54,530 nucleotides of DNA from NCBI GenBank assembly GCA_012730105.1, contig JAAYBJ010000105.1:1-54530 (forward strand), in the 5' to 3' direction. The notes under the pieces are model-generated. The model worked only from the letters and a program-made list of their open reading frames with translations, was not told the origin of the DNA and did no database searches. Numbering within the stretch: position 1 is the stretch's first letter; each line of letters begins with the position of its first letter. This document shows positions 1 through 54,530 of the stretch, one piece after another. This DNA comes from Candidatus Hydrogenedentota bacterium (GTDB lineage Bacteria; Hydrogenedentota; Hydrogenedentia; Hydrogenedentales; CAITNO01). A program made the translations under genes and the position numbers.

Positions 1-1162
1 CCTTACCGTTACCAGCGGTGACAACACCTATGCCGTCCCCCTGACCCTGCAGGTTTATCCGGTGCGATTCCCGGACAAGACCACGCTCCATTGTGGCGGT
101 TGGGACTACGTGGACTCCGGCGGCGCTTACGGAATAACCCCTGAAAACCGGGGGCCTTTCCTTGAGCACTTGCGGGCCCATTTCGTGGACACGCCCTGGG
201 CGAAAAGCGGTGTAATTCCCGCCGCCAAGTTCGATACCGGCGCCTATGTCCCGGGCGATACGGCAGCCTTTGACGAATGGATCGCACTTTGGCCCAACGC
301 CCCGAGGTATTACATCTTCGCGGCAGTGAGCGGTCAAATCGGTCCTTACAAAATGGACGACCCTGGTTTTGACCCGGCGGTTCAGGCGTGGGCACAATTC
401 CTGGCCTCCCACGCACAGAGCAAGGGTATTGCCCCGGAAAACATATCCCTGCTGCTCGTGGATGAACCCCATGACAACGCGCAGGACGCCGTTATTCTCG
501 CCTGGGCGAAAGCCATCCGCACCGCGAATACCGGACTACAAATCTGGGAAGACCCGACTTACGGAGATATGACGCTGGCCAATCAGGAGATGGTGGCGGT
601 ATGCCATGTGCTCTGCCCCAACCGGCAGATTTTTGAAGGCAAAGGGGCCGACTACCAGGCCTATTTCGCCGCACGCCAGCAGGAAGGGATACGCCTGGAA
701 TTTTACTCCTGCAGCGGTCCCGCGCGTCTGCTTGACCCCTATTCCTATTACCGCATGCAGCCCTGGCTGTGCTGGCGATGGGATGCGGATGCTTCCCATT
801 TCTGGGCCTTCGGCGACAACGGGCGTTATCCTTCCTGGAACGAATACCTGGGCACCCGAAACGCGTATTCCCCCATTTTTATCGAAGAGACCTCCGTCAC
901 AGCCGCCAAGGAGATGGAAGCCATCCGCGAAGGCATTGAAGACTATGAATACCTGGTGATGCTTCGTGACGCACTGACCGCTGCCGAGTTGAAAGGCATC
1001 ACAAGCCCGGCGCTCGACAAGGCACGGGAATTGTCTTCCGGTGCCGCGTTGCGGGTATTGGAAACCGGTTCAGGCTCCATTATGTGGATGACGGAGCGCC
1101 AACGGACCGAGGCCGACACGGTTCGTGTGGAGATTTTGGAAGTCCTTGCAGCCCTGCAATAG
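1..1162 (+). CDS. DUF4091-type glycoside hydrolase-like protein (5' end missing)
   Basis: The reading frame is open from base 2 and runs to a TAG at 1160-1162, so the true start lies left of the window; the GTG at 62 is only an internal codon. The visible 387 or so residues open with a beta-strand-rich end and continue as a barrel-like region. The segment LLLVDEPHDN looks like a barrel strand carrying an Asp-Glu pair. The C-terminal part has the DUF4091 pattern: an aromatic PWLCWRWDAD segment, then EAIREGIEDYEYLVMLRDAL, followed by helices. DUF4091 proteins are usually secreted, carbohydrate-associated and poorly characterised; the substrate cannot be read from sequence. Its neighbours (symporter, TIM-barrel and sialidase-like secreted proteins) fit a glycan-utilisation context. 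The family call is from motif recognition and the enzymatic role is inference. Confidence 0.8.
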   Translation, partial: LTVTSGDNTYAVPLTLQVYPVRFPDKTTLHCGGWDYVDSGGAYGITPENRGPFLEHLRAHFVDTPWAKSGVIPAAKFDTGAYVPGDTAAFDEWIALWPNAPRYYIFAAVSGQIGPYKMDDPGFDPAVQAWAQFLASHAQSKGIAPENISLLLVDEPHDNAQDAVILAWAKAIRTANTGLQIWEDPTYGDMTLANQEMVAVCHVLCPNRQIFEGKGADYQAYFAARQQEGIRLEFYSCSGPARLLDPYSYYRMQPWLCWRWDADASHFWAFGDNGRYPSWNEYLGTRNAYSPIFIEETSVTAAKEMEAIREGIEDYEYLVMLRDALTAAELKGITSPALDKARELSSGAALRVLETGSGSIMWMTERQRTEADTVRVEILEVLAALQ

Positions 1163-1163
1163 T

Positions 1164-1202
1164 ACCTGTTATCATCCCCTGTGTTCGTTCCACTCAACAG
1201 GT
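1164..1202. repeat. Weak inverted repeat after the DUF4091 gene
   Basis: ACCTGTT (1164-1170) and AACAGGT (1196-1202) are perfect 7-bp inverted copies with 25 bases between them, directly after the stop codon. No clean T-run follows, so this is at best a weak terminator or RNA-stabilising hairpin. Confidence 0.25.
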
Positions 1203-1260
1203 ATGAGATGCTTTTCTCTGTGCAATTTGTGCTTTTTGTGGCCGGTTCTTAATTTGTCAA

Positions 1261-1276
1261 GAGCCACAAGTGGCTC
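1261..1276. repeat. Palindrome GAGCCAC-AA-GTGGCTC in the symporter upstream region
   Basis: Perfect 7-bp inverted repeat with a 2-bp centre, about 115 bp upstream of the symporter start. Its symmetry and short spacing suit a dimeric regulator binding site better than a terminator, since no T-run follows. The 228-bp spacer (1163-1390) otherwise shows no gene. Confidence 0.35.
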
Positions 1277-1390
1277 AAAAACTCACAACAAGATTTGGTT
1301 GCAACGAAACCGTATCCTCGATGACAGCAATACCCCGCACCGTGGCATATTCCAATGCGCCCTGGCCTGTGACAAAGAAAGGAAATGGGA

Positions 1391-2782
1391 ATGATAGAAA
1401 CCATTGACCGCGCACTCTCAACAGTAAGCGGCTGGGTTTGGGGGGCCCCCTTGCTTATTCTGCTCCTTGGGACGCATGTATTCCTGACGGTGCGTCTCCG
1501 GTTTATCCAGCGCTACCTGCCCCAGGCTATCAAACTGTCTGTCAGCCGCAACGCGGAAGGCACGGGGGATGTCAGTCATTTCAGCGCCCTTACCGTGGCG
1601 CTCGCGGCCACCGTCGGCACAGGCAATATAGTGGGGGTGGCGACGGCGGTGAGCCTGGGCGGTCCCGGAGCCGTATTATGGATGTGGCTGACCGGGGTTT
1701 TCGGCATTGCCACCAAGTACGCCGAAGCGGTTCTTTCTGTAAAGTACCGGGTTATCAATGAACGCGGGCAGATGGCCGGCGGACCCATGTATGTGATTGC
1801 ACGGGGTTTGAAAATGCCTTGGCTCGGCTTTCTCTTCGCCTTGTTCACAGCCGTCGCGGCCTTCGGCATCGGCAACATGGTCCAGGCCAACGCCGTGACC
1901 ACGCTGGTCAAGCGAACCCTGGAAGAGCAACTGGGCGCGGGTGGCCTCATCCTGGCCGCAAGCCCGTGGATCACGGGAATACTGATGAGCGCACTCACCG
2001 CCCTGGTGCTCCTGGGCGGCATCAAATCCATCGGCAATACCTGCACCAAGCTGGTGCCGCTCATGGCGATTTTCTATGTCGCGGGCTGCCTGGCTTTGCT
2101 CGTCATGCATGCCGGCACCTTGCCGGCAACGGTGGCGCTCATTCTTAAGAGCGCCTTCACCGGCCAAGCCGCGGCAGGCGGATTTGTCGGGGCGGGCGTG
2201 ATGGCCGCCATGCGCTACGGCGTTGCTCGGGGCCTGTTTTCCAACGAGTCCGGACTGGGCAGCGCACCCATCGTTGCCGCCGCCGCCCAGACCCGCAACC
2301 CGGTGCGCCAGGCGTTGGTCTCCGCCACCGGCACCTTTTGGGACACGGTGGTCATCTGCCTGCTGACGGGGCTGGTCGTAGTCAACTCCGGGAAATGGAT
2401 GGAAGCCCATGATGCCGGTCAACTCACCCACATGGCTTTTCAGGACCTCGGCTTGCTGGGACCCGCCGTATTGACTATCGGCCTGCTCACCTTTGTCTTT
2501 TCCACCATCCTGGGATGGTCTTATTACGGCGAAAAAGCTGTTGAATACCTGCTGGGTACCCGCGCCACCATCCCGTACCGGGCCCTCTGGGTCGCCGCCG
2601 TGATGGTGGGTTCCGTGGTCAAGCTTGACATGGTCTGGAACTTCGCGGACATTGCCAACGCGTTAATGGCCCTGCCCAACCTGGCGGCGCTACTCCTGCT
2701 CAGCGGCGTTGTTGCCAATGAAACCCAGAAATACTTGTGGGAGGGTAATTTGGATCAGGATGCGCCTCCTCCCGGTGAATGA
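1391..2782 (+). CDS. AGCS-family sodium:amino acid (alanine/glycine) symporter
   Basis: Integral membrane protein of 463 residues, matching the usual 440-540 of the alanine/glycine:cation symporter family (AlsT/DagA type), which imports small neutral amino acids with Na+. Visible family features are the N-terminal GAPLLILLLGTHVFLTVRL helix, the conserved ALAATVGTGNIVGVATA segment near residue 70, GPGAVLWMW, and the later ARGLFSNESGLGSAPI motif near residue 285 that is highly characteristic of AGCS. About ten hydrophobic spans are evident. An ATG at 1385 is in frame, but the AAAGGA site at about 1377-1382 is too close to it and is 8 bases from the ATG at 1391, which I choose. Location between two secreted glycan-active proteins suggests co-uptake of nutrients; the exact amino acid is not predictable. 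Confidence 0.93.
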   Translation: MIETIDRALSTVSGWVWGAPLLILLLGTHVFLTVRLRFIQRYLPQAIKLSVSRNAEGTGDVSHFSALTVALAATVGTGNIVGVATAVSLGGPGAVLWMWLTGVFGIATKYAEAVLSVKYRVINERGQMAGGPMYVIARGLKMPWLGFLFALFTAVAAFGIGNMVQANAVTTLVKRTLEEQLGAGGLILAASPWITGILMSALTALVLLGGIKSIGNTCTKLVPLMAIFYVAGCLALLVMHAGTLPATVALILKSAFTGQAAAGGFVGAGVMAAMRYGVARGLFSNESGLGSAPIVAAAAQTRNPVRQALVSATGTFWDTVVICLLTGLVVVNSGKWMEAHDAGQLTHMAFQDLGLLGPAVLTIGLLTFVFSTILGWSYYGEKAVEYLLGTRATIPYRALWVAAVMVGSVVKLDMVWNFADIANALMALPNLAALLLLSGVVANETQKYLWEGNLDQDAPPPGE

Positions 2783-2885
2783 CAGATAATTCTTCTGTTT
2801 GAGTTGTCGGGTCGTCGCTAAGTTCATATCTGACCTGTGCACCTGTCTCGACTGGGATGCTGCGGAATTGATAAGGAGTTCTCTT

Positions 2886-4883
2886 ATGAACACCAGTGTC
2901 GTTCTCGCATACACATTTCTTTTGGTGTTGTTTTTCGCCGCCGGTGTTGCGGCGGTTTCCCCCGGCACCGATGAACTGGTCATGGCGCGCCAAGGGGATC
3001 CGGGCGAGGCCATGTTGATTGTGGAAAAGATGGCGACATCCATATCGGTTCGCTCCGAACATTTCAGGTTAAGCCTGGATCAACGCTACGGAGGAACGAT
3101 TTCCTCCTTTCAATTATTTGACGGGAGCCGCTGGAATGAGTTGTTCGATTCTCCAGAGCGGGGGTTTCCCGACCTAATCTTTCAGAACGGAGAACAGGAA
3201 TTCCGGATTTCCCTGGATTCCAAAGCGACCCTATCTGAACCTGAAACAACCGGCCGGGATATTCATGTTACCGTTGATGCCGTGCCACGCTCCCCAGACG
3301 GTGAGATGTTGCCTTGGCGTGTGCGGCTCAACTATACCATTTGTCCCGAAGGTGCCGTCTTTGTTGATTTTGTTCTGACCCTCCCCGCTGGAATATCGGG
3401 GCCAAGCGACCTTTCCGTACGCTTTGATGTCGGTGATGCCGTCCGGCAATTCCCCAGATTCCGTGATGACAACCTTGCCAAACAGGGGAACAGTTTCCCT
3501 TCCGCCCGGGTCGCGTTTGGCGCGGACTCGGACCACAGTTTCACCAATGAAGTCGAAGTCTTCGTTGAACACAAGCGTCCGCTGTCCGGACAATCCGACT
3601 TCCGGCATGATAGCCGTGGACATTTTTTGTGGCGCCTGAGCAAAGGCGCCGCTAGTGTGGAGGGCCCCGTGGAATACGCAAACACGCTTTCCCTGGGCGT
3701 CGGTGCGGCTGTCGACGGGTTTCTTAAAAGCAACGTGATTGGACAACGGGTCTTTCACTGGGTCAATTGGCTTGACCTGGAACACTGGTATCCAACCAAT
3801 GAGCAGATTGATAAAATGGCAGAGGCGGGCGCCACCATGCTCATTCTCCATATGGAATGGATGCGCCAGCGCGGCAGTAACGGAAAACCACACGCCGATT
3901 ACAGAGATGCCCGTGACCCGGAAGCAATGAGACGCGCAATCGCATATGCCCACGAAAAGGGACTAAAGGTGGGGCTCTACATGCGGGGCATCGAACCTTA
4001 CGCACTTGACGCGGACTTCTTTGAACAGTATTGCACCCGCGACCGGGACGGACTGTACGTAGACTGGCACGGCCCTGCGGCAATCTCGTGGCACGAAACC
4101 ATGAACACTCCGGAAGATGCCCTTGGCGACAGCCATTACACAACGGATGGCAGTTTGGCGCCGGCAAAAGCCTACTTCCAATTTACCAGAAGATTGCGTG
4201 AGATTGTGGGCCCCCAGGGGTTTCTCATAGGTCACCAGGGCTCGTTCAATTCGGGTGTTTTTGCCAATTTGTGTTTCGACGCCTATCTCCCCGGCGAAAC
4301 GGGCAGCGACCGCAGGATGTTTTCCGATATCGCGGAAGCGGGATACAAAGGCATGACGGGCGACAGTGTGTGCATGCCCTGGACCCTTGATCTGCCGGCC
4401 TACAGGAACGCAGAAGGCGCCGCAAAAATGGCCGCATGGGGATTTTACCCTCATCTCGTCATGGGGCTTCCCTCGGAACATGAAGAAGGGCTGGTGTTCA
4501 ACCTTGAAGCGGATGCGCCTGAGTACGCATTCATAAGGCCCTACTGGCGATTGCTTTCCAGCATTGATATGGAGAAAGCACAGGTCCATAACCTTCCGGG
4601 GGTAAACCGGGCCGCACTTTCTACTTCAAACCCGTCCGTGCAAGGCGTAGTCTATAAGGCGGAAGATATGGCTCTGGTCATTGCCGCCAACCTGGGGGCC
4701 GTACCGGTGGCCGCCACGCTGGAATTGGATACGGATTTCCTTGGCATGGCCGGGGAATATCGTGTGCGCCGGATTAACGCCAGTACAGGCGCAGCGCAAT
4801 CGACAGGCGTGACAGAAAGGAAAATTCTGACAAGCGTGCTTGCTCCTTGGGGTTTGGAAGGGTTTCTCCTTTCACCTCCATAA
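2886..4883 (+). CDS. Secreted TIM-barrel glycosidase-like protein
   Basis: Protein of 665 residues. The start is the ATG at 2886, preceded by AAGGAG at 2873-2878 with 7-base spacing; it opens a clean signal peptide (basic-poor, hydrophobic FLLVLFFAAGVAAV), so the product is exported. The first ~270 residues look like a beta-sandwich. A (beta/alpha)8-type half follows: LDLEHWYPTNEQIDKMAEAG, then MLILHMEWMR, a helix-strand pair ending GLKVGLYMRGIEP, YVDWHG, and later FLIGHQGS and CFDAYLPGETGSDRRM. The C-terminal ~90 residues resemble the small beta domain that ends many alpha-galactosidase-like enzymes. The organisation resembles GH36/GH97-like or DUF6259-like proteins, but I cannot identify the catalytic acids with certainty. 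It sits 103 bp after the symporter and is almost contiguous with the sialidase-like gene, so co-transcription is likely. Confidence 0.65.
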   Translation: MNTSVVLAYTFLLVLFFAAGVAAVSPGTDELVMARQGDPGEAMLIVEKMATSISVRSEHFRLSLDQRYGGTISSFQLFDGSRWNELFDSPERGFPDLIFQNGEQEFRISLDSKATLSEPETTGRDIHVTVDAVPRSPDGEMLPWRVRLNYTICPEGAVFVDFVLTLPAGISGPSDLSVRFDVGDAVRQFPRFRDDNLAKQGNSFPSARVAFGADSDHSFTNEVEVFVEHKRPLSGQSDFRHDSRGHFLWRLSKGAASVEGPVEYANTLSLGVGAAVDGFLKSNVIGQRVFHWVNWLDLEHWYPTNEQIDKMAEAGATMLILHMEWMRQRGSNGKPHADYRDARDPEAMRRAIAYAHEKGLKVGLYMRGIEPYALDADFFEQYCTRDRDGLYVDWHGPAAISWHETMNTPEDALGDSHYTTDGSLAPAKAYFQFTRRLREIVGPQGFLIGHQGSFNSGVFANLCFDAYLPGETGSDRRMFSDIAEAGYKGMTGDSVCMPWTLDLPAYRNAEGAAKMAAWGFYPHLVMGLPSEHEEGLVFNLEADAPEYAFIRPYWRLLSSIDMEKAQVHNLPGVNRAALSTSNPSVQGVVYKAEDMALVIAANLGAVPVAATLELDTDFLGMAGEYRVRRINASTGAAQSTGVTERKILTSVLAPWGLEGFLLSPP

Positions 4884-4893
4884 ATACAAAATA

Positions 4894-6117
4894 ATGGCAA
4901 TAAAAATGAATAGAATCGAATCTCTTCTCATCTTGGCATGCTTTCTTTTAAGCCCGGTGATTTTAAATTGGCCTTCCACTTTTGCGGAGGAAACCGTACC
5001 ATTTCCCCTTTGGGCTCCTGAGACACCTGTCCCGGAAACGGCTGAAACGCCCCTGTTGGAAGAAGTGCGCTTTTCTGTCATCAAGAAGCGTGAACCAGAG
5101 GTAGACGGGTATAACTGGCTGCATGGCGTTGCGTTGGTCTGGCATCAAAACGTCCTGTTCTCCTTCTGGGGCCACAACAAGTCTGATGAGAATACGCCCT
5201 CCGAGATCGCACAGGGCAGGCACAGTATGGATGGCGGCATAACCTGGAGCCCGGTATGGACGCTCGCGTCCGGTACCGGAGATGAGGGTCGCAGCCATGG
5301 CGTTTTTTTGACTCATAACGGCGGTTTATGGGCCTTTCTGGCACGCTTTGGAACCGGTTATGCTCATCTCAAGACAGAGGCCTTTCTCCTGGCAAGGATG
5401 CCTTTGTCGCGGGACGATGCCAGTGTGGCCTGGGAATACAGAGGCATCGTGGCTGAGGATTTCTGGCCCTGCGACAGGCCGGTTCCCCTGAAAAACGGAA
5501 ACTGGATTATGGCGGGGGCGCGAATCCCGAACGGCCCGGGACAGGCTTTTCCCGCCGTGGCAGTAAGCCGCGAAATGGACTGGCTTCATTGGGACGTCAT
5601 TGCCCTGCCGGTACCTGAAAACCTGGGCACTATTTGGGGTGAAACTACGATAATCGTTGACGATAAAGAAGTCACGGCCATTATCCGGGCCGGAGGTGAG
5701 CACGGTTATGCGCTGACCGCATCCAGTCGAGATTATGGAAAGACCTGGACCCACTTACGTTTGTCAAACCTGCCTATGCCGGGTACCAAGGCTTATGCCG
5801 GAACCTTAAGTACCGGCCAACGATATGCCGTCGGAACATTTACACGTGATCACAATGGCGCGCGGTACCCCCTTACCCTCGCCGTAAGCATGCCGGGAGA
5901 ACGTTTCTTTTCCCGCCTCTTCCGCATCCGCGATGCCTTGTTTCCCCGAGGACCGGGCGAATCTATTGGGAACGCCTCTCTTTCCTACCCCTACGCCGTG
6001 GAGCATGGCGGGCACCTTTATGTGGCCTATTCCAATGACGGCGGGCGCGGACGCAATCTTAACAGCGCGGAAATGGCGGTGATTCCGCTGTCAGCCCTGG
6101 ATGCCAGAAGCCATTGA
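4894..6117 (+). CDS. Secreted sialidase/BNR-repeat-like protein
   Basis: 407 residues if started at the ATG at 4894; the ATG at 4906 (MNRIESLL) is equally plausible and neither has a strong ribosome-binding site. The upstream extension overlapping the previous gene has no start support. The N-terminus is a signal peptide (LLILACFLLSPVIL). Two Asp-box/BNR motifs are visible, SMDGGITW and SSRDYGKTW, spaced as in a six-bladed sialidase-type beta-propeller. Other propeller-like features are repeated WxxG/ExRG strands and WGETTIIVDDKEV. Asp-box propellers include sialidases and other glycan-binding or glycan-cleaving proteins. The Arg triad of true sialidases cannot be assigned reliably, so the activity remains open. 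It begins 10 bp after the preceding glycosidase-like gene and ends this + strand group. Confidence 0.7.
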   Translation: MAIKMNRIESLLILACFLLSPVILNWPSTFAEETVPFPLWAPETPVPETAETPLLEEVRFSVIKKREPEVDGYNWLHGVALVWHQNVLFSFWGHNKSDENTPSEIAQGRHSMDGGITWSPVWTLASGTGDEGRSHGVFLTHNGGLWAFLARFGTGYAHLKTEAFLLARMPLSRDDASVAWEYRGIVAEDFWPCDRPVPLKNGNWIMAGARIPNGPGQAFPAVAVSREMDWLHWDVIALPVPENLGTIWGETTIIVDDKEVTAIIRAGGEHGYALTASSRDYGKTWTHLRLSNLPMPGTKAYAGTLSTGQRYAVGTFTRDHNGARYPLTLAVSMPGERFFSRLFRIRDALFPRGPGESIGNASLSYPYAVEHGGHLYVAYSNDGGRGRNLNSAEMAVIPLSALDARSH

Positions 6118-6215
6118 CAGCAGCATGGCTCATGACACGGTGTAGTTGCCGTTTTCATCTGTCAGGAAACATACTCGGACCCCCTCTTGAAACCTCACAA
6201 TACGTGACTTTTAAG

Positions 6216-6235
6216 GCATTGAAATTCCGCAATGC
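6216..6235 (-). terminator. Weak hairpin downstream of the hybrid kinase
   Basis: GCATTG (6216-6221) and CAATGC (6230-6235) can pair around an 8-base loop, about 29 bases past the hybrid kinase stop on the minus strand. Only a short T/A-rich tract follows, so termination is a weak suggestion. Confidence 0.25.
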
Positions 6236-6263
6236 GTTCTCACTAAAGCCTCCTGTCATCCGG

Positions 6264-8690
6264 TTATCCACTGGGCATACGTTGAAGGTTAAGAATCTGA
6301 TCCAATTTTCCCGACAAGATGCGCTCATCATAGGGCTTCTGCAGAAACGCGTTTACATTTTGTCCATCAAATCTTGCCTCAATATCTTCCTCGGCGTAGC
6401 CGCTCGCAAGTATGACGGGAATATCCGGCTGGATTCGGCGCAATTCCTGAAGCGTTTGGACTCCATCCATTCGCGGCATACTTAGGTCAAGCAGTACACA
6501 GTCGACATCCCCGCAGCATGTATTGAAAATCTCCACGGCATCAAGACCATTATTGGCTGTAATAACGGTGTAGCCTAACTGTCTAAGCATGATCGTACCG
6601 ATTTCCAGAACATCGGCTTCATCATCCACGAACAAGACAGTGTGCCTGATTCGCGGAATCTCAGGGCGCCCGCCGGCCTCTTCGGGAAAAACCGTTTGAC
6701 CACAGGGTAACGCTGGGAAGAGAACCCGTATGTCAGTTCCCTTGCCAGGGACGCTGTCTAGTATGAGCGCTCCCTTATGTGCCTTCATGATGCCGAGCAC
6801 CGCCGACATTCCCAGGCCGCGCCCGGTAAATTTGGTCGTGAAGAACGGGTCAAAGAGTTTTTCTTTAACTTCGTCGCTCATGCCGCATCCATTGTCCTTG
6901 ACTTCAAGACAAACGTAATCGCCCTCCAGGGCGTCAAACAGGGCCCTGCTCCGTGAGAGATAGTCTTTTGTACAATGAAGCACCATGGTCGATACCGCGA
7001 CTACTCCGCCATGCTCCTCATTCAAGGACTCGGACGCGTTTAAAAGCAGGTTCATTACCACCTGCTGGATTTGGGTCGCATCCGCTTCAATCTGTGGCAG
7101 ATCGTCTAACAGATTCACCTGCAAGATGATTTTTTTAGAAACCGAGGACTGAATAAGAGGAATGAACTCGCGTACGACATCGCCGATATCCAGGGTCTGC
7201 AGGGCAACGCTCCTCTTGCCGGAGTAAGCGAGCATTTGGCGCGTCAATGAAGAGGCCCTATCCACGGACCTTCTAATATTATCTACGAACGGCCGGGAAG
7301 GAGAATGCTCTGAAATTAGTTTTTGTATCAGGTTTACATTACCCAGAACGATTTGCAGGATATTGTTAAAGTCATGGGCGATGCCGCCGGCAAGCACACC
7401 CAGGCTTTCAAGTTTCTGTGCGTATTGTATCTGGGCTTCCAGGTCTCTGCGTTCCTCTTCCGACCGTTTGACTGCTGTAATATCCCTTAAGAATACGTAT
7501 TGGCGATTATCATCTCCCGGCTTGTGACCGCTGACGCTGACCTCAATATCAATGGTGGTTCCATCTTTTCGTTTCTGACACGTCTCAAAGCGGTCGGCTC
7601 CCTTCTCATGAATCAATTCAATATGCTTACTGATTTCCTCCGAAGTTTCAACGGCTTCCACATCATTGATAGACATTTGTAAGAGTTCTTCGCGGGTATA
7701 ACCGATAATCTGGCAATAGGCATCGTTAACATCCAGGAATTTTCCTTCACCATCAACAATCCAGAAGCCATCCATGGCGGTCTGCAAAATCATTTTATAT
7801 TCTATTTCGGATTGTTTACGCCTGGTAATGTCCCGCAGAATACCAACCGCGTGCCACTCTCCGGAAATTTGCATTGACGAAACGGACAGTTCTATGTCAA
7901 CTTCCTGACCATTTTTTGCCAAAGCCTTCAACTCTGTTGTTTTACCAACTACAGGCCCACGGCCGGTGCGCTGCCATTCGGTAATTCCGCCTTGATATTC
8001 AAGCTTCCGGTGGGGCGGCACCAAAAGAGTATGTAACGATTTCCCTATAACCTCATCGGTCTGATATCCGAGAATCCGTTCCGCTGACGGATTCCAAAAA
8101 GTAACCAGACCGGCATTATCCATCACAATAATCCCGTCAAGCGCCGATGTGTTGATGCCGTCCAGGAGCGCATCCCGCTCATGAAGAATGATTTCCAGTT
8201 TTTCGCGGCACATAATCTCTTCGGAAAGCCTGGTATGCTCCGCCAAGAGCCTCTTATGCCATTCCACCATTTCAATGAGTACATAAATAAAAGCCAGGGC
8301 AATCAGTACGAGTCCTAATCCGTTGAAAAGATTGTCTATGCCCCGTATGACATGTGTCCAGTCGGCAAGGAATTTTGCGTCCAGAAAGCCAAGTGTTCTA
8401 AAAATTCTAAAAGACTGGGAAACGAGCAGGACAAAAATGCCGGCAATCACAAGAAAAGCTATCTTTCGTGCCTTGAGAATCCTGATACACAAATAACCGG
8501 TGATACCGGATATTAAAATGATTCCGCCCCCCCAGGTGATAGAACTTAATAAAGGAACATTGATATTAAAAATCCTCATCAAAAAATCAGGGATAAGAGA
8601 TAGAAAAACAACCCATCCTGCGGTCAATAATGCAAATACACGCAAGTGTGAGGTATTAAATATCTTTCCTGTACTCTCCCGTACCATCAT
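6264..8690 (-). CDS. Membrane hybrid sensor histidine kinase with two PAS domains and C-terminal receiver
   Basis: 808 residues. Four hydrophobic spans occupy roughly residues 17-145. Two PAS/PAC units follow at ~175-290 (ending GILRDITRRKQ) and ~295-410 (ending VFLRDITAVKR). The dimerisation/phosphoacceptor region has the PAS-kinase signature GGIAHDFNNILQ, with the phosphorylated His near 439. The ATPase domain shows NLLLNASESL (N box), VKDNGCGMS (G1) and FTTKFTGRGLGMS (F/G2). A receiver at ~690-800 has LFVDDEAD and LLDLSMPRMDG with the phosphoacceptor Asp. The start ATG at 8690 follows GAGGA at 7-base spacing; an adjacent second ATG is also possible. There is no separate output regulator next to it, so it probably passes phosphate to an unlinked partner or acts in a phosphorelay. 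It lies next to a Ser/Thr kinase on the same strand. Confidence 0.95.
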   Translation of the reverse strand: MMVRESTGKIFNTSHLRVFALLTAGWVVFLSLIPDFLMRIFNINVPLLSSITWGGGIILISGITGYLCIRILKARKIAFLVIAGIFVLLVSQSFRIFRTLGFLDAKFLADWTHVIRGIDNLFNGLGLVLIALAFIYVLIEMVEWHKRLLAEHTRLSEEIMCREKLEIILHERDALLDGINTSALDGIIVMDNAGLVTFWNPSAERILGYQTDEVIGKSLHTLLVPPHRKLEYQGGITEWQRTGRGPVVGKTTELKALAKNGQEVDIELSVSSMQISGEWHAVGILRDITRRKQSEIEYKMILQTAMDGFWIVDGEGKFLDVNDAYCQIIGYTREELLQMSINDVEAVETSEEISKHIELIHEKGADRFETCQKRKDGTTIDIEVSVSGHKPGDDNRQYVFLRDITAVKRSEEERRDLEAQIQYAQKLESLGVLAGGIAHDFNNILQIVLGNVNLIQKLISEHSPSRPFVDNIRRSVDRASSLTRQMLAYSGKRSVALQTLDIGDVVREFIPLIQSSVSKKIILQVNLLDDLPQIEADATQIQQVVMNLLLNASESLNEEHGGVVAVSTMVLHCTKDYLSRSRALFDALEGDYVCLEVKDNGCGMSDEVKEKLFDPFFTTKFTGRGLGMSAVLGIMKAHKGALILDSVPGKGTDIRVLFPALPCGQTVFPEEAGGRPEIPRIRHTVLFVDDEADVLEIGTIMLRQLGYTVITANNGLDAVEIFNTCCGDVDCVLLDLSMPRMDGVQTLQELRRIQPDIPVILASGYAEEDIEARFDGQNVNAFLQKPYDERILSGKLDQILNLQRMPSG

Positions 8691-8892
8691 GTGTCATTCC
8701 TCAAGGGAAATATCCTATTTGCGTTAAAATCCGACATCTATTACTATACAGCAAAGAGCAAGATTTAACAATATTAATATTTATAAAAAATACAAAGGGC
8801 TCAGGACTTAGGTGTTGTTGTATTTTTTAACCACAAGGCGCCAAGTACAGAGAAAAAAAAAGAAAGGAGAAGTGAATCAAGGAAACAACAGA

Positions 8893-8935
8893 TTATCGGG
8901 GACGCTGCTTTGTTATAAAGTGCCCCCGCCGATAA
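8893..8935 (-). terminator. Possible hairpin after the Ser/Thr kinase
   Basis: TTATCGG (8893-8899) pairs with CCGATAA (8929-8935), with an alternative CGGGG/CCCCG pairing inside. It lies about 20-60 bases past the kinase stop on the minus strand, in a 263-bp spacer that is otherwise A-rich and holds no gene. The following T-rich tract is poor, so the terminator call is tentative. Confidence 0.25.
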
Positions 8936-8953
8936 ACCTTGAATGATAATAAG

Positions 8954-10846
8954 TCACTCCGCAGCAAGAGGTTCCATTAACCTGGCAAACAAGTTCCTGC
9001 CTTTGCATCGTGGGCTGGTATCTTCCAGAAAAACCGATTTGGAACCAATACTGGATACCAGAAACCGCTTCTGCAAAAAATCGCCTACCGCTGCCGTCTC
9101 TGTCGCCTCAGGATAGTATGGATTATTTATCCTGAACACAGCATTCCCCTGTTCCGCGTTAATGCCGGTCAGAACGAACTTGAACTGGGCGACTTCTTTA
9201 TTGACTTCCTCCACCAGCGTCAGGATGCGATAGTCATCGTCAATTTGGCTTGCCCGAACCACATCGTTGGATGCGCTGTTCATTTTTTTCATATCAAAAG
9301 GTATGGCATAGATGCGAGCTCGGATGTCTTCAATAAGCATTTCACGGATAATATCCAGGGCCTCTTTGTTTTCCAGCGTAGGTTCACGCTCATAGTCTTG
9401 ATGGATGGAGTCGAAAGCCTCCGTGAAGCTTCCCTTGACAGCCAATCGCTCGTCAACCTGCTTCTGAATGATTTCTCGATCTGGCAGATATTGCGAGGCG
9501 TCAGTTTGTTCGCCTTCTCCCGTAAATTGCTGTTTCCCGACAAAAATGAAGCCGAAAACAAACAAAAGGATCAAAAGAACAACCATTATTTTTGAGTGCC
9601 GTTCCCAAAAACCGGGGTAGTGCTGTTTGGGTAAATACGTGGATCTCGTGGGCAGTTCCAGGTCATGATTCGGAGTTAAAGGAGAAGCCTTATTAGAGGC
9701 GCCCTCGGAACTTGCATCGTGATGGGAACCTACGGCACTCGTGTGTCCCGGCACAAATTGTTGTCGGACCGCGGATTCGGACGCGCCAGTCCGAATATTC
9801 TCTTCCTTCATAAAGGATTCAAAAACATCCGTCATGGTCGCCGGGATGGGTGAAGGGGTCTTGATATCCGACGAGGAACTCTGGGACGACTTAGTAACCG
9901 AGTTTTCGCTGTCGTGCGAACTCTCCGAAAGCGAACGCAACGCCTCTCTTAGTTCCCCGGTATTTGCGAACCTTTTTTCACGGTCCGGCTCCAAACAACG
10001 CAAGAGGATGGCATCCAGTTCCGGCGGCACATCATCATAAGCATAGGAAACCGGTTTGGGCAATCCTGCGGGCAATTTTCCAGTAATGAGTTCATGGAGT
10101 ACGACGCCCATGCTGTAAATATCCGCACGGCCATCCACATCGGGAGCATGATGTATTTGTTCCGGCGCCATATACCGGGGCGTGCCCACGACAGCATTCG
10201 CATTGGTGTCAAACCGTTCATCCATAAGCTTGGAAATGCCGAAATCCATCAACTTGATGTGGTTTCGCCGCGTTACCAGGATATTGTCCGGCTTAATGTC
10301 ACGATGGACCGTGTAACGGTGCGCGTATTTCAAGGCAATGCAGAGTTGCGTTAATATGTAAACGGATTGGCGTACAGTCAGCCTGGCGGAAGGCCCCATT
10401 CGTTCCAATATGGTGCGCAAAGATTCTCCATCAACATATTCCATCGAAATAAAAAGGTTGTCCCCGGCGAGGCCGATATCATGCACCCTGACAATATTCG
10501 GATGGGTAATTTTGCGCGTGATGCGAACTTCGTTGATGAATCGCTCGACAACCTGTTTGTCCGTCGCGAAATGGGGCAACAGTATCTTAAGGGCTAATTC
10601 CTCTTCAAGTACCTTATCCAACACCTTGTATACCGACCCCATCCCCCCCCTTCCAATCAAAGCCTGAACAATATAGCGGTCACTAATACTATCCCCGACT
10701 TGAAACACATCGCCTTCTTCCGGGTCAATGGGCGTTTCCACGGACATGGAAATGAGGCCTTCGGAAAGCAATGCACCGCACTGTGGACATATCCCGTTTG
10801 AAGGGACATTCGGCAGTGTGCATCTCGGACAAACCACAACGCTCAT
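8954..10846 (-). CDS. Membrane-anchored Ser/Thr protein kinase with N-terminal zinc ribbon
   Basis: 630 residues. The N-terminus carries a two-CxxC zinc ribbon (Cys 6, 9, 20, 23: CPRC and CPQC). The Hanks-type kinase domain runs ~58-310. It has the glycine loop GRGGMGSVYKV at 65-75, the ATP-binding Lys near 87 (LALKIL), the catalytic HRDIKPDN at 181-188, DFG at 201-203 and the activation-segment GTPRYMAPEQ. A Ser-rich linker follows, then one membrane span at ~415-435 (IMVVLLILLFVFGFIF), and ~190 residues predicted outside the cytoplasm with no domain I recognise. All key catalytic residues are present, so it should be active. The start is supported by AAGGA 7 bases upstream. PknB-like domain order (kinase, span, external sensor) is known; what it senses is unknown. 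Confidence 0.93.
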   Translation of the reverse strand: MSVVVCPRCTLPNVPSNGICPQCGALLSEGLISMSVETPIDPEEGDVFQVGDSISDRYIVQALIGRGGMGSVYKVLDKVLEEELALKILLPHFATDKQVVERFINEVRITRKITHPNIVRVHDIGLAGDNLFISMEYVDGESLRTILERMGPSARLTVRQSVYILTQLCIALKYAHRYTVHRDIKPDNILVTRRNHIKLMDFGISKLMDERFDTNANAVVGTPRYMAPEQIHHAPDVDGRADIYSMGVVLHELITGKLPAGLPKPVSYAYDDVPPELDAILLRCLEPDREKRFANTGELREALRSLSESSHDSENSVTKSSQSSSSDIKTPSPIPATMTDVFESFMKEENIRTGASESAVRQQFVPGHTSAVGSHHDASSEGASNKASPLTPNHDLELPTRSTYLPKQHYPGFWERHSKIMVVLLILLFVFGFIFVGKQQFTGEGEQTDASQYLPDREIIQKQVDERLAVKGSFTEAFDSIHQDYEREPTLENKEALDIIREMLIEDIRARIYAIPFDMKKMNSASNDVVRASQIDDDYRILTLVEEVNKEVAQFKFVLTGINAEQGNAVFRINNPYYPEATETAAVGDFLQKRFLVSSIGSKSVFLEDTSPRCKGRNLFARLMEPLAAE

Positions 10847-10918
10847 TTTACATCCTTTAATTCCATCTGCCCCTGATAAATAGCAAGTGTATAAGATTTA
10901 AGACGAAAAGAAATCGAA

Positions 10919-10950
10919 ATAATAATGATTCTTATTAATAGGATTATTAT
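10919..10950. promoter_or_regulatory. AT-rich inverted repeat in the divergent kinase/dehydrogenase spacer
   Basis: ATAATAAT (10919-10926) and ATTATTAT (10943-10950) form a perfect 8-bp inverted repeat in the 286-bp spacer between two divergent genes. Part of it matches the classic Fur-box 19-mer at roughly 13 of 19 positions. AT-richness alone can produce such matches, so this is only a candidate operator. Confidence 0.25.
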
Positions 10951-11132
10951 CCAGTATACGTTTCACTTCTCTTAAAAGTTGCGAATATGCTATCACAAAA
11001 TAAACGCCAAAAGGAAAAGAAAAAAAAATTTTTACGAGAGCACAAGGCAGCCGCATGGAGGCGGGATGATATGACAATCTTCAAACGTGTACAATAGGCA
11101 TTTCACACCTGTTCAATCGGAAACTATGTATC

Positions 11133-12086
11133 ATGAAAGCATTGGTATTTGATACCGCACTTAAAATTATGGACCTGCCCATCCCAGTTCCCGCACCGGG
11201 TGAGGCCTTGATTCGCGTTCTCTCCGCTGGCATCTGTCGCACCGACATCGAGATAAAACGCGGGTACATGAATTTTCATGGCATACTCGGTCATGAATTT
11301 GTCGGCATCGTGGAAAGGTCGCGCAACAGTTATTTGATGGGTAAACGTGTGGTTGGTGAAATTAATTGTGTCTGCGGCCAGTGCGTTTATTGCAAGATGG
11401 AAATGCCGCGACATTGCCTAAACCGCACAGTGCTGGGCATTCATAATCGTCCCGGCGTTTTCGCTGAATATGTGACCCTGCCTGAAGAAAACATCCATTT
11501 AGTTCCGAATACGATTCGTGATGATGTGGCGGTATTTACGGAGCCCCTTGCGGCGGCCTTTCGCATTGTTGAACAGATACCCATCGCCGCGGATGATCGT
11601 GTCATTGTTCTCGGTGACGGCAGGCTTGGACAGTTGGTCGCCCAAGCCTTGTGGCTTTATTCAAAAAATACACTATGCGTGGGAAAACATGCCTGGAAAC
11701 TGGCGTTACTTTCCAGCCTTGGCATTACAACCGTCCATGCTGATGAGGAAATTGAGGGCAAAGCGGATGTTGTCGTTGAAGCTACCGGAACGGCCATGGG
11801 CTTGGACATGGCCATCTCTCTTGTTCGTCCCGAGGGAACAATCATACTCAAGACAACCCGTGAGAAAGGGTTTCACCTGGACGCTGTTGATACCGTGGTC
11901 AACGAAGTGCGAATAATCGGTTCCCGATGCGGCCCTTTCAGACCGGCGTTGGAAGCGCTCGCCATGGGTACTGTGGAAACCCGCCCAATGATTTCCGAAT
12001 CCTATCCCCTCGAAGATGCCCTGCAGGCAATGGCCCGGGCGGAAGATCCAGATGTGCTGAAAATCATCCTGCATGTGTCATCATGA
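11133..12086 (+). CDS. Zinc-dependent MDR-family alcohol/polyol dehydrogenase-like protein
   Basis: 317 residues, slightly shorter than the usual ~340-350 of the medium-chain dehydrogenase family. The catalytic-zinc positions are present: Cys35 (GICRTD), His54-Glu55 (GHEFVG). The structural-zinc lobe is complete, with Cys 81, 84, 87 and 95 (CGQCVYC...C). A Rossmann nucleotide site is seen in VIVLGDGRLGQLVAQ, near residues 153-167. These residues predict an NAD(P)-dependent oxidation of an alcohol, sugar alcohol or threonine-like substrate in the cytoplasm; substrate specificity cannot be read. No strong ribosome-binding site is visible before the ATG at 11133, but no better start exists. It is followed closely by the RNase HII gene, so the two may share a transcript. 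Confidence 0.85.
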   Translation: MKALVFDTALKIMDLPIPVPAPGEALIRVLSAGICRTDIEIKRGYMNFHGILGHEFVGIVERSRNSYLMGKRVVGEINCVCGQCVYCKMEMPRHCLNRTVLGIHNRPGVFAEYVTLPEENIHLVPNTIRDDVAVFTEPLAAAFRIVEQIPIAADDRVIVLGDGRLGQLVAQALWLYSKNTLCVGKHAWKLALLSSLGITTVHADEEIEGKADVVVEATGTAMGLDMAISLVRPEGTIILKTTREKGFHLDAVDTVVNEVRIIGSRCGPFRPALEALAMGTVETRPMISESYPLEDALQAMARAEDPDVLKIILHVSS

Positions 12087-12120
12087 AACCACATTCGCAC
12101 AGTTACGGGAACCTGCACTT

Positions 12121-12810
12121 ATGCCGGAACACACGCATGTCGATGAATTTATGAAACAGGCGGAGGAGGCGCCTTTTACAGAACAGCAGCGCCTTTGTGC
12201 TATGCTTTCTTTAGAAAGAAATCTTTGGCGCGAAGGTTTTTCCAGGATTGCGGGTGTGGACGAGGCTGGCCGCGGCCCGTTGGCGGGGCCGATTGTGGCG
12301 GCCGCAGTTGTATTATCCGCTCCTATCGCCGGACTGAATGACTCAAAACGTTTGTCGGCCACGGTTCGTCAATCACTTTATGAGCGCATTGTATCGGGCA
12401 AGCACCTTTGGGGAAGCGCGATTATCTCCGCCGCCGAGATCGACACTCTGGGCATTCAGCAGGCCAATTACAAGGCCATGCGGAAAGCGATTGAGGCACT
12501 GCCTGAAAAACCTGATTTCGTGCTTGTTGACGGTTACGCCCTGTCGGGCATTTTCCAGCCCACAATGCGTGTTATAAAAGGTGATGCCCGTTCACTGAAT
12601 ATCGCCGCGGCGAGCATCGTCGCCAAAGTCACCCGCGACAACATATTGGCTGAAATGGACACGTTTTATCCGGGCTATGGATTTGCCCGGCACAAGGGCT
12701 ATGGCACGCGTGAACACTTGGACGCCATCCAACGGCTTGGCCCTTGTCCGGAACACCGGCGAAGTTTCGCGCCCTTTAACACGAAATACGAATCAACGGA
12801 ACTTTTGTAG
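12121..12810 (+). CDS. rnhB: Ribonuclease HII
   Basis: 229 residues from the ATG at 12121, typical for RNase HII, which removes ribonucleotides from DNA and RNA from RNA:DNA hybrids using two metal ions. Catalytic signature GVDEAGRGPLAGP holds Asp47-Glu48; a further acidic residue lies in VLVDGYA (Asp137), and ASIVAKVTRD contains the last. The family-typical FARHKGYGTREH follows near the end. An upstream in-frame ATG at 12073 overlaps the dehydrogenase gene by 14 bases and lacks a ribosome-binding site, so the later start is preferred; the ATG at 12151 is also possible. Its position between a dehydrogenase and a TPR lipoprotein gives no extra functional clue. Confidence 0.96.
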   Translation: MPEHTHVDEFMKQAEEAPFTEQQRLCAMLSLERNLWREGFSRIAGVDEAGRGPLAGPIVAAAVVLSAPIAGLNDSKRLSATVRQSLYERIVSGKHLWGSAIISAAEIDTLGIQQANYKAMRKAIEALPEKPDFVLVDGYALSGIFQPTMRVIKGDARSLNIAAASIVAKVTRDNILAEMDTFYPGYGFARHKGYGTREHLDAIQRLGPCPEHRRSFAPFNTKYESTELL

Positions 12811-12831
12811 TCAAGAATCGAGAAAACGGCT

Positions 12832-14544
12832 GTGCATAAAATCCTCTCTCCTGTTTTGCTGCTCGTTACCCTCTGGATGTGTGGTTGCACGGGCATTCCG
12901 TATCAGGGCGGTCTCTATCCTTTTGGGAACCGGAACGCCCCAAAAGCGAAGCAGGGCCAATCCTATGCGCGCCATATCGCGGGCATAATACACGAACGCC
13001 AGGGAGCCCTGGACAAGGCGGTTGCCAATTACACCCAGGTGATTCGTCGCGATGGGAAGGCAGTAACCCCCCGGTTACGCCTGCTGAGGGCGTATTTACG
13101 GCTTGGTCAGAATCAGGAAGCGCTTCTGGCCTGCAAGGAGGCATTGGAGCAAATTCCTTCCAGCCACGAGCTGTGGATTGCTTTCGCGGAATTGAACCAC
13201 AGCACGGGGAATATCGACGAGGCCGTCAACGCGATAAAAAAGGCGATTGCCCTGCGTCCCGAGGATTTGTCGGGATACGGCGCTCTCGTGGAGTTGCAGG
13301 AAAAAACCAACGATCTTGTGGCGGCCATTGAGATTTATGAAAAATTAATCGAACGCAGCCCGGACAGCGCGGCGCTCTATTACCAATTGGGCATCAACCT
13401 TACGCGTATCGGGGACAATGAATCCGCAAAGAACGCGTTCAGCCGCGTTTTGGAACTTGAACCCCAGGTGGCACGGGCGCGGTTGCTTCTGGCGTTGGTT
13501 TATTTTGATCTTACTGATTATGAGAACAGTGCCGCCCAGTTGCGCGCCTACCTCCAGGACCGTCCTGATGATGCCACCGCGCTGGAGTATTATGCTGCAA
13601 CGCAATATCGCCTCGGACTTCCAGACAATGCGCAACTTTCCTTGGAACGAATGGTCAACAGCGGGGAAGCCGGCCCGCGAAATCATTTGCAGTTCGCATG
13701 GGTATTACTGGAACTTGGGGATATGGAACAATCCCAACAACACGCGCTGGAAGGAAGCGGGTATTTGCTGGCTGATCTCATTTTCGCCCTGGCCAATCTC
13801 AATCAGGCTGGAACTGAAAACTGGACCGGCAATCCCTGGGAGGACCGGTATACGCTGGAGGAGATAGAAACAGAAACGGACCTTATACTCGAAGCCCTTC
13901 CCGCGCTTTACGGCAAGCGTGAAGTTCCTGAGGCGTTCTGCTCAAAACTGCAGGCGCTTTCGGAAAAATTCGGTTTCTCTCCTCCGCTGGAATTTTTGCG
14001 GGGCCGCATGCTTCTTTACGCGGAAAAATATGAAGAGGCCCTTGCTTGTTTTGAATCCCTTCTCCAGCGGGAAGTTCAATCCAAGCATATTCATTATCAC
14101 TGCGCGGTGATTCATGAAAAATTGAAAAATATTTCCAAGGCGGAAAACCATCTGCTCGACTTTATCAAATTAGACCCCGACGACCCGGACGTTCTTAATT
14201 ATCTTGGCTACCTGTATGCCGAGAATGACCTGAACCTTGACAAAGCGGAGGCGCTCCTGCAGCGTGCCCTGGCCCTGGACCCGGATAACCCCTATTATCT
14301 TGACAGCCTGGGATGGGTTTATTACAAACAGGGAAAAGGCGAAGAAGCGGCACGATTGATCCGGCGCGCCATTTACGGAATGGAAAACGACGACGCTGTT
14401 TTGCGGGATCACCTGGGAGACATCTACCTGCTGCTGGGCGACAAGGAACGCGCCGTTGCGGAGTGGCGTCACGCACTTCGTCTTGACCCCTCCCTGGAAA
14501 CTATCCGGGAGAAAATAGAACGGCATGCGCTCCCCAAAGAGTAG
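12832..14544 (+). CDS. TPR-repeat lipoprotein
   Basis: 570 residues. A GTG start at 12832 opens a lipoprotein signal sequence (hydrophobic VLLLVTLWMCGC) with Cys19 the likely lipidated residue after Met-Cys-Gly. The mature protein is almost entirely tetratricopeptide repeats, many in clear form: ALLACKEALEQIPSSHELW, LYYQLGINLTRIGDNESAKN, DVLNYLGYLYAENDLNLDKA and YYLDSLGWVYYKQGKGEEAA. TPR lipoproteins commonly scaffold envelope or secretion complexes, or outer-membrane biogenesis. Nothing here identifies the partner. It begins 22 bp after the RNase HII stop and converges with tex, whose stop is 31 bp away. Confidence 0.88.
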   Translation: MHKILSPVLLLVTLWMCGCTGIPYQGGLYPFGNRNAPKAKQGQSYARHIAGIIHERQGALDKAVANYTQVIRRDGKAVTPRLRLLRAYLRLGQNQEALLACKEALEQIPSSHELWIAFAELNHSTGNIDEAVNAIKKAIALRPEDLSGYGALVELQEKTNDLVAAIEIYEKLIERSPDSAALYYQLGINLTRIGDNESAKNAFSRVLELEPQVARARLLLALVYFDLTDYENSAAQLRAYLQDRPDDATALEYYAATQYRLGLPDNAQLSLERMVNSGEAGPRNHLQFAWVLLELGDMEQSQQHALEGSGYLLADLIFALANLNQAGTENWTGNPWEDRYTLEEIETETDLILEALPALYGKREVPEAFCSKLQALSEKFGFSPPLEFLRGRMLLYAEKYEEALACFESLLQREVQSKHIHYHCAVIHEKLKNISKAENHLLDFIKLDPDDPDVLNYLGYLYAENDLNLDKAEALLQRALALDPDNPYYLDSLGWVYYKQGKGEEAARLIRRAIYGMENDDAVLRDHLGDIYLLLGDKERAVAEWRHALRLDPSLETIREKIERHALPKE

Positions 14545-14575
14545 CCGTTTTTCAGGATGCCCCTGTAGTCTGCCA

Positions 14576-17044
14576 CTATTTTTTGCTTGATATGATCTTA
14601 TCGCGCAAGGCGGCAAGTTGTTCGGCAAGACTGGTATTCAAGAGGCTCTTTTCCTCCTTCTTACCCTCGCCCCGGGAGATCCTTGGAACAGCCATATCGT
14701 TCTTGTCGTGCCTGCGTCGCGAAGCACCGGAAGAAGGAACCTGAGCCCCCCTTTCCCCGAATCGCCGCGCGTTGCCGGGCTTGGATCCATGCCTCGGCCC
14801 GTCCCGAAAATCACGTTCGGAACGGTTTGTCGAGTCGCCGGCATATCCTGCCTGCGGAAGCCGTCTCGGCTTGGGCCTGCTGAGCGGAAGTTTAACGGCC
14901 CCTTTGATGGACAAAGCAATTTTTTGGGCTTCCCGGTCCACCTGCAGGACAATGACCTTGACAACGTTTCCAACTTGAAGCGATCGCTTGGGGTCATTCA
15001 AAATGCCCCGGCCCACTTCGGAACGATGCACCAGACCTTCCTGCGGTAATCCCAGGTTCACAAAAATACCAAAATCTGTTATATTCGTCACGATTCCCTC
15101 AAGCACCATCTGGTCCTCCAGATCCTCAAGGGTGTTCAGGGGAACCAGATTTTGCGGAGGCCGGAACCGACGCCGCGAATCGCGCCCGATTCTGCCTAGT
15201 TCATAACAGATATCCTCCAGCGTCAGCGGGCCAGTAACCTCATCGGCAAGCGCCGCGAGGTCCAGGGCGCGGAGTTTCTCCGGCATTTCCATAACTTCCG
15301 ACAGGGAACATTGCAGAACGCCCAGCATTTTATCCACCATGGGATACGATTCCGGATGAATGGCGGATCCATCCAGGAGATTCTCACCGCCCGTAATGCG
15401 CAGGAAGCCCGCACACTGCTGGTACGTTTTTTCACCAATGCCCGAGACCTCAAGAAGACCGGAGCGGTTATTAAATTTGCCCAGTTCCTTTCTCTTTTCT
15501 ACAAGCGCCTGAGCCACCCCCAATTGTAATCCACTCACATAGCGGAGGCTTTCCACCGCCGCCGTATTCACGTCCACGCCTACCCGGTTTACAACAGATT
15601 CGATTGTCTTTACCGCACCTGCCTGAAGATGCTTGCGATTCACGCCTGCGGCCAGCCGCGCCGGAATGAGACTGCACGGTTCAACCTTGACCAATTCGCG
15701 CAACGGATCCTGAAGCCTCCTGGCGATGGAGACCGCCGCCCGCACCATTTCATCCATGCCGGGAAGTTCTTCCGTCGCGATTGTCGAGTGGGCATACGCC
15801 GCCAGCCCCGCATCCTGCACCAGCGCTGTAAAGACCCGCTTGTTTAGCCTGTTTATGAGACTCTGTACGAAACGCAGCGTCTCCCTTCCCCCCGGGCCAC
15901 CGCTGATTCCAATACCCACGACGGGATACTCATTCAGCAGCGGAACCAGCGCCTCTTCCATTTTGGCGTTAAGGGTTTCTTCAGAATCTCCCGCCACAGC
16001 GAAGGCCGCCTGAACCGCGCCCTCCCCGTCCACCGCGGCAATGGTGCGCAGTTGTGAAGACCAACAGCAAATCCCGATAACGGGAACCGGTCCCGCCGGA
16101 GCGGTTAGCAGAAGGTTGCGTAAATGGTCACGACAGTTGGTGATAACGGCTTCCTCGGCCCTTCGCCTGGCTTTCGCGAATACCTCTTCTTCGATAACAG
16201 GGCGCAGCAAGCGCTTGTAGGCGTCCGATACGGCGGCGCGTATCTCCTCGGCGTAGGCGCTTCCCGTATCCTGCACGAAACGCGATGACAGCTGTTCCAG
16301 GAGGCGATCGTCATCAACCACAAGTTCCACACGCAAGGCGCCCTCCCGTTCACCCCTGAGAATGGTCAAAAGAATGTCGTTGGGCACTTCTTCCATGGTT
16401 TGCTGGAAGTTGTGAAACGAACTGTACCGCGAAGCATGCTCCGTTTCCACGCGGGTGTGATGGACGGAGAGTTTGCCTTCTTTAAGCAGGCATTCACGCA
16501 CCTCGCGCCGAATATCGGCATTCATGGCGATACACTCGGCAAGTATGTACCGCGCCCCTTCGAGCGCCTCTTCCACGGAAAGGACTTGTTTGTCCACGAC
16601 GACAAAAGATTCAGCGTATAGGGCGGGCGGCGGGGAAACGGGCGACTGCGCCCATATATAGTCCGCCAGGGGAAGCAGGCCTTTGTTGGCCGCGATCGCC
16701 GCCCGGTTGTTCCGCTGCTTTTTAAACGGCAGGCTGAGATCCTCAAGGGCTACATGATCCACACAGGCCTCGAAAGCGGCGCGCAATTCCTCCGCCATTA
16801 TGCCCTGTTTCTCGATATTTTCGAGGATGGCGTCTCTTCGAGAACTGAGGGCGATAAAATATTCGTTCCGCTCGGCGATACGTTCCAGCTTATTCTCGCT
16901 TAAACCGCCCGTGGCATCCTTACGATAACGCGCCACAAAGGGAACCGTCGCTCCTTTATTAAAAAAGCCGATGGCGGTCTCAACCTGGTCCGGCTTGATT
17001 TTCATTTCATGCGCGATCAATTCGATAAAGTGCGGTGCAATCAT
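14576..17044 (-). CDS. tex: Tex-family RNA-binding transcription accessory protein
   Basis: 822 residues. Start is the ATG at 17044, preceded by GGAG at 6-base spacing, and gives the family N-terminus MIAPHFIELIAHEM. The order matches Tex: N-terminal helical domain with GATVPFVARYRKDATGGL, an RNase H-fold YqgF-like domain (GIGISGGPGGRETL region near 390), helix-hairpin-helix repeats (GLQLGVAQALVEKRKELG...VSGIGEKTYQ), and an S1 RNA-binding domain (LEGIVTNITDFGIFVNLG...LVHRSEV) near 645-715. Tex binds nucleic acid and is linked to transcription of virulence and stress genes in other bacteria. An unusual Arg/Gly/Ser-rich tail of ~100 residues after the S1 domain ends LAEQLAALRDKIISSKK; such basic tails often add RNA affinity. 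The 208-bp spacer to argS presumably holds its promoter. Confidence 0.96.
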   Translation of the reverse strand: MIAPHFIELIAHEMKIKPDQVETAIGFFNKGATVPFVARYRKDATGGLSENKLERIAERNEYFIALSSRRDAILENIEKQGIMAEELRAAFEACVDHVALEDLSLPFKKQRNNRAAIAANKGLLPLADYIWAQSPVSPPPALYAESFVVVDKQVLSVEEALEGARYILAECIAMNADIRREVRECLLKEGKLSVHHTRVETEHASRYSSFHNFQQTMEEVPNDILLTILRGEREGALRVELVVDDDRLLEQLSSRFVQDTGSAYAEEIRAAVSDAYKRLLRPVIEEEVFAKARRRAEEAVITNCRDHLRNLLLTAPAGPVPVIGICCWSSQLRTIAAVDGEGAVQAAFAVAGDSEETLNAKMEEALVPLLNEYPVVGIGISGGPGGRETLRFVQSLINRLNKRVFTALVQDAGLAAYAHSTIATEELPGMDEMVRAAVSIARRLQDPLRELVKVEPCSLIPARLAAGVNRKHLQAGAVKTIESVVNRVGVDVNTAAVESLRYVSGLQLGVAQALVEKRKELGKFNNRSGLLEVSGIGEKTYQQCAGFLRITGGENLLDGSAIHPESYPMVDKMLGVLQCSLSEVMEMPEKLRALDLAALADEVTGPLTLEDICYELGRIGRDSRRRFRPPQNLVPLNTLEDLEDQMVLEGIVTNITDFGIFVNLGLPQEGLVHRSEVGRGILNDPKRSLQVGNVVKVIVLQVDREAQKIALSIKGAVKLPLSRPKPRRLPQAGYAGDSTNRSERDFRDGPRHGSKPGNARRFGERGAQVPSSGASRRRHDKNDMAVPRISRGEGKKEEKSLLNTSLAEQLAALRDKIISSKK

Positions 17045-17252
17045 GAAGAACTCCAATAGCAATAGAACTAAGACGATGTTTCAGAGAACCGGCCGTCAGC
17101 CGCGGCGCTTATCCAACAGTGGCATACTTGACCCAAGAAAAACAAAGTTGCAAACACAGATAGAAGAGTTTATCAAAACAGGTGCGCACAAGCAATATAC
17201 CATACTCGTTTTGCGACTCCTGCAGGTTTATTCCCATGGCGAATCGTGACAG

Positions 17253-18995
17253 CTACATGCGTTCCGGCGTATCAATCCCTAAAATGCCCAAGGCATTGGA
17301 TAGCGTGTAAAGGGCGGCGCGGCACAACTGTAAACGACTATGAAGGCGCGCCTCATCCTGGGACGACAACACCTGACATTCATGATAAAATCCGGTGAAC
17401 GCATGCGCCAGGTCAAGCATATAATTGGCGACCTGCGCGCAATTCCGCTGGGCCGCGGACTCCGTGATCACCTTGGGGAATGCGGCCATCGCGTTAAGCA
17501 AGGCCCACTCACTGTCCGTATCCGCAATAAAGGTTTCCGGAACCGGGTCAGGAACGGGTCGCCCCCATTTTCTAAGGATGGAGCGGATCCGCGCGCAACA
17601 ATACTGAACGTAAGGTCCAGTGTCCCCCTGAAACGACAGGGCGGACTCCATGTCAAAAATAACGTTCTTGGTCGGTTTTACACGGAGGACCGCGAATCGG
17701 ATCGCGGAAACCGCCACCTGCTCGGCTATCTGTCGGTGCTCATCCGCGGGGAGATCCGGAAATTGTTCCATAACACGCTGCAGCGCCAGCGCTGCGGCTT
17801 GATCCAAAAAATCAGACAGCAAGACCACCTTGCCCTGCCGGGTGGACATCTTGCCGTCTGAAAGAAGGATATAGGAATAGTAGACGACCTCAGGCGCCGC
17901 GATGCCGGCGGCCTCCAGGATAAGGGCCATCTGCTGCGCGTAGAGTTTATGGTCCTCCCCGAGAACCATCAGGTTGACGTCCGCGCCCCGCTCATGCTTA
18001 TCCAGGGAATATAACAGGTCGCGGCATCCGTACATGGAGGAACCATTTGCCCGCCTCAAAACGAAATAACGGCCCTCTTCAAGGGGATAGCCGAGCCGGG
18101 ACAAATCCACGACACGCCTTCCGTCCTCATCCGTGAACAGGGCGCCTTTTTTCTCCAGGGCTTCCTCAATGACGGCCAGGCGGGGATCATTCACGTAGGC
18201 CGATTCGTGATCAAAAAAGTCATACTGCGCCCCAAGACGTTGAAGCACCTTCAGCTGTCCCTTGAGGCAGAGTTCGGTGACCCGAAAGAACTTTTCTTTG
18301 ATCCCGCTGTCCCCCGCCTCGATTCTGGCCAGCATTTCATACCCCCGCGCTGCGAATTCGGGATCCTCCTCCGCGCGTTTATTGGCCGTCACATACGCAT
18401 CGAGTATTTCATCAAAGGTAATGCCCTCGAGTTCCTCGGCGACCAACACCAGGAGGCCAATCTGACGGCCCATATCATTCACATAATAATGAACCTCGAC
18501 GTCATAGCCTTCAAAGCGCAGCAGTCTTGTGACGCTGTCCCCTATCATGGCGCAGCGGCCGCGGCCGACATGGGGACTGGCGTTGGGATTGATGCTGGTA
18601 TGCTCGATAAGAACGCGTTTCCCCTTGCCGGTTCCGCCACCACCCCACTGTGTGCCGGCCTTCAGAACGGCACGGGTGATTTCATAGCCGACGCGGTTCC
18701 GGTCAAGTTTCAGGTTGACGTAAGGGCCCGCCGCGGCGGCTGAGGAGACATACGCGCCGAAATTCACCTTCGCCGCGATTTCCTGCGCCAATACAGCCGG
18801 GGCTGTTTTGCGTTTCTTGGCGATGGAAAACATGGGGATAGCGACATCGCCCATCTCCAGGGAAGGCGGGGCGTTAAAGGCTATGTCTTCGGCGGCCAGG
18901 GACGGATCATAGGCCATCAGGGCATTCACTATCGGTTCATAGTACAACAAGGCGTTCTCTCCCGTTACCGGCGGCGACCGGTATTCTTTGATCAT
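17253..18995 (-). CDS. argS: Arginyl-tRNA synthetase, archaeal-like subtype
   Basis: 580-residue class I synthetase that charges tRNA-Arg. The HIGH element reads HVGR (His142-Arg145) within NPNASPHVGRGRCAMIGD, followed by VEVHYYVNDMGRQ. That arrangement is typical of archaeal ArgS (for example halophile and methanogen enzymes) rather than the common bacterial HVGHLR form. The KMSKS region reads KMSTRQGK, and the C-terminal anticodon-binding helical domain has AVLRVKPTKNVIFD and ends with ALGILGIDTP, as in the family. The N-terminal additional domain is present. The protein is complete and should be functional. It lies in a minus-strand run 9 bp upstream (transcription-wise, after) of the parvulin gene, so it may be co-transcribed with that gene. 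Confidence 0.95.
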   Translation of the reverse strand: MIKEYRSPPVTGENALLYYEPIVNALMAYDPSLAAEDIAFNAPPSLEMGDVAIPMFSIAKKRKTAPAVLAQEIAAKVNFGAYVSSAAAAGPYVNLKLDRNRVGYEITRAVLKAGTQWGGGGTGKGKRVLIEHTSINPNASPHVGRGRCAMIGDSVTRLLRFEGYDVEVHYYVNDMGRQIGLLVLVAEELEGITFDEILDAYVTANKRAEEDPEFAARGYEMLARIEAGDSGIKEKFFRVTELCLKGQLKVLQRLGAQYDFFDHESAYVNDPRLAVIEEALEKKGALFTDEDGRRVVDLSRLGYPLEEGRYFVLRRANGSSMYGCRDLLYSLDKHERGADVNLMVLGEDHKLYAQQMALILEAAGIAAPEVVYYSYILLSDGKMSTRQGKVVLLSDFLDQAAALALQRVMEQFPDLPADEHRQIAEQVAVSAIRFAVLRVKPTKNVIFDMESALSFQGDTGPYVQYCCARIRSILRKWGRPVPDPVPETFIADTDSEWALLNAMAAFPKVITESAAQRNCAQVANYMLDLAHAFTGFYHECQVLSSQDEARLHSRLQLCRAALYTLSNALGILGIDTPERM

Positions 18996-19004
18996 GGGTA
19001 CGAA

Positions 19005-19571
19005 TCAGGGCTCCGGCGTTTCATCCGTTCCGGGAGCGTTTCCCTCTTCTTTTAGTGATTCCATCGCCTTGCGCTGAACCTCTTTTTCATACAGGTCTGC
19101 CTCCGCGTAATGCCGGTCGTCGATGCGGATAATATGAAACCCGAACTGGGTCTGAATAACATCGCTTAGCTCGCCGATTTTCCCCTTCCAGCAATATTCC
19201 TCAAAGGCCGCCGCGTAGGTACCCGGCGGCGCCCATCCTAAGTCACCGCCGCGCCGCGCGGTGACGGAGTCGTCTGAATTCTCTCGCGCTAGTTTTTCAA
19301 AACTTTCCCCGGCAAGAATGCGTTCACGCAGTTCTGTTACCCGCTCGTAAGCCCTGCCACGGTCCACGGCGTCCGAGGTATCGTAAGAAACCAGGATATG
19401 GCTTACCCTTACCATGGTCAACACGGGACGGGGAGAGCGTCCCGTGTAGAAATACAAAGACATCAGGATGATTAGGATAAGGATACCCAGCCAGATATAC
19501 CTGGTCCAATCCCTCGGTTCAGTCTCCACTTCCCCCGTACTCTCCGGGGAGCGTTCAACATTCACATTCAT
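19005..19571 (-). CDS. Membrane-anchored parvulin-type peptidyl-prolyl isomerase
   Basis: 188 residues. The ATG at 19571 has a perfect AGGAGG 6 bases upstream; the longer upstream frame would run into the GspF gene. A single membrane span lies at ~25-43 (YIWLGILILIILMSLYFY), giving an N-in, C-out topology, followed by a parvulin domain. The domain shows VSHILVSYDT, FEKLARENSDDSVTARRGGDLGWAPPG and the C-terminal QFGFHIIRIDDR. These match rotamases that isomerise X-Pro bonds in proteins at the outer face of the membrane (PrsA/PpiD/SurA-like). A second, larger rotamase lies four genes upstream in the same run, suggesting an envelope-folding cluster. Confidence 0.92.
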   Translation of the reverse strand: MNVNVERSPESTGEVETEPRDWTRYIWLGILILIILMSLYFYTGRSPRPVLTMVRVSHILVSYDTSDAVDRGRAYERVTELRERILAGESFEKLARENSDDSVTARRGGDLGWAPPGTYAAAFEEYCWKGKIGELSDVIQTQFGFHIIRIDDRHYAEADLYEKEVQRKAMESLKEEGNAPGTDETPEP

Positions 19572-19615
19572 TACTGGCCTCCTGGTAAAACACGTTATCA
19601 GAGGGTGCTTAAAAC

Positions 19616-20638
19616 TCATGGTATCGAATAAAGATTCCCATAAAACGAGATCACAAAGTATCCTACCACACAACCCACCGCCAGGGTAATCAGAACCTGC
19701 AGAATCTTCGAGGCCGATTTCACCGCTGACTGCGCCTCGCCCATGCTGTACTCGGCGGCCTTCTGTAAGGTGTCCTCGAGATTTCCGGATTGCTCGCCGA
19801 CCGCGAGCATTTCCCGGCCGACCCGGTCCAGGTATCGGCTCTTGGAAAAGGCCTCAACCAGGGTGCCGCCCCGCGAAATAACAGGTACAGCAGTCAACAG
19901 ATCCTTTTCAATGGCTGTGTTCATAGTCATTGCCGCGCTGCGAGCGACACATTGCTTTATGTCAAGGCCGGCATGCATCAGCAGGGCCATACCCCTGTAA
20001 AAACGGGCCAGGGCAAATTTTCTTACCACCCCGTTTAGCGGCCACAGGTGATTTTTCAACAAGTTAACCGGCCCCTGCGTCAGACCCGCACGGGCGAAGA
20101 TAATGGATGCGCCAATGAATACAATTACCAGGAACAGCGCGATGGTTTGAAAGCGCGCGTACTCCGCGAGATAGGCGCTCATGGAGATTTGTTGACCCGA
20201 GCCGGAAAAAACATTCGCCACTTTCTTGATAATGCCCAGGGCGAAGGTTCCCAAAAACCAGGCCGCGGCAAGCTGCAGCCCCGGATAGATGAGGGAACTG
20301 ATGGCGGCCCGCTTCATTCTGTGCATCTCTTCATAATGCTCCGCGAGGTCGCGCAAAAGGGCATCGAGCCGTCCACCGCTCTCCCCCGCGGATACAACCT
20401 GCACGAAAAGCCCGGGCAGTAGGTTCTCCTCGGCGCGGCAGGCATCGGCAAGCGAAGCCCCCCCTTTGATCCGGGTTTCCATGCGCAGCAGCGCGCGCCG
20501 TCCCCGGGGAAATGCGCCTTGTCCCGCTGTTATATGCAGGGCGGAGAGAATCGGCAAACCGGCCGTATAGGCCGTGGCCAGCTGCCGGCAGATCACGGCC
20601 ATTTCCCTGGAACTAAGTTTGGAGGATATCAAGCCCAT
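19616..20638 (-). CDS. Type II secretion / type IV pilus platform-like protein (GspF/PilC family)
   Basis: 340 residues, slightly short for the ~400-residue GspF/PilC family. Two copies of the T2SSF helical domain are visible, one at ~15-140 (MAVICRQLATAYTAGLPILS, then GGRLDALLRDLAEHYEEM) and one at ~215-335 (FALARFYRGMALLMHAGLDI, then GEQSGNLEDTLQKAAEYS). Each is followed by strongly hydrophobic helices. These proteins form the inner-membrane platform turned by a secretion or pilus ATPase. No ATPase (GspE/PilB), prepilin or prepilin peptidase is in this window, so it is a solitary copy here; partners may be elsewhere. No good ribosome-binding site is seen before the ATG at 20638; it lies 61 bp after trxB. 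Confidence 0.9.
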   Translation of the reverse strand: MGLISSKLSSREMAVICRQLATAYTAGLPILSALHITAGQGAFPRGRRALLRMETRIKGGASLADACRAEENLLPGLFVQVVSAGESGGRLDALLRDLAEHYEEMHRMKRAAISSLIYPGLQLAAAWFLGTFALGIIKKVANVFSGSGQQISMSAYLAEYARFQTIALFLVIVFIGASIIFARAGLTQGPVNLLKNHLWPLNGVVRKFALARFYRGMALLMHAGLDIKQCVARSAAMTMNTAIEKDLLTAVPVISRGGTLVEAFSKSRYLDRVGREMLAVGEQSGNLEDTLQKAAEYSMGEAQSAVKSASKILQVLITLAVGCVVGYFVISFYGNLYSIP

Positions 20639-20699
20639 ACTATCGAAATTACCCGGACCGCATATGCAGGGGGACCCACTGCCACGCGGTCCATTTCAT

Positions 20700-21650
20700 T
20701 TAGGTCTCTTCCCTGGACTCCAGCCATCTAGCGGCGTCCAAGGCGGCCATGCACCCGCTTCCCGCCGCCGTGATGGCTTGACGATACGTTTTGTCCTGCA
20801 CGTCACCACAGGCAAATACCCCGGGCACGCTGGTGTAGGTACTGCCCTTTTGGGTCACCAGGTAACCGGACCCTTCCAACTCAAGAATCCCTTTAAACAA
20901 CTCCGTGTTGGGTTGATGTCCGATGGCGGCGAAATATCCTGAACAGGGCACTTCCCGCAACTCGCCGGTCCGGGTATCCTTCAAACGCACCCCCGTAACA
21001 CCATCCGAGTCGTTGCCGAGGATCTCATCAACAACGGAGTTCCATTCCATTGTGATTTTGGGATGATTGAGTACCCTGTCGCCCATGATTTTGCTTGCCC
21101 GAAGTTTGTCCCGGCGATGAACAACATGAACCCGGTCCGCGAATTTTGTCAGAAACAAGGCTTCTTCCATGGCGCTGTCGCCGCCGCCCACCACGACCAT
21201 GGGCTTGCCGCGAAAGCGGGGCAGGGCGCCGTCGCAGGTGGCGCAGGCCGACACGCCTTTGTTCATGAACCGCTGTTCCGATTCGAGCCCGAGATATCGG
21301 GCCGTCGCGCCAGTGGCGATGATCAGCGCCTGCGTCTCATACACCTCCTCGTTCACGAAAAGTTTTAGAGGATACCCGGATAAATCCACGGAAGTGACCG
21401 TCTTGTACTCAAACCGGGCGCCGAATTTCTCCGCCTGTTTTTTTAGATCGGCCATGAGTTCCGGACCGGATACGCCTTCAGGATAGCCTGGAAAATTTTC
21501 AACCTCCGTCGTGGTCATCAATTGCCCTCCCGGAAGCAGGGTCTGACTGATTTCCCCCTCTAAAACTAAGGGCTTCAGGTCCGCCCGCGCTGTATAGAGC
21601 GCCGCAGTGCACCCTGCCGGTCCGCCTCCCAGAATCACGATTTTTTCCAT
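20700..21650 (-). CDS. trxB: Thioredoxin reductase
   Basis: 316 residues, normal for the low-molecular-weight bacterial enzyme that passes electrons from NADPH through FAD to thioredoxin. Visible are the FAD site [14 protein letters not shown] at the N-terminus, the [16 protein letters not shown] segment, the redox-active CATC (about residues 136-139), the NADPH site [16 protein letters not shown] and [11 protein letters not shown], and the C-terminal FAD motif [10 protein letters not shown]. Two ATG codons are adjacent; GAGGAG lies 7 bases before the second, so 21650 is chosen. It sits between a GspF-type gene and the PpiD-like chaperone on the same strand, so it could belong with the envelope-folding/redox cluster. 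Confidence 0.97.
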
Positions 21651-21847
21651 CATCCGTCTCCTCGATTATCACAGTGCCCTCTATTCGTTGTCATCCGAAT
21701 GTCCTCTCCAAAGAGAAACAAGAAAACATTTGATCGTATTATTTTGATCACCCAGCCCGGCAAGGGGATGGAAATCTGTGAATAGGCCACCGCAATTGCC
21801 TATCGGGATCATGTCTGGAATACAGTATGCGTTTACGCTGCGGACAT

Positions 21848-23917
21848 TTATTGGGCTGGACTCTCCGGAGCAGGCGTTTCTTCCGGTTCAGCCACCGCCG
21901 CTTCACCCGCGTCGCCAGCATCGGCATCCTCTGCCACGCCGCTGTCTTGAGTGGAATCCGCCGTGGTATCCGCAACGGTATCCGTCTCGGAAACATCAAC
22001 GCCGGAAACCTCTTCGGAAGAGGATGCGTCCGGCGCGGGCTCACCCTCGCCCACTTCCCCCTCGGAGGAAGTCGCCGTCTCGTCTTCCCCTTCATTCCTG
22101 CCAAGAATGGCATCCAAAAGGGCGGTATCCTGGGTATAGGACACACTCGCCAGCATGCGTTCCCGCAGATCCTTCGTAAAATCGGCAAGCATTTCATACT
22201 GGGCGGTCTGCTTCATGCGGTTCTTGATTTCTTCCCGTTCTCCCTCAAAACTTGCGAGTTCTTCCGGGGTGGGTTCCTGGCGTTCAATCAGTTCAAAGAA
22301 CCAGGCATCCCCCAGGAAGCCCGTCAGCGGGCCGACCACGGCCCCGGGCTCTGAATCACTTAAAGCTGCATGTATTTCGGAAGCCTGCACGTAAACCTGG
22401 TATTGAAATAAGGAATCCTTGCGGCTAAACGACTCGGCCGTTTCGCCTATGGAAGCGTTTAACTCGGGGAATTGCGTTTTTATGTCATCGAGTTTCGAAA
22501 CTTCCTCCTTGATGCGGTCCGTATATGTTTTTACTTCTTCTTTATAGCCGTCCGTTTGTTTGCGTTCCGCAACCACTTTTTCGACCGCGGATTCTCTCGC
22601 TTCTTCAAAGGCAGGTATTTCGCCCTGCTTTCTCTCCAGCACCCGGGCCAGATAAATATTGTTGCGGGATTTTATTGCCTTCCATGCATCGTCGGTGGCA
22701 CTAACGACCTGGGAGCGGAATGTTAACACGTCACTGTCGGAAACATTTTCAATCTCGGTACTTCTGTTGTCAAAGAAGTTTGTGGCTGTTAGTGCCAGCC
22801 CGGCTTCTGTTGCCACAGATTGCGGTTCTTCGCCCTGCTGCAAACGTCCGACAAATTCGTCGGCTTTCTGCTCCCGGGCGGTCCGTTCCTCCGCGCTCAG
22901 TGCCGCGTTCAAAACGATCTGTCTGCCAAACACCTCACGCAGACCGGTTTCCTCGTTTGTTCTTTCCTCTTCATTTTTGTAAATGAAATAACCCGTGGGC
23001 CCCGGGATCGGATCGGAAACCTCTCCGGGCAGCAGGGCAAAAAGCGGTTTCAAATGTTCCCCCATGAACTCTTCTTCCGTGCGCCAGCCCATTTCGCCGC
23101 CGGCAGGCTCGGACAGGCTGGAATGTTCATTCGCCAGTTGCGCGAAATCTTCACCGCTTCGCGCACGTTCCACCAGTTGCGTTGCGAGTTCCGGCATGGG
23201 CGGCGCAAGTGACAGGACCATCAACTCCGCCTTGACCTGTTCCGGAAGCCGATACATTTCAGTGTTCTGGTCATAATGCGCGCGGAGTTCCTCTTCCGTG
23301 GGATTAATCGCGGGTTCTATCTTCGCAAACTTTACCCGCAATTTGACATGGTCCGCTTTTAATTCTTCCTCAAGATTATTGCTCAGAACGCGTCCCGAAG
23401 GTGCGGATACCGTGCTCAGAAACACTTGTTGCGTTATGCCGCCGCCCACGTCTTCAAAAATTTCATCCCACCGCGTAACGCTGCCCACCCACTCGTTCCA
23501 TGCCTCATGATTAAATTCGCCATTCTCGTTCTGGAACATGTCCCATTTCTGCATCTGCGCGCTCATCAGGTCTCTGTCCACCTTAAAGTTCCGCTGCGCA
23601 TCCAGCAGGCGGACCAGGGCCGCATCGACAAGGTTTTCCAGTACCCGCTGGACTGTCCCGTCCTGGTCCAGCTCGCGATAGGTGTGCGTTTCACCGCCCT
23701 GTCCCCGGCGCATCGCAATGGCCCTGTCCAGACTGCGCCGGAATTCCGATTCCATGATGGGTATCTCGCCGACTTGGGCGACGATGCGGTCTTGCACTTC
23801 CTGGCTTCTACCGCCGCAACTTGAAGGCATTCCAAACATGAATACGAAAGGAACACAAATAAAAACAAGGATAAAATACATGATAATTCGTCTGTGCTTG
23901 TGCATCCAATCCTGCAT
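21848..23917 (-). CDS. PpiD/SurA-like periplasmic peptidyl-prolyl isomerase and chaperone
   Basis: 689 residues from the ATG at 23917, which has GGAG 8 bases upstream. A short basic N-terminus (MHKHRR) and one span at ~10-30 anchor it in the inner membrane with the bulk outside, as in PpiD. A SurA_N-type helical region follows (residues ~40-200), then a parvulin domain with GEDFAQLANEHSSLSEPAGGE and LFALLPGEVSDPIPGPTGYF. A second weaker helical section follows, and finally an unusual ~80-residue tail extremely rich in Glu, Ser, Thr, Ala, Val and Pro. That tail looks disordered and acidic and is not part of standard PpiD. Its role is folding of exported proteins; the tail could bind other envelope components, which is inference. 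Confidence 0.9.
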   Translation of the reverse strand: MQDWMHKHRRIIMYFILVFICVPFVFMFGMPSSCGGRSQEVQDRIVAQVGEIPIMESEFRRSLDRAIAMRRGQGGETHTYRELDQDGTVQRVLENLVDAALVRLLDAQRNFKVDRDLMSAQMQKWDMFQNENGEFNHEAWNEWVGSVTRWDEIFEDVGGGITQQVFLSTVSAPSGRVLSNNLEEELKADHVKLRVKFAKIEPAINPTEEELRAHYDQNTEMYRLPEQVKAELMVLSLAPPMPELATQLVERARSGEDFAQLANEHSSLSEPAGGEMGWRTEEEFMGEHLKPLFALLPGEVSDPIPGPTGYFIYKNEEERTNEETGLREVFGRQIVLNAALSAEERTAREQKADEFVGRLQQGEEPQSVATEAGLALTATNFFDNRSTEIENVSDSDVLTFRSQVVSATDDAWKAIKSRNNIYLARVLERKQGEIPAFEEARESAVEKVVAERKQTDGYKEEVKTYTDRIKEEVSKLDDIKTQFPELNASIGETAESFSRKDSLFQYQVYVQASEIHAALSDSEPGAVVGPLTGFLGDAWFFELIERQEPTPEELASFEGEREEIKNRMKQTAQYEMLADFTKDLRERMLASVSYTQDTALLDAILGRNEGEDETATSSEGEVGEGEPAPDASSSEEVSGVDVSETDTVADTTADSTQDSGVAEDADAGDAGEAAVAEPEETPAPESPAQ

Positions 23918-24012
23918 GAAAAAGTCTCCATAATTAGGGTACAGGGCTTGTAGTGACGGTCCGACATTCCCGAAAAAAAGACATGCCAATGAACATGTTT
24001 ATTTCTTGCCGA

Positions 24013-24144
24013 GGGAAGTTACACTTTACCATAATAGCCTCGGATTTCTCAAATATCAGGGTTAAAAACCGCGCCTGTTTTCAAAGGTCGTTTAAGAGTG
24101 TGGGCGGGGAAGGACAACCGGGGCCTGAATTAGTGTAACTTCCC
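24013..24144. repeat. 132-bp element bounded by perfect 13-bp inverted repeats
   Basis: GGGAAGTTACACT (24013-24025) and AGTGTAACTTCCC (24132-24144) are perfect inverted copies. Inside, CCTCGG (24038-24043) can pair with CCGGGG (24118-24123) with one G-T wobble, extending the symmetry. No target-site duplication is apparent outside the arms. It lies in the 490-bp divergent spacer between the PpiD-like gene and the first microprotein gene. A 61-codon frame crosses it but ends exactly in the right arm and has no ribosome-binding site. It could be a small non-autonomous mobile element, a structured RNA, or a regulatory cruciform. Confidence 0.5.
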
Positions 24145-24301
24145 CACATCCTGATTTGTATCTTTAAACGGATCTTGGTTTGTTCCGGTCATCGACGAAA
24201 TGATACTATGACAAGGACAGAATGCGTTTCCCTTGTTGAAGATTTTTATTACAATAAGGGTCAGGAAAGGTTTTTCCCGGCAAATGATACACAGTATGAT
24301 T

Positions 24302-24350
24302 CACAGCGGAAAGTCGGGTTTCTGTGCTGATGAGGCGGTGGGTATCCGCC
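24302..24350 (+). promoter_or_regulatory. Structured leader upstream of the first microprotein gene
   Basis: Two adjacent hairpins can form in RNA: CACAG (24302-24306) with CTGTG (24322-24326), extended by AAA/TTT after a small bulge, and GGCGG (24334-24338) with CCGCC (24346-24350) around a 7-base loop. They are separated by CTGATGAG (24327-24334), which overlaps the second stem. The structure ends 58 bases before the ATG at 24408, so it would sit in its 5' untranslated RNA. A cis-acting control element is an inference. Confidence 0.35.
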
Positions 24351-24407
24351 GCGAACGAACAAAAAAGACCCATGGTTAAGCGCTTCTACGCGTAAGGGAT
24401 ATCTTTT

Positions 24408-24557
24408 ATGAAACACACCCATTCGATCACGTGTCCACAAAAAGCTGCCAGTAGTGTCGGCACTTACGTTACCCTTGCCGGCCAGATAATTGTTATCCTT
24501 GCTTCACTGTTCGAGGACAAAGAAGTATTTAGACCGACAACAGAAACGGAAGAGTAG
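24408..24557 (+). CDS. Microprotein 1: 49-residue single-span membrane peptide
   Basis: A 49-codon gene, ATG at 24408, TAG at 24555-24557, with AAGGGA about 8 bases upstream. The protein starts MKHTHSITC, has a hydrophobic segment at about residues 19-35 (TYVTLAGQIIVILASLF) and ends in an acidic tail, DKEV then PTTETEE. It is unfamiliar to me. The N-terminal M-K-H-T-H and C-terminal T-T-E-T-E are shared with the next small gene (M-R-H-T-H and T-T-E-T-E), so they are probably distant paralogues. One Cys at position 9. It is first of five tiny genes in a row. Predicted to sit in the inner membrane; function unknown. Confidence 0.6.
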   Translation: MKHTHSITCPQKAASSVGTYVTLAGQIIVILASLFEDKEVFRPTTETEE

Positions 24558-24732
24558 CCTAGGAAATCGATTCTTTCCATGAAAATCTGAGAAACTTTAC
24601 CCTCCTTGGGAGTATATACTAAAAAAGGCAGATGCCGTGTCTGTTCATTCGGGTTTCGTCAGTGCACGTTGCCTGAGTACGAAAAAAAACATAATTAAGG
24701 CAATAATGCCTCCTGAAACAAGGAGATCAAAC

Positions 24733-24924
24733 ATGAGACATACTCACCCAGTTGGCGCCATACCTCAATATGCGGAAGGACTTTGTGACAATATTACCAC
24801 GGTAACCCAAGCACGGTATTGCTTTGTCTTGTCTTTCCTTACCGATTTTGTGGTACCCCTTGTACAGCCCGTTATTAATTGGAAGACCGGTCCAACTGAT
24901 TCAACCACTGAAACGGAACTATAA
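24733..24924 (+). CDS. Microprotein 2: 63-residue single-span membrane peptide
   Basis: 63 codons, ATG at 24733, TAA at 24922-24924. AAGGAG lies 7 bases upstream, the best ribosome-binding site in the cluster, and it decides the start over an upstream extension to 24637. The protein starts MRHTHPVGAI, has a hydrophobic stretch at about residues 29-49 (YCFVLSFLTDFVVPLV) and finishes TGPTDSTTETEL. The head and tail match microprotein 1. Two Cys, at 18 and 30. A small GGCA/TGCC hairpin lies at 24699-24710, just ahead of the ribosome-binding site. No recognised family. The 175-bp gap before it also contains a perfect 10-bp palindrome AGTATATACT at 24611-24620. Confidence 0.6.
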   Translation: MRHTHPVGAIPQYAEGLCDNITTVTQARYCFVLSFLTDFVVPLVQPVINWKTGPTDSTTETEL

Positions 24925-24960
24925 ACCTGTTCGCCCTTTTGAATGAAACGAGGTATACCT

Positions 24961-25137
24961 ATGCATCATCTGCGCTCCGTGTCCAAAAAGCCCGTTTTGG
25001 GCGGCACAATGGCACCCGAAGTAAAAATCACCTTCATAATAACGATTTTGCAGGCTGCAATACCCTTGTTTCAAAATAAAGATCCGCAAAATCCGGTGAC
25101 TACGGATGGCGGCGGCGATACTGAAGGGGAATCTTGA
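24961..25137 (+). CDS. Microprotein 3: 58-residue single-span membrane peptide
   Basis: 58 codons, ATG at 24961, TGA at 25135-25137, with GAGG 7 bases upstream and only 36 bp after the previous gene. The protein opens MHHLRSVSKK (basic head), has a hydrophobic stretch at about residues 22-37 (KITFIITILQAAIPLF) and an acidic, glycine-rich end, TTDGGGDTEGES. The layout (M-x-H head, one span, Thr/acidic tail) repeats that of microproteins 1 and 2, though the sequence has diverged. No recognised family; likely inner membrane, with the basic head inside by the positive-inside rule. Confidence 0.55.
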   Translation: MHHLRSVSKKPVLGGTMAPEVKITFIITILQAAIPLFQNKDPQNPVTTDGGGDTEGES

Positions 25138-25152
25138 GGACAAAAGTAATTT

Positions 25153-25181
25153 TTTTGTTGCATTTGTCAACAAAATATGAT
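25153..25181 (+). promoter_or_regulatory. Candidate promoter with operator-like inverted repeat
   Basis: TTTTGTTG (25153-25160) and CAACAAAA (25168-25175) are a perfect 8-bp inverted repeat with a 7-bp centre. TATGAT (25176-25181), a good -10 box, directly follows. The -35 position falls inside the left arm and has no TTGACA match. It lies between microproteins 3 and 4, about 47 bases before the ATG at 25228, so the paralogue pair may have its own regulated promoter. A terminator reading is less likely because no T-run follows on either strand. Confidence 0.45.
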
Positions 25182-25227
25182 ATGAATAGGGGGTGGATGA
25201 TTGAGTAAGTTACGGGAGAATCATCAA

Positions 25228-25338
25228 ATGAAGCATGTCCGAAAGATATCAGCCACGCGCGCAGACGCGTTTACAGCCTTTTTTAACGACCTATGGCGCG
25301 CATGGTATGATTATCGGGATGCAAAGAAATATTCTTGA
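25228..25338 (+). CDS. Microprotein 4: 36-residue ISATRA...WRxWYDxR peptide
   Basis: 36 codons, ATG at 25228, TGA at 25336-25338, with GGGAGA about 8 bases upstream. The protein begins MKHVRKISATRADAF and continues through DLWRAWYDYR to a Lys-rich end. It is a clear paralogue of the next gene: 20 of 36 residues are identical in an ungapped alignment, and of those 20 shared residues eight use different synonymous codons. Conserved Trp, Arg, Tyr and Phe spacing suggests a short amphipathic helix. It has no signal peptide or membrane span. I recognise no family. Too short for most gene finders. Confidence 0.75.
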   Translation: MKHVRKISATRADAFTAFFNDLWRAWYDYRDAKKYS

Positions 25339-25341
25339 CAA

Positions 25342-25351
25342 CTTGGCCAAG
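25342..25351. repeat. 10-bp palindrome between the paired microprotein genes
   Basis: CTTGGCCAAG is perfectly self-complementary and lies in the 30-bp gap between microproteins 4 and 5, just before the ribosome-binding site of the latter. It could tune processing or translation of the pair, or be chance. Confidence 0.25.
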
Positions 25352-25368
25352 CAGGATGGAGGAAACCC

Positions 25369-25488
25369 ATGAAACATATTAATACGATATCGGCAACCCG
25401 TGCGGAGGCGTTTCGGGATTTTATGTATGCCATCTGGCGCTCCTGGTATGATTTTCGCATTCAGAAGAAGAATGAATACCTCATCTGA
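25369..25488 (+). CDS. Microprotein 5: 39-residue ISATRA...WRxWYDxR peptide
   Basis: 39 codons, ATG at 25369, TGA at 25486-25488, with GGAGG about 7 bases upstream. The protein begins MKHINTISATRAEAF, passes through AIWRSWYDFR and ends KKNEYLI. Paralogue of microprotein 4; substitutions outside the identical positions are often conservative (Val/Ile, Asp/Glu, Leu/Ile, Ala/Ser, Tyr/Phe). Retained protein sequence over diverged codons is strong evidence that both are translated and selected. It is the last gene before the intrinsic terminator at 25515-25547. Function unknown; the shared M-K-H start links it loosely to microproteins 1-3. Confidence 0.77.
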   Translation: MKHINTISATRAEAFRDFMYAIWRSWYDFRIQKKNEYLI

Positions 25489-25514
25489 CGCAATGACGAT
25501 AACAGCATGCATGC

Positions 25515-25547
25515 GCCCTTGTCGAGTTGAACGACAAGGGCTTTTTT
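25515..25547 (+). terminator. Strong intrinsic terminator ending the microprotein cluster
   Basis: Perfect 10-bp stem GCCCTTGTCG (25515-25524) and CGACAAGGGC (25532-25541), 7-base loop, followed at once by six T (25542-25547). It begins 27 bases after the stop of microprotein 5, and is the clearest terminator in the window. Confidence 0.93.
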
Positions 25548-25853
25548 ATGTATAAAAGGCTTGGGTATTCTCTGATAAATGCCCATGGCCGTAAAAGGCG
25601 ATTTTGAAATAAACCATAAGGAATATTGCGTTCCTATTGTTAAGGCTTGGGCATCTATAGCCTGCCATACCGATCGGGCACAGGTTTTTGGCCCTGCCAC
25701 AACCCATTACTACGCACTGCCGCACATCAGCCATAGTAACGCAAACACTACGGGGAATTACCCTTCCTTCTTTCGGGATTCTTCTCGAAGTCTTTAGCGG
25801 ATTTCCTGTAGACGGCGAATGGCTACCGTGCCGTATAGGAAGGACACCCTATT
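25548..25853. other. Spacer before glucan phosphorylase: imperfect direct repeats, no convincing gene
   Basis: 306 bases between the terminator and glgP. AAGGCTTGGGTAT (25556-25568) recurs as AAGGCTTGGGCAT (25642-25654). The first copy can form a stem with TGCCCA about 10 bases on; the second lies in a GGCT...AGCC hairpin. A 72-codon frame at 25579-25797 has no ribosome-binding site or recognisable composition. The glgP promoter presumably lies here. Confidence 0.4.
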
Positions 25854-28412
25854 ATGCCGCAAATACTGAAATATACCGTTATCCCAAAAATTCCCAAACG
25901 GCTTGAACGTCTTACGGATATTGCCTGCAACATCTGGTGGTGTTGGAACCCTGAAGCAGTAGATCTGTTTTTTCGTATCGACCGTGAACTCTGGACAAAG
26001 GTGGAACATAATCCGGTTCGTCTGTTAGGGGAAGTAAGTCAGGCGCGGCTGGAGGAACTCGCCGCCAGCGCCAGTTTTCTTGCCCACTTGGACCGGGTGG
26101 CGAATACGCTTGACGCCTACATGAAGGACGGGGAATGGCGCGCACTCCATGCGGACGCGCCGGAAGACCTCCTTGTGGCCTATCTTTCCGCGGAATTCGG
26201 CCTGCAGGAATCCATAAAAGTGTATTCCGGCGGCCTGGGTGTGCTTGCCGGCGATCATTTAAAAGCCGCGAGCGACCTCGGGGTGCCCCTGGTCGGTGTG
26301 GGACTGCTTTACCGGGAAGGCTATTTTCGCCAGTATCTGAACGAGGACGGCTGGCAGCAGGAACTATATCCGAAGAATGACTTTCACAACATGTCAATTA
26401 CCCTGGAGCAGGATGAAACGGGCGCGCCCCGGGTCATTGAGGTCCCTTATCCGGGACGCCTTGTCAAGGCATTTATCTGGCGCTGCCAGGTCGGCCGGGT
26501 TTCCCTGTACCTGCTGGACTGCGATCATCCGGAAAACACCGTTGCCGACCGCAACATCACCGCCCAGTTATATGGCGGGGATCGTGAAACACGCATTAAG
26601 CAGGAAATCATGCTGGGCATGGGCGGTGTGATCGCGCTGAAATACTTGGGCCTGCACCCCACGATTTATCATATCAATGAAGGACACGCCGCCTTCATGA
26701 TGCTGCAACGCATCAGAGATCTTATGGAACGCGACGGCATCGGTTTCTGGGAAGCGGTGGAAGTGGTTCGAATCGGCAGCGTTTTCACTACCCACACGCC
26801 TGTTCCCGCCGGCAACGACATGTTCGACCCGCATTTAATCACAACCTATTTTCAGGACTATTGCAACGCCCTGAACATTTCCATCAATGACCTGCTCTGG
26901 CTCGGACGCCAAAACCCGAACGACCCGCGCGAGCCTTTCTGCATGACCGTGCTGGCGTTAAAATTGTCGGCGGCCTCCAACGGGGTGAGCAAGCTGCACG
27001 GCAGTGTTGCGCGCAACATGTGGGCCAATGTATGGAAACAGGTACCCGAGGACGAACTGCCCATCACTTCGGTGACCAACGGCGTACACATTCCCACGTG
27101 GATTTCCAAGGATCTTGCCAATCTTTTTGACAGATACCTGGGCCCGGACTGGGTCGCGACGCCCCATGACCAGTCCGTGTGGGAACGCATTGACTCGGTG
27201 CCGGACTCGGAATTGTTCCGGATTCATGAGCGATGCTGTCAACGCCTGGTCGGTTTCGCGCGGCGTCGCGCCGAACAGCAATTAATCAACCGCGGTGCCC
27301 CCACCTCCGAGGTGCGCAAGGCGCGGGAACTGCTCGACGGGGAAACGCTTACCATAGGGTTCGCCCGACGATTCGCCACCTACAAGCGCGCCACGCTGCT
27401 TTTCAAAGACCAGGACCGGCTTCGCAAAATCTTGACAAATCCCGACATGCCGGTGCAGTTGATCATTGCCGGGAAAGCCCATCCCCAAGACACCCAGTCC
27501 AAGGAACTTATCCGTCAAATCATCCATTTTGCCCGGGATCCGCAAGTACGCCGCCATATCGCCTTTATCGAAGACTACGACATCAACGTGGCCCGCTACA
27601 TGATTCAGGGGGTGGATTGCTGGCTGAACACGCCAAGGCGTCCCATGGAAGCCAGCGGCACCAGCGGCATGAAGGCGGCCGCCAACGGCGCTCTGAATAT
27701 CAGTATTCCGGACGGGTGGTGGTGCGAGGCGGAAAACCTGGGAGAAAACGGCTGGAGCATCGGCAAAGGCGAGGCTTATGACGATGTCGAGGAACAGGAT
27801 CTCATTGAAAGCCAGGCTCTGTACGAAATTCTGGAACAGGAAGTGGCGCCCATGTTCTACAACCGGGGCAAAGAGGGGCTTCCCCGGGAATGGATCGGCA
27901 GAATGAAAAGCGCCATTCGCACCATCGCGCCCATGTTCAACACCTATAGAATGGTGCTGGAATATGGCGACCGTTTTTATGTGCCCTGCTGTCAGCGCCG
28001 CCATCGCCTGTTTCAAAACGATCGGGCTCTGGTGTACAAACTCTCCGCATGGAAATCCGTCATCAGGAAACACTGGTCCGCTGTCAAAATTCTCCACATA
28101 GAAAGCGGCCCGATCCAGAACCTGCATTATGGCGACACTCTGGAAATCACCGCCCAAGTGCACCTGGGCGAACTTGCCTGCGACGATGTCCGGGTCCAGA
28201 TCTACCACGGCGGTCTGGATTATCAGGGCAACTTCGCGCAGGCGGAGCAGGCGACCATGGAGTGCATGGAAGACCTGGGCGGCGGTAACTACCTATACAA
28301 GGGCACGGCGCCCTGTGAAATAACAGGCATGTCAGGTTGCACGGTCAGGGTCCTTCCATGGCATGAAGACTTCATACATGAACACGAGATGAGGCTGATT
28401 ACCTGGGCCTGA
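25854..28412 (+). CDS. glgP: Alpha-glucan (glycogen/maltodextrin) phosphorylase with N-terminal DUF3417
   Basis: 852 residues, typical of the DUF3417-containing branch of GT35 phosphorylases, which release glucose-1-phosphate from alpha-1,4-glucans. The N-terminal ~110 residues are DUF3417 (RLTDIACNIWWCWNPEAVDLF). The catalytic part begins VAYLSAEFGLQESIKVYSGG and includes VYSGGLGVLAGDHLKAASDL, THTPVPAGND, SVTNGVHIPTW and FARRFATYKRATLL. The pyridoxal-phosphate Lys lies in EASGTSGMKAAANGAL (Lys607), as in GlgP/MalP. The ribosome-binding site AGGAAGG is about 9-11 bases before the ATG at 25854. No glycogen synthase or branching gene is adjacent, so it may be a stand-alone storage-glucan gene. 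It is separated from the microprotein cluster by a strong terminator. Confidence 0.97.
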   Translation: MPQILKYTVIPKIPKRLERLTDIACNIWWCWNPEAVDLFFRIDRELWTKVEHNPVRLLGEVSQARLEELAASASFLAHLDRVANTLDAYMKDGEWRALHADAPEDLLVAYLSAEFGLQESIKVYSGGLGVLAGDHLKAASDLGVPLVGVGLLYREGYFRQYLNEDGWQQELYPKNDFHNMSITLEQDETGAPRVIEVPYPGRLVKAFIWRCQVGRVSLYLLDCDHPENTVADRNITAQLYGGDRETRIKQEIMLGMGGVIALKYLGLHPTIYHINEGHAAFMMLQRIRDLMERDGIGFWEAVEVVRIGSVFTTHTPVPAGNDMFDPHLITTYFQDYCNALNISINDLLWLGRQNPNDPREPFCMTVLALKLSAASNGVSKLHGSVARNMWANVWKQVPEDELPITSVTNGVHIPTWISKDLANLFDRYLGPDWVATPHDQSVWERIDSVPDSELFRIHERCCQRLVGFARRRAEQQLINRGAPTSEVRKARELLDGETLTIGFARRFATYKRATLLFKDQDRLRKILTNPDMPVQLIIAGKAHPQDTQSKELIRQIIHFARDPQVRRHIAFIEDYDINVARYMIQGVDCWLNTPRRPMEASGTSGMKAAANGALNISIPDGWWCEAENLGENGWSIGKGEAYDDVEEQDLIESQALYEILEQEVAPMFYNRGKEGLPREWIGRMKSAIRTIAPMFNTYRMVLEYGDRFYVPCCQRRHRLFQNDRALVYKLSAWKSVIRKHWSAVKILHIESGPIQNLHYGDTLEITAQVHLGELACDDVRVQIYHGGLDYQGNFAQAEQATMECMEDLGGGNYLYKGTAPCEITGMSGCTVRVLPWHEDFIHEHEMRLITWA

Positions 28413-28541
28413 GGCGCGCAACCTTTCAGTCGATAAAAACCAGTCTAACGTGACTGACACGGTATGTTGCATCGTCGTATGCAAGGAAGCCATGGGGCTC
28501 ATGACGTACTGGCCCTATCAAACGTGGCGGGCTTCACGGGT

Positions 28542-29486
28542 TCAAACGTGCGTGCCGTTTTCCCGGGCATGAATGAGCGCGGTCAGCAGGGTGTTCGCGG
28601 GGCATGACACTTCTTCTGCCTGCCCGAACCGGGCGATGGCGCCGTTGAGCGCGTCTATTTCCGTGCGCCTGCCTTGCAGCAGGTCTTCGCGCATGCTGGC
28701 GTAGTGGGCCGCCGTCGGCGGCAGCATCTGGCCGTAGAACGCCTCGAGGTAGCCTTCGGCGGTTTCAGGCTCCATCAAAACCTTCATAGCCGCCGCCACA
28801 GCATAAATTTCATGGATAACCGTGTCCATCACCTGGCGCGTATCCTCGTTTTCCGCCAAAGCGCCGTAGGGAACATTCAACAACGCGGAAAGCGGGTTCA
28901 GGGCGCAGTTATAGGCAACCTTGCTCCAGAGTATCGTTTTGATGCGGTTCGTCGCCACGGTGGGCAAGCCGGCCGCCTCCATCGCGGCCGCCACATGCGC
29001 CGCCGCCTCAGCCGCGCCCGGGGCGCCGTACCCGCCAATGGCGGTCGGCGCGGCAATGACCGTTACCTCCACCCTGCCCGGCTGCAATATGCGCGCGCCG
29101 TAAATGACACGTGCGCCCAGGACATGGTCCCACCCCAGTTCGTTGGCGATCCGTTCGGCATTTCCAAGGCCGTTCTGGTAGGAGCAAACCCATGTTTTCC
29201 CGGAAACCACTGGTGCGATAAGCCGTGTCGCGCTGATGGTATCGTAGGATTTAACCGAGACAAGCACCAGATCGAAATCCGATACGGGTAGATCCCCGAC
29301 CGCAGTGACTGCGTGAATGGACTGTACCCGGTGTTCGCCCCATATCCCTTCAATAAACAAACCATCGCGCCCGATCGCTTCGATATGGGAAGTGCGCCCG
29401 ACCAGATATACCTCGTGGCCCGCGCGCGCCATGAAGCCGCCGGCCACGGACCCCAGTGCACCCGCGCCCATGACAAGAATTCGCAT
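28542..29486 (-). CDS. panE: 2-dehydropantoate 2-reductase (ketopantoate reductase)
   Basis: 314 residues from the ATG at 29486, which has GGAG 7 bases upstream and gives the family N-terminus MRILVMGAGALGSVAGG, an NADPH-binding Rossmann motif. The C-terminal domain shows the catalytic segment NRIKTILWSKVAYNCALNPL, with a Lys/Asn arrangement as in ApbA/PanE, then ALLNVPYGAL. It reduces ketopantoate to pantoate in coenzyme A synthesis; some relatives act on other 2-keto acids, so substrate is likely but not certain. It converges with glgP and no other pantothenate genes are near. Confidence 0.9.
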   Translation of the reverse strand: MRILVMGAGALGSVAGGFMARAGHEVYLVGRTSHIEAIGRDGLFIEGIWGEHRVQSIHAVTAVGDLPVSDFDLVLVSVKSYDTISATRLIAPVVSGKTWVCSYQNGLGNAERIANELGWDHVLGARVIYGARILQPGRVEVTVIAAPTAIGGYGAPGAAEAAAHVAAAMEAAGLPTVATNRIKTILWSKVAYNCALNPLSALLNVPYGALAENEDTRQVMDTVIHEIYAVAAAMKVLMEPETAEGYLEAFYGQMLPPTAAHYASMREDLLQGRRTEIDALNGAIARFGQAEEVSCPANTLLTALIHARENGTHV

Positions 29487-29699
29487 AATAAAACTCCCTT
29501 GAAATAATTTCACTCCCCCGCCGCCAATCCGTTACCGGGGGAAGTATAAAATCATTTCAGCGCATGGCGCAACCAATGAGAACGGTAATTGAATCCCCGC
29601 AAACCAGAAATAGCCAACTGCACACCCGTCTGACGTCTGCGAACTTCATCCCACAGTGTCAGCAGTGAATAGCAAATAAACAAGATGACCCCGGAATTC

Positions 29700-29753
29700 G
29701 GTATCGGCATCGGTATCGGCATCGCTATCGGCATCGGTATCGGTATCGGTATC
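29700..29753. repeat. Tandem hexamer array (GGTATC/GGCATC x 9)
   Basis: Nine consecutive hexamers, GGTATC or GGCATC with one GCTATC, occupy exactly 54 bases. Alternation of GGTATC GGCATC gives an underlying 12-mer period on the left half. The last part (GTATCGGTATCG, 29743-29754) is mirrored by CGATACCGATAC at 29786-29797, a perfect 12-bp inverted repeat across 31 bases, so RNA from here could form a long hairpin. Confidence 0.9.
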
Positions 29754-29835
29754 GTGCATTCCGATTGTGAGTAAAAGGATGGTCTCGATACCGATACTGA
29801 AAATAGTAAAAGCCCCCTTAACTTGATGCCTTCAG

Positions 29836-29850
29836 AATCCCAACGGGATT
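29836..29850. repeat. Short palindrome AATCCC-AAC-GGGATT
   Basis: Perfect 6-bp inverted repeat around AAC. A similar ATCCC-GAA-GGGAT palindrome lies at 41830-41842 in another spacer. Such CCCGAAGGG-like units are common dispersed repeats in some planctomycete-like genomes, from memory; membership is an inference. Confidence 0.4.
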
Positions 29851-30046
29851 GCTTCAAAAAGCGGGTGGCGTGCCCCTTTCAGAACGAAAACGGGGACTGG
29901 TAACGGTGCGCTCCAAAGGCCTGCACGTGATGTGCTGCACCCCATAACAGCGCAACGGTACCTGCACCCGCTTTCGTGGAATAAACGAATTGACCATGAT
30001 AGGTGCCTGTTCAGGGTTACACAGGTCACTTGTCACCGGTTACCTT

Positions 30047-30505
30047 CTATCCTTTGCCTTGCGATTTATTCGTATATAATCGCCACCATACTGGCAGATA
30101 CAGGCAGATAATGGTTGGGCCATAATTTAATATGCCCCCATGAAGAAAAGGCAGAATGAACTCAAACCCAAAACTTACATACATCAGTACCATAAAAGCC
30201 GTAAGTACGATAGATTCTGTTCTAGACTTGCGTTGTCTTAAGTAATGGTACCATATGAGCATCCAGTCGGGAAGTGGACAAAGGACAACAACCATTGCCC
30301 AATAGAGCATGTACCGTTCCGGTCCGTATCCCCCACAGAACACTATCACCACTTGCACTATCCCAGTAAACCAAATAATAAGTGACAGAAAAGCGTAACG
30401 ATTCCGGAAAGAGAATCTCTGAAGATTGATGCGTCCCTCGAAGATGATCGTTATAATTGCAAACGGACCGAAGACTAACGCACCCCAAGAAATTTCTTGA
30501 CTCAT
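30047..30505 (-). CDS. Small multi-span membrane protein, possible RHS-toxin immunity protein
   Basis: 152 residues with four to five hydrophobic spans (for example ALVFGPFAIITIIF, YAFLSLIIWFTGIVQVVIVF, MLYWAMVVVLCPLPDWMLIW and VLTAFMVLMYVSFGFEFIL). The start ATG at 30505 follows a strong GAGGAG. I recognise no family. It lies only 34 bp after the end of the broken RHS gene on the same strand, where polymorphic-toxin loci keep the immunity gene, and small multi-span proteins are common among immunity proteins. That role is inference from position only. Confidence 0.65.
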   Translation of the reverse strand: MSQEISWGALVFGPFAIITIIFEGRINLQRFSFRNRYAFLSLIIWFTGIVQVVIVFCGGYGPERYMLYWAMVVVLCPLPDWMLIWYHYLRQRKSRTESIVLTAFMVLMYVSFGFEFILPFLHGGILNYGPTIICLYLPVWWRLYTNKSQGKG

Positions 30506-30539
30506 TATCTCTCCTCACGTGCTTGACATTTTAGAATGC

Positions 30540-31540
30540 TTATCCAGGCATTGTGCAAGATTTTATCCATGTATTCTTACTTGGTAGTGATACAGGAGCG
30601 TCTGGTATCCCTATAGTGCTCCAAGCACACGCGTTTCCCCAACAGTTGTTCCACGGCGTCCACTGCTCTTTTCCGGCATTCGCCACATCCCGCCAGGTAT
30701 TTAATAAGAATATATCTTCCTGAGGGGTACTTGGAATTGTCCACTTAAGCCAGTTGGGATAGGGTGATTTCGAGCGGTCAGTCATGTCCTTTGCCCCTTC
30801 TTCTGGTGCAAAATTAAGTACCCTAGAGCCGGTTCTATTTCCAGCCGAATCCCAAGTATCCACTTCAATCCAAGCATGTAGAAAAAAGCATATAGATCGA
30901 TCCAAGCCGAGGTGATCTTTCGCTATAATCGGGTTCTCGCCCACATAGGCATACACATTCGGCCCATCGACGAATCCCAGCGGGTCGTGCATATTCCACC
31001 TGGCGGTCTGGGGGTTGTAGTAGCGGAAGTGGGCGTAATACTGGCCGATGGCGCTGTCCCAGAGGTGGCCTGTGTAGCCGACCGTGAGGGGCAGAACCAC
31101 GTTGCGCAGGAGTTCGCCGTAGGGCGCGTAGTCATAGCGCGCCATCGCGGCCTTGGTCTGGCCCGTCAGCTGACGCACGCTGCCCAGGTGATCCGTCAGG
31201 TGATAGCGCCACTCCGCTATCGCCGGGTTGGACCCGGCAAAGGCGGCCAGGCCCGGCACATACCCTGTTTGCAGCGCGCCGATGGTCCAACTGCCGACCG
31301 TGCCGGCATATTCGCCGCACTCTTCCCACCCCGTCCAGCGGAACCACGTGGCCGTGGTTTTGTCGAGTTGTTCCAGTCGCCGCCGGCCCAGGCCGTCATA
31401 GTTGTACCCCACCGACGCCGTTTCACCCGGGAAGTTCTCGACGTGACCGATTTGAGTTTATCATCGAAACGATAGGCATAGGTGGCGGTGTAGGATCCCT
31501 CCGTCTTGCCGACCATCCTGCGTCGATCCCTGAAGATTCA
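30540..31540 (-). pseudogene. RHS-repeat protein C-terminal fragment, frameshifted, with putative papain-like toxin end
   Basis: The main frame (to 30540) carries YD/RHS repeat text: YNYDGLGRRRLEQLDKTT, YHLTDHLGSVRQLTG, YDYAPYGELL and the RHS core end YAHFRYYNPQTARWNMHDPL followed by GENPIIAKDHLGLD. The same RHS text upstream is in another frame (RRRMVGKTEGSYTATYAYRF), and the two join near base 31440, so there is a frameshift. A TGA at about 31535 cuts that frame, with no RHS text further upstream. So this is the tip of a once larger gene. The variable end after the core (~120 residues) contains HAWIEVD and, about 85 residues on, WNNCWGNACAWSTIGIP, a His...Cys pattern seen in permuted papain-like (LRAT/NlpC-like) toxins. 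Product and activity are uncertain. Confidence 0.75.
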
Positions 31541-31653
31541 ATTTTCAACAGGTTACGGAGATTGCAGCGGGTATCTTACGCGATAAATTCTAAATCATAG
31601 ATGAGTATAATGTACTTGGAACCCGGAATTTATCCTAACATGAAAGTTCATGA

Positions 31654-32475
31654 TCAGGGCGCCTGTTCCCCCTCCTGGGGATCATTCGTCGGCTCAACAG
31701 GCGGGTTTTCTTCGGGCAAGGCCAGGAGTTGCCGGTCGAAGTGCCCGGTTTCAATAAAGGAGGCGCAAAGTTGCGCCACGATTTTGCTGTTCATGATGAA
31801 ATTATGCGACTGGTCAACGGCCACCCAGTCCGTCATGCCCTCCAGTTTGGTCTGTTCAAGGCTGATCACGCCGTCATTGGGTTCTTTCAGCATGAAGGAC
31901 TGCCCCCGATTCCCGGCAATAACGCCGAATTCCACGGGGGGCACAGGAAGCTGTTCGTAAAACTCACTTGAAGCCAGTTCCTGTCCGCTTTCGCCTGTAA
32001 ACCATTGATAGATCCTGTTGTCGCTCAGCGCGCGCACCAGGTCTGCCGGCTGGTTGGGAGGTGCCAGCATGACAATACGGCCGAGTCCTTCCGGCAGACC
32101 CGCGCGAAAGGCGGCACGAATGATTACATTGCCGAAGGAATGGGCGATCAGGTGGTACCGGCCTCCGTGAATCTGGGCTTTAAGCAGGGCGCACAGTTGA
32201 CCGGCCAGGTCGTCTATGGAGTGACTGTGCGCCATGTAGGGGAAGGTCACCACCGAATACCCCGCCTGCCGCAAGCGTGTATCGAGCACCCACAAAGACG
32301 CGCGTCCTCGCCCCATGCCCTGAAGAAGCACGATGGTCTCCCCCGGTTCTGCGGCCTGTGCCGCGTTGGGCTCCGAACCGGCGGGCGTTCCCTCGGCATG
32401 GGGGTAACCACCGCAACACGTCAACAGCACGCCGATGCAAAGGACACGTATCAGGATATGGCCAGATTTATTCAT
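31654..32475 (-). CDS. Exported alpha/beta-hydrolase (lipase/esterase-like), probable lipoprotein
   Basis: 273 residues. The N-terminus is a signal sequence (ILIRVLCIGVLLTCCGG) with Cys20 or Cys21 a possible lipidation site. The fold is alpha/beta-hydrolase: ETIVLLQGMGRGRASLW opens it, and the nucleophile elbow IAHSFGN gives Ser113, with Ala replacing the first Gly of GxSxG. The acid is Asp201 in PNDGVISLEQT and the base His224 in DQSHNFIM, a triad spacing typical of esterase/lipase-family proteins that act on membrane lipids or esters. The C-terminal ~25 residues are Pro/Glu-rich. No ribosome-binding site is clear. Substrate unknown. Confidence 0.82.
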   Translation of the reverse strand: MNKSGHILIRVLCIGVLLTCCGGYPHAEGTPAGSEPNAAQAAEPGETIVLLQGMGRGRASLWVLDTRLRQAGYSVVTFPYMAHSHSIDDLAGQLCALLKAQIHGGRYHLIAHSFGNVIIRAAFRAGLPEGLGRIVMLAPPNQPADLVRALSDNRIYQWFTGESGQELASSEFYEQLPVPPVEFGVIAGNRGQSFMLKEPNDGVISLEQTKLEGMTDWVAVDQSHNFIMNSKIVAQLCASFIETGHFDRQLLALPEENPPVEPTNDPQEGEQAP

Positions 32476-32601
32476 AAAAAAATGACTTTATCGTGAAAAG
32501 GGCGGGAATCGCTCATAGCGCCCGTCTTGCCGGGCGGACCCGCACCGGCCCGTTTCAAAGAATGCGACACCCGCCGGACATGGAAGTGTCAAGGGTATTC
32601 A

Positions 32602-34836
32602 TTACAGGGCAAAATCGAGATAAGCAAATTTCTGGCTATCGTCCAGGTTAAAGGGTTTGGTCTGCTTGTCCATAAGCACGCGCGCGGCATCAAAATCCGA
32701 GATATCCACCTGCCGTGCGGCGGCATACAGGGTTAATTCGCCGGAACCGAGCGGCAAGTCCCCCAATTGAAATCCACCCGGTCCGCCGAGATAGTAATAG
32801 TGGTGTTCGGTGCCGTTTTCCCGATTTGACACGACTTCGGCATACACGAAACGGTTCTGGGTATTTGCCAAGGTCGCATTGCCCTGCAGCACGCCTGAAC
32901 CTTTTTCAAAATTAAAATCCAGCCAGGTGGGTTCTGTTGTGCTGATGGAAACTTCCTGTTTCATCCCCCGATAGAACCACTGCACGCCTTCGGTGGGTTC
33001 CACGCTCGCCAAAATGACCACGGGTTCGGGGGTTAACAAAACCTCATATTGTCCCGGGGAGATGTAGTTGAGGTTCTTTGCGAGATCGATCATGCTCCCC
33101 CCCACCTGCCGCCGAAAGTCACGGAATTTGACGGGGCGCTTGTGCAGGGTGATATCCCCAGTAAGCGCCCCCTTTCGCGGAAACTGTATTTTGATTTCCT
33201 TTATCTTCCCCGGTTCAAGCTCCACAATGGCCCTTGCCACCCCCTGTTGATGGGTGATCAGAAATGACTGTATTCCCACAGGAAGCGTGTACAGTTCGAA
33301 GCGTCCCATGGAATTGGTGCGGCCGTAGTCAATAACATCCATTGCAAGGCCGCTGGCGGTGCCCTGGCGAGGAATGATTGCGGCGCCCCCGAGTGACAGT
33401 TCATTAGAGCCGTACACGGTGCCTTTCAGGCCCGTGGCGCGGTAAAGGGGCAATTCAAAGACCTGCTGCCCGTCCCAGTTTTCATCAATGGAGAAATGCA
33501 CGGGAAACGGCGCATATCCCTTGGCGCGAACGTAAACCGTATAATTGCCCAGGGTCACAAAACGTTCATGCACCATCCCTTCCGGATGCTGTTGCTCCCT
33601 GAAATGTTTCTTAATAACATAGGGCTGCATCATTTCCGGGAAGTCCTTGCAGGAAGCCACTTCAAAGGTTGTGATCGGGCTGCCGGTCTGGCGGTCAAAT
33701 ACCCGGCCCCGGAAATGAAACCGCGCTGGGATGCTGTCATCAAGACGGATCGTAATGGGGGCATTGTCTTTTTCGGTATGGAAACGAATATTCTGCCTGA
33801 TGATCCGATCACCCACGCGCACGGTAATATCATGCTCGCCCCGCGCAACCCCCCGGATTTCAAAAGCGCCGTAAAAATCCGTTTCCGTCTGTTTGCCGGC
33901 TGCCTCCACGGTTACGCCCGCGACGCCGTCCGTCAGGAAACGCTCATCCACAACGCGTCCCTTTATCGCGTAATTCATCGGCAACTCCAGCGCCGGCTTC
34001 TCCCCTTCTTGCTGGTCGGGGGATATCGGCTCAGCCTCGGTTGCAGGCGCCGTAGAGGATGATTGGTTTTCTTCGGGCCCGCGGATCCGGTTCACCACCC
34101 GGTAAATAAACAAAGCGGAAATGCCAAGCACCAGTAAAACGACTCCGGTCAGGAGCACAGGCACGATTTTTAGCCGGGGTTTTCCTATCCGGGTTTCCTG
34201 CGCCACCTTGGCGGCGACTTCGGACCCGCCCAGGCGGCTCACGATGTATAGCAACCGCTCCTTGTTATTGACTTCAAGGTGTAGCCCTTTTACCACTTCC
34301 TTGAGCAAGGCTTTCTCAACGTTTTCCCGGGTGCGCGCGAGATCCTCGGCCGCCTCTTTCTTCTCGATTTTCAGCAGGGCCGCTATCTGTTTCGCGTTAA
34401 ACCCGCAGAAGGCATGAAGCAGAAGACCTTGTTTTTCCCTGGAAGTGAAGGAACCCAATTCTTCGTTCAGAGGCTCAATAAGTTCTGTTTGCACCCACTG
34501 AAGATCCACCGGGGCCCCCGCTTCCTCTCTTACGCGAGGCTTATTCCAATTGGGAACACGATGCAGCAATAACTGTTCTGATGCCTGCTGTGCGATTGAA
34601 CACAGGAGCAAACCGAGTTTACGGGGATCCGTAAGGGAGACAAGGCGTCCATACCCTTCCTCGAAGGTTTCCACCACCACCTTGTCGGCCAGAGCCACGC
34701 TTCCGGTTTGTGCAAGCGCCACAGCGTATACCAATGGCTGATACTTTTCCACAATAAACCGGTAGGCTTCCGGTTCACCCTGGAAAATCCTGCGTAGTAT
34801 CGCGGCCTCGGATTTTGATTGTGAAACGAAAATCAC
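32602..34836 (-). CDS. Sigma-factor-like domain fused through a membrane span to carboxypeptidase-regulatory-like repeats
   Basis: 744 residues, GTG start at 34836 with AAGGA 7-9 bases upstream. Residues ~12-90 resemble sigma region 2 of ECF factors (FQGEPEAYRFIVEKYQPLVY, then LADKVVVETFEEGYGRL) and ~122-180 region 4 (LGSFTSREKQGLLLHAFCGF then NAKQIAALLKI), though DNA-binding residues look degenerate. One span lies at ~224-246 (IVPVLLTGVVLLVLGISALF). The remaining ~490 residues outside the membrane hold carboxypeptidase-regulatory-like beta modules: IKGRVVDERFLTDGVAGVTV, FRGRVFDRQTGSPI, LKGTVYGSNELSLGGAAIIP. ECF-like proteins with large C-terminal extensions occur in Planctomycetes. A membrane-tethered transcription regulator sensing outside signals is the attractive inference; a purely structural use of the N-terminal fold is the alternative. 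Confidence 0.78.
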   Translation of the reverse strand: MIFVSQSKSEAAILRRIFQGEPEAYRFIVEKYQPLVYAVALAQTGSVALADKVVVETFEEGYGRLVSLTDPRKLGLLLCSIAQQASEQLLLHRVPNWNKPRVREEAGAPVDLQWVQTELIEPLNEELGSFTSREKQGLLLHAFCGFNAKQIAALLKIEKKEAAEDLARTRENVEKALLKEVVKGLHLEVNNKERLLYIVSRLGGSEVAAKVAQETRIGKPRLKIVPVLLTGVVLLVLGISALFIYRVVNRIRGPEENQSSSTAPATEAEPISPDQQEGEKPALELPMNYAIKGRVVDERFLTDGVAGVTVEAAGKQTETDFYGAFEIRGVARGEHDITVRVGDRIIRQNIRFHTEKDNAPITIRLDDSIPARFHFRGRVFDRQTGSPITTFEVASCKDFPEMMQPYVIKKHFREQQHPEGMVHERFVTLGNYTVYVRAKGYAPFPVHFSIDENWDGQQVFELPLYRATGLKGTVYGSNELSLGGAAIIPRQGTASGLAMDVIDYGRTNSMGRFELYTLPVGIQSFLITHQQGVARAIVELEPGKIKEIKIQFPRKGALTGDITLHKRPVKFRDFRRQVGGSMIDLAKNLNYISPGQYEVLLTPEPVVILASVEPTEGVQWFYRGMKQEVSISTTEPTWLDFNFEKGSGVLQGNATLANTQNRFVYAEVVSNRENGTEHHYYYLGGPGGFQLGDLPLGSGELTLYAAARQVDISDFDAARVLMDKQTKPFNLDDSQKFAYLDFAL

Positions 34837-34879
34837 TTGACGGTTCCTTGGTTGCGTTAACGCGGAAGCACTTCACGCC

Positions 34880-34933
34880 GTCCTGTCCGCCTTGTCCATT
34901 CCATGTAGTATCCCGCCCGATTCCGGACAGGAC
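34880..34933. repeat. 10-bp inverted repeat upstream of the sigma-like fusion gene
   Basis: GTCCTGTCCG (34880-34889) and CGGACAGGAC (34924-34933) are perfect inverted copies around 34 bases, in the 159-bp spacer between addA and the sigma-like fusion gene. It could be an operator for the latter, a weak terminator for addA, or an autoregulatory site; no T-run follows. Confidence 0.35.
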
Positions 34934-34995
34934 CAAGCATGCGCCTAAAGTGTACCTATTTTGAAACTTGAAAAACAAAGTCGCCATGGCGGCGC

Positions 34996-37900
34996 TCAAA
35001 AAGTTGCACAGAATTCGCGGGCGCGCGCCAAGGCAGCAACGATTCGCTCCTCCGTAAAGACCAGGGTATGAGCCTGTCCATGATCGGCGTACCAGAGGAT
35101 TCCCTGTTTTGGCAATGTTCCTTTAAGCGCGCGCAGGGCCGCGGCGTACAGACACAACTGGGTTTCATAGTGCGACTCCAGGGAAGAGCCCGGCATTCCT
35201 GTTTTGTAATCCACAATGAGGTCGTCATCCACCACAGCATCCACGACGCCACGAATCATCATGGGGTTAATATCGAGTAGAAAAGGCACTTCCCGTTCGA
35301 TGCGTCGTGCATTCGTGTAGAGCGCCCAAAGTTCAGAGGCTTGGAAACGTTCCACAGCGCCGCGAAGCGCCCCGCTCAATGTGTCGAATTGGGAAATCCC
35401 CAAGCCAGCCTCCTTCACAAGCATTCGGATATCCGGAGCCCTATTGGTGGTAAAGTCCCAGCATTCAAACAACTTATGAACCAGACTACCTCGGGCCATG
35501 GCAAGAGCCCGTTCTGACACTCCGGCGATCGAACTTTCCCGTTCAACAGTAAACTCTTCTTCGGACTCATACTCGGAATCCAGATCCTCCGTGCCGGCCA
35601 TGTGTGACAGCAGATGGGTTACTGAAAAAACGCGCGATCCCGCCTGTTGCTGTTCAAGGGGAGCGATCTGGCGGGCGAGTTCTTCAGCATCCGGCAAAAC
35701 GGCCGGTTCCAGGGCATTCTGAAGGGGCGTGCAGATCGGGGGGTGCCGTTTGACCAGCATTCGCCAGTCATCGCCTTGGATCACGTCATCGTGGGACTGG
35801 TCACCCAGGGCATACACCCGGTTCAACACGCCCGACCAGGTGTTCGGTTTTGCGCTTGCGTGTCCACAAAGAACGAGGTAATCCCGGGCGCGTGTCATGG
35901 CTACATAGAGTATCCGGGCATTTTCCATCATCTCCTCGTGGGCTTTGTACCGTTTCATCAGTTCGGCAAAGGCGCCTCGCTGAGAAGGGCCCTCATCATT
36001 CGGTATTTTTGAAGCCAAACCGATATTCTTACGTTGATAGAAAATGTCCTTGCCGCCTTTGTTTTCCTCGGCGAACATTTCGGGCAGAAAGACAATGGGA
36101 TATTCCAGACCTTTCGCCTTGTGAATGGTCATGAGGGTGACGGCCCCCATTCCCCTGGACTGCAGGGGTGACTCCCCTTCCTTCAACTCCCGGTACGTCA
36201 CGTCGTCCAGGTATCGGGCAAACTCGTGGAGGGTCGCGGGGCGGGACTGGCCGAAATTGTCCGCCAGTTGAATCACCTTGCGCAGGTTCGCTGTGCGTTG
36301 GAGGCCGAGATGCCCGCCCAGCAGTATCGCCTCGTAGTTGGTATGCTCCAGCACCAGCCGGAGAAAATTTCCGGGTTCCCCCTCACGCCGATCGTAGAGG
36401 TTACTGAAAAGGCGACGCGCTTCTTTCAGCATTTCCGGCTGGTCAAAATGCTCCGGGATGCGGTTCGAATGGAATACAGGCGCCAGGCCCTCCATCATCG
36501 CCATACGCATCAGGCTTTCATCGGACAAGCCTGCCAGCGGACTTCGCAGCACCGTCAGAAGAGCCTCCTCGTCCCAGGGATCCAGAACAAGTTTCAACAA
36601 GGCCAGAATATCCTGCACCTCCCGACGCTGGAAGAAACCAGCCCCGGCGACGCGTGTATAAGGGATATTCTTTTCCCGCAGGGCGGATTCGTAGGTGTCC
36701 ATATAGGATCCCCGCCGAAAAAGCAGCACGATATCGTCAAAGGTGGCCGGGCGGGGAGATTTCGTCTCCATATCCATCACCCGTAACGGGGAATTTGCCT
36801 TGCACAATTCGAGAATCCGCCCCACGACATACCGGGCATCCTGTTCGTGCATCTCCGCCATGTTCAGTTTTCCCGGATCTTCGGGCAGGAAACACTCCAC
36901 GCAGGGTAACCCCAGGGATTCGCGAAACACGCCCATGGACCGGTACGTTTCAACGGCTTCCAGGAGATGGGATTGGGCGAAGAAATCGTTGATAAACTTC
37001 AGGACTCCGGGTTGCGAGCGGAAATTGTCCAGCAATTCCAGCGGGTGCGGGGCGTTCCGTATGACGCTGTTGAAGAGGTCGACTTCCGCCCCGCGGAAAT
37101 AGTAGATGGACTGCTTAACGTCCCCCACATAAAACAGCCGGGGCCCGTTTTCCACATTGGCCAGCATGCGCGCAATATCATACTGGCGGCCGTCCGTGTC
37201 CTGGAACTCGTCTATCAGGAGGAAGGATATTCCGGACGCGACCCGTTCCCTCATAACAGGATTTTTCTGCAGCACTTCGAGGGTTTCGTTGATCATGTCC
37301 TCATAATCGAGAGAATTCCAGGCCTGCCTGGCCTCACGGTAGGCGGTTATCACCCGTGCGCCGACCTGAAAGAAATCACAGGTCACGCGGGCCGCTATTC
37401 TTTCCTGTTCCGGGTCCCAGTCGGGAAACAGGCATTTATCGGTCAAAAATTTCTTGGCTATATTCAGCGTATCTCTGACCTGTTCAAAGTCGCCTTCAGG
37501 CCACTTCTTCTTTGATCCGGATATCCGCGGGAACGCGTCCAGGTAGCCCCGGACGCGTTCACAAAGGTGATCACGGCCTTCATGAATGGCTGTCAGCACC
37601 GCCACACAGGACTCACGCTGTTTTTCACGTTTGTCCTCCGGGTCAAGGCAGCACCCCTCAAAAGCACGCAGGTTTTCCAGGAGAAAAGGGAGTTCCCTGC
37701 TGTGGCGGCAGACATGAAGAAAGGACTCCTGCGCGGTCGGCCATTGTTCCAACCAGAATGTATAGAGGCTTTCCGGGTTACTATAGCGCGTTGCGTCTTC
37801 GCCGGCCTGCACTTCCCACCGTTTCCCGACCATTTCGGCCAGAGCCGCCTTCAACTGTTTTCGCCCCCACTCCACGGAAAGGCGCGTAACGGCCGGATCA

Positions 37901-38364
37901 TCCTGTTCCAGCAATTCCTGGAGGGTTTCCACCACCGCCTGCTCCATCAGCTGTTCCGCGTCGGCATCACCCAGCACAGCCCATTCGGGATCCATGCCGA
38001 TGCGCAGGGCATGTTCGCGCAGTATGGCGGCGCAGAAGGCATGGATGGTGCTCACCCGGGCGCCGTCCACCTGCCGTTCCAGGTCCCGCCAATCGGGCGC
38101 CCCCGGCGTCATCCCGCCAGCCTGGGCTTCCCGAAAACGTTTACGCAACCGCGCCTTCATTTCCGAGGCGGCCTTGTCCGTGAAGGTGATGGCCACGATA
38201 CGATCCAGCGCGGGCTGACGGTCCGGCCAGCATTCAGGGTGGCTGAGCAAATACACGATGCGCTCAATCAAAATGGTGGTCTTGCCGGAACCGGCGCCGG
38301 CGGACACGCACACCAAGGGCCGCATATCTTTGATGGCTTCTTCCTGCTGCTTGGTGAATCCCAT
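34996..38364 (-). CDS. addA: AddA-like helicase-nuclease subunit (UvrD/RecB superfamily)
   Basis: 1122 residues, close to the ~1200 of AddA. The start ATG at 38364 has GGAG 6 bases upstream. Helicase motif I is VSAGAGSGKTT (~19-29), motif II FLLIDEFQDTD, and further motifs include FYVGDVKQSIYYFRGAE, TLMTIHKAKGLEYPIVFLPE and LYVAMTRARDYLVLC. The C-terminal RecB-type nuclease has GVVDAVVDDDLIVDYKTGMP, with the catalytic Asp-x-Lys intact, followed by THE YETQLCLYAAALR helix. AddAB processes double-strand DNA ends for RecA-mediated repair, using this subunit's helicase and one nuclease. It is downstream of addB by 70 bp in the same transcript direction, as in the usual operon. Confidence 0.95.
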   Translation of the reverse strand: MGFTKQQEEAIKDMRPLVCVSAGAGSGKTTILIERIVYLLSHPECWPDRQPALDRIVAITFTDKAASEMKARLRKRFREAQAGGMTPGAPDWRDLERQVDGARVSTIHAFCAAILREHALRIGMDPEWAVLGDADAEQLMEQAVVETLQELLEQDDPAVTRLSVEWGRKQLKAALAEMVGKRWEVQAGEDATRYSNPESLYTFWLEQWPTAQESFLHVCRHSRELPFLLENLRAFEGCCLDPEDKREKQRESCVAVLTAIHEGRDHLCERVRGYLDAFPRISGSKKKWPEGDFEQVRDTLNIAKKFLTDKCLFPDWDPEQERIAARVTCDFFQVGARVITAYREARQAWNSLDYEDMINETLEVLQKNPVMRERVASGISFLLIDEFQDTDGRQYDIARMLANVENGPRLFYVGDVKQSIYYFRGAEVDLFNSVIRNAPHPLELLDNFRSQPGVLKFINDFFAQSHLLEAVETYRSMGVFRESLGLPCVECFLPEDPGKLNMAEMHEQDARYVVGRILELCKANSPLRVMDMETKSPRPATFDDIVLLFRRGSYMDTYESALREKNIPYTRVAGAGFFQRREVQDILALLKLVLDPWDEEALLTVLRSPLAGLSDESLMRMAMMEGLAPVFHSNRIPEHFDQPEMLKEARRLFSNLYDRREGEPGNFLRLVLEHTNYEAILLGGHLGLQRTANLRKVIQLADNFGQSRPATLHEFARYLDDVTYRELKEGESPLQSRGMGAVTLMTIHKAKGLEYPIVFLPEMFAEENKGGKDIFYQRKNIGLASKIPNDEGPSQRGAFAELMKRYKAHEEMMENARILYVAMTRARDYLVLCGHASAKPNTWSGVLNRVYALGDQSHDDVIQGDDWRMLVKRHPPICTPLQNALEPAVLPDAEELARQIAPLEQQQAGSRVFSVTHLLSHMAGTEDLDSEYESEEEFTVERESSIAGVSERALAMARGSLVHKLFECWDFTTNRAPDIRMLVKEAGLGISQFDTLSGALRGAVERFQASELWALYTNARRIEREVPFLLDINPMMIRGVVDAVVDDDLIVDYKTGMPGSSLESHYETQLCLYAAALRALKGTLPKQGILWYADHGQAHTLVFTEERIVAALARAREFCATF

Positions 38365-38434
38365 TACCTACTCCACTTCCGGACGCTTAGCCGCCGGGTG
38401 TGCGACACGCCGGCAGACTTTCTTGCAGTTGCTC

Positions 38435-41400
38435 TTAATCATCCGTGTCGTCCGTATCCTCTGGGGCGTTCCTGTCCGGGCATTTCAGTGCTATGCGCCA
38501 TTCTTCATAACGGGCCGCCGTATGAAAAGAACCTTGCGCATCGCTGTAGTTCTCATCCGGTTGCGGCGGGAAATATCCTGAGCGTATGCCCGCAACCGCC
38601 TCCGCCAGCCGCGCCCGTGCCACCTCCTGGCGCGCCGCACTATCGGCCCCTTTCTGTTCAAACAAGGACTCCCGGGGTTTACCTTTTACCAGGGGGATAT
38701 AATAGGCCTCCTTGACGGCGTACTCCGGCAACAGGAAGTCTTCTACAGCCCAACTGTACAGCGTCAGCTGCAGCGACAAGCCGAGCTTGATGCTCTTGGG
38801 CGTCGGCACACTGGAGGTCTTGTAATCGATAAGACGCGCCTCGCTCCCATTGAGGTCGATACGGTCTATTTTTCCGGAAAACCGGTACTCGCAACCGTCT
38901 ATAGTCAATATGAAAGGCTCCCTTTGTGAAAGCCGGTCCTGTCCTTCACGGGGCGCATTTCCGAAGGCGGTTTCGAAATGACAGGGCACGTATGTGTCAT
39001 CCACGTATCCGCACTTGTCCAGATATCGCCGCAGAATGTGGAAGAAGCGTTTTTTTTCCACCCGTACCACCGCCCCGGGGATGTGCTTCATTTGATACCG
39101 GTGGTCCTCAAACACCTCCTCCAGGATTTCAGCCATCACCTTTACCGGCGTTACGGGATCTTCTTCCAGAATTTCCCCCAGGCCCCTTCCCGGATACCCC
39201 TCATGAAAACGCTGGAGTATTTCATGGAACAACATGCCGCTGAGCATGGCATCCAGTTCCCCTTCCGGATCCTCGGTTTCGCGAATACGGAGTAGGTGAT
39301 TCATAAAAAAGTTAAAGGGAAATTTAATATACTCCTCCAAGTTGCGGACACTGAACTGCGCCTGCGGCCCAAAGCGTTCCTCAAGATGCTCCTTCAGGTC
39401 CCGCGCTTCAATCACCCCGTCATAGATGGAGAAAGGTTTGGAGCTGTTTCTTTCACGTTCAACGGCCGCGCGCATTTCAACGGGCGCAACAATCATTGAA
39501 AATATTGCACCTTCAGCTTGAACGCCGCGATAAGCGCGGGCATTGGCAAAATCGCGCGGGGACGCCACCCGCTCCGCTTCCGGGACAAAACAATCCGGAG
39601 CGGGGTCCGGACAACCCACCCGTGAATCCTTGCCGAAACGTTCCAATAGTTCCACAATAAACGGGCTGGGCAGAGATTCCCGTCCGGTTTTATCCTGCTT
39701 GCGCCAGGAAAGCACCAGTTTTTTCTGCGCGGAACAGACGGCGTGATAAAACAGCAGGCGCTCCCGGTAGGTATGTTCACTGCGTCCGGCCAACGCCAAT
39801 CCCTGTCGGCGCAGCCGGTGCAAGTCCATATCGGAGTACAAGGCGTTTCGCGGCGCTGGACGGGGCAGCACGCCCTCGTTCAATCCGCCGAGAAACACAT
39901 GGGAATATCGTTCGCAACGCAATCCGTCTATGCCGCAGCAATAGACCCCCGCGCCGGCCGGCGACTCCACGGCGATGGATGCCTCCGCCATTCCTTCGCG
40001 CAACAGGTCGGCGAATTCTCCGGGATTGAGCGCGGTATCCGCCAGGGCATCCAGCGCAAATTCCTGAAGAAGCGCGCGCAGCGCCGCCAGCGCCGCGCCG
40101 TGCTCACTGCTGTCGCGGCACGCCTCCACCATCCCGGAATCGGTCAGGAAACGGTCGCACCGCCGGGCATACTCCTCCAGGGACGCCCGCGCAGGCAACG
40201 CGTCCTCAAAAGCCGCCAGCATCTCGAAACGCTGCCGGAAAAGGGTGAGTGCCTCCGGCGTCAGGGCTGCGGGCAGGCTATCCCTCCGGGATTCCACCGC
40301 ATTTTGGCCCACCCGGCGCTCCAAATCGCTCAACGCTGTTACCCATGCCTGCCGTCCCATAAGCGCGCCACACAGCCGTGCTGCCATGGGAAAGGCCATT
40401 ACGGCATTGCGCTGTTCCGCCGTTTCACCCAGCAACGGGGTGGTCAACAAGGCGAGGAGGTTCTGGTGCTCCCATTTGCCCAAAAGATCAAAGAGGCGCG
40501 AGAGCACCACACCCACCGCACTGGACAAGAGGCTGGGCGCCGGCAAGCGGCAGGGAATGCCGAAATCCCCAAAAACGGACGCCAGCATGGATCTGCATTC
40601 CGGCATATCCGACAGGGCCACGGCGATGGCGGGCGGGGCGATGCCTTCTTTGAGGATCAATTGTTTTACCGCCCGCCCGATCGTCTCCAGTTCGTGCTGC
40701 ACATCCGCGCAGGCGCGCACCTGCAGGTTTTCTTCGTATCCTGCCGGAATGATGCCCGGACTATGCCGGAACATGGCGGAAGCGGCATGGTGCACGGCGC
40801 TCTTCGGCGTGTCCGTCGGACAGGCAACGACCTCGGCGTCCGTGCGTTCCCGGAAGGCTTCCACCCAGCGCCGTTGCAGATGGAACAGGCCGTCCTGGTC
40901 CGAATCCGAATTATGATTAATCCCAATCACCAGACTGGAAACATGGTGTGACAGGCATTCCATAAAACGCTGCTGGGACGGCGTGAAATCGTCAAATTCA
41001 TCCAGGAGCAGCACCTCCGCGTTTTCCGGCAACGCGACAACCTCCTGTTTACAGTGGCTTTCCGCCGCCCAATAGAGGCCCGGCACGTCATAGTACTGAC
41101 CAGCAAGCAGGGCATCCTGATATTGTTCATACACAGCCGCGGCAAACAGGTCCACATCGGTGACGCCCGCACCGGATGTCATGATATTTCGAAACATCGC
41201 GGGTTCCACCGCGGCCTGTTTCAGCTGGGTAATTAATTGCAGCAGGTGTTTGATCAGGCCCGGCGTGATGTCAAACTGCGGCAAGGTTTTATCTTCCGCA
41301 AGTTTTTCCAGCAATTGCCGCACCATGAGCCGCCGTTCCATTCGCGACACCATCCGTACCCGCGCCCCGGACATTTCCAACAGCCGTGCGGCAAAGGCGG

Positions 41401-41593
41401 TCAATTCATAGGCACGGTTCCCCCAGATCCCCGGCAGCGCATTCTTGCGCACATAGGCCTCCTGGCGCTGCCGCGCAAGACGGCGCGTCGGCGTCAGCAA
41501 CAGCGCATGGCCCCAATGTTCCCGCCAGAGCGCGTCGATGCGGTCGCTGCGATCGGAACAATACGCGCCGCAAATCAGTGTAATCTGCCCCAT
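38435..41593 (-). CDS. addB: AddB-like nuclease subunit, without the usual Fe-S cysteines
   Basis: 1052 residues. The N-terminal helicase-like half is inactive-looking: the Walker A region reads ITLICGAYCSDRSDRID, lacking the GxxxxGK[ST] motif. Other superfamily blocks survive (LLLTPTRRLARQRQ, VLLLDEFDDFTPSQQRF, HVFLGGLNEGVLPRPA). The C-terminal PD-(D/E)xK nuclease has FSGKIDRIDL and ARLIDYKTSS with Asp-x-Lys intact, then LGLSLQLTLYSWAVE. AddB usually coordinates an iron-sulfur cluster with one Cys before and a C-x2-C-x5-C after the nuclease. Here the end has a single Cys (ALKCPDRN), so the cluster appears absent. Upstream of addA in the same direction, it should form AddAB. The ribosome-binding site is weak. 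Confidence 0.88.
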   Translation of the reverse strand: MGQITLICGAYCSDRSDRIDALWREHWGHALLLTPTRRLARQRQEAYVRKNALPGIWGNRAYELTAFAARLLEMSGARVRMVSRMERRLMVRQLLEKLAEDKTLPQFDITPGLIKHLLQLITQLKQAAVEPAMFRNIMTSGAGVTDVDLFAAAVYEQYQDALLAGQYYDVPGLYWAAESHCKQEVVALPENAEVLLLDEFDDFTPSQQRFMECLSHHVSSLVIGINHNSDSDQDGLFHLQRRWVEAFRERTDAEVVACPTDTPKSAVHHAASAMFRHSPGIIPAGYEENLQVRACADVQHELETIGRAVKQLILKEGIAPPAIAVALSDMPECRSMLASVFGDFGIPCRLPAPSLLSSAVGVVLSRLFDLLGKWEHQNLLALLTTPLLGETAEQRNAVMAFPMAARLCGALMGRQAWVTALSDLERRVGQNAVESRRDSLPAALTPEALTLFRQRFEMLAAFEDALPARASLEEYARRCDRFLTDSGMVEACRDSSEHGAALAALRALLQEFALDALADTALNPGEFADLLREGMAEASIAVESPAGAGVYCCGIDGLRCERYSHVFLGGLNEGVLPRPAPRNALYSDMDLHRLRRQGLALAGRSEHTYRERLLFYHAVCSAQKKLVLSWRKQDKTGRESLPSPFIVELLERFGKDSRVGCPDPAPDCFVPEAERVASPRDFANARAYRGVQAEGAIFSMIVAPVEMRAAVERERNSSKPFSIYDGVIEARDLKEHLEERFGPQAQFSVRNLEEYIKFPFNFFMNHLLRIRETEDPEGELDAMLSGMLFHEILQRFHEGYPGRGLGEILEEDPVTPVKVMAEILEEVFEDHRYQMKHIPGAVVRVEKKRFFHILRRYLDKCGYVDDTYVPCHFETAFGNAPREGQDRLSQREPFILTIDGCEYRFSGKIDRIDLNGSEARLIDYKTSSVPTPKSIKLGLSLQLTLYSWAVEDFLLPEYAVKEAYYIPLVKGKPRESLFEQKGADSAARQEVARARLAEAVAGIRSGYFPPQPDENYSDAQGSFHTAARYEEWRIALKCPDRNAPEDTDDTDD

Positions 41594-41987
41594 GAACGAC
41601 TATGCTTCCCTGTTTGGCACCACGGCTTACGAACCACTTCCTTCAGCCGACAGGATCCATATCGTTATCTTAAGCGTGCCACCCCTGAAAATGCAAACGC
41701 GCCTCTTTTTCCCGCCCATCGCGGCGGGATGGCGGAAAATCTGGGGTAAGGCGAATCCTAGGGGGTGCGAGGTGGGTTACTGGTTCCGACTCATCTCAAG
41801 GAACAAACCGTGTTTGCTAATACTCGCCTATCCCGAAGGGATGACAGCCATTAGCCGGCATCCCTCCGGTATGCATTTACGGTTGGAGCATCGTGAACCA
41901 ATGGTGTCGCTACACTCCACCACCGGCGAACAATCGACAGATCTGAGGGATACGTCTATGATTGAAAGCCTCGTTTATCGGAGGCAC
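41594..41987. other. Spacer between addB and ThuA gene with a degenerate dispersed-repeat-like segment
   Basis: 394 bases; no supported gene (a long plus-strand frame through here is antisense to the ThuA gene). ATCCC-GAA-GGGAT at 41830-41842, followed by GATGACAG, resembles the CCCGAAGGGATGACAG repeat I recall from planctomycete-like and related genomes. A second, imperfect TCCCTCCGG unit follows at 41860-41868. The rest shows nothing clear. The addB promoter should lie near its right-hand start. Confidence 0.4.
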
Positions 41988-42845
41988 TCAGGGAGTGGCT
42001 TCCGGCACCACCTGGGCATAGTTGGGTTCGGCGTTCAACGGGCTTTTGCCATCAGCCCAAAGGATATGCTCTTTGACCGTGGCTTTGAAGGCGGGGTGTT
42101 CCCAGACATCCTCGCGATGACCCATGCCGTTATACAGGATGCGCCCTTCGCCAAGTCCGCGGCACCAGATCATAGGATAGTCAGGAATGTTGTAGATCTT
42201 TTGCTTGTCCCGTTCAGCGCCGATTTGCAGGAGGGCAAGGACATGCATGTTTTCCTTGTCCAGTTTACGGAACAGGTACCATTCGTCCCGCAGGCTCCAG
42301 GCGTCCGGCAGGGAGGCGACAGCGGGGTGACCGGCATCCACTTTCTTGATCGTTCCTTCAAACTGGGCGCCGTGGGTTACAAACTCGCCGCCAATCATGG
42401 CGATATAAGGGGTTACATCATCTTTTTCAGACCGAAAAGAATCCGTTGCCGAATGAAAACCCAGAAATCCACCGCCGGCCTTGATCCAGGCGAGAAGTTC
42501 CTCAACACCTGTGGCGGCCATGGCAGGCTGCCCGTCACCACCGGACTGGGTCAGATCACCCGAGGTGTAGAAAATGACGACATCATAGTTTTTCAAAGAT
42601 TCCGCGTTGATTTTCCCGGCATCCTTGGTGCACTCCAAAGTCGCGCCCATCTCCTGGGCAAGCGGCTTAAGGATACGCTCAACATGGCTGGTGCCGGTGT
42701 CATCACGCTTGATCACACTGTGTTCAAAACCCGCGGACCGGGTCAGTAACAGGATTCTCGGGCCGGCCTCCTGAGCTCCAGCGATTCCGGGGACAACCAT
42801 TCCCAACACCAGCAACAGGACGCCGACATGAATTGAATGACTCAT
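41988..42845 (-). CDS. Secreted ThuA-domain protein
   Basis: 285 residues from the ATG at 42845 with AAGGA about 8 bases upstream. A signal peptide is clear (VGVLLLVLGMVVPGIAGAQE). The rest is a ThuA domain (class I glutamine-amidotransferase-like fold): ILLLTRSAGFEHSVI near the N-terminus, a segment YDVVIFYTSGDLTQ, and GGGFLGFHSATDSFRS. A YNGMGHREDVW stretch lies near the end. ThuA proteins are linked to trehalose and other sugar use and are common in Planctomycetes-like genomes as secreted proteins; the reaction is not established. It is next to a large secreted protein on the same strand, 88 bp apart. Confidence 0.85.
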   Translation of the reverse strand: MSHSIHVGVLLLVLGMVVPGIAGAQEAGPRILLLTRSAGFEHSVIKRDDTGTSHVERILKPLAQEMGATLECTKDAGKINAESLKNYDVVIFYTSGDLTQSGGDGQPAMAATGVEELLAWIKAGGGFLGFHSATDSFRSEKDDVTPYIAMIGGEFVTHGAQFEGTIKKVDAGHPAVASLPDAWSLRDEWYLFRKLDKENMHVLALLQIGAERDKQKIYNIPDYPMIWCRGLGEGRILYNGMGHREDVWEHPAFKATVKEHILWADGKSPLNAEPNYAQVVPEATP

Positions 42846-42933
42846 CGTGAATATCCTTTTGGGTTAGCAACCATTCAACAGTATTTGTGATTGCATTGAT
42901 TCGCTCAAGTACCGCGAAAGCGGGTCTATCTGC

Positions 42934-44682
42934 TTATTTTCTGCGGGCGTAAATACGGCCCACCGACCAGCGCCCCTGCATTTCGTTGAAGAGGCGCACA
43001 TCTTCAAAAAGTTCCGCTATCTTTGTCATGACGGCTTCCGCGTCGTCCGGCAGGTCCTGGCCCGTAATGGAGGTCATCGGCGCGACCACATCGGTGTAGA
43101 GGCTTGGCTTGATGACGAGGGCCTGATAGATGGGCCTGTCCGCCGGAATCGGCGGATCCAAGGATTCAAAGAAGCCGCTGGTTTTGCCGTCTTTCGCAAG
43201 ATCGATTATAGCACGGATGCCGGCATCATTGTTGGACATGACCAGGGTATTCTCCACTTCGGCGAAATAAATGGGGACGAGGAAGGGCACCTGGAGGGTT
43301 TTGATTTGCACCTCCCGGTAGGGTTCCTGGTAGTCCGCCTGCGGCGCGATACGCAGCAAAATCCGGGCACCTTCGTTTTCGGCCAGTTGAATCATCAGGA
43401 ACGCGCTCGGGAAACTCATGGTTTCAAGCCCGCCGACACCGAATGTGATCTCGCCGCCGAACAACTCCAGCGCGTTCATGCTGTGCATGACAGTTTGTGA
43501 AATGCCAGGACGTGTCCGCATGTCTTCGGGGACGGATTCCAAGTAGACGTCGGTAAGCTGCTTCTTGGTCCTATCAGTAACATTCAGGCTGAGAAACGCC
43601 TTGGTGTCCACCGGCAGGCGCGAAGCCCATTGAAGCGGACCCGCCTGTCCCATGAATTCCAGCAGGGAAGGATATTTTTCGGTGTCCACTTTCGACTTGA
43701 GTTCCACGTATTCCTCCCCCACGCTGCAGGTAATGATAATGGGTTCCTCCAGGGGTACGTCCTTGTATATCTGGCGCATGCGCTCCATCTGCACATTCAA
43801 CAGGATCTGCGCGGTGGTTTCCAACTTTGCCACCTGGCCCGCGAACAATTCCATCAGGGGGATCAGCCGGTCGCCGTACGCCAACGCCACAGCCTCGTGA
43901 ATATCGTCCGGAGGGCAGGTATCCGAGCCGTATTGGAACGACGCCGGCGCCCCCGTACGCCTGGCGGCGCCCACCAGCAGATTCATATCGTTGCCAAGGG
44001 CCATCACGGCATTGTTTACAAAGTATCCGCCAAAGCCTTCGTAGGCCTTGACCGTCACCTCGCCCACCTGTTCTTCCTTGCGTTCCATTCCGGAGAGCAG
44101 GTCGCCCAGTAGCTTCATTAATGACGCTTCCGCCTTTACCGGGTCATTGACGGGAATCACCAGCACGCCGTTCAAGGCGGCAAGGTCCGGCATTTCATCC
44201 AGGGAATCGGCTGCGGCCGCCGCCGCCACGACTTCCGCCAGTTCGGCCATGTCCAGAAACGCGGCCATGCCCGCCCCGCTGTCAAAACCCATGGCCGCAA
44301 GCACGCCAACAATCCCGCCGTCGGCGGGCACTTCCATTTCCAGGGCAAGATCCGATGCAACCAGTTCAATTTCCTTGACCAGGTCGATGTCCTGCAGAAA
44401 CAGTTGGACAAAGGGCACCAGACGTTCCATGATGCTGGAGGCCGGCGGAATGCCGATAGCCAGTTGCGCGTTTTCCGGCATGTACCGGAGCGCTTTCAGG
44501 GTCAGCGGCGCCTGCCCGGCCGGCGCTTCGGCGGCGGTCTCCTGTGCGTGCGCCACAGACCATAGCTGCACACTGCCTTTACCTTGAAGCATATTTCCCT
44601 GAAACGCGACTGCCAACGCAAGGACGAGTCCTAAGACTCCGGCTACGCGACGAACGCTACGCTTAAATTCACTGTCTAACAT
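42934..44682 (-). CDS. Large secreted protein of unknown function (DUF3352-like in style)
   Basis: 582 residues. I start at the ATG at 44682 (MLDSEFKR); GGGAG lies about 10 bases upstream, while the in-frame TTG at 44691 is too close to it. A long signal peptide follows (VAGVLGLVLALAVAF, cleavage after AHAQE). The mature protein has about 540 residues with no Cys motif and no catalytic signature. Alternating segments such as LRYMPENAQLAIGIPPASSI, LNGVLVIPVNDPVKAEASLM and YALVIKPSLY-like strands resemble the repeated helix-strand layout of DUF3352 proteins, but this is an impression only. It lies between the ThuA gene and the HD-GYP gene on the same strand. Function unknown. Confidence 0.7.
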   Translation of the reverse strand: MLDSEFKRSVRRVAGVLGLVLALAVAFQGNMLQGKGSVQLWSVAHAQETAAEAPAGQAPLTLKALRYMPENAQLAIGIPPASSIMERLVPFVQLFLQDIDLVKEIELVASDLALEMEVPADGGIVGVLAAMGFDSGAGMAAFLDMAELAEVVAAAAAADSLDEMPDLAALNGVLVIPVNDPVKAEASLMKLLGDLLSGMERKEEQVGEVTVKAYEGFGGYFVNNAVMALGNDMNLLVGAARRTGAPASFQYGSDTCPPDDIHEAVALAYGDRLIPLMELFAGQVAKLETTAQILLNVQMERMRQIYKDVPLEEPIIITCSVGEEYVELKSKVDTEKYPSLLEFMGQAGPLQWASRLPVDTKAFLSLNVTDRTKKQLTDVYLESVPEDMRTRPGISQTVMHSMNALELFGGEITFGVGGLETMSFPSAFLMIQLAENEGARILLRIAPQADYQEPYREVQIKTLQVPFLVPIYFAEVENTLVMSNNDAGIRAIIDLAKDGKTSGFFESLDPPIPADRPIYQALVIKPSLYTDVVAPMTSITGQDLPDDAEAVMTKIAELFEDVRLFNEMQGRWSVGRIYARRK

Positions 44683-44850
44683 TTTCTTCAATCTCCCATA
44701 AAGCCATGTCTTCGATGCATAAGCGGGGCAGACTTTCAGAGGGGCCTACCCCATTGCGTGGAAGTGCACATGCAAAAGTATTCTTCCCTGTAAAGACTCA
44801 GGGAGAAGGGAAAGGGTTTCCAAGCCGATGAACAAGACCCGGCGGCAACC

Positions 44851-45831
44851 TTATTCAAGCGGATAGCGATGTTTGATCTCGCTGATCACACCGGATTTAT
44901 ACAACTGTTCAAAAGCGTCCACCACCTTGGGGTCGAAAAAGGTGCCCTTTCCTTCCGCGATTTTAGCCCGGGCCACTTCGTCCGGCCAGGCGTTTTTGTA
45001 GGGCCTGGAGGTAGTCAGCGCGTCAAACACGTCCGCTACGGTAACAATTCGGGAACACAGGGGAATTTCTTCACCCCGTTTCCCCTGCGGATACCCCTGG
45101 CCATCCCAGCGTTCATGATGATGGGCGGCGATGTCCCGGGCCACACCGTAGAACGGCTGATCGCGCAGTATGGCAGCCCCTTTAGACGGATGCTTTTTCA
45201 TTTCCGCCCATTCCTGGGGGGACAGTTTCCCGGGTTTTTTGAGAATTTCATCCGGCACATTCAGTTTGCCCACATCGTGCATCATGCTGGAATAGCCGAT
45301 TTCCACCACAGTCTCCTCGGGCAGGCCCAATTGCCGGGCAATGGCCTCGGAGTAAAACCGAACCCGCTGTAAGTGGCTTCCTGTAACGTTGTCCTTGGCC
45401 TCGGCCGCCATGGAAAGCATGTAAATCGCCTCAAGGCTCATTTCAAAGAGCCGTTCCTCAAGGCGTTTTATTTCCGTAATATCGCGGGAAATACCGATAT
45501 ACGCGAACGGAGTGCCGTCCGTGTCGCGTATCTGGGATATAGATAGAAATGAGTACCAGAGTTCCCCGTCTTTCTTCCTGTTCTGGATTTCCCCCCGCCA
45601 CCAGCCACCCGACAGAATTACCGCCCACATCTTCTTATAGGTTTCCACCGTGGTGCTGTCCGATTTAAGTACACTGGGCTTCTTGCCCAGCACCTCGTCG
45701 GGGGCGTACCCGGTAATGGTGGTAAATGCGGGATTCACATACTGGATAATGCTTTCCATGTCCGTTATGACAACGGAATCCACCGTGTTTTCCAGGGCGA
45801 AATGAAATGCCTGATCGTTGAGAATATTCAT
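44851..45831 (-). CDS. PAS-HD-GYP protein, probable cyclic di-GMP phosphodiesterase
   Basis: 326 residues from the ATG at 45831 (MNILNDQ), with AGGAG about 9 bases upstream; a longer frame to 45915 lacks support. PAS at ~8-110 (IQYVNPAFTTITGYAPDEVL, PAC end IGISRDITEIKR). HD-GYP at ~125-320: HLQRVRFYSEAIARQLGL, MMHDVGKLNVPDEILKKPG, AHHHERWDGQGYP and VADVFDALTTSRPYK. All metal-binding His/Asp and GYP residues are present, so cleavage of c-di-GMP is expected. There is no membrane span, so it acts in the cytoplasm with the PAS as sensor. No diguanylate cyclase is in the window. Confidence 0.93.
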   Translation of the reverse strand: MNILNDQAFHFALENTVDSVVITDMESIIQYVNPAFTTITGYAPDEVLGKKPSVLKSDSTTVETYKKMWAVILSGGWWRGEIQNRKKDGELWYSFLSISQIRDTDGTPFAYIGISRDITEIKRLEERLFEMSLEAIYMLSMAAEAKDNVTGSHLQRVRFYSEAIARQLGLPEETVVEIGYSSMMHDVGKLNVPDEILKKPGKLSPQEWAEMKKHPSKGAAILRDQPFYGVARDIAAHHHERWDGQGYPQGKRGEEIPLCSRIVTVADVFDALTTSRPYKNAWPDEVARAKIAEGKGTFFDPKVVDAFEQLYKSGVISEIKHRYPLE

Positions 45832-46048
45832 TGGTTCACACTCCTGCAACAGTAAAAGGTTTCCATATGGCCCGCACCAATACAATACTTTATCACGAAG
45901 TGCGCTAATTAACAACCTGCGCTGCTAATTTCCGTCCCACCCGGATGATCGGCACAGGGACTTCTGAAATATTTGCCTGATGTCATTCCATCGGGTAAAA
46001 TATGGGCCTGTTTTCCCGTATCATCCACGCACACACAACGGAGCCAAG

Positions 46049-48070
46049 GTGTTTTCTTTTTACCTCAAATTCAGGAAGATTTTGTCCAATAAATTGCGGG
46101 ACTCCCAGACGACCGGTCCCATTCTGATGGCGATAACCATTGGCTTTGGCGCCGGTTGCGCGGCCTTGGGTCTCCGCTATGCCATTGATTTTATACAATT
46201 TATTTTCCAGGAATACCTTGGCGGCTTTCTGAAATCCTGGATCGGGATCGCCTGGACACTTCCGGTAATCGCTTTGGGCGGCTTGGCGGTAGGATTGCTT
46301 ACCAAATACCTCGCCCCGGAAACTAAAGGGCACGGCGTTCCGGAGGTCATGTTGGCTGTGGCGCGCAACGGCGGCCGGATTCGTCCCCGTGTGGCGCTGG
46401 TCAAACTGGTTGCCGCGGCGCTTACCATCGGTTCGGGCGGTTCCGCGGGGCGCGAAGGCCCGATCGTACACATCGGCTCCGCCCTGGGCTCCTCCATCGC
46501 GCAATGGCTGCGCCTCCCCGACAGGATGGTGATCCTGGGGGCGGCCTGCGGCGCCGCTGGCGGCATTGCAGCCACATTCAACGCCCCTATGGCCGGGGTC
46601 ATGTTCGCGCTCGAAGTGATCGTGCGCCGATTTACCGCCCATAATTTCGGCCTGGTGGTCATCAGTTCCGCTTCAGCCACCATGACCATGCGCTGGTGGT
46701 CCGGCATCGGGGATTACCCCAAATTCCCCCTCTTGCATCACTACAGTCTGGTCAGCCCCTGGGACCTCTTCTTTTTTGTCATTCTGGGCGCGATGGCCGC
46801 GCTTGCCGCACATGCTTTTGTCAACTGCCTGCACGCCGTTGAATATGCCGCGGAAAAGATCAAAATACATGAAAGCCTCAAGCCGGCCCTGGGCGGACTA
46901 CTTGTCGGCATTATCGCCATTTGGGCGCCTCAAGTCATGGGAACCGGCTACGAAACGATTGATGCCGCATTAAACAACACCATGTTGGGATGGTTTCTCC
47001 TGGTGCTGTTCCTGGCCAAGATGTGCGCCACGGCCCTGACAGTCGGCTCGGGGGGATCCGGGGGGGTGTTTCTCCCGTCGCTCTTTATTGGAGCCATGCT
47101 GGGCGGTTCTTATGGCTCGCTTCTCAACACCTATTTTCCGGGCATTGTCTCCAGCCCCGGCGCTTACGCGCTTGTCGGCATGTCGGTCGTGTTCAGCGCG
47201 GCCGCGCACGCGCCTATAACGGCCATTCTCGTGCTGATTGAAATGACGGACAATTATTATATTATCGTGCCCCTGATGAGCGCCACCGTGATGGGCACCT
47301 TCATTTCACAACGCATCTCCAAGGACTCCATCTACACGGTAAAACTGACCCAGCGGGGCATTCGCATCAACGACGCCCCGGAAGTAAATCTCATGGATGC
47401 CGTTACCGTTGGCAGCGCCATGGACAGCGAGGTGGACGGTGTGCCTCCAGGCATGAGTATTACCGAACTCATCTCAAAGATGAAGGACACGCACAGAAGC
47501 GGATTCGTCGTTTTGGACGAAGACCATAACCTGCTGGGAATTGTCACGGCCAAGGATATCGAAAATGCCGTTTTGAAAAATGACGGGGAACAATTAACCG
47601 TGGGCCATATTTGTACCCGTAATGTGGCTGTATGCAGGCCGGAGCAGACCCTGAGTTCCGCGCTGTCCCAGTTCGGCAAACAGAGTTATGGGCGCCTTCC
47701 CGTCATAGACCCCCTGCACCCGTCAAAGGTGATTGGCGTTTTGAAACGGCAGGATGTCATCAATGCCTGTGTTGACGCGCGCCTGCGCAGCGACGAGATG
47801 GTGGCCCGCGCCGAGCATTATCAGGATCTCTCGCGGCGGACGTCCATGGTAATCGAATCGGCGGTCGTGAATGCCGGCGCGCCCCTCGCGGGAATGCATG
47901 TCAGGGACGCGGTCTTTCCCCCGGAATCCACGCTGGGCGCCATACGGCGCGATTCGGACACCCTCGTGCCACGGGGATCAACCCAGATCCAGCCCGGCGA
48001 TGAATTGATCGTGTTGACCACGCGGGATCATGGTGATGCCATACGGGCCTGGCTGGAGGAGCGGACATGA
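46049..48070 (+). CDS. CLC-family chloride channel/transporter with CBS pair and RCK-C domain
   Basis: 673 residues. GTG at 46049 has GGAG 5 bases before it; an ATG at 45980 with no ribosome-binding site is the alternative. The membrane core (to ~440) has the CLC motifs: GSGGSAGREGPIVHIGSA with the gating Glu, GGVFLPSLFIGAMLGGSYG and VFSAAAHAPITAILVLIEMT. After it comes a CBS pair (SGFVVLDEDHNLLGIVTAKD and YGRLPVIDPLHPSKVIGVLK). The end is an RCK-C/TrkA-C module (AGMHVRDAVFPPESTLGAIR, then IQPGDELIVLT). CBS and RCK-C domains usually bind nucleotides or ligands and control transport. Fusion of both to CLC is known in bacteria but not universal. Anion exchange or channel activity cannot be told apart here. 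Confidence 0.93.
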   Translation: MFSFYLKFRKILSNKLRDSQTTGPILMAITIGFGAGCAALGLRYAIDFIQFIFQEYLGGFLKSWIGIAWTLPVIALGGLAVGLLTKYLAPETKGHGVPEVMLAVARNGGRIRPRVALVKLVAAALTIGSGGSAGREGPIVHIGSALGSSIAQWLRLPDRMVILGAACGAAGGIAATFNAPMAGVMFALEVIVRRFTAHNFGLVVISSASATMTMRWWSGIGDYPKFPLLHHYSLVSPWDLFFFVILGAMAALAAHAFVNCLHAVEYAAEKIKIHESLKPALGGLLVGIIAIWAPQVMGTGYETIDAALNNTMLGWFLLVLFLAKMCATALTVGSGGSGGVFLPSLFIGAMLGGSYGSLLNTYFPGIVSSPGAYALVGMSVVFSAAAHAPITAILVLIEMTDNYYIIVPLMSATVMGTFISQRISKDSIYTVKLTQRGIRINDAPEVNLMDAVTVGSAMDSEVDGVPPGMSITELISKMKDTHRSGFVVLDEDHNLLGIVTAKDIENAVLKNDGEQLTVGHICTRNVAVCRPEQTLSSALSQFGKQSYGRLPVIDPLHPSKVIGVLKRQDVINACVDARLRSDEMVARAEHYQDLSRRTSMVIESAVVNAGAPLAGMHVRDAVFPPESTLGAIRRDSDTLVPRGSTQIQPGDELIVLTTRDHGDAIRAWLEERT

Positions 48071-48225
48071 CTTCAAACCGATACGCGCGAACGGGGCCGG
48101 TTATAGCCGTTTCCGGGCTGCCCCTGTCGCATTGCGGCTTGCATGGAATGGACGGTCCTAAGAAAGCGTGACGCACACGGACACGCCATGGCATACTACC
48201 CCTTCAAGTATTGGGAATCTTGTGG

Positions 48226-48241
48226 ATACACGTAAACACGT
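48226..48241. repeat. Tandem ACACGTAA x 2 upstream of the 74-residue gene
   Basis: Two head-to-tail copies of ACACGTAA (48226-48233, 48234-48241), 38 bases before the ATG at 48280. It could be a regulator half-site pair or chance; the surrounding 209-bp spacer shows no other gene. Confidence 0.25.
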
Positions 48242-48279
48242 AAAGCGAAATCATTGACGCGGCAAAAGGAAGAACAGAC

Positions 48280-48504
48280 ATGAAGTATTTCAAGACGGCG
48301 CAATTCGTGCCCAATAAGGGCGACGCTTGGACCTACTATGAATGCGACGACAGCGAAAAAATTTTACGGCAGATGACGCATATCCCGGAAACGGGAGAAA
48401 TCGACCGCATCCCCGATCCCATCGTGAAGAAATTATACCGTCCGGAAATGCTGCAACCGGCGTCGGAAGAGGAATTTCTCGGACTCTGGAACAAGGACAA
48501 ATAA
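48280..48504 (+). CDS. Small conserved-looking protein of unknown function upstream of a PHP hydrolase
   Basis: 74 residues, ATG at 48280 with AAGGAAG about 8 bases upstream, and TAA only 4 bases before the next gene, so the two are translationally close. The sequence is acidic and aromatic: MKYFKTAQFVPNKGDAWTYY, then SEKILRQMTHIPETGEIDRI, and KKLYRPEMLQPASEEEFLGL. No signal peptide, span or Cys. A compact alpha/beta fold is possible. I recognise no family; the tight spacing suggests it works with the PHP protein. Confidence 0.75.
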   Translation: MKYFKTAQFVPNKGDAWTYYECDDSEKILRQMTHIPETGEIDRIPDPIVKKLYRPEMLQPASEEEFLGLWNKDK

Positions 48505-48508
48505 ATCC

Positions 48509-49378
48509 ATGAAATTGATCTCCCCCTATCGGCAAGGACCGTTTAAACAATACAAGGGCAACCTCCACACCCACACCACCAACAGCGACGGGCTGCTGCC
48601 GCCTCAGAAGGCGGTGGACCTGTACGCCGGGCTGGGCTATCATTTCCTCATGCTGAGCGATCACGACCTCGTCACGGACACGCGCGTGCTCGACCCCCAC
48701 GGCATGACCCTGATTCCCGGCTACGAAATCACGGCGGAAGGCAGCCATATCCTTCATGTGAAGGCTGATCGGACGCTTCCCATCGACGCTGACAGGCAGG
48801 TAATGCTGGACGCCATCAACGCGGCGAACGGACTCGCCATTATGAACCATCCAAACTGGGGAGAAGACTTCACCCACTGCGAACAGGCGGAACTGGAAGC
48901 GCTGGACGGCTACCTGGGCATAGAAATTTACAATGGGGTGTCGGAGCGCGCCGAAGGCGCCGCCCTTGCCACCGAACGCTGGGACATGCTGTTAAGCCGT
49001 GGAAGGCGCGTGTGGGGCTTCGGCAATGACGACACTCACCTGGCCGAAGATTCGGGCATTACCTGGAACATGGTTTTCGCGGAGGACGCCGCCGAAGCCT
49101 CCCTGCTGGAATCCATGCGCCTGGGGAACTTCTATGTGTCCACGGGCATTGTGATCGACTCCATCCGCGCGGAAGGCAACCGGATAGAAATAGAATCACA
49201 CGGCACCCAGTGCTTTCGCGTGGTGCGGGATCACGGAATGATCCTGGCCACTGTGGAAGGACCGGTACTGCGTTTTGAAGCGCCGGATGTCTGGCCCCTT
49301 TCCTACCTGCGGGTGGAATGTTACGGCGCGGGCACACGCATGGCGTGGACCCAACCTTTTTTTGCCGATGGCGCTTGA
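48509..49378 (+). CDS. Cytoplasmic PHP-domain metallohydrolase (CehA/McbA-like)
   Basis: 289 residues, start ATG at 48509. PHP metal-site motifs are clear: GNLHTHTTNSDG (His20, His22, Asp27), LMLSDHDLVTD (Asp/His near 53-54), MNHPNWGEDF and FGNDDTHLAED. These acidic and His residues bind two or three metal ions, used to hydrolyse phosphoesters or, in CehA/McbA relatives, carbamate/phosphonate-type esters. There is no signal peptide, unlike the second PHP protein at 53133-54260. It follows the 74-residue gene by 4 bp, so the two form an operon. The substrate is unknown. Confidence 0.9.
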   Translation: MKLISPYRQGPFKQYKGNLHTHTTNSDGLLPPQKAVDLYAGLGYHFLMLSDHDLVTDTRVLDPHGMTLIPGYEITAEGSHILHVKADRTLPIDADRQVMLDAINAANGLAIMNHPNWGEDFTHCEQAELEALDGYLGIEIYNGVSERAEGAALATERWDMLLSRGRRVWGFGNDDTHLAEDSGITWNMVFAEDAAEASLLESMRLGNFYVSTGIVIDSIRAEGNRIEIESHGTQCFRVVRDHGMILATVEGPVLRFEAPDVWPLSYLRVECYGAGTRMAWTQPFFADGA

Positions 49379-49388
49379 GCCGGACTTT

Positions 49389-50405
49389 CTACCAGCGCGC
49401 CCGGTGTTCCTCCGCCCAGCCGATTAGGCCATCGACGGGCACCGTGCGCCCGTCCACCTTCAGCGTGCCTGAATAGCGGCCGAACACCTGGTGCGCCCTG
49501 GAATTGATGACCAGCAGGTTCGCAACGCTCGCCCGTTCGTAAAAGGGGGCGAACTCAAGCCGCACCGTGTCGCTTGACGCCGTCTTCATCCTCCAGGGCC
49601 GCATAAAGTTCCCAGCGTCATACTCGAATAAGATGTCCTCGTGAATCTTGTGGAGACGCCCGTTGAGAAGAATGCCATTTTCATTCATGCCGGTTCCGTC
49701 CGTCCATTTCGCCCCCATGTTGATGCCCACTTCATCCTCCCCACTCCTGCCCGAAAAGGAAGCCCAATTCCAGGTGGTGCGGTACGGCCAGATGCCCCGT
49801 CCGTAATCCAGGCAGGCATACGCGGCGCCGGGAGTGAAGATGAATTCCTCGTCACCCCACTCGAGGCGCCCCTCGGCAGCCAGACACTCCTGCTTGGAGG
49901 TAAATTGAAAGGTTCTTCGGTTCCATGGAATGACCACATTCAGGCTTTCTTTTTCCGGGGGACGGTGGATATGAATGTCGGCCGCGAAGGGTTTTCCGAA
50001 CAAGCCACCGGTACGGACGGACATGTGCATCCGGTCTCCCGCCTGTTCAAACAGGAAACGGGTGCCCCATTGTCGGAAACGCTCCGTCTGTTCCACGGTA
50101 TCCGCCATGACAGGCAGTGAGGAAAATGGCTTAACAGCCCCCTTCTCCACGAAACGTCCGGTTTCATATTCGAGGAAATACATGCCTGCCAGGGAAAAAT
50201 AATCCACGTGGGCTATGGTCGCGGAAAAAAGAAATTTGTCCCCCGTAATGCACCAGTAATCCCATTTTTTCTTGCGCAACGGCCTGCCGCGGAGGTTACA
50301 TTTGTGAAACGGCTTTCGGGACCAGCCAATGGCCTCCGGGTTCAGGGTGCCGTCGGGCCTGCATAACACTACCTCGCTGGTAATCTCCTTGGGAAGAGTC
50401 GTCAT
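49389..50405 (-). CDS. DUF2804 protein
   Basis: 338 residues from the ATG at 50405, giving the start MTTLPKEITSEVVLCRPDGT; the longer frame to 50507 has no support. The pattern matches DUF2804: NLRGRPLRKKKWDYWCITGD near the N-terminus, ATIAHVDYFSLAGMYFLEYE, then late WNWASFSGRSGEDEVGINMG and GTGMNENGILLNGRLHKIHE. These are beta-rich, lipocalin-like proteins found in bacteria and some eukaryotes, with no established activity. No span or signal peptide is present. It lies divergent from the sulfatase gene and converges with the PHP gene, ending 10 bp from it. Confidence 0.85.
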   Translation of the reverse strand: MTTLPKEITSEVVLCRPDGTLNPEAIGWSRKPFHKCNLRGRPLRKKKWDYWCITGDKFLFSATIAHVDYFSLAGMYFLEYETGRFVEKGAVKPFSSLPVMADTVEQTERFRQWGTRFLFEQAGDRMHMSVRTGGLFGKPFAADIHIHRPPEKESLNVVIPWNRRTFQFTSKQECLAAEGRLEWGDEEFIFTPGAAYACLDYGRGIWPYRTTWNWASFSGRSGEDEVGINMGAKWTDGTGMNENGILLNGRLHKIHEDILFEYDAGNFMRPWRMKTASSDTVRLEFAPFYERASVANLLVINSRAHQVFGRYSGTLKVDGRTVPVDGLIGWAEEHRARW

Positions 50406-50587
50406 GATGTTCTCGCATCCTTTGCTGATTAAACCCTTTACGGCGGACTGGAAACTTCCATTGTAACCGATTTCAACGCCGGTATTCGCCTTGCCAATGC
50501 GGCCCATAACCTTGTTTGAACAGAAGCGAATATCCTGTTACACTCAAGTCCCTTCTGTTAACACACAACCTTCTATGGACCGCACCA

Positions 50588-52087
50588 ATGAAAGCGCTGG
50601 ACAAGAAAAAAGTATTGTGGATCACCACGGATGAGTTCAGACCGGATTGCCTGGGCGCCACGGGCAATCCATTGATACAGACCCCGAACCTGGACCGGCT
50701 CGCACGGGAAGGTATCCTTATCCGCAACGCCTTCTGCCAGGGTTCTCCCTGCGCCCCAAGCCGTAGTTCTCTACACACGGGACGTTACCTGTGTTCCACA
50801 GGCGTGCTGGACAATATGACGCCTCTCGCCGATGCTCATGATAACCTGGCCATGCACCTGGCAACCCACGGCTGCAAGCCAGCCATAGCCGGTTACAACG
50901 ATTACGCCTGCGATCCCGGCATACTTCCCGATGGACACCCACACCAGACTTCCCTGAACTATGACTATTTTCTTCCCGGTTACGAGGTGGTGCTGAAACA
51001 TGACTATGACAGCCCGGAATGGTATGCCTGGCTGCGGAAGCAGGGCTACCCGGAAAATATGTGCAACCGGGAAACCATGTATGCCCACCAAATCCCCCCG
51101 GAAGGCAGGGGAACGCACCTGCCCTTACATTTTCCCGCCCACTACAAGGCGGAACACAGCGAAGCCCGATTTGTCACGGAAACCGCCATCAGCTATTTGC
51201 GAGACCGGGAAAATGAGTCCTGGTTTTTTAGCCTGAATTACGTCAAGCCCCACGGCCCGTACATCTGTCCGGCGCCGTATCATGCCCTATATGGGCCCCA
51301 GGATATGCCCGAACCCGTGCGGCGTCCGGAAGAATTGGCGAACAACCATCCTTATATCTCACGATGCCGGAACGATTGGGGCCAGACGGAACTGGCCGTT
51401 GAAAGCGAATGGCGCGAATTACGCGCCTGTTATTACGGCATGATTACCGAACTCGACCATTGTATAGGGATATTGTTCGACTATCTCAAGGAATCGGGAC
51501 AGTGGGAGGATACCCTCATCATTTTCACCTCAGACCACGGTTCCTACCTGGGAGACCATTATCTTGCGGGCAAGCCCCATTTTTATGATGCTGCCATCCG
51601 CGTGCCCATGATCCTACGCGACCCGAGCCCGGAGGCGGACACAACCCGGGGAACCCAGTCCGACGGCTTTGCCGAAGGCGTCGACATTGCCCCAACCATC
51701 TGCGGCTTTTTGGGTACCCCCCCCCACCCCCGCTTTCAGGGGAAAAGCATGCTTCCCTATCTGCGCGGGGCGCCCGACGCCACATTGAAGTCGGAAATAT
51801 TCTACGAGTTTTATTATTACAACCTGTTACGTGACACGGCCGGTGTCTGCCCAGAGGAATGCAGGTTATGGCTGGTGCGTGATGACCGCTACAAGTACGT
51901 ACAATTCGGGGAAGCGTCGATGCCCGCGCAACTTTTTGATCTGCGACGGGATCCCGGTGAATTTGAAAACCTGGCCGCGTTGCCGGAATACGCGCCTGTT
52001 ATCGCCGATTATTGCCAACGGTTGATCCGCTGGCGCATACGCAACGAAGACCACCGCATGGAGCAATGGGCGCGCCAGTTTAGGTGA
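50588..52087 (+). CDS. Type I sulfatase, no signal peptide
   Basis: 499 residues from the ATG at 50588 (MKALDKKKVLWITTDE), chosen over a TTG at 50516. The formylglycine motif is CAPSR with Cys55 in CQGSPCAPSRSSLHTGR, requiring conversion by a maturase. Other active-site blocks are WITTDEFRPDC, NYVKPHGPYICP and FTSDHGSYLGDHYLAGK, and the C-terminal region has LFDLRRDPGEFENLA. These are the alkaline-phosphatase superfamily sulfatase features (choline-sulfatase or glycan-sulfatase type). The absence of a signal peptide suggests a cytoplasmic enzyme, acting on imported substrates. No anaerobic or FGE-type maturase is in the window. Confidence 0.95.
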   Translation: MKALDKKKVLWITTDEFRPDCLGATGNPLIQTPNLDRLAREGILIRNAFCQGSPCAPSRSSLHTGRYLCSTGVLDNMTPLADAHDNLAMHLATHGCKPAIAGYNDYACDPGILPDGHPHQTSLNYDYFLPGYEVVLKHDYDSPEWYAWLRKQGYPENMCNRETMYAHQIPPEGRGTHLPLHFPAHYKAEHSEARFVTETAISYLRDRENESWFFSLNYVKPHGPYICPAPYHALYGPQDMPEPVRRPEELANNHPYISRCRNDWGQTELAVESEWRELRACYYGMITELDHCIGILFDYLKESGQWEDTLIIFTSDHGSYLGDHYLAGKPHFYDAAIRVPMILRDPSPEADTTRGTQSDGFAEGVDIAPTICGFLGTPPHPRFQGKSMLPYLRGAPDATLKSEIFYEFYYYNLLRDTAGVCPEECRLWLVRDDRYKYVQFGEASMPAQLFDLRRDPGEFENLAALPEYAPVIADYCQRLIRWRIRNEDHRMEQWARQFR

Positions 52088-52172
52088 AATGAGTGCGGCA
52101 TCACCTGCTTGCCTTTGCGGAACCGTTTAATATTTTGCCTGCGTGTTCTTTGTCGCAGTCCGCGGCTGCCGT

Positions 52173-53024
52173 TCAGAAATAGGCCAGCACCTGTTCAAAG
52201 TAACGGTTCTCTTCATAGGACCGGTTCCGACATTCCTCTATGGGATATTGCTGAACAAGATTCTGCAGCAGGGCGACACGGTCCTCCGGCGCGGGATGGG
52301 TGGCGAATAGGGGAAGCGACCGGCCGCCCCCCTGTTTTTTGTCCATATCAAGCAGTTTGTTCATGAAGGCGATCATGGCGTCCGGAGGATACCCGGCACG
52401 ATACAGGATATCCATGCCCACCGTGTCCGCCTCGTTTTCCTGCTTGCGGCTGAAACGGGCGGAAACACCGACAGTAAACAATTGTTTCGCCAAGGAAGCC
52501 GCAGCCCCTGGATTTTCACCCAACGCGATTTGCGTTATCAGTTCCATGCCCGTCTGGCGGGTCATCATTTCCCCATGATGCCGCGCGCTTACATGGGCGA
52601 TTTCGTGCGCCATGACGGCCGCCAATTCCGCCTCGTTGGAGCATAACTTCATCAGGCCGGTGTAAATGTACATGTAACCGCCGGGCAGGGCGAAAGCGTT
52701 TACGGTGTCCGACGCGTCAATCACCTTGAACCCATAGGGAACATCCTGGCGGGGCGCCATGCTGGACAGCCTTCTGCCGATATCCGCCACATATTGCTGG
52801 AGGGCGGGATTAGCAAGAAGCACCGCATCCTTCTCTATTTCGGAGGAAAACTGCTGTCCCAACTGAATTTCCTGTTCCGTACTCACTAAATTCAGATTGG
52901 TGATGAGCCCCCCGCCTCCAACCCCGCCACCCAGGCTCAGCCCCGTGTATTCTTCCAGTGTGGCACAACCCGCCATACCCAGGATTACCATCGTTATGAC
53001 ACCATACGCTTCCACATACCGCAT
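52173..53024 (-). CDS. M48-family metalloprotease lipoprotein
   Basis: 283 residues. The signal sequence ends in the lipobox MAGC (Cys20). The zinc motif HEIAH occupies 140-144 and the third ligand is Glu198 in ENEADTVGMDIL. The segment VIDASDTVNAFALPGGYMYI is typical of M48 envelope proteases such as BepA/LoiP/YcaL, which degrade misfolded outer-membrane proteins. A further C-terminal block reads SLPLFATHPAPEDRVALLQN, the family's usual end. No membrane span other than the signal. It fits with the window's folding factors (PpiD-like, parvulin) as envelope quality control, though far from them. Confidence 0.93.
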   Translation of the reverse strand: MRYVEAYGVITMVILGMAGCATLEEYTGLSLGGGVGGGGLITNLNLVSTEQEIQLGQQFSSEIEKDAVLLANPALQQYVADIGRRLSSMAPRQDVPYGFKVIDASDTVNAFALPGGYMYIYTGLMKLCSNEAELAAVMAHEIAHVSARHHGEMMTRQTGMELITQIALGENPGAAASLAKQLFTVGVSARFSRKQENEADTVGMDILYRAGYPPDAMIAFMNKLLDMDKKQGGGRSLPLFATHPAPEDRVALLQNLVQQYPIEECRNRSYEENRYFEQVLAYF

Positions 53025-53132
53025 ATTTTTGGTTCCTGTAGATTTTCTGATGATATAACAGTCTTTTGCTGAATTGATTACGCGGGATGGGCGCTTATTC
53101 CGTTGAACACGGCGCCCTTCGTGCCGTGTAGG

Positions 53133-54260
53133 CTACTGTGCAAACGTCACCTTGAAAACAAGTTTAATGGTCAAGGGCGTATTCGGCGCGAGCAAGGCGT
53201 TTTTCACCGCGTAGGAGACCTCAATCGGTCCGGTGCCGGCGGGGGCATTGCCGCCGCCCTGCACACGCATCTGTGCGGATTTGCCGGACGGCAGGAGGAG
53301 GCTCTTCGGAAACGCGATGCCGCTTGGACGATCCGCGAGTTCAAGGTCCAGCGGCGCCGCACAGGCATTGAAAACGGAAACGACGACCGGGCTTTTTCCG
53401 CGCAAGGTGATATCGCTTGTTTCCATCTTGACGGAGGCCTCGATTAAGGGACGCAACCATTCTTCTCTGCCCACCAGTTTGCCAGAACCGAACACCACAG
53501 TGCGGCGTTCAAAAAGTGCCTCTTTCAGTCCTTCCGGCGTGTTTTCCTTCACAAATACCAGCGTCATGGTGCGGTGCTCGCCTTCGGCATAATTGTATAT
53601 TTCATCGATGGGCGCGTGTATGTCGGTGTTCCCCAGCAAGGTCAGGTTGTGGTCCAATGCCCACTGGTGGGCGTTCACATAGTAACTGCCGCCGTTAAAC
53701 ACCTCCAGGCCGTGCATCCACCCCAGGTCGAGGTACTCCTGCTGGATTTCGCACCATGCCTTGCCGTCGTCTCGCTTCCATTCAGGATGGTTCCACCAGA
53801 TAAACGCGCCTTGCTCCTGGGCGGCTTTCACGGCGTCTTTCTGATCCGGCGTGTTTAACGGTTCACAGTCTGAAAGAAATATAGCGTTAAAATGGCCGTG
53901 GGGTTCATCCCGGGTAATCTCCGCGCCCCGGATCAGCATAATACCCATTTTATCCGCTTCCGGTTTCGCTATTTCATACGGGCGGTTGAATTTGGGAAGG
54001 ACGTCGTCCTTGTGAGGCAGGTATTCCAAATGATCCGTAATAGAGAGAACATCCAACCCGTTACGCCAGGCCTCACCAACACGTACCGTCGGCCAGACGG
54101 TCCCGTCAGAAAACACGGTGTGCATATGCAGGTCCGCCGTGATCGTCCTGTAACCGTTGATGTCGGGAAAGGCGACCTCGGTCCTCGTCTGGGCATAAAC
54201 GGTTGCGCAAAGGACAACAAACAGAAGTAACAGGCTTGTAAATGTTTTTCGTGTAATCAT
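53133..54260 (-). CDS. Secreted PHP-domain protein
   Basis: 375 residues from the ATG at 54260, which has GGAG about 8 bases upstream; the longer frame to 54461 lacks this. A signal peptide is clear (FTSLLLLFVVLCATVYAQT). PHP metal motifs: TADLHMHTVFSDG, LSITDHLEYLPH, WWNHPEWKRDD and GNTDIHAPIDEI. A C-terminal beta domain of ~110 residues follows (from about DITLRGKSPVVVSVFNACAA). Homologues are common in planctomycete/lentisphaerote-like genomes as exported proteins next to glycan genes; reaction unknown. Its partner in the window is the cytoplasmic PHP at 48509-49378. Confidence 0.9.
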   Translation of the reverse strand: MITRKTFTSLLLLFVVLCATVYAQTRTEVAFPDINGYRTITADLHMHTVFSDGTVWPTVRVGEAWRNGLDVLSITDHLEYLPHKDDVLPKFNRPYEIAKPEADKMGIMLIRGAEITRDEPHGHFNAIFLSDCEPLNTPDQKDAVKAAQEQGAFIWWNHPEWKRDDGKAWCEIQQEYLDLGWMHGLEVFNGGSYYVNAHQWALDHNLTLLGNTDIHAPIDEIYNYAEGEHRTMTLVFVKENTPEGLKEALFERRTVVFGSGKLVGREEWLRPLIEASVKMETSDITLRGKSPVVVSVFNACAAPLDLELADRPSGIAFPKSLLLPSGKSAQMRVQGGGNAPAGTGPIEVSYAVKNALLAPNTPLTIKLVFKVTFAQ

Positions 54261-54511
54261 TTTTTTCGCTCCATGGTGTTTAGGGAAAATTGTTCCGACA
54301 GTGTACCAGACTTTCCAAAGGAAATGCTCGTCTTCTCGGCTGTATGGAATACTATCCAACGCGGGCATTGCCCGCAACCCAGAATAATAGAACCACGAAT
54401 ATACATAGCGCGGCATAGCCGCAACCAAATTATCCTTTGTTTTATCGGAATGGAACAACATGGCATCCTATCCTTGTCAAAAAAACAACCCTAAAAGAAA
54501 GGACAAGACAC

Positions 54512-54530
54512 CATGTTGTTTACCGAATTA
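54512..54530 (+). CDS. First codons of a gene leaving the right edge
   Basis: ATG at 54512 begins MLFTEL and the frame is open to the window end. AAAGGA lies about 9 bases upstream. Six codons do not allow a product call. It lies in the divergent spacer that also holds the promoter of the secreted PHP gene. Confidence 0.3.

Follow-up and report, generated by a model that had tools for sequence, protein, structure and literature searches.

Organisation of the locus

The window analysed here, 54,530 nucleotides long, is the whole of one contig (C49) of a Candidatus Hydrogenedentota metagenome-assembled genome. Between positions 24408 and 25488 it carries an array of five consecutive small genes, P1 to P5. 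The features of the locus are the following.

21848-23989, minus strand: SurA/PPIase-like foldase gene, flanking the array
24013-24144, no strand assigned: 13-bp perfect inverted repeat (GGGAAGTTACACT at 24013-24025, AGTGTAACTTCCC at 24132-24144), intergenic and upstream of P1
24408-24557, plus strand: P1, putative precursor of type 1, 49 aa; leader, 'LAGQIIVILASLF' helix, 'DKE'
24733-24924, plus strand: P2, putative precursor of type 2, 63 aa; leader, 'GLCDNI...QARYCF', hydrophobic helix, 'WKT', acidic/Thr tail
24961-25137, plus strand: P3, putative precursor of type 3, 58 aa; leader, 'APEVKITFIITILQAAIPLFQNKDPQNP'
25228-25338, plus strand: P4, putative precursor of type 4, 36 aa; paralogue of P5; 'ISATRADAFTAFFNDLWRAWYDYRDAKKYS'
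25369-25488, plus strand: P5, putative precursor of type 5, 39 aa; the most conserved of the five
25515-25541, plus strand: intrinsic terminator at the end of the array; 10-bp stem followed by T6
25854-28412, plus strand: alpha-glucan phosphorylase gene with an N-terminal DUF3417, flanking the array

A preliminary description of this DNA had reported the five plus-strand frames with their M-[K/R/H]-H starts, plausible ribosome-binding sites and a strong terminator after the fifth gene, and all of these were recovered. Purine-rich sites lie 5' of P1 to P5 (those at 24733 and 25369 being the clearest), and of the 635 frames in the whole window that start with ATG and encode 30-120 aa, exactly five begin with M-[KRH]-H, i.e. 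P1 to P5. P3 has a further in-frame ATG at 24943, and comparison of orthologues favours the start at 24961. Hydropathy peaks of 1.90, 1.90 and 1.51 for P1, P2 and P3 are consistent with a single membrane helix apiece, in agreement with the membrane span previously assigned to three of the peptides. P4 and P5 are amphipathic (muH 0.53 and 0.58, respectively), and their proposed paralogy was supported. The inverted repeat upstream of P1 is possibly a regulatory element.

None of the five peptides matched Pfam or NCBIfam, and comparison with PHROGs gave just weak, short matches devoid of annotation; on these grounds toxin-antitoxin or phage peptides were rejected. An RNA element was also rejected, the sole Rfam match being a sub-threshold one to Spot_42 located over the terminator.

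Conservation and selection

The array peptide types recur in a largely fixed order across the Hydrogenedentota order: type 1 (a TxGQIL-like helix, then KE), type 2 (two Cys, QARFCF, VPLVQPF, K), type 3 (APEVKITF...QNKNPQNP) and types 4/5 (RADAF...WRAW.DFR..KKNE). Homologues of P5, whose consensus is MKHI..I[ST]..RADAF[TD]DF.NAVWRAW.DFR..KKNE, were found in 53 of the 68 genomes of the order, mostly within an array. P1 has orthologues in four further genomes, and both Cys of the P2 'GLCDNI...QARYCF' segment are conserved.

Orthologues of the same genus differ at 95, 60 and 248 sites at codon positions 1, 2 and 3, respectively (third-position excess, p=6e-31), which argues that these frames are selected as proteins. 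Among array genes, dN/dS was about 0.03-0.3 where dS was unsaturated, and for P2 it was 0.06-0.21 where dS was defined. P1 to P5 are real genes under purifying selection. The undescribed microprotein cluster announced in the preliminary description is thus genuine, and the homologues, conserved order, low dN/dS and terminator that it had named as checks were all found.

A short leader shared by array and orphan peptides

Two sets of peptides were considered, i.e. 124 array peptides and 60 orphan peptides. Array peptides start with a leader of about 14 residues, M-[KR]-H-[ILV]-x-x-[ILVM]-[ST]-x-x-[P/R/K]-x-x-A, and continue with variable cores that consist either of a hydrophobic helix followed by a lysine or of an aromatic amphipathic helix. 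As the regular expression of the array search required M-x-H and a hydrophobic/small pair (part of positions 6-9), independent evidence for the leader comes only from A14, P11 and the preference for K or R at position 2; A14, which was not a selection criterion, is present in 102 of the 124 array peptides. The M-x-H-T-H and T-T-E-T-E segments common to P1 and P2, to which attention had been drawn earlier, are not retained in same-genus orthologues and therefore count for little; what is conserved is the longer leader.

At the DNA level, a codon-based leader pattern gave 93 matches in the 68 genomes of the order and 5 in 79 outgroup genomes (0.28 versus 0.02 per Mb), and over the 147 genomes taken together a control pattern shifted out of frame by a single base gave 11 matches, the correct one 98. 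Many matches lie outside arrays and correspond to orphan peptides with other cores. A constant short leader joined to highly variable cores is, as far as sequence can tell, the pattern of RiPP precursors, and P1 to P5 are candidate members of the RiPPs proper. The leader has no hydrophobic h-region and is therefore not a Sec signal, no GG motif occurs in its columns such as would form the GG/GA cleavage site of double-glycine-leader bacteriocins, and it has no sequence match to the Nif11-like/NHLP leader families in Pfam or NCBIfam. Those families resemble the present one in having a single leader family, many precursors and variable cores, some of them orphan, and differ from it in leader length, the Hydrogenedentota leader being only about 14 residues long.

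Several orphan types were observed. One lies in the window's own genome (contig C247, L189:6983-7174; MKHLSRVTRKPCRAQVNLADIFTAIGEILKVVGTLLVTKEINNGDPYDW...), upstream of a gene whose 331-aa product has a 3'-5' exonuclease domain (PF01612); it is conserved in the genus, with relatives in five other genomes. A recurrent type ends in 'NLQKFYxKTP' or close variants (seven loci, from several genomes of the order), and at three further loci the cores contain Cys (e.g. ...SEGGCCCQNLF..., ...KKCQKFGKNCEVC) and differ from the membrane types.

A fixed operon next to the arrays

In 34 of 40 loci of relatives, the array is followed 50-350 bp downstream by an operon on the same strand whose gene order is fixed: GNAT-like 1, GNAT-like 2, a CPBP/Rce1-like protease, an ABC ATPase, an ABC-2 permease and a protein of about 620 residues, hereafter the maturase. 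Some of these loci are shortened by contig ends, so that not every one shows all six genes. In several families (nine loci), the array itself stands downstream of what we take to be the genes of the large and small subunits of glutamate synthase.

Exceptions to this linkage were met in three genera, i.e. g1 (that of the window), g3 and g6. The alpha-glucan phosphorylase gene lies directly downstream of the array in g1 and g6, and the maturase is encoded there on other contigs. The genome of the window has a complete six-gene operon, unlinked to the array, on contig C126, where its neighbours are presumably mnmE-, jag- and yidC-like genes, as named by sequence. The earlier statement that no RiPP-type modifying enzyme or transporter is adjacent is thus true locally and misleading for the genome. 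The proposal of unmodified signals or of a self-contained complex was not supported, given an RRE/SPASM protein, a protease and an ABC exporter on C126 and beside the array in relatives.

The maturase, as a full-length protein or as fragments split between contigs, was detected in 62 of the 68 genomes of the order. Among 318 genomes, none was found outside the order, where only SPASM or GNAT parts matched, as in ordinary proteins. Neither a plasmid nor a viral-contig match was obtained for the maturase, which also counted against toxin-antitoxin or phage peptides. All P5-positive genomes carry the maturase and the six genomes devoid of it have no P5 (Fisher test, 4.6e-5, with phylogeny ignored and five of the six negatives belonging to one family). 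A single orphan leader peptide was observed in a 99% complete genome without maturase (L139, G019:C786), which belongs to family f4, where maturase and P5 are mostly missing; this peptide is possibly a relic, a sign of missed assembly or a case of independent use.

Degenerate motifs in the maturase and its partners

All 17 maturases examined match radical SAM/SPASM RiPP-maturase models and TIGR04085. A profile built from these 17 sequences aligned with CteB (5wgg, the SCIFF maturase) with E=1.3e-42 over positions 3-425, spanning RRE, barrel and SPASM; as the alignment starts at position 3, an N-terminal RRE is covered, by homology only. The C-terminus matches GNATs in profile searches. The CxxxCxxC [4Fe-4S] SAM-binding motif is absent from all aligned maturases, which have non-Cys residues opposite the CteB motif. 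In the SPASM region, C373, C376, C382 and C405 are invariant, and two further Cys positions of CteB are non-Cys.

The GNAT-like proteins have the GNAT fold by homology (PF13420/PF13302 above cut-off; spermidine/diamine acetyltransferases of the PDB at 3e-14), and GNAT-like 2 is invariant at about 60 of 215 columns. The acetyl-CoA P-loop [QR]xxGx[GA] is missing from GNAT-like 1, from GNAT-like 2 and from the C-terminal domain of the maturase. Loss of CxxxCxxC, together with three GNAT-like domains lacking the P-loop, makes catalysis doubtful. The ABC ATPase is intact, and the protease (PF02517, 3e-12) keeps the EExxxR, FxxxH and HxxxN/D motifs in aligned members and is weakly similar to MrtJ/MrtS.

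One of the closest known systems is that of the SCIFFs/ranthipeptides (CteA-CteB), with which the present one shares a small precursor with a conserved leader, a maturase whose homology extends over RRE, barrel and SPASM, and a wide occurrence within a single clade, from which a non-antimicrobial role has been argued (PMC8326336). It differs from them in that the maturase lacks CxxxCxxC, has partly lost the auxiliary Cys pair and is fused to a C-terminal GNAT-like domain, and in that there are many precursors per genome and GNATs, a CPBP protease and an ABC exporter in the operon. SCIFF precursors have six Cys in about 45 residues, whereas P1 to P5 have 1, 2, 0, 0 and 0, respectively.

A lysine retained in the cores

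Beyond the hydrophobic helix, the basic residue met first is Lys in 75 peptides and Arg in 4, compared with 228 Lys and 194 Arg in leaders (p=6e-14, phylogeny ignored). Among the independent orphan cores, Lys occurs in 60 of 60 and Arg in 33 of 60; the K:R ratio of these cores is 126:47 (0.73 Lys), versus 0.36 Lys in the operon and flanking proteins. From the sequences, this bias suggests a Lys-specific reaction, for which a GNAT acylation of the selidamide/nostolysamide type could be an example. Acylation of any kind at the core is a tentative idea that we would not bet on. Since the GNAT P-loops are lost and the protease motifs intact, leader recognition, proteolysis and export are better supported than acylation, which is a hypothesis.

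Proposed function and alternatives

We propose, with a probability of roughly 70%, that P1 to P5 are RiPP-like precursors whose leader is recognised in trans by an RRE and which are then processed and exported. The leader would be bound by the N-terminal RRE of the pseudo-radical-SAM/SPASM-GNAT fusion encoded on C126. A model for this step in the Hydrogenedentota system is provided by CteB, whose RRE takes up the leader as a beta-strand (PMC8326336). The maturase and its two GNAT-like partners would act on the core or chaperone it, probably at the near-invariant lysine that follows the hydrophobic segment; the CPBP/Rce1-like protease would take off the leader or trim the peptide, and the ABC-2 exporter would bring it to the envelope. 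Binding, processing and export are all steps that we infer.

Among the alternatives, the one that survives best is leader-guided export or membrane insertion devoid of chemistry, in which the RRE/pseudo-SAM and GNAT-like proteins would only bind, as adaptors that hold hydrophobic peptides in solution and pass them to the protease and the ABC exporter. It accounts for the disappearance of CxxxCxxC and of every GNAT P-loop beside an intact protease and ATPase, and for a leader that is no Sec signal. It does not account for the retention of Lys specifically, rather than of any basic residue, after the helix, nor for the invariant columns of GNAT-like 2 and the four invariant Cys of the SPASM region, and we regard it as plausible, short of probable.

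Somewhat more doubtful is a RiPP lipopeptide route, in which the GNAT-fold enzymes would acylate the conserved lysine of the core. In selidamides and nostolysamides, where GNAT-fold proteins are likewise encoded with RiPP-like precursors, the side chains that GNATs acylate are those of Lys or Orn (PMC13060382, PMC9505594), and both the three GNAT-like domains per operon and the Lys counts given above, with a conserved Lys as possible acceptor, speak for such a route. The missing P-loop speaks against it, and a snorkelling or membrane-capping Lys could be conserved as well. Unlike selidamides and nostolysamides, moreover, the present system has no NHLP/Nif11 leader and no lanthionine synthetase in the operon, an RRE/pseudo-SAM protein being found instead.

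We consider improbable a sorting-tag system in which the CPBP protease would process membrane microproteins in the manner of myxosortase (MrtX/MYXO-CTERM, MrtJ/JDVT-CTERM). The intact CPBP glutamic protease with its weak MrtJ/MrtS similarity, the phylum-wide distribution, as in Myxococcota (PMC11980579), the many tagged substrates and the hydrophobic helix followed by a basic residue are points of likeness. The common tag is N-terminal here and borne by microproteins, the helix is followed by an acidic/Thr-rich and not an Arg-rich stretch and is preceded by neither an invariant Cys nor a signature motif, and RRE/SPASM and ABC partners are present.

It is very unlikely that the peptides are small membrane or structural proteins of an envelope or glycogen-related complex, with an incidental operon link and an array tied to the downstream phosphorylase as its position in g1 and g6 might suggest, since elsewhere the array adjoins the fixed operon, unrelated loci carry the same leader and a terminator separates array and phosphorylase; a functional tie to the phosphorylase was rejected, the adjacency being confined to the window's clade.

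Returning to the RiPP-like precursors, we infer for them an envelope or signalling role and not antibiosis, for which the near-universal, apparently single-copy pattern in the order argues. A comparable argument has been made for SCIFFs, whose wide occurrence in Clostridia was taken to speak against an antimicrobial role, quorum sensing being proposed (PMC8326336). A bolder version, which we hold unlikely, is that the order has a new class of peptide processing throughout, in which the degenerate enzyme folds, i.e. the pseudo-radical-SAM/SPASM-GNAT fusion and the two P-loop-less GNATs, perform a new lysine-directed chemistry on the array and on dispersed leader-tagged microproteins, as a core envelope/signalling trait of the Hydrogenedentota.

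Our literature search found no paper describing this leader/array/operon system. The logic of leader, RRE, protease and exporter is already known; the leader itself, the pseudo-SAM/GNAT fusion and the layout of array plus orphans appear to be new. The leader motif can by itself be used for finding more precursors. If our reading is true, the order would possess a near-universal RiPP-like system in which a very short leader is common to many precursors. A maturase devoid of radical-SAM and GNAT active-site motifs would then make the roles of pseudo-enzymes in peptide maturation testable, and the same would hold for the function that conserved, probably non-antibiotic peptides have for their producer.
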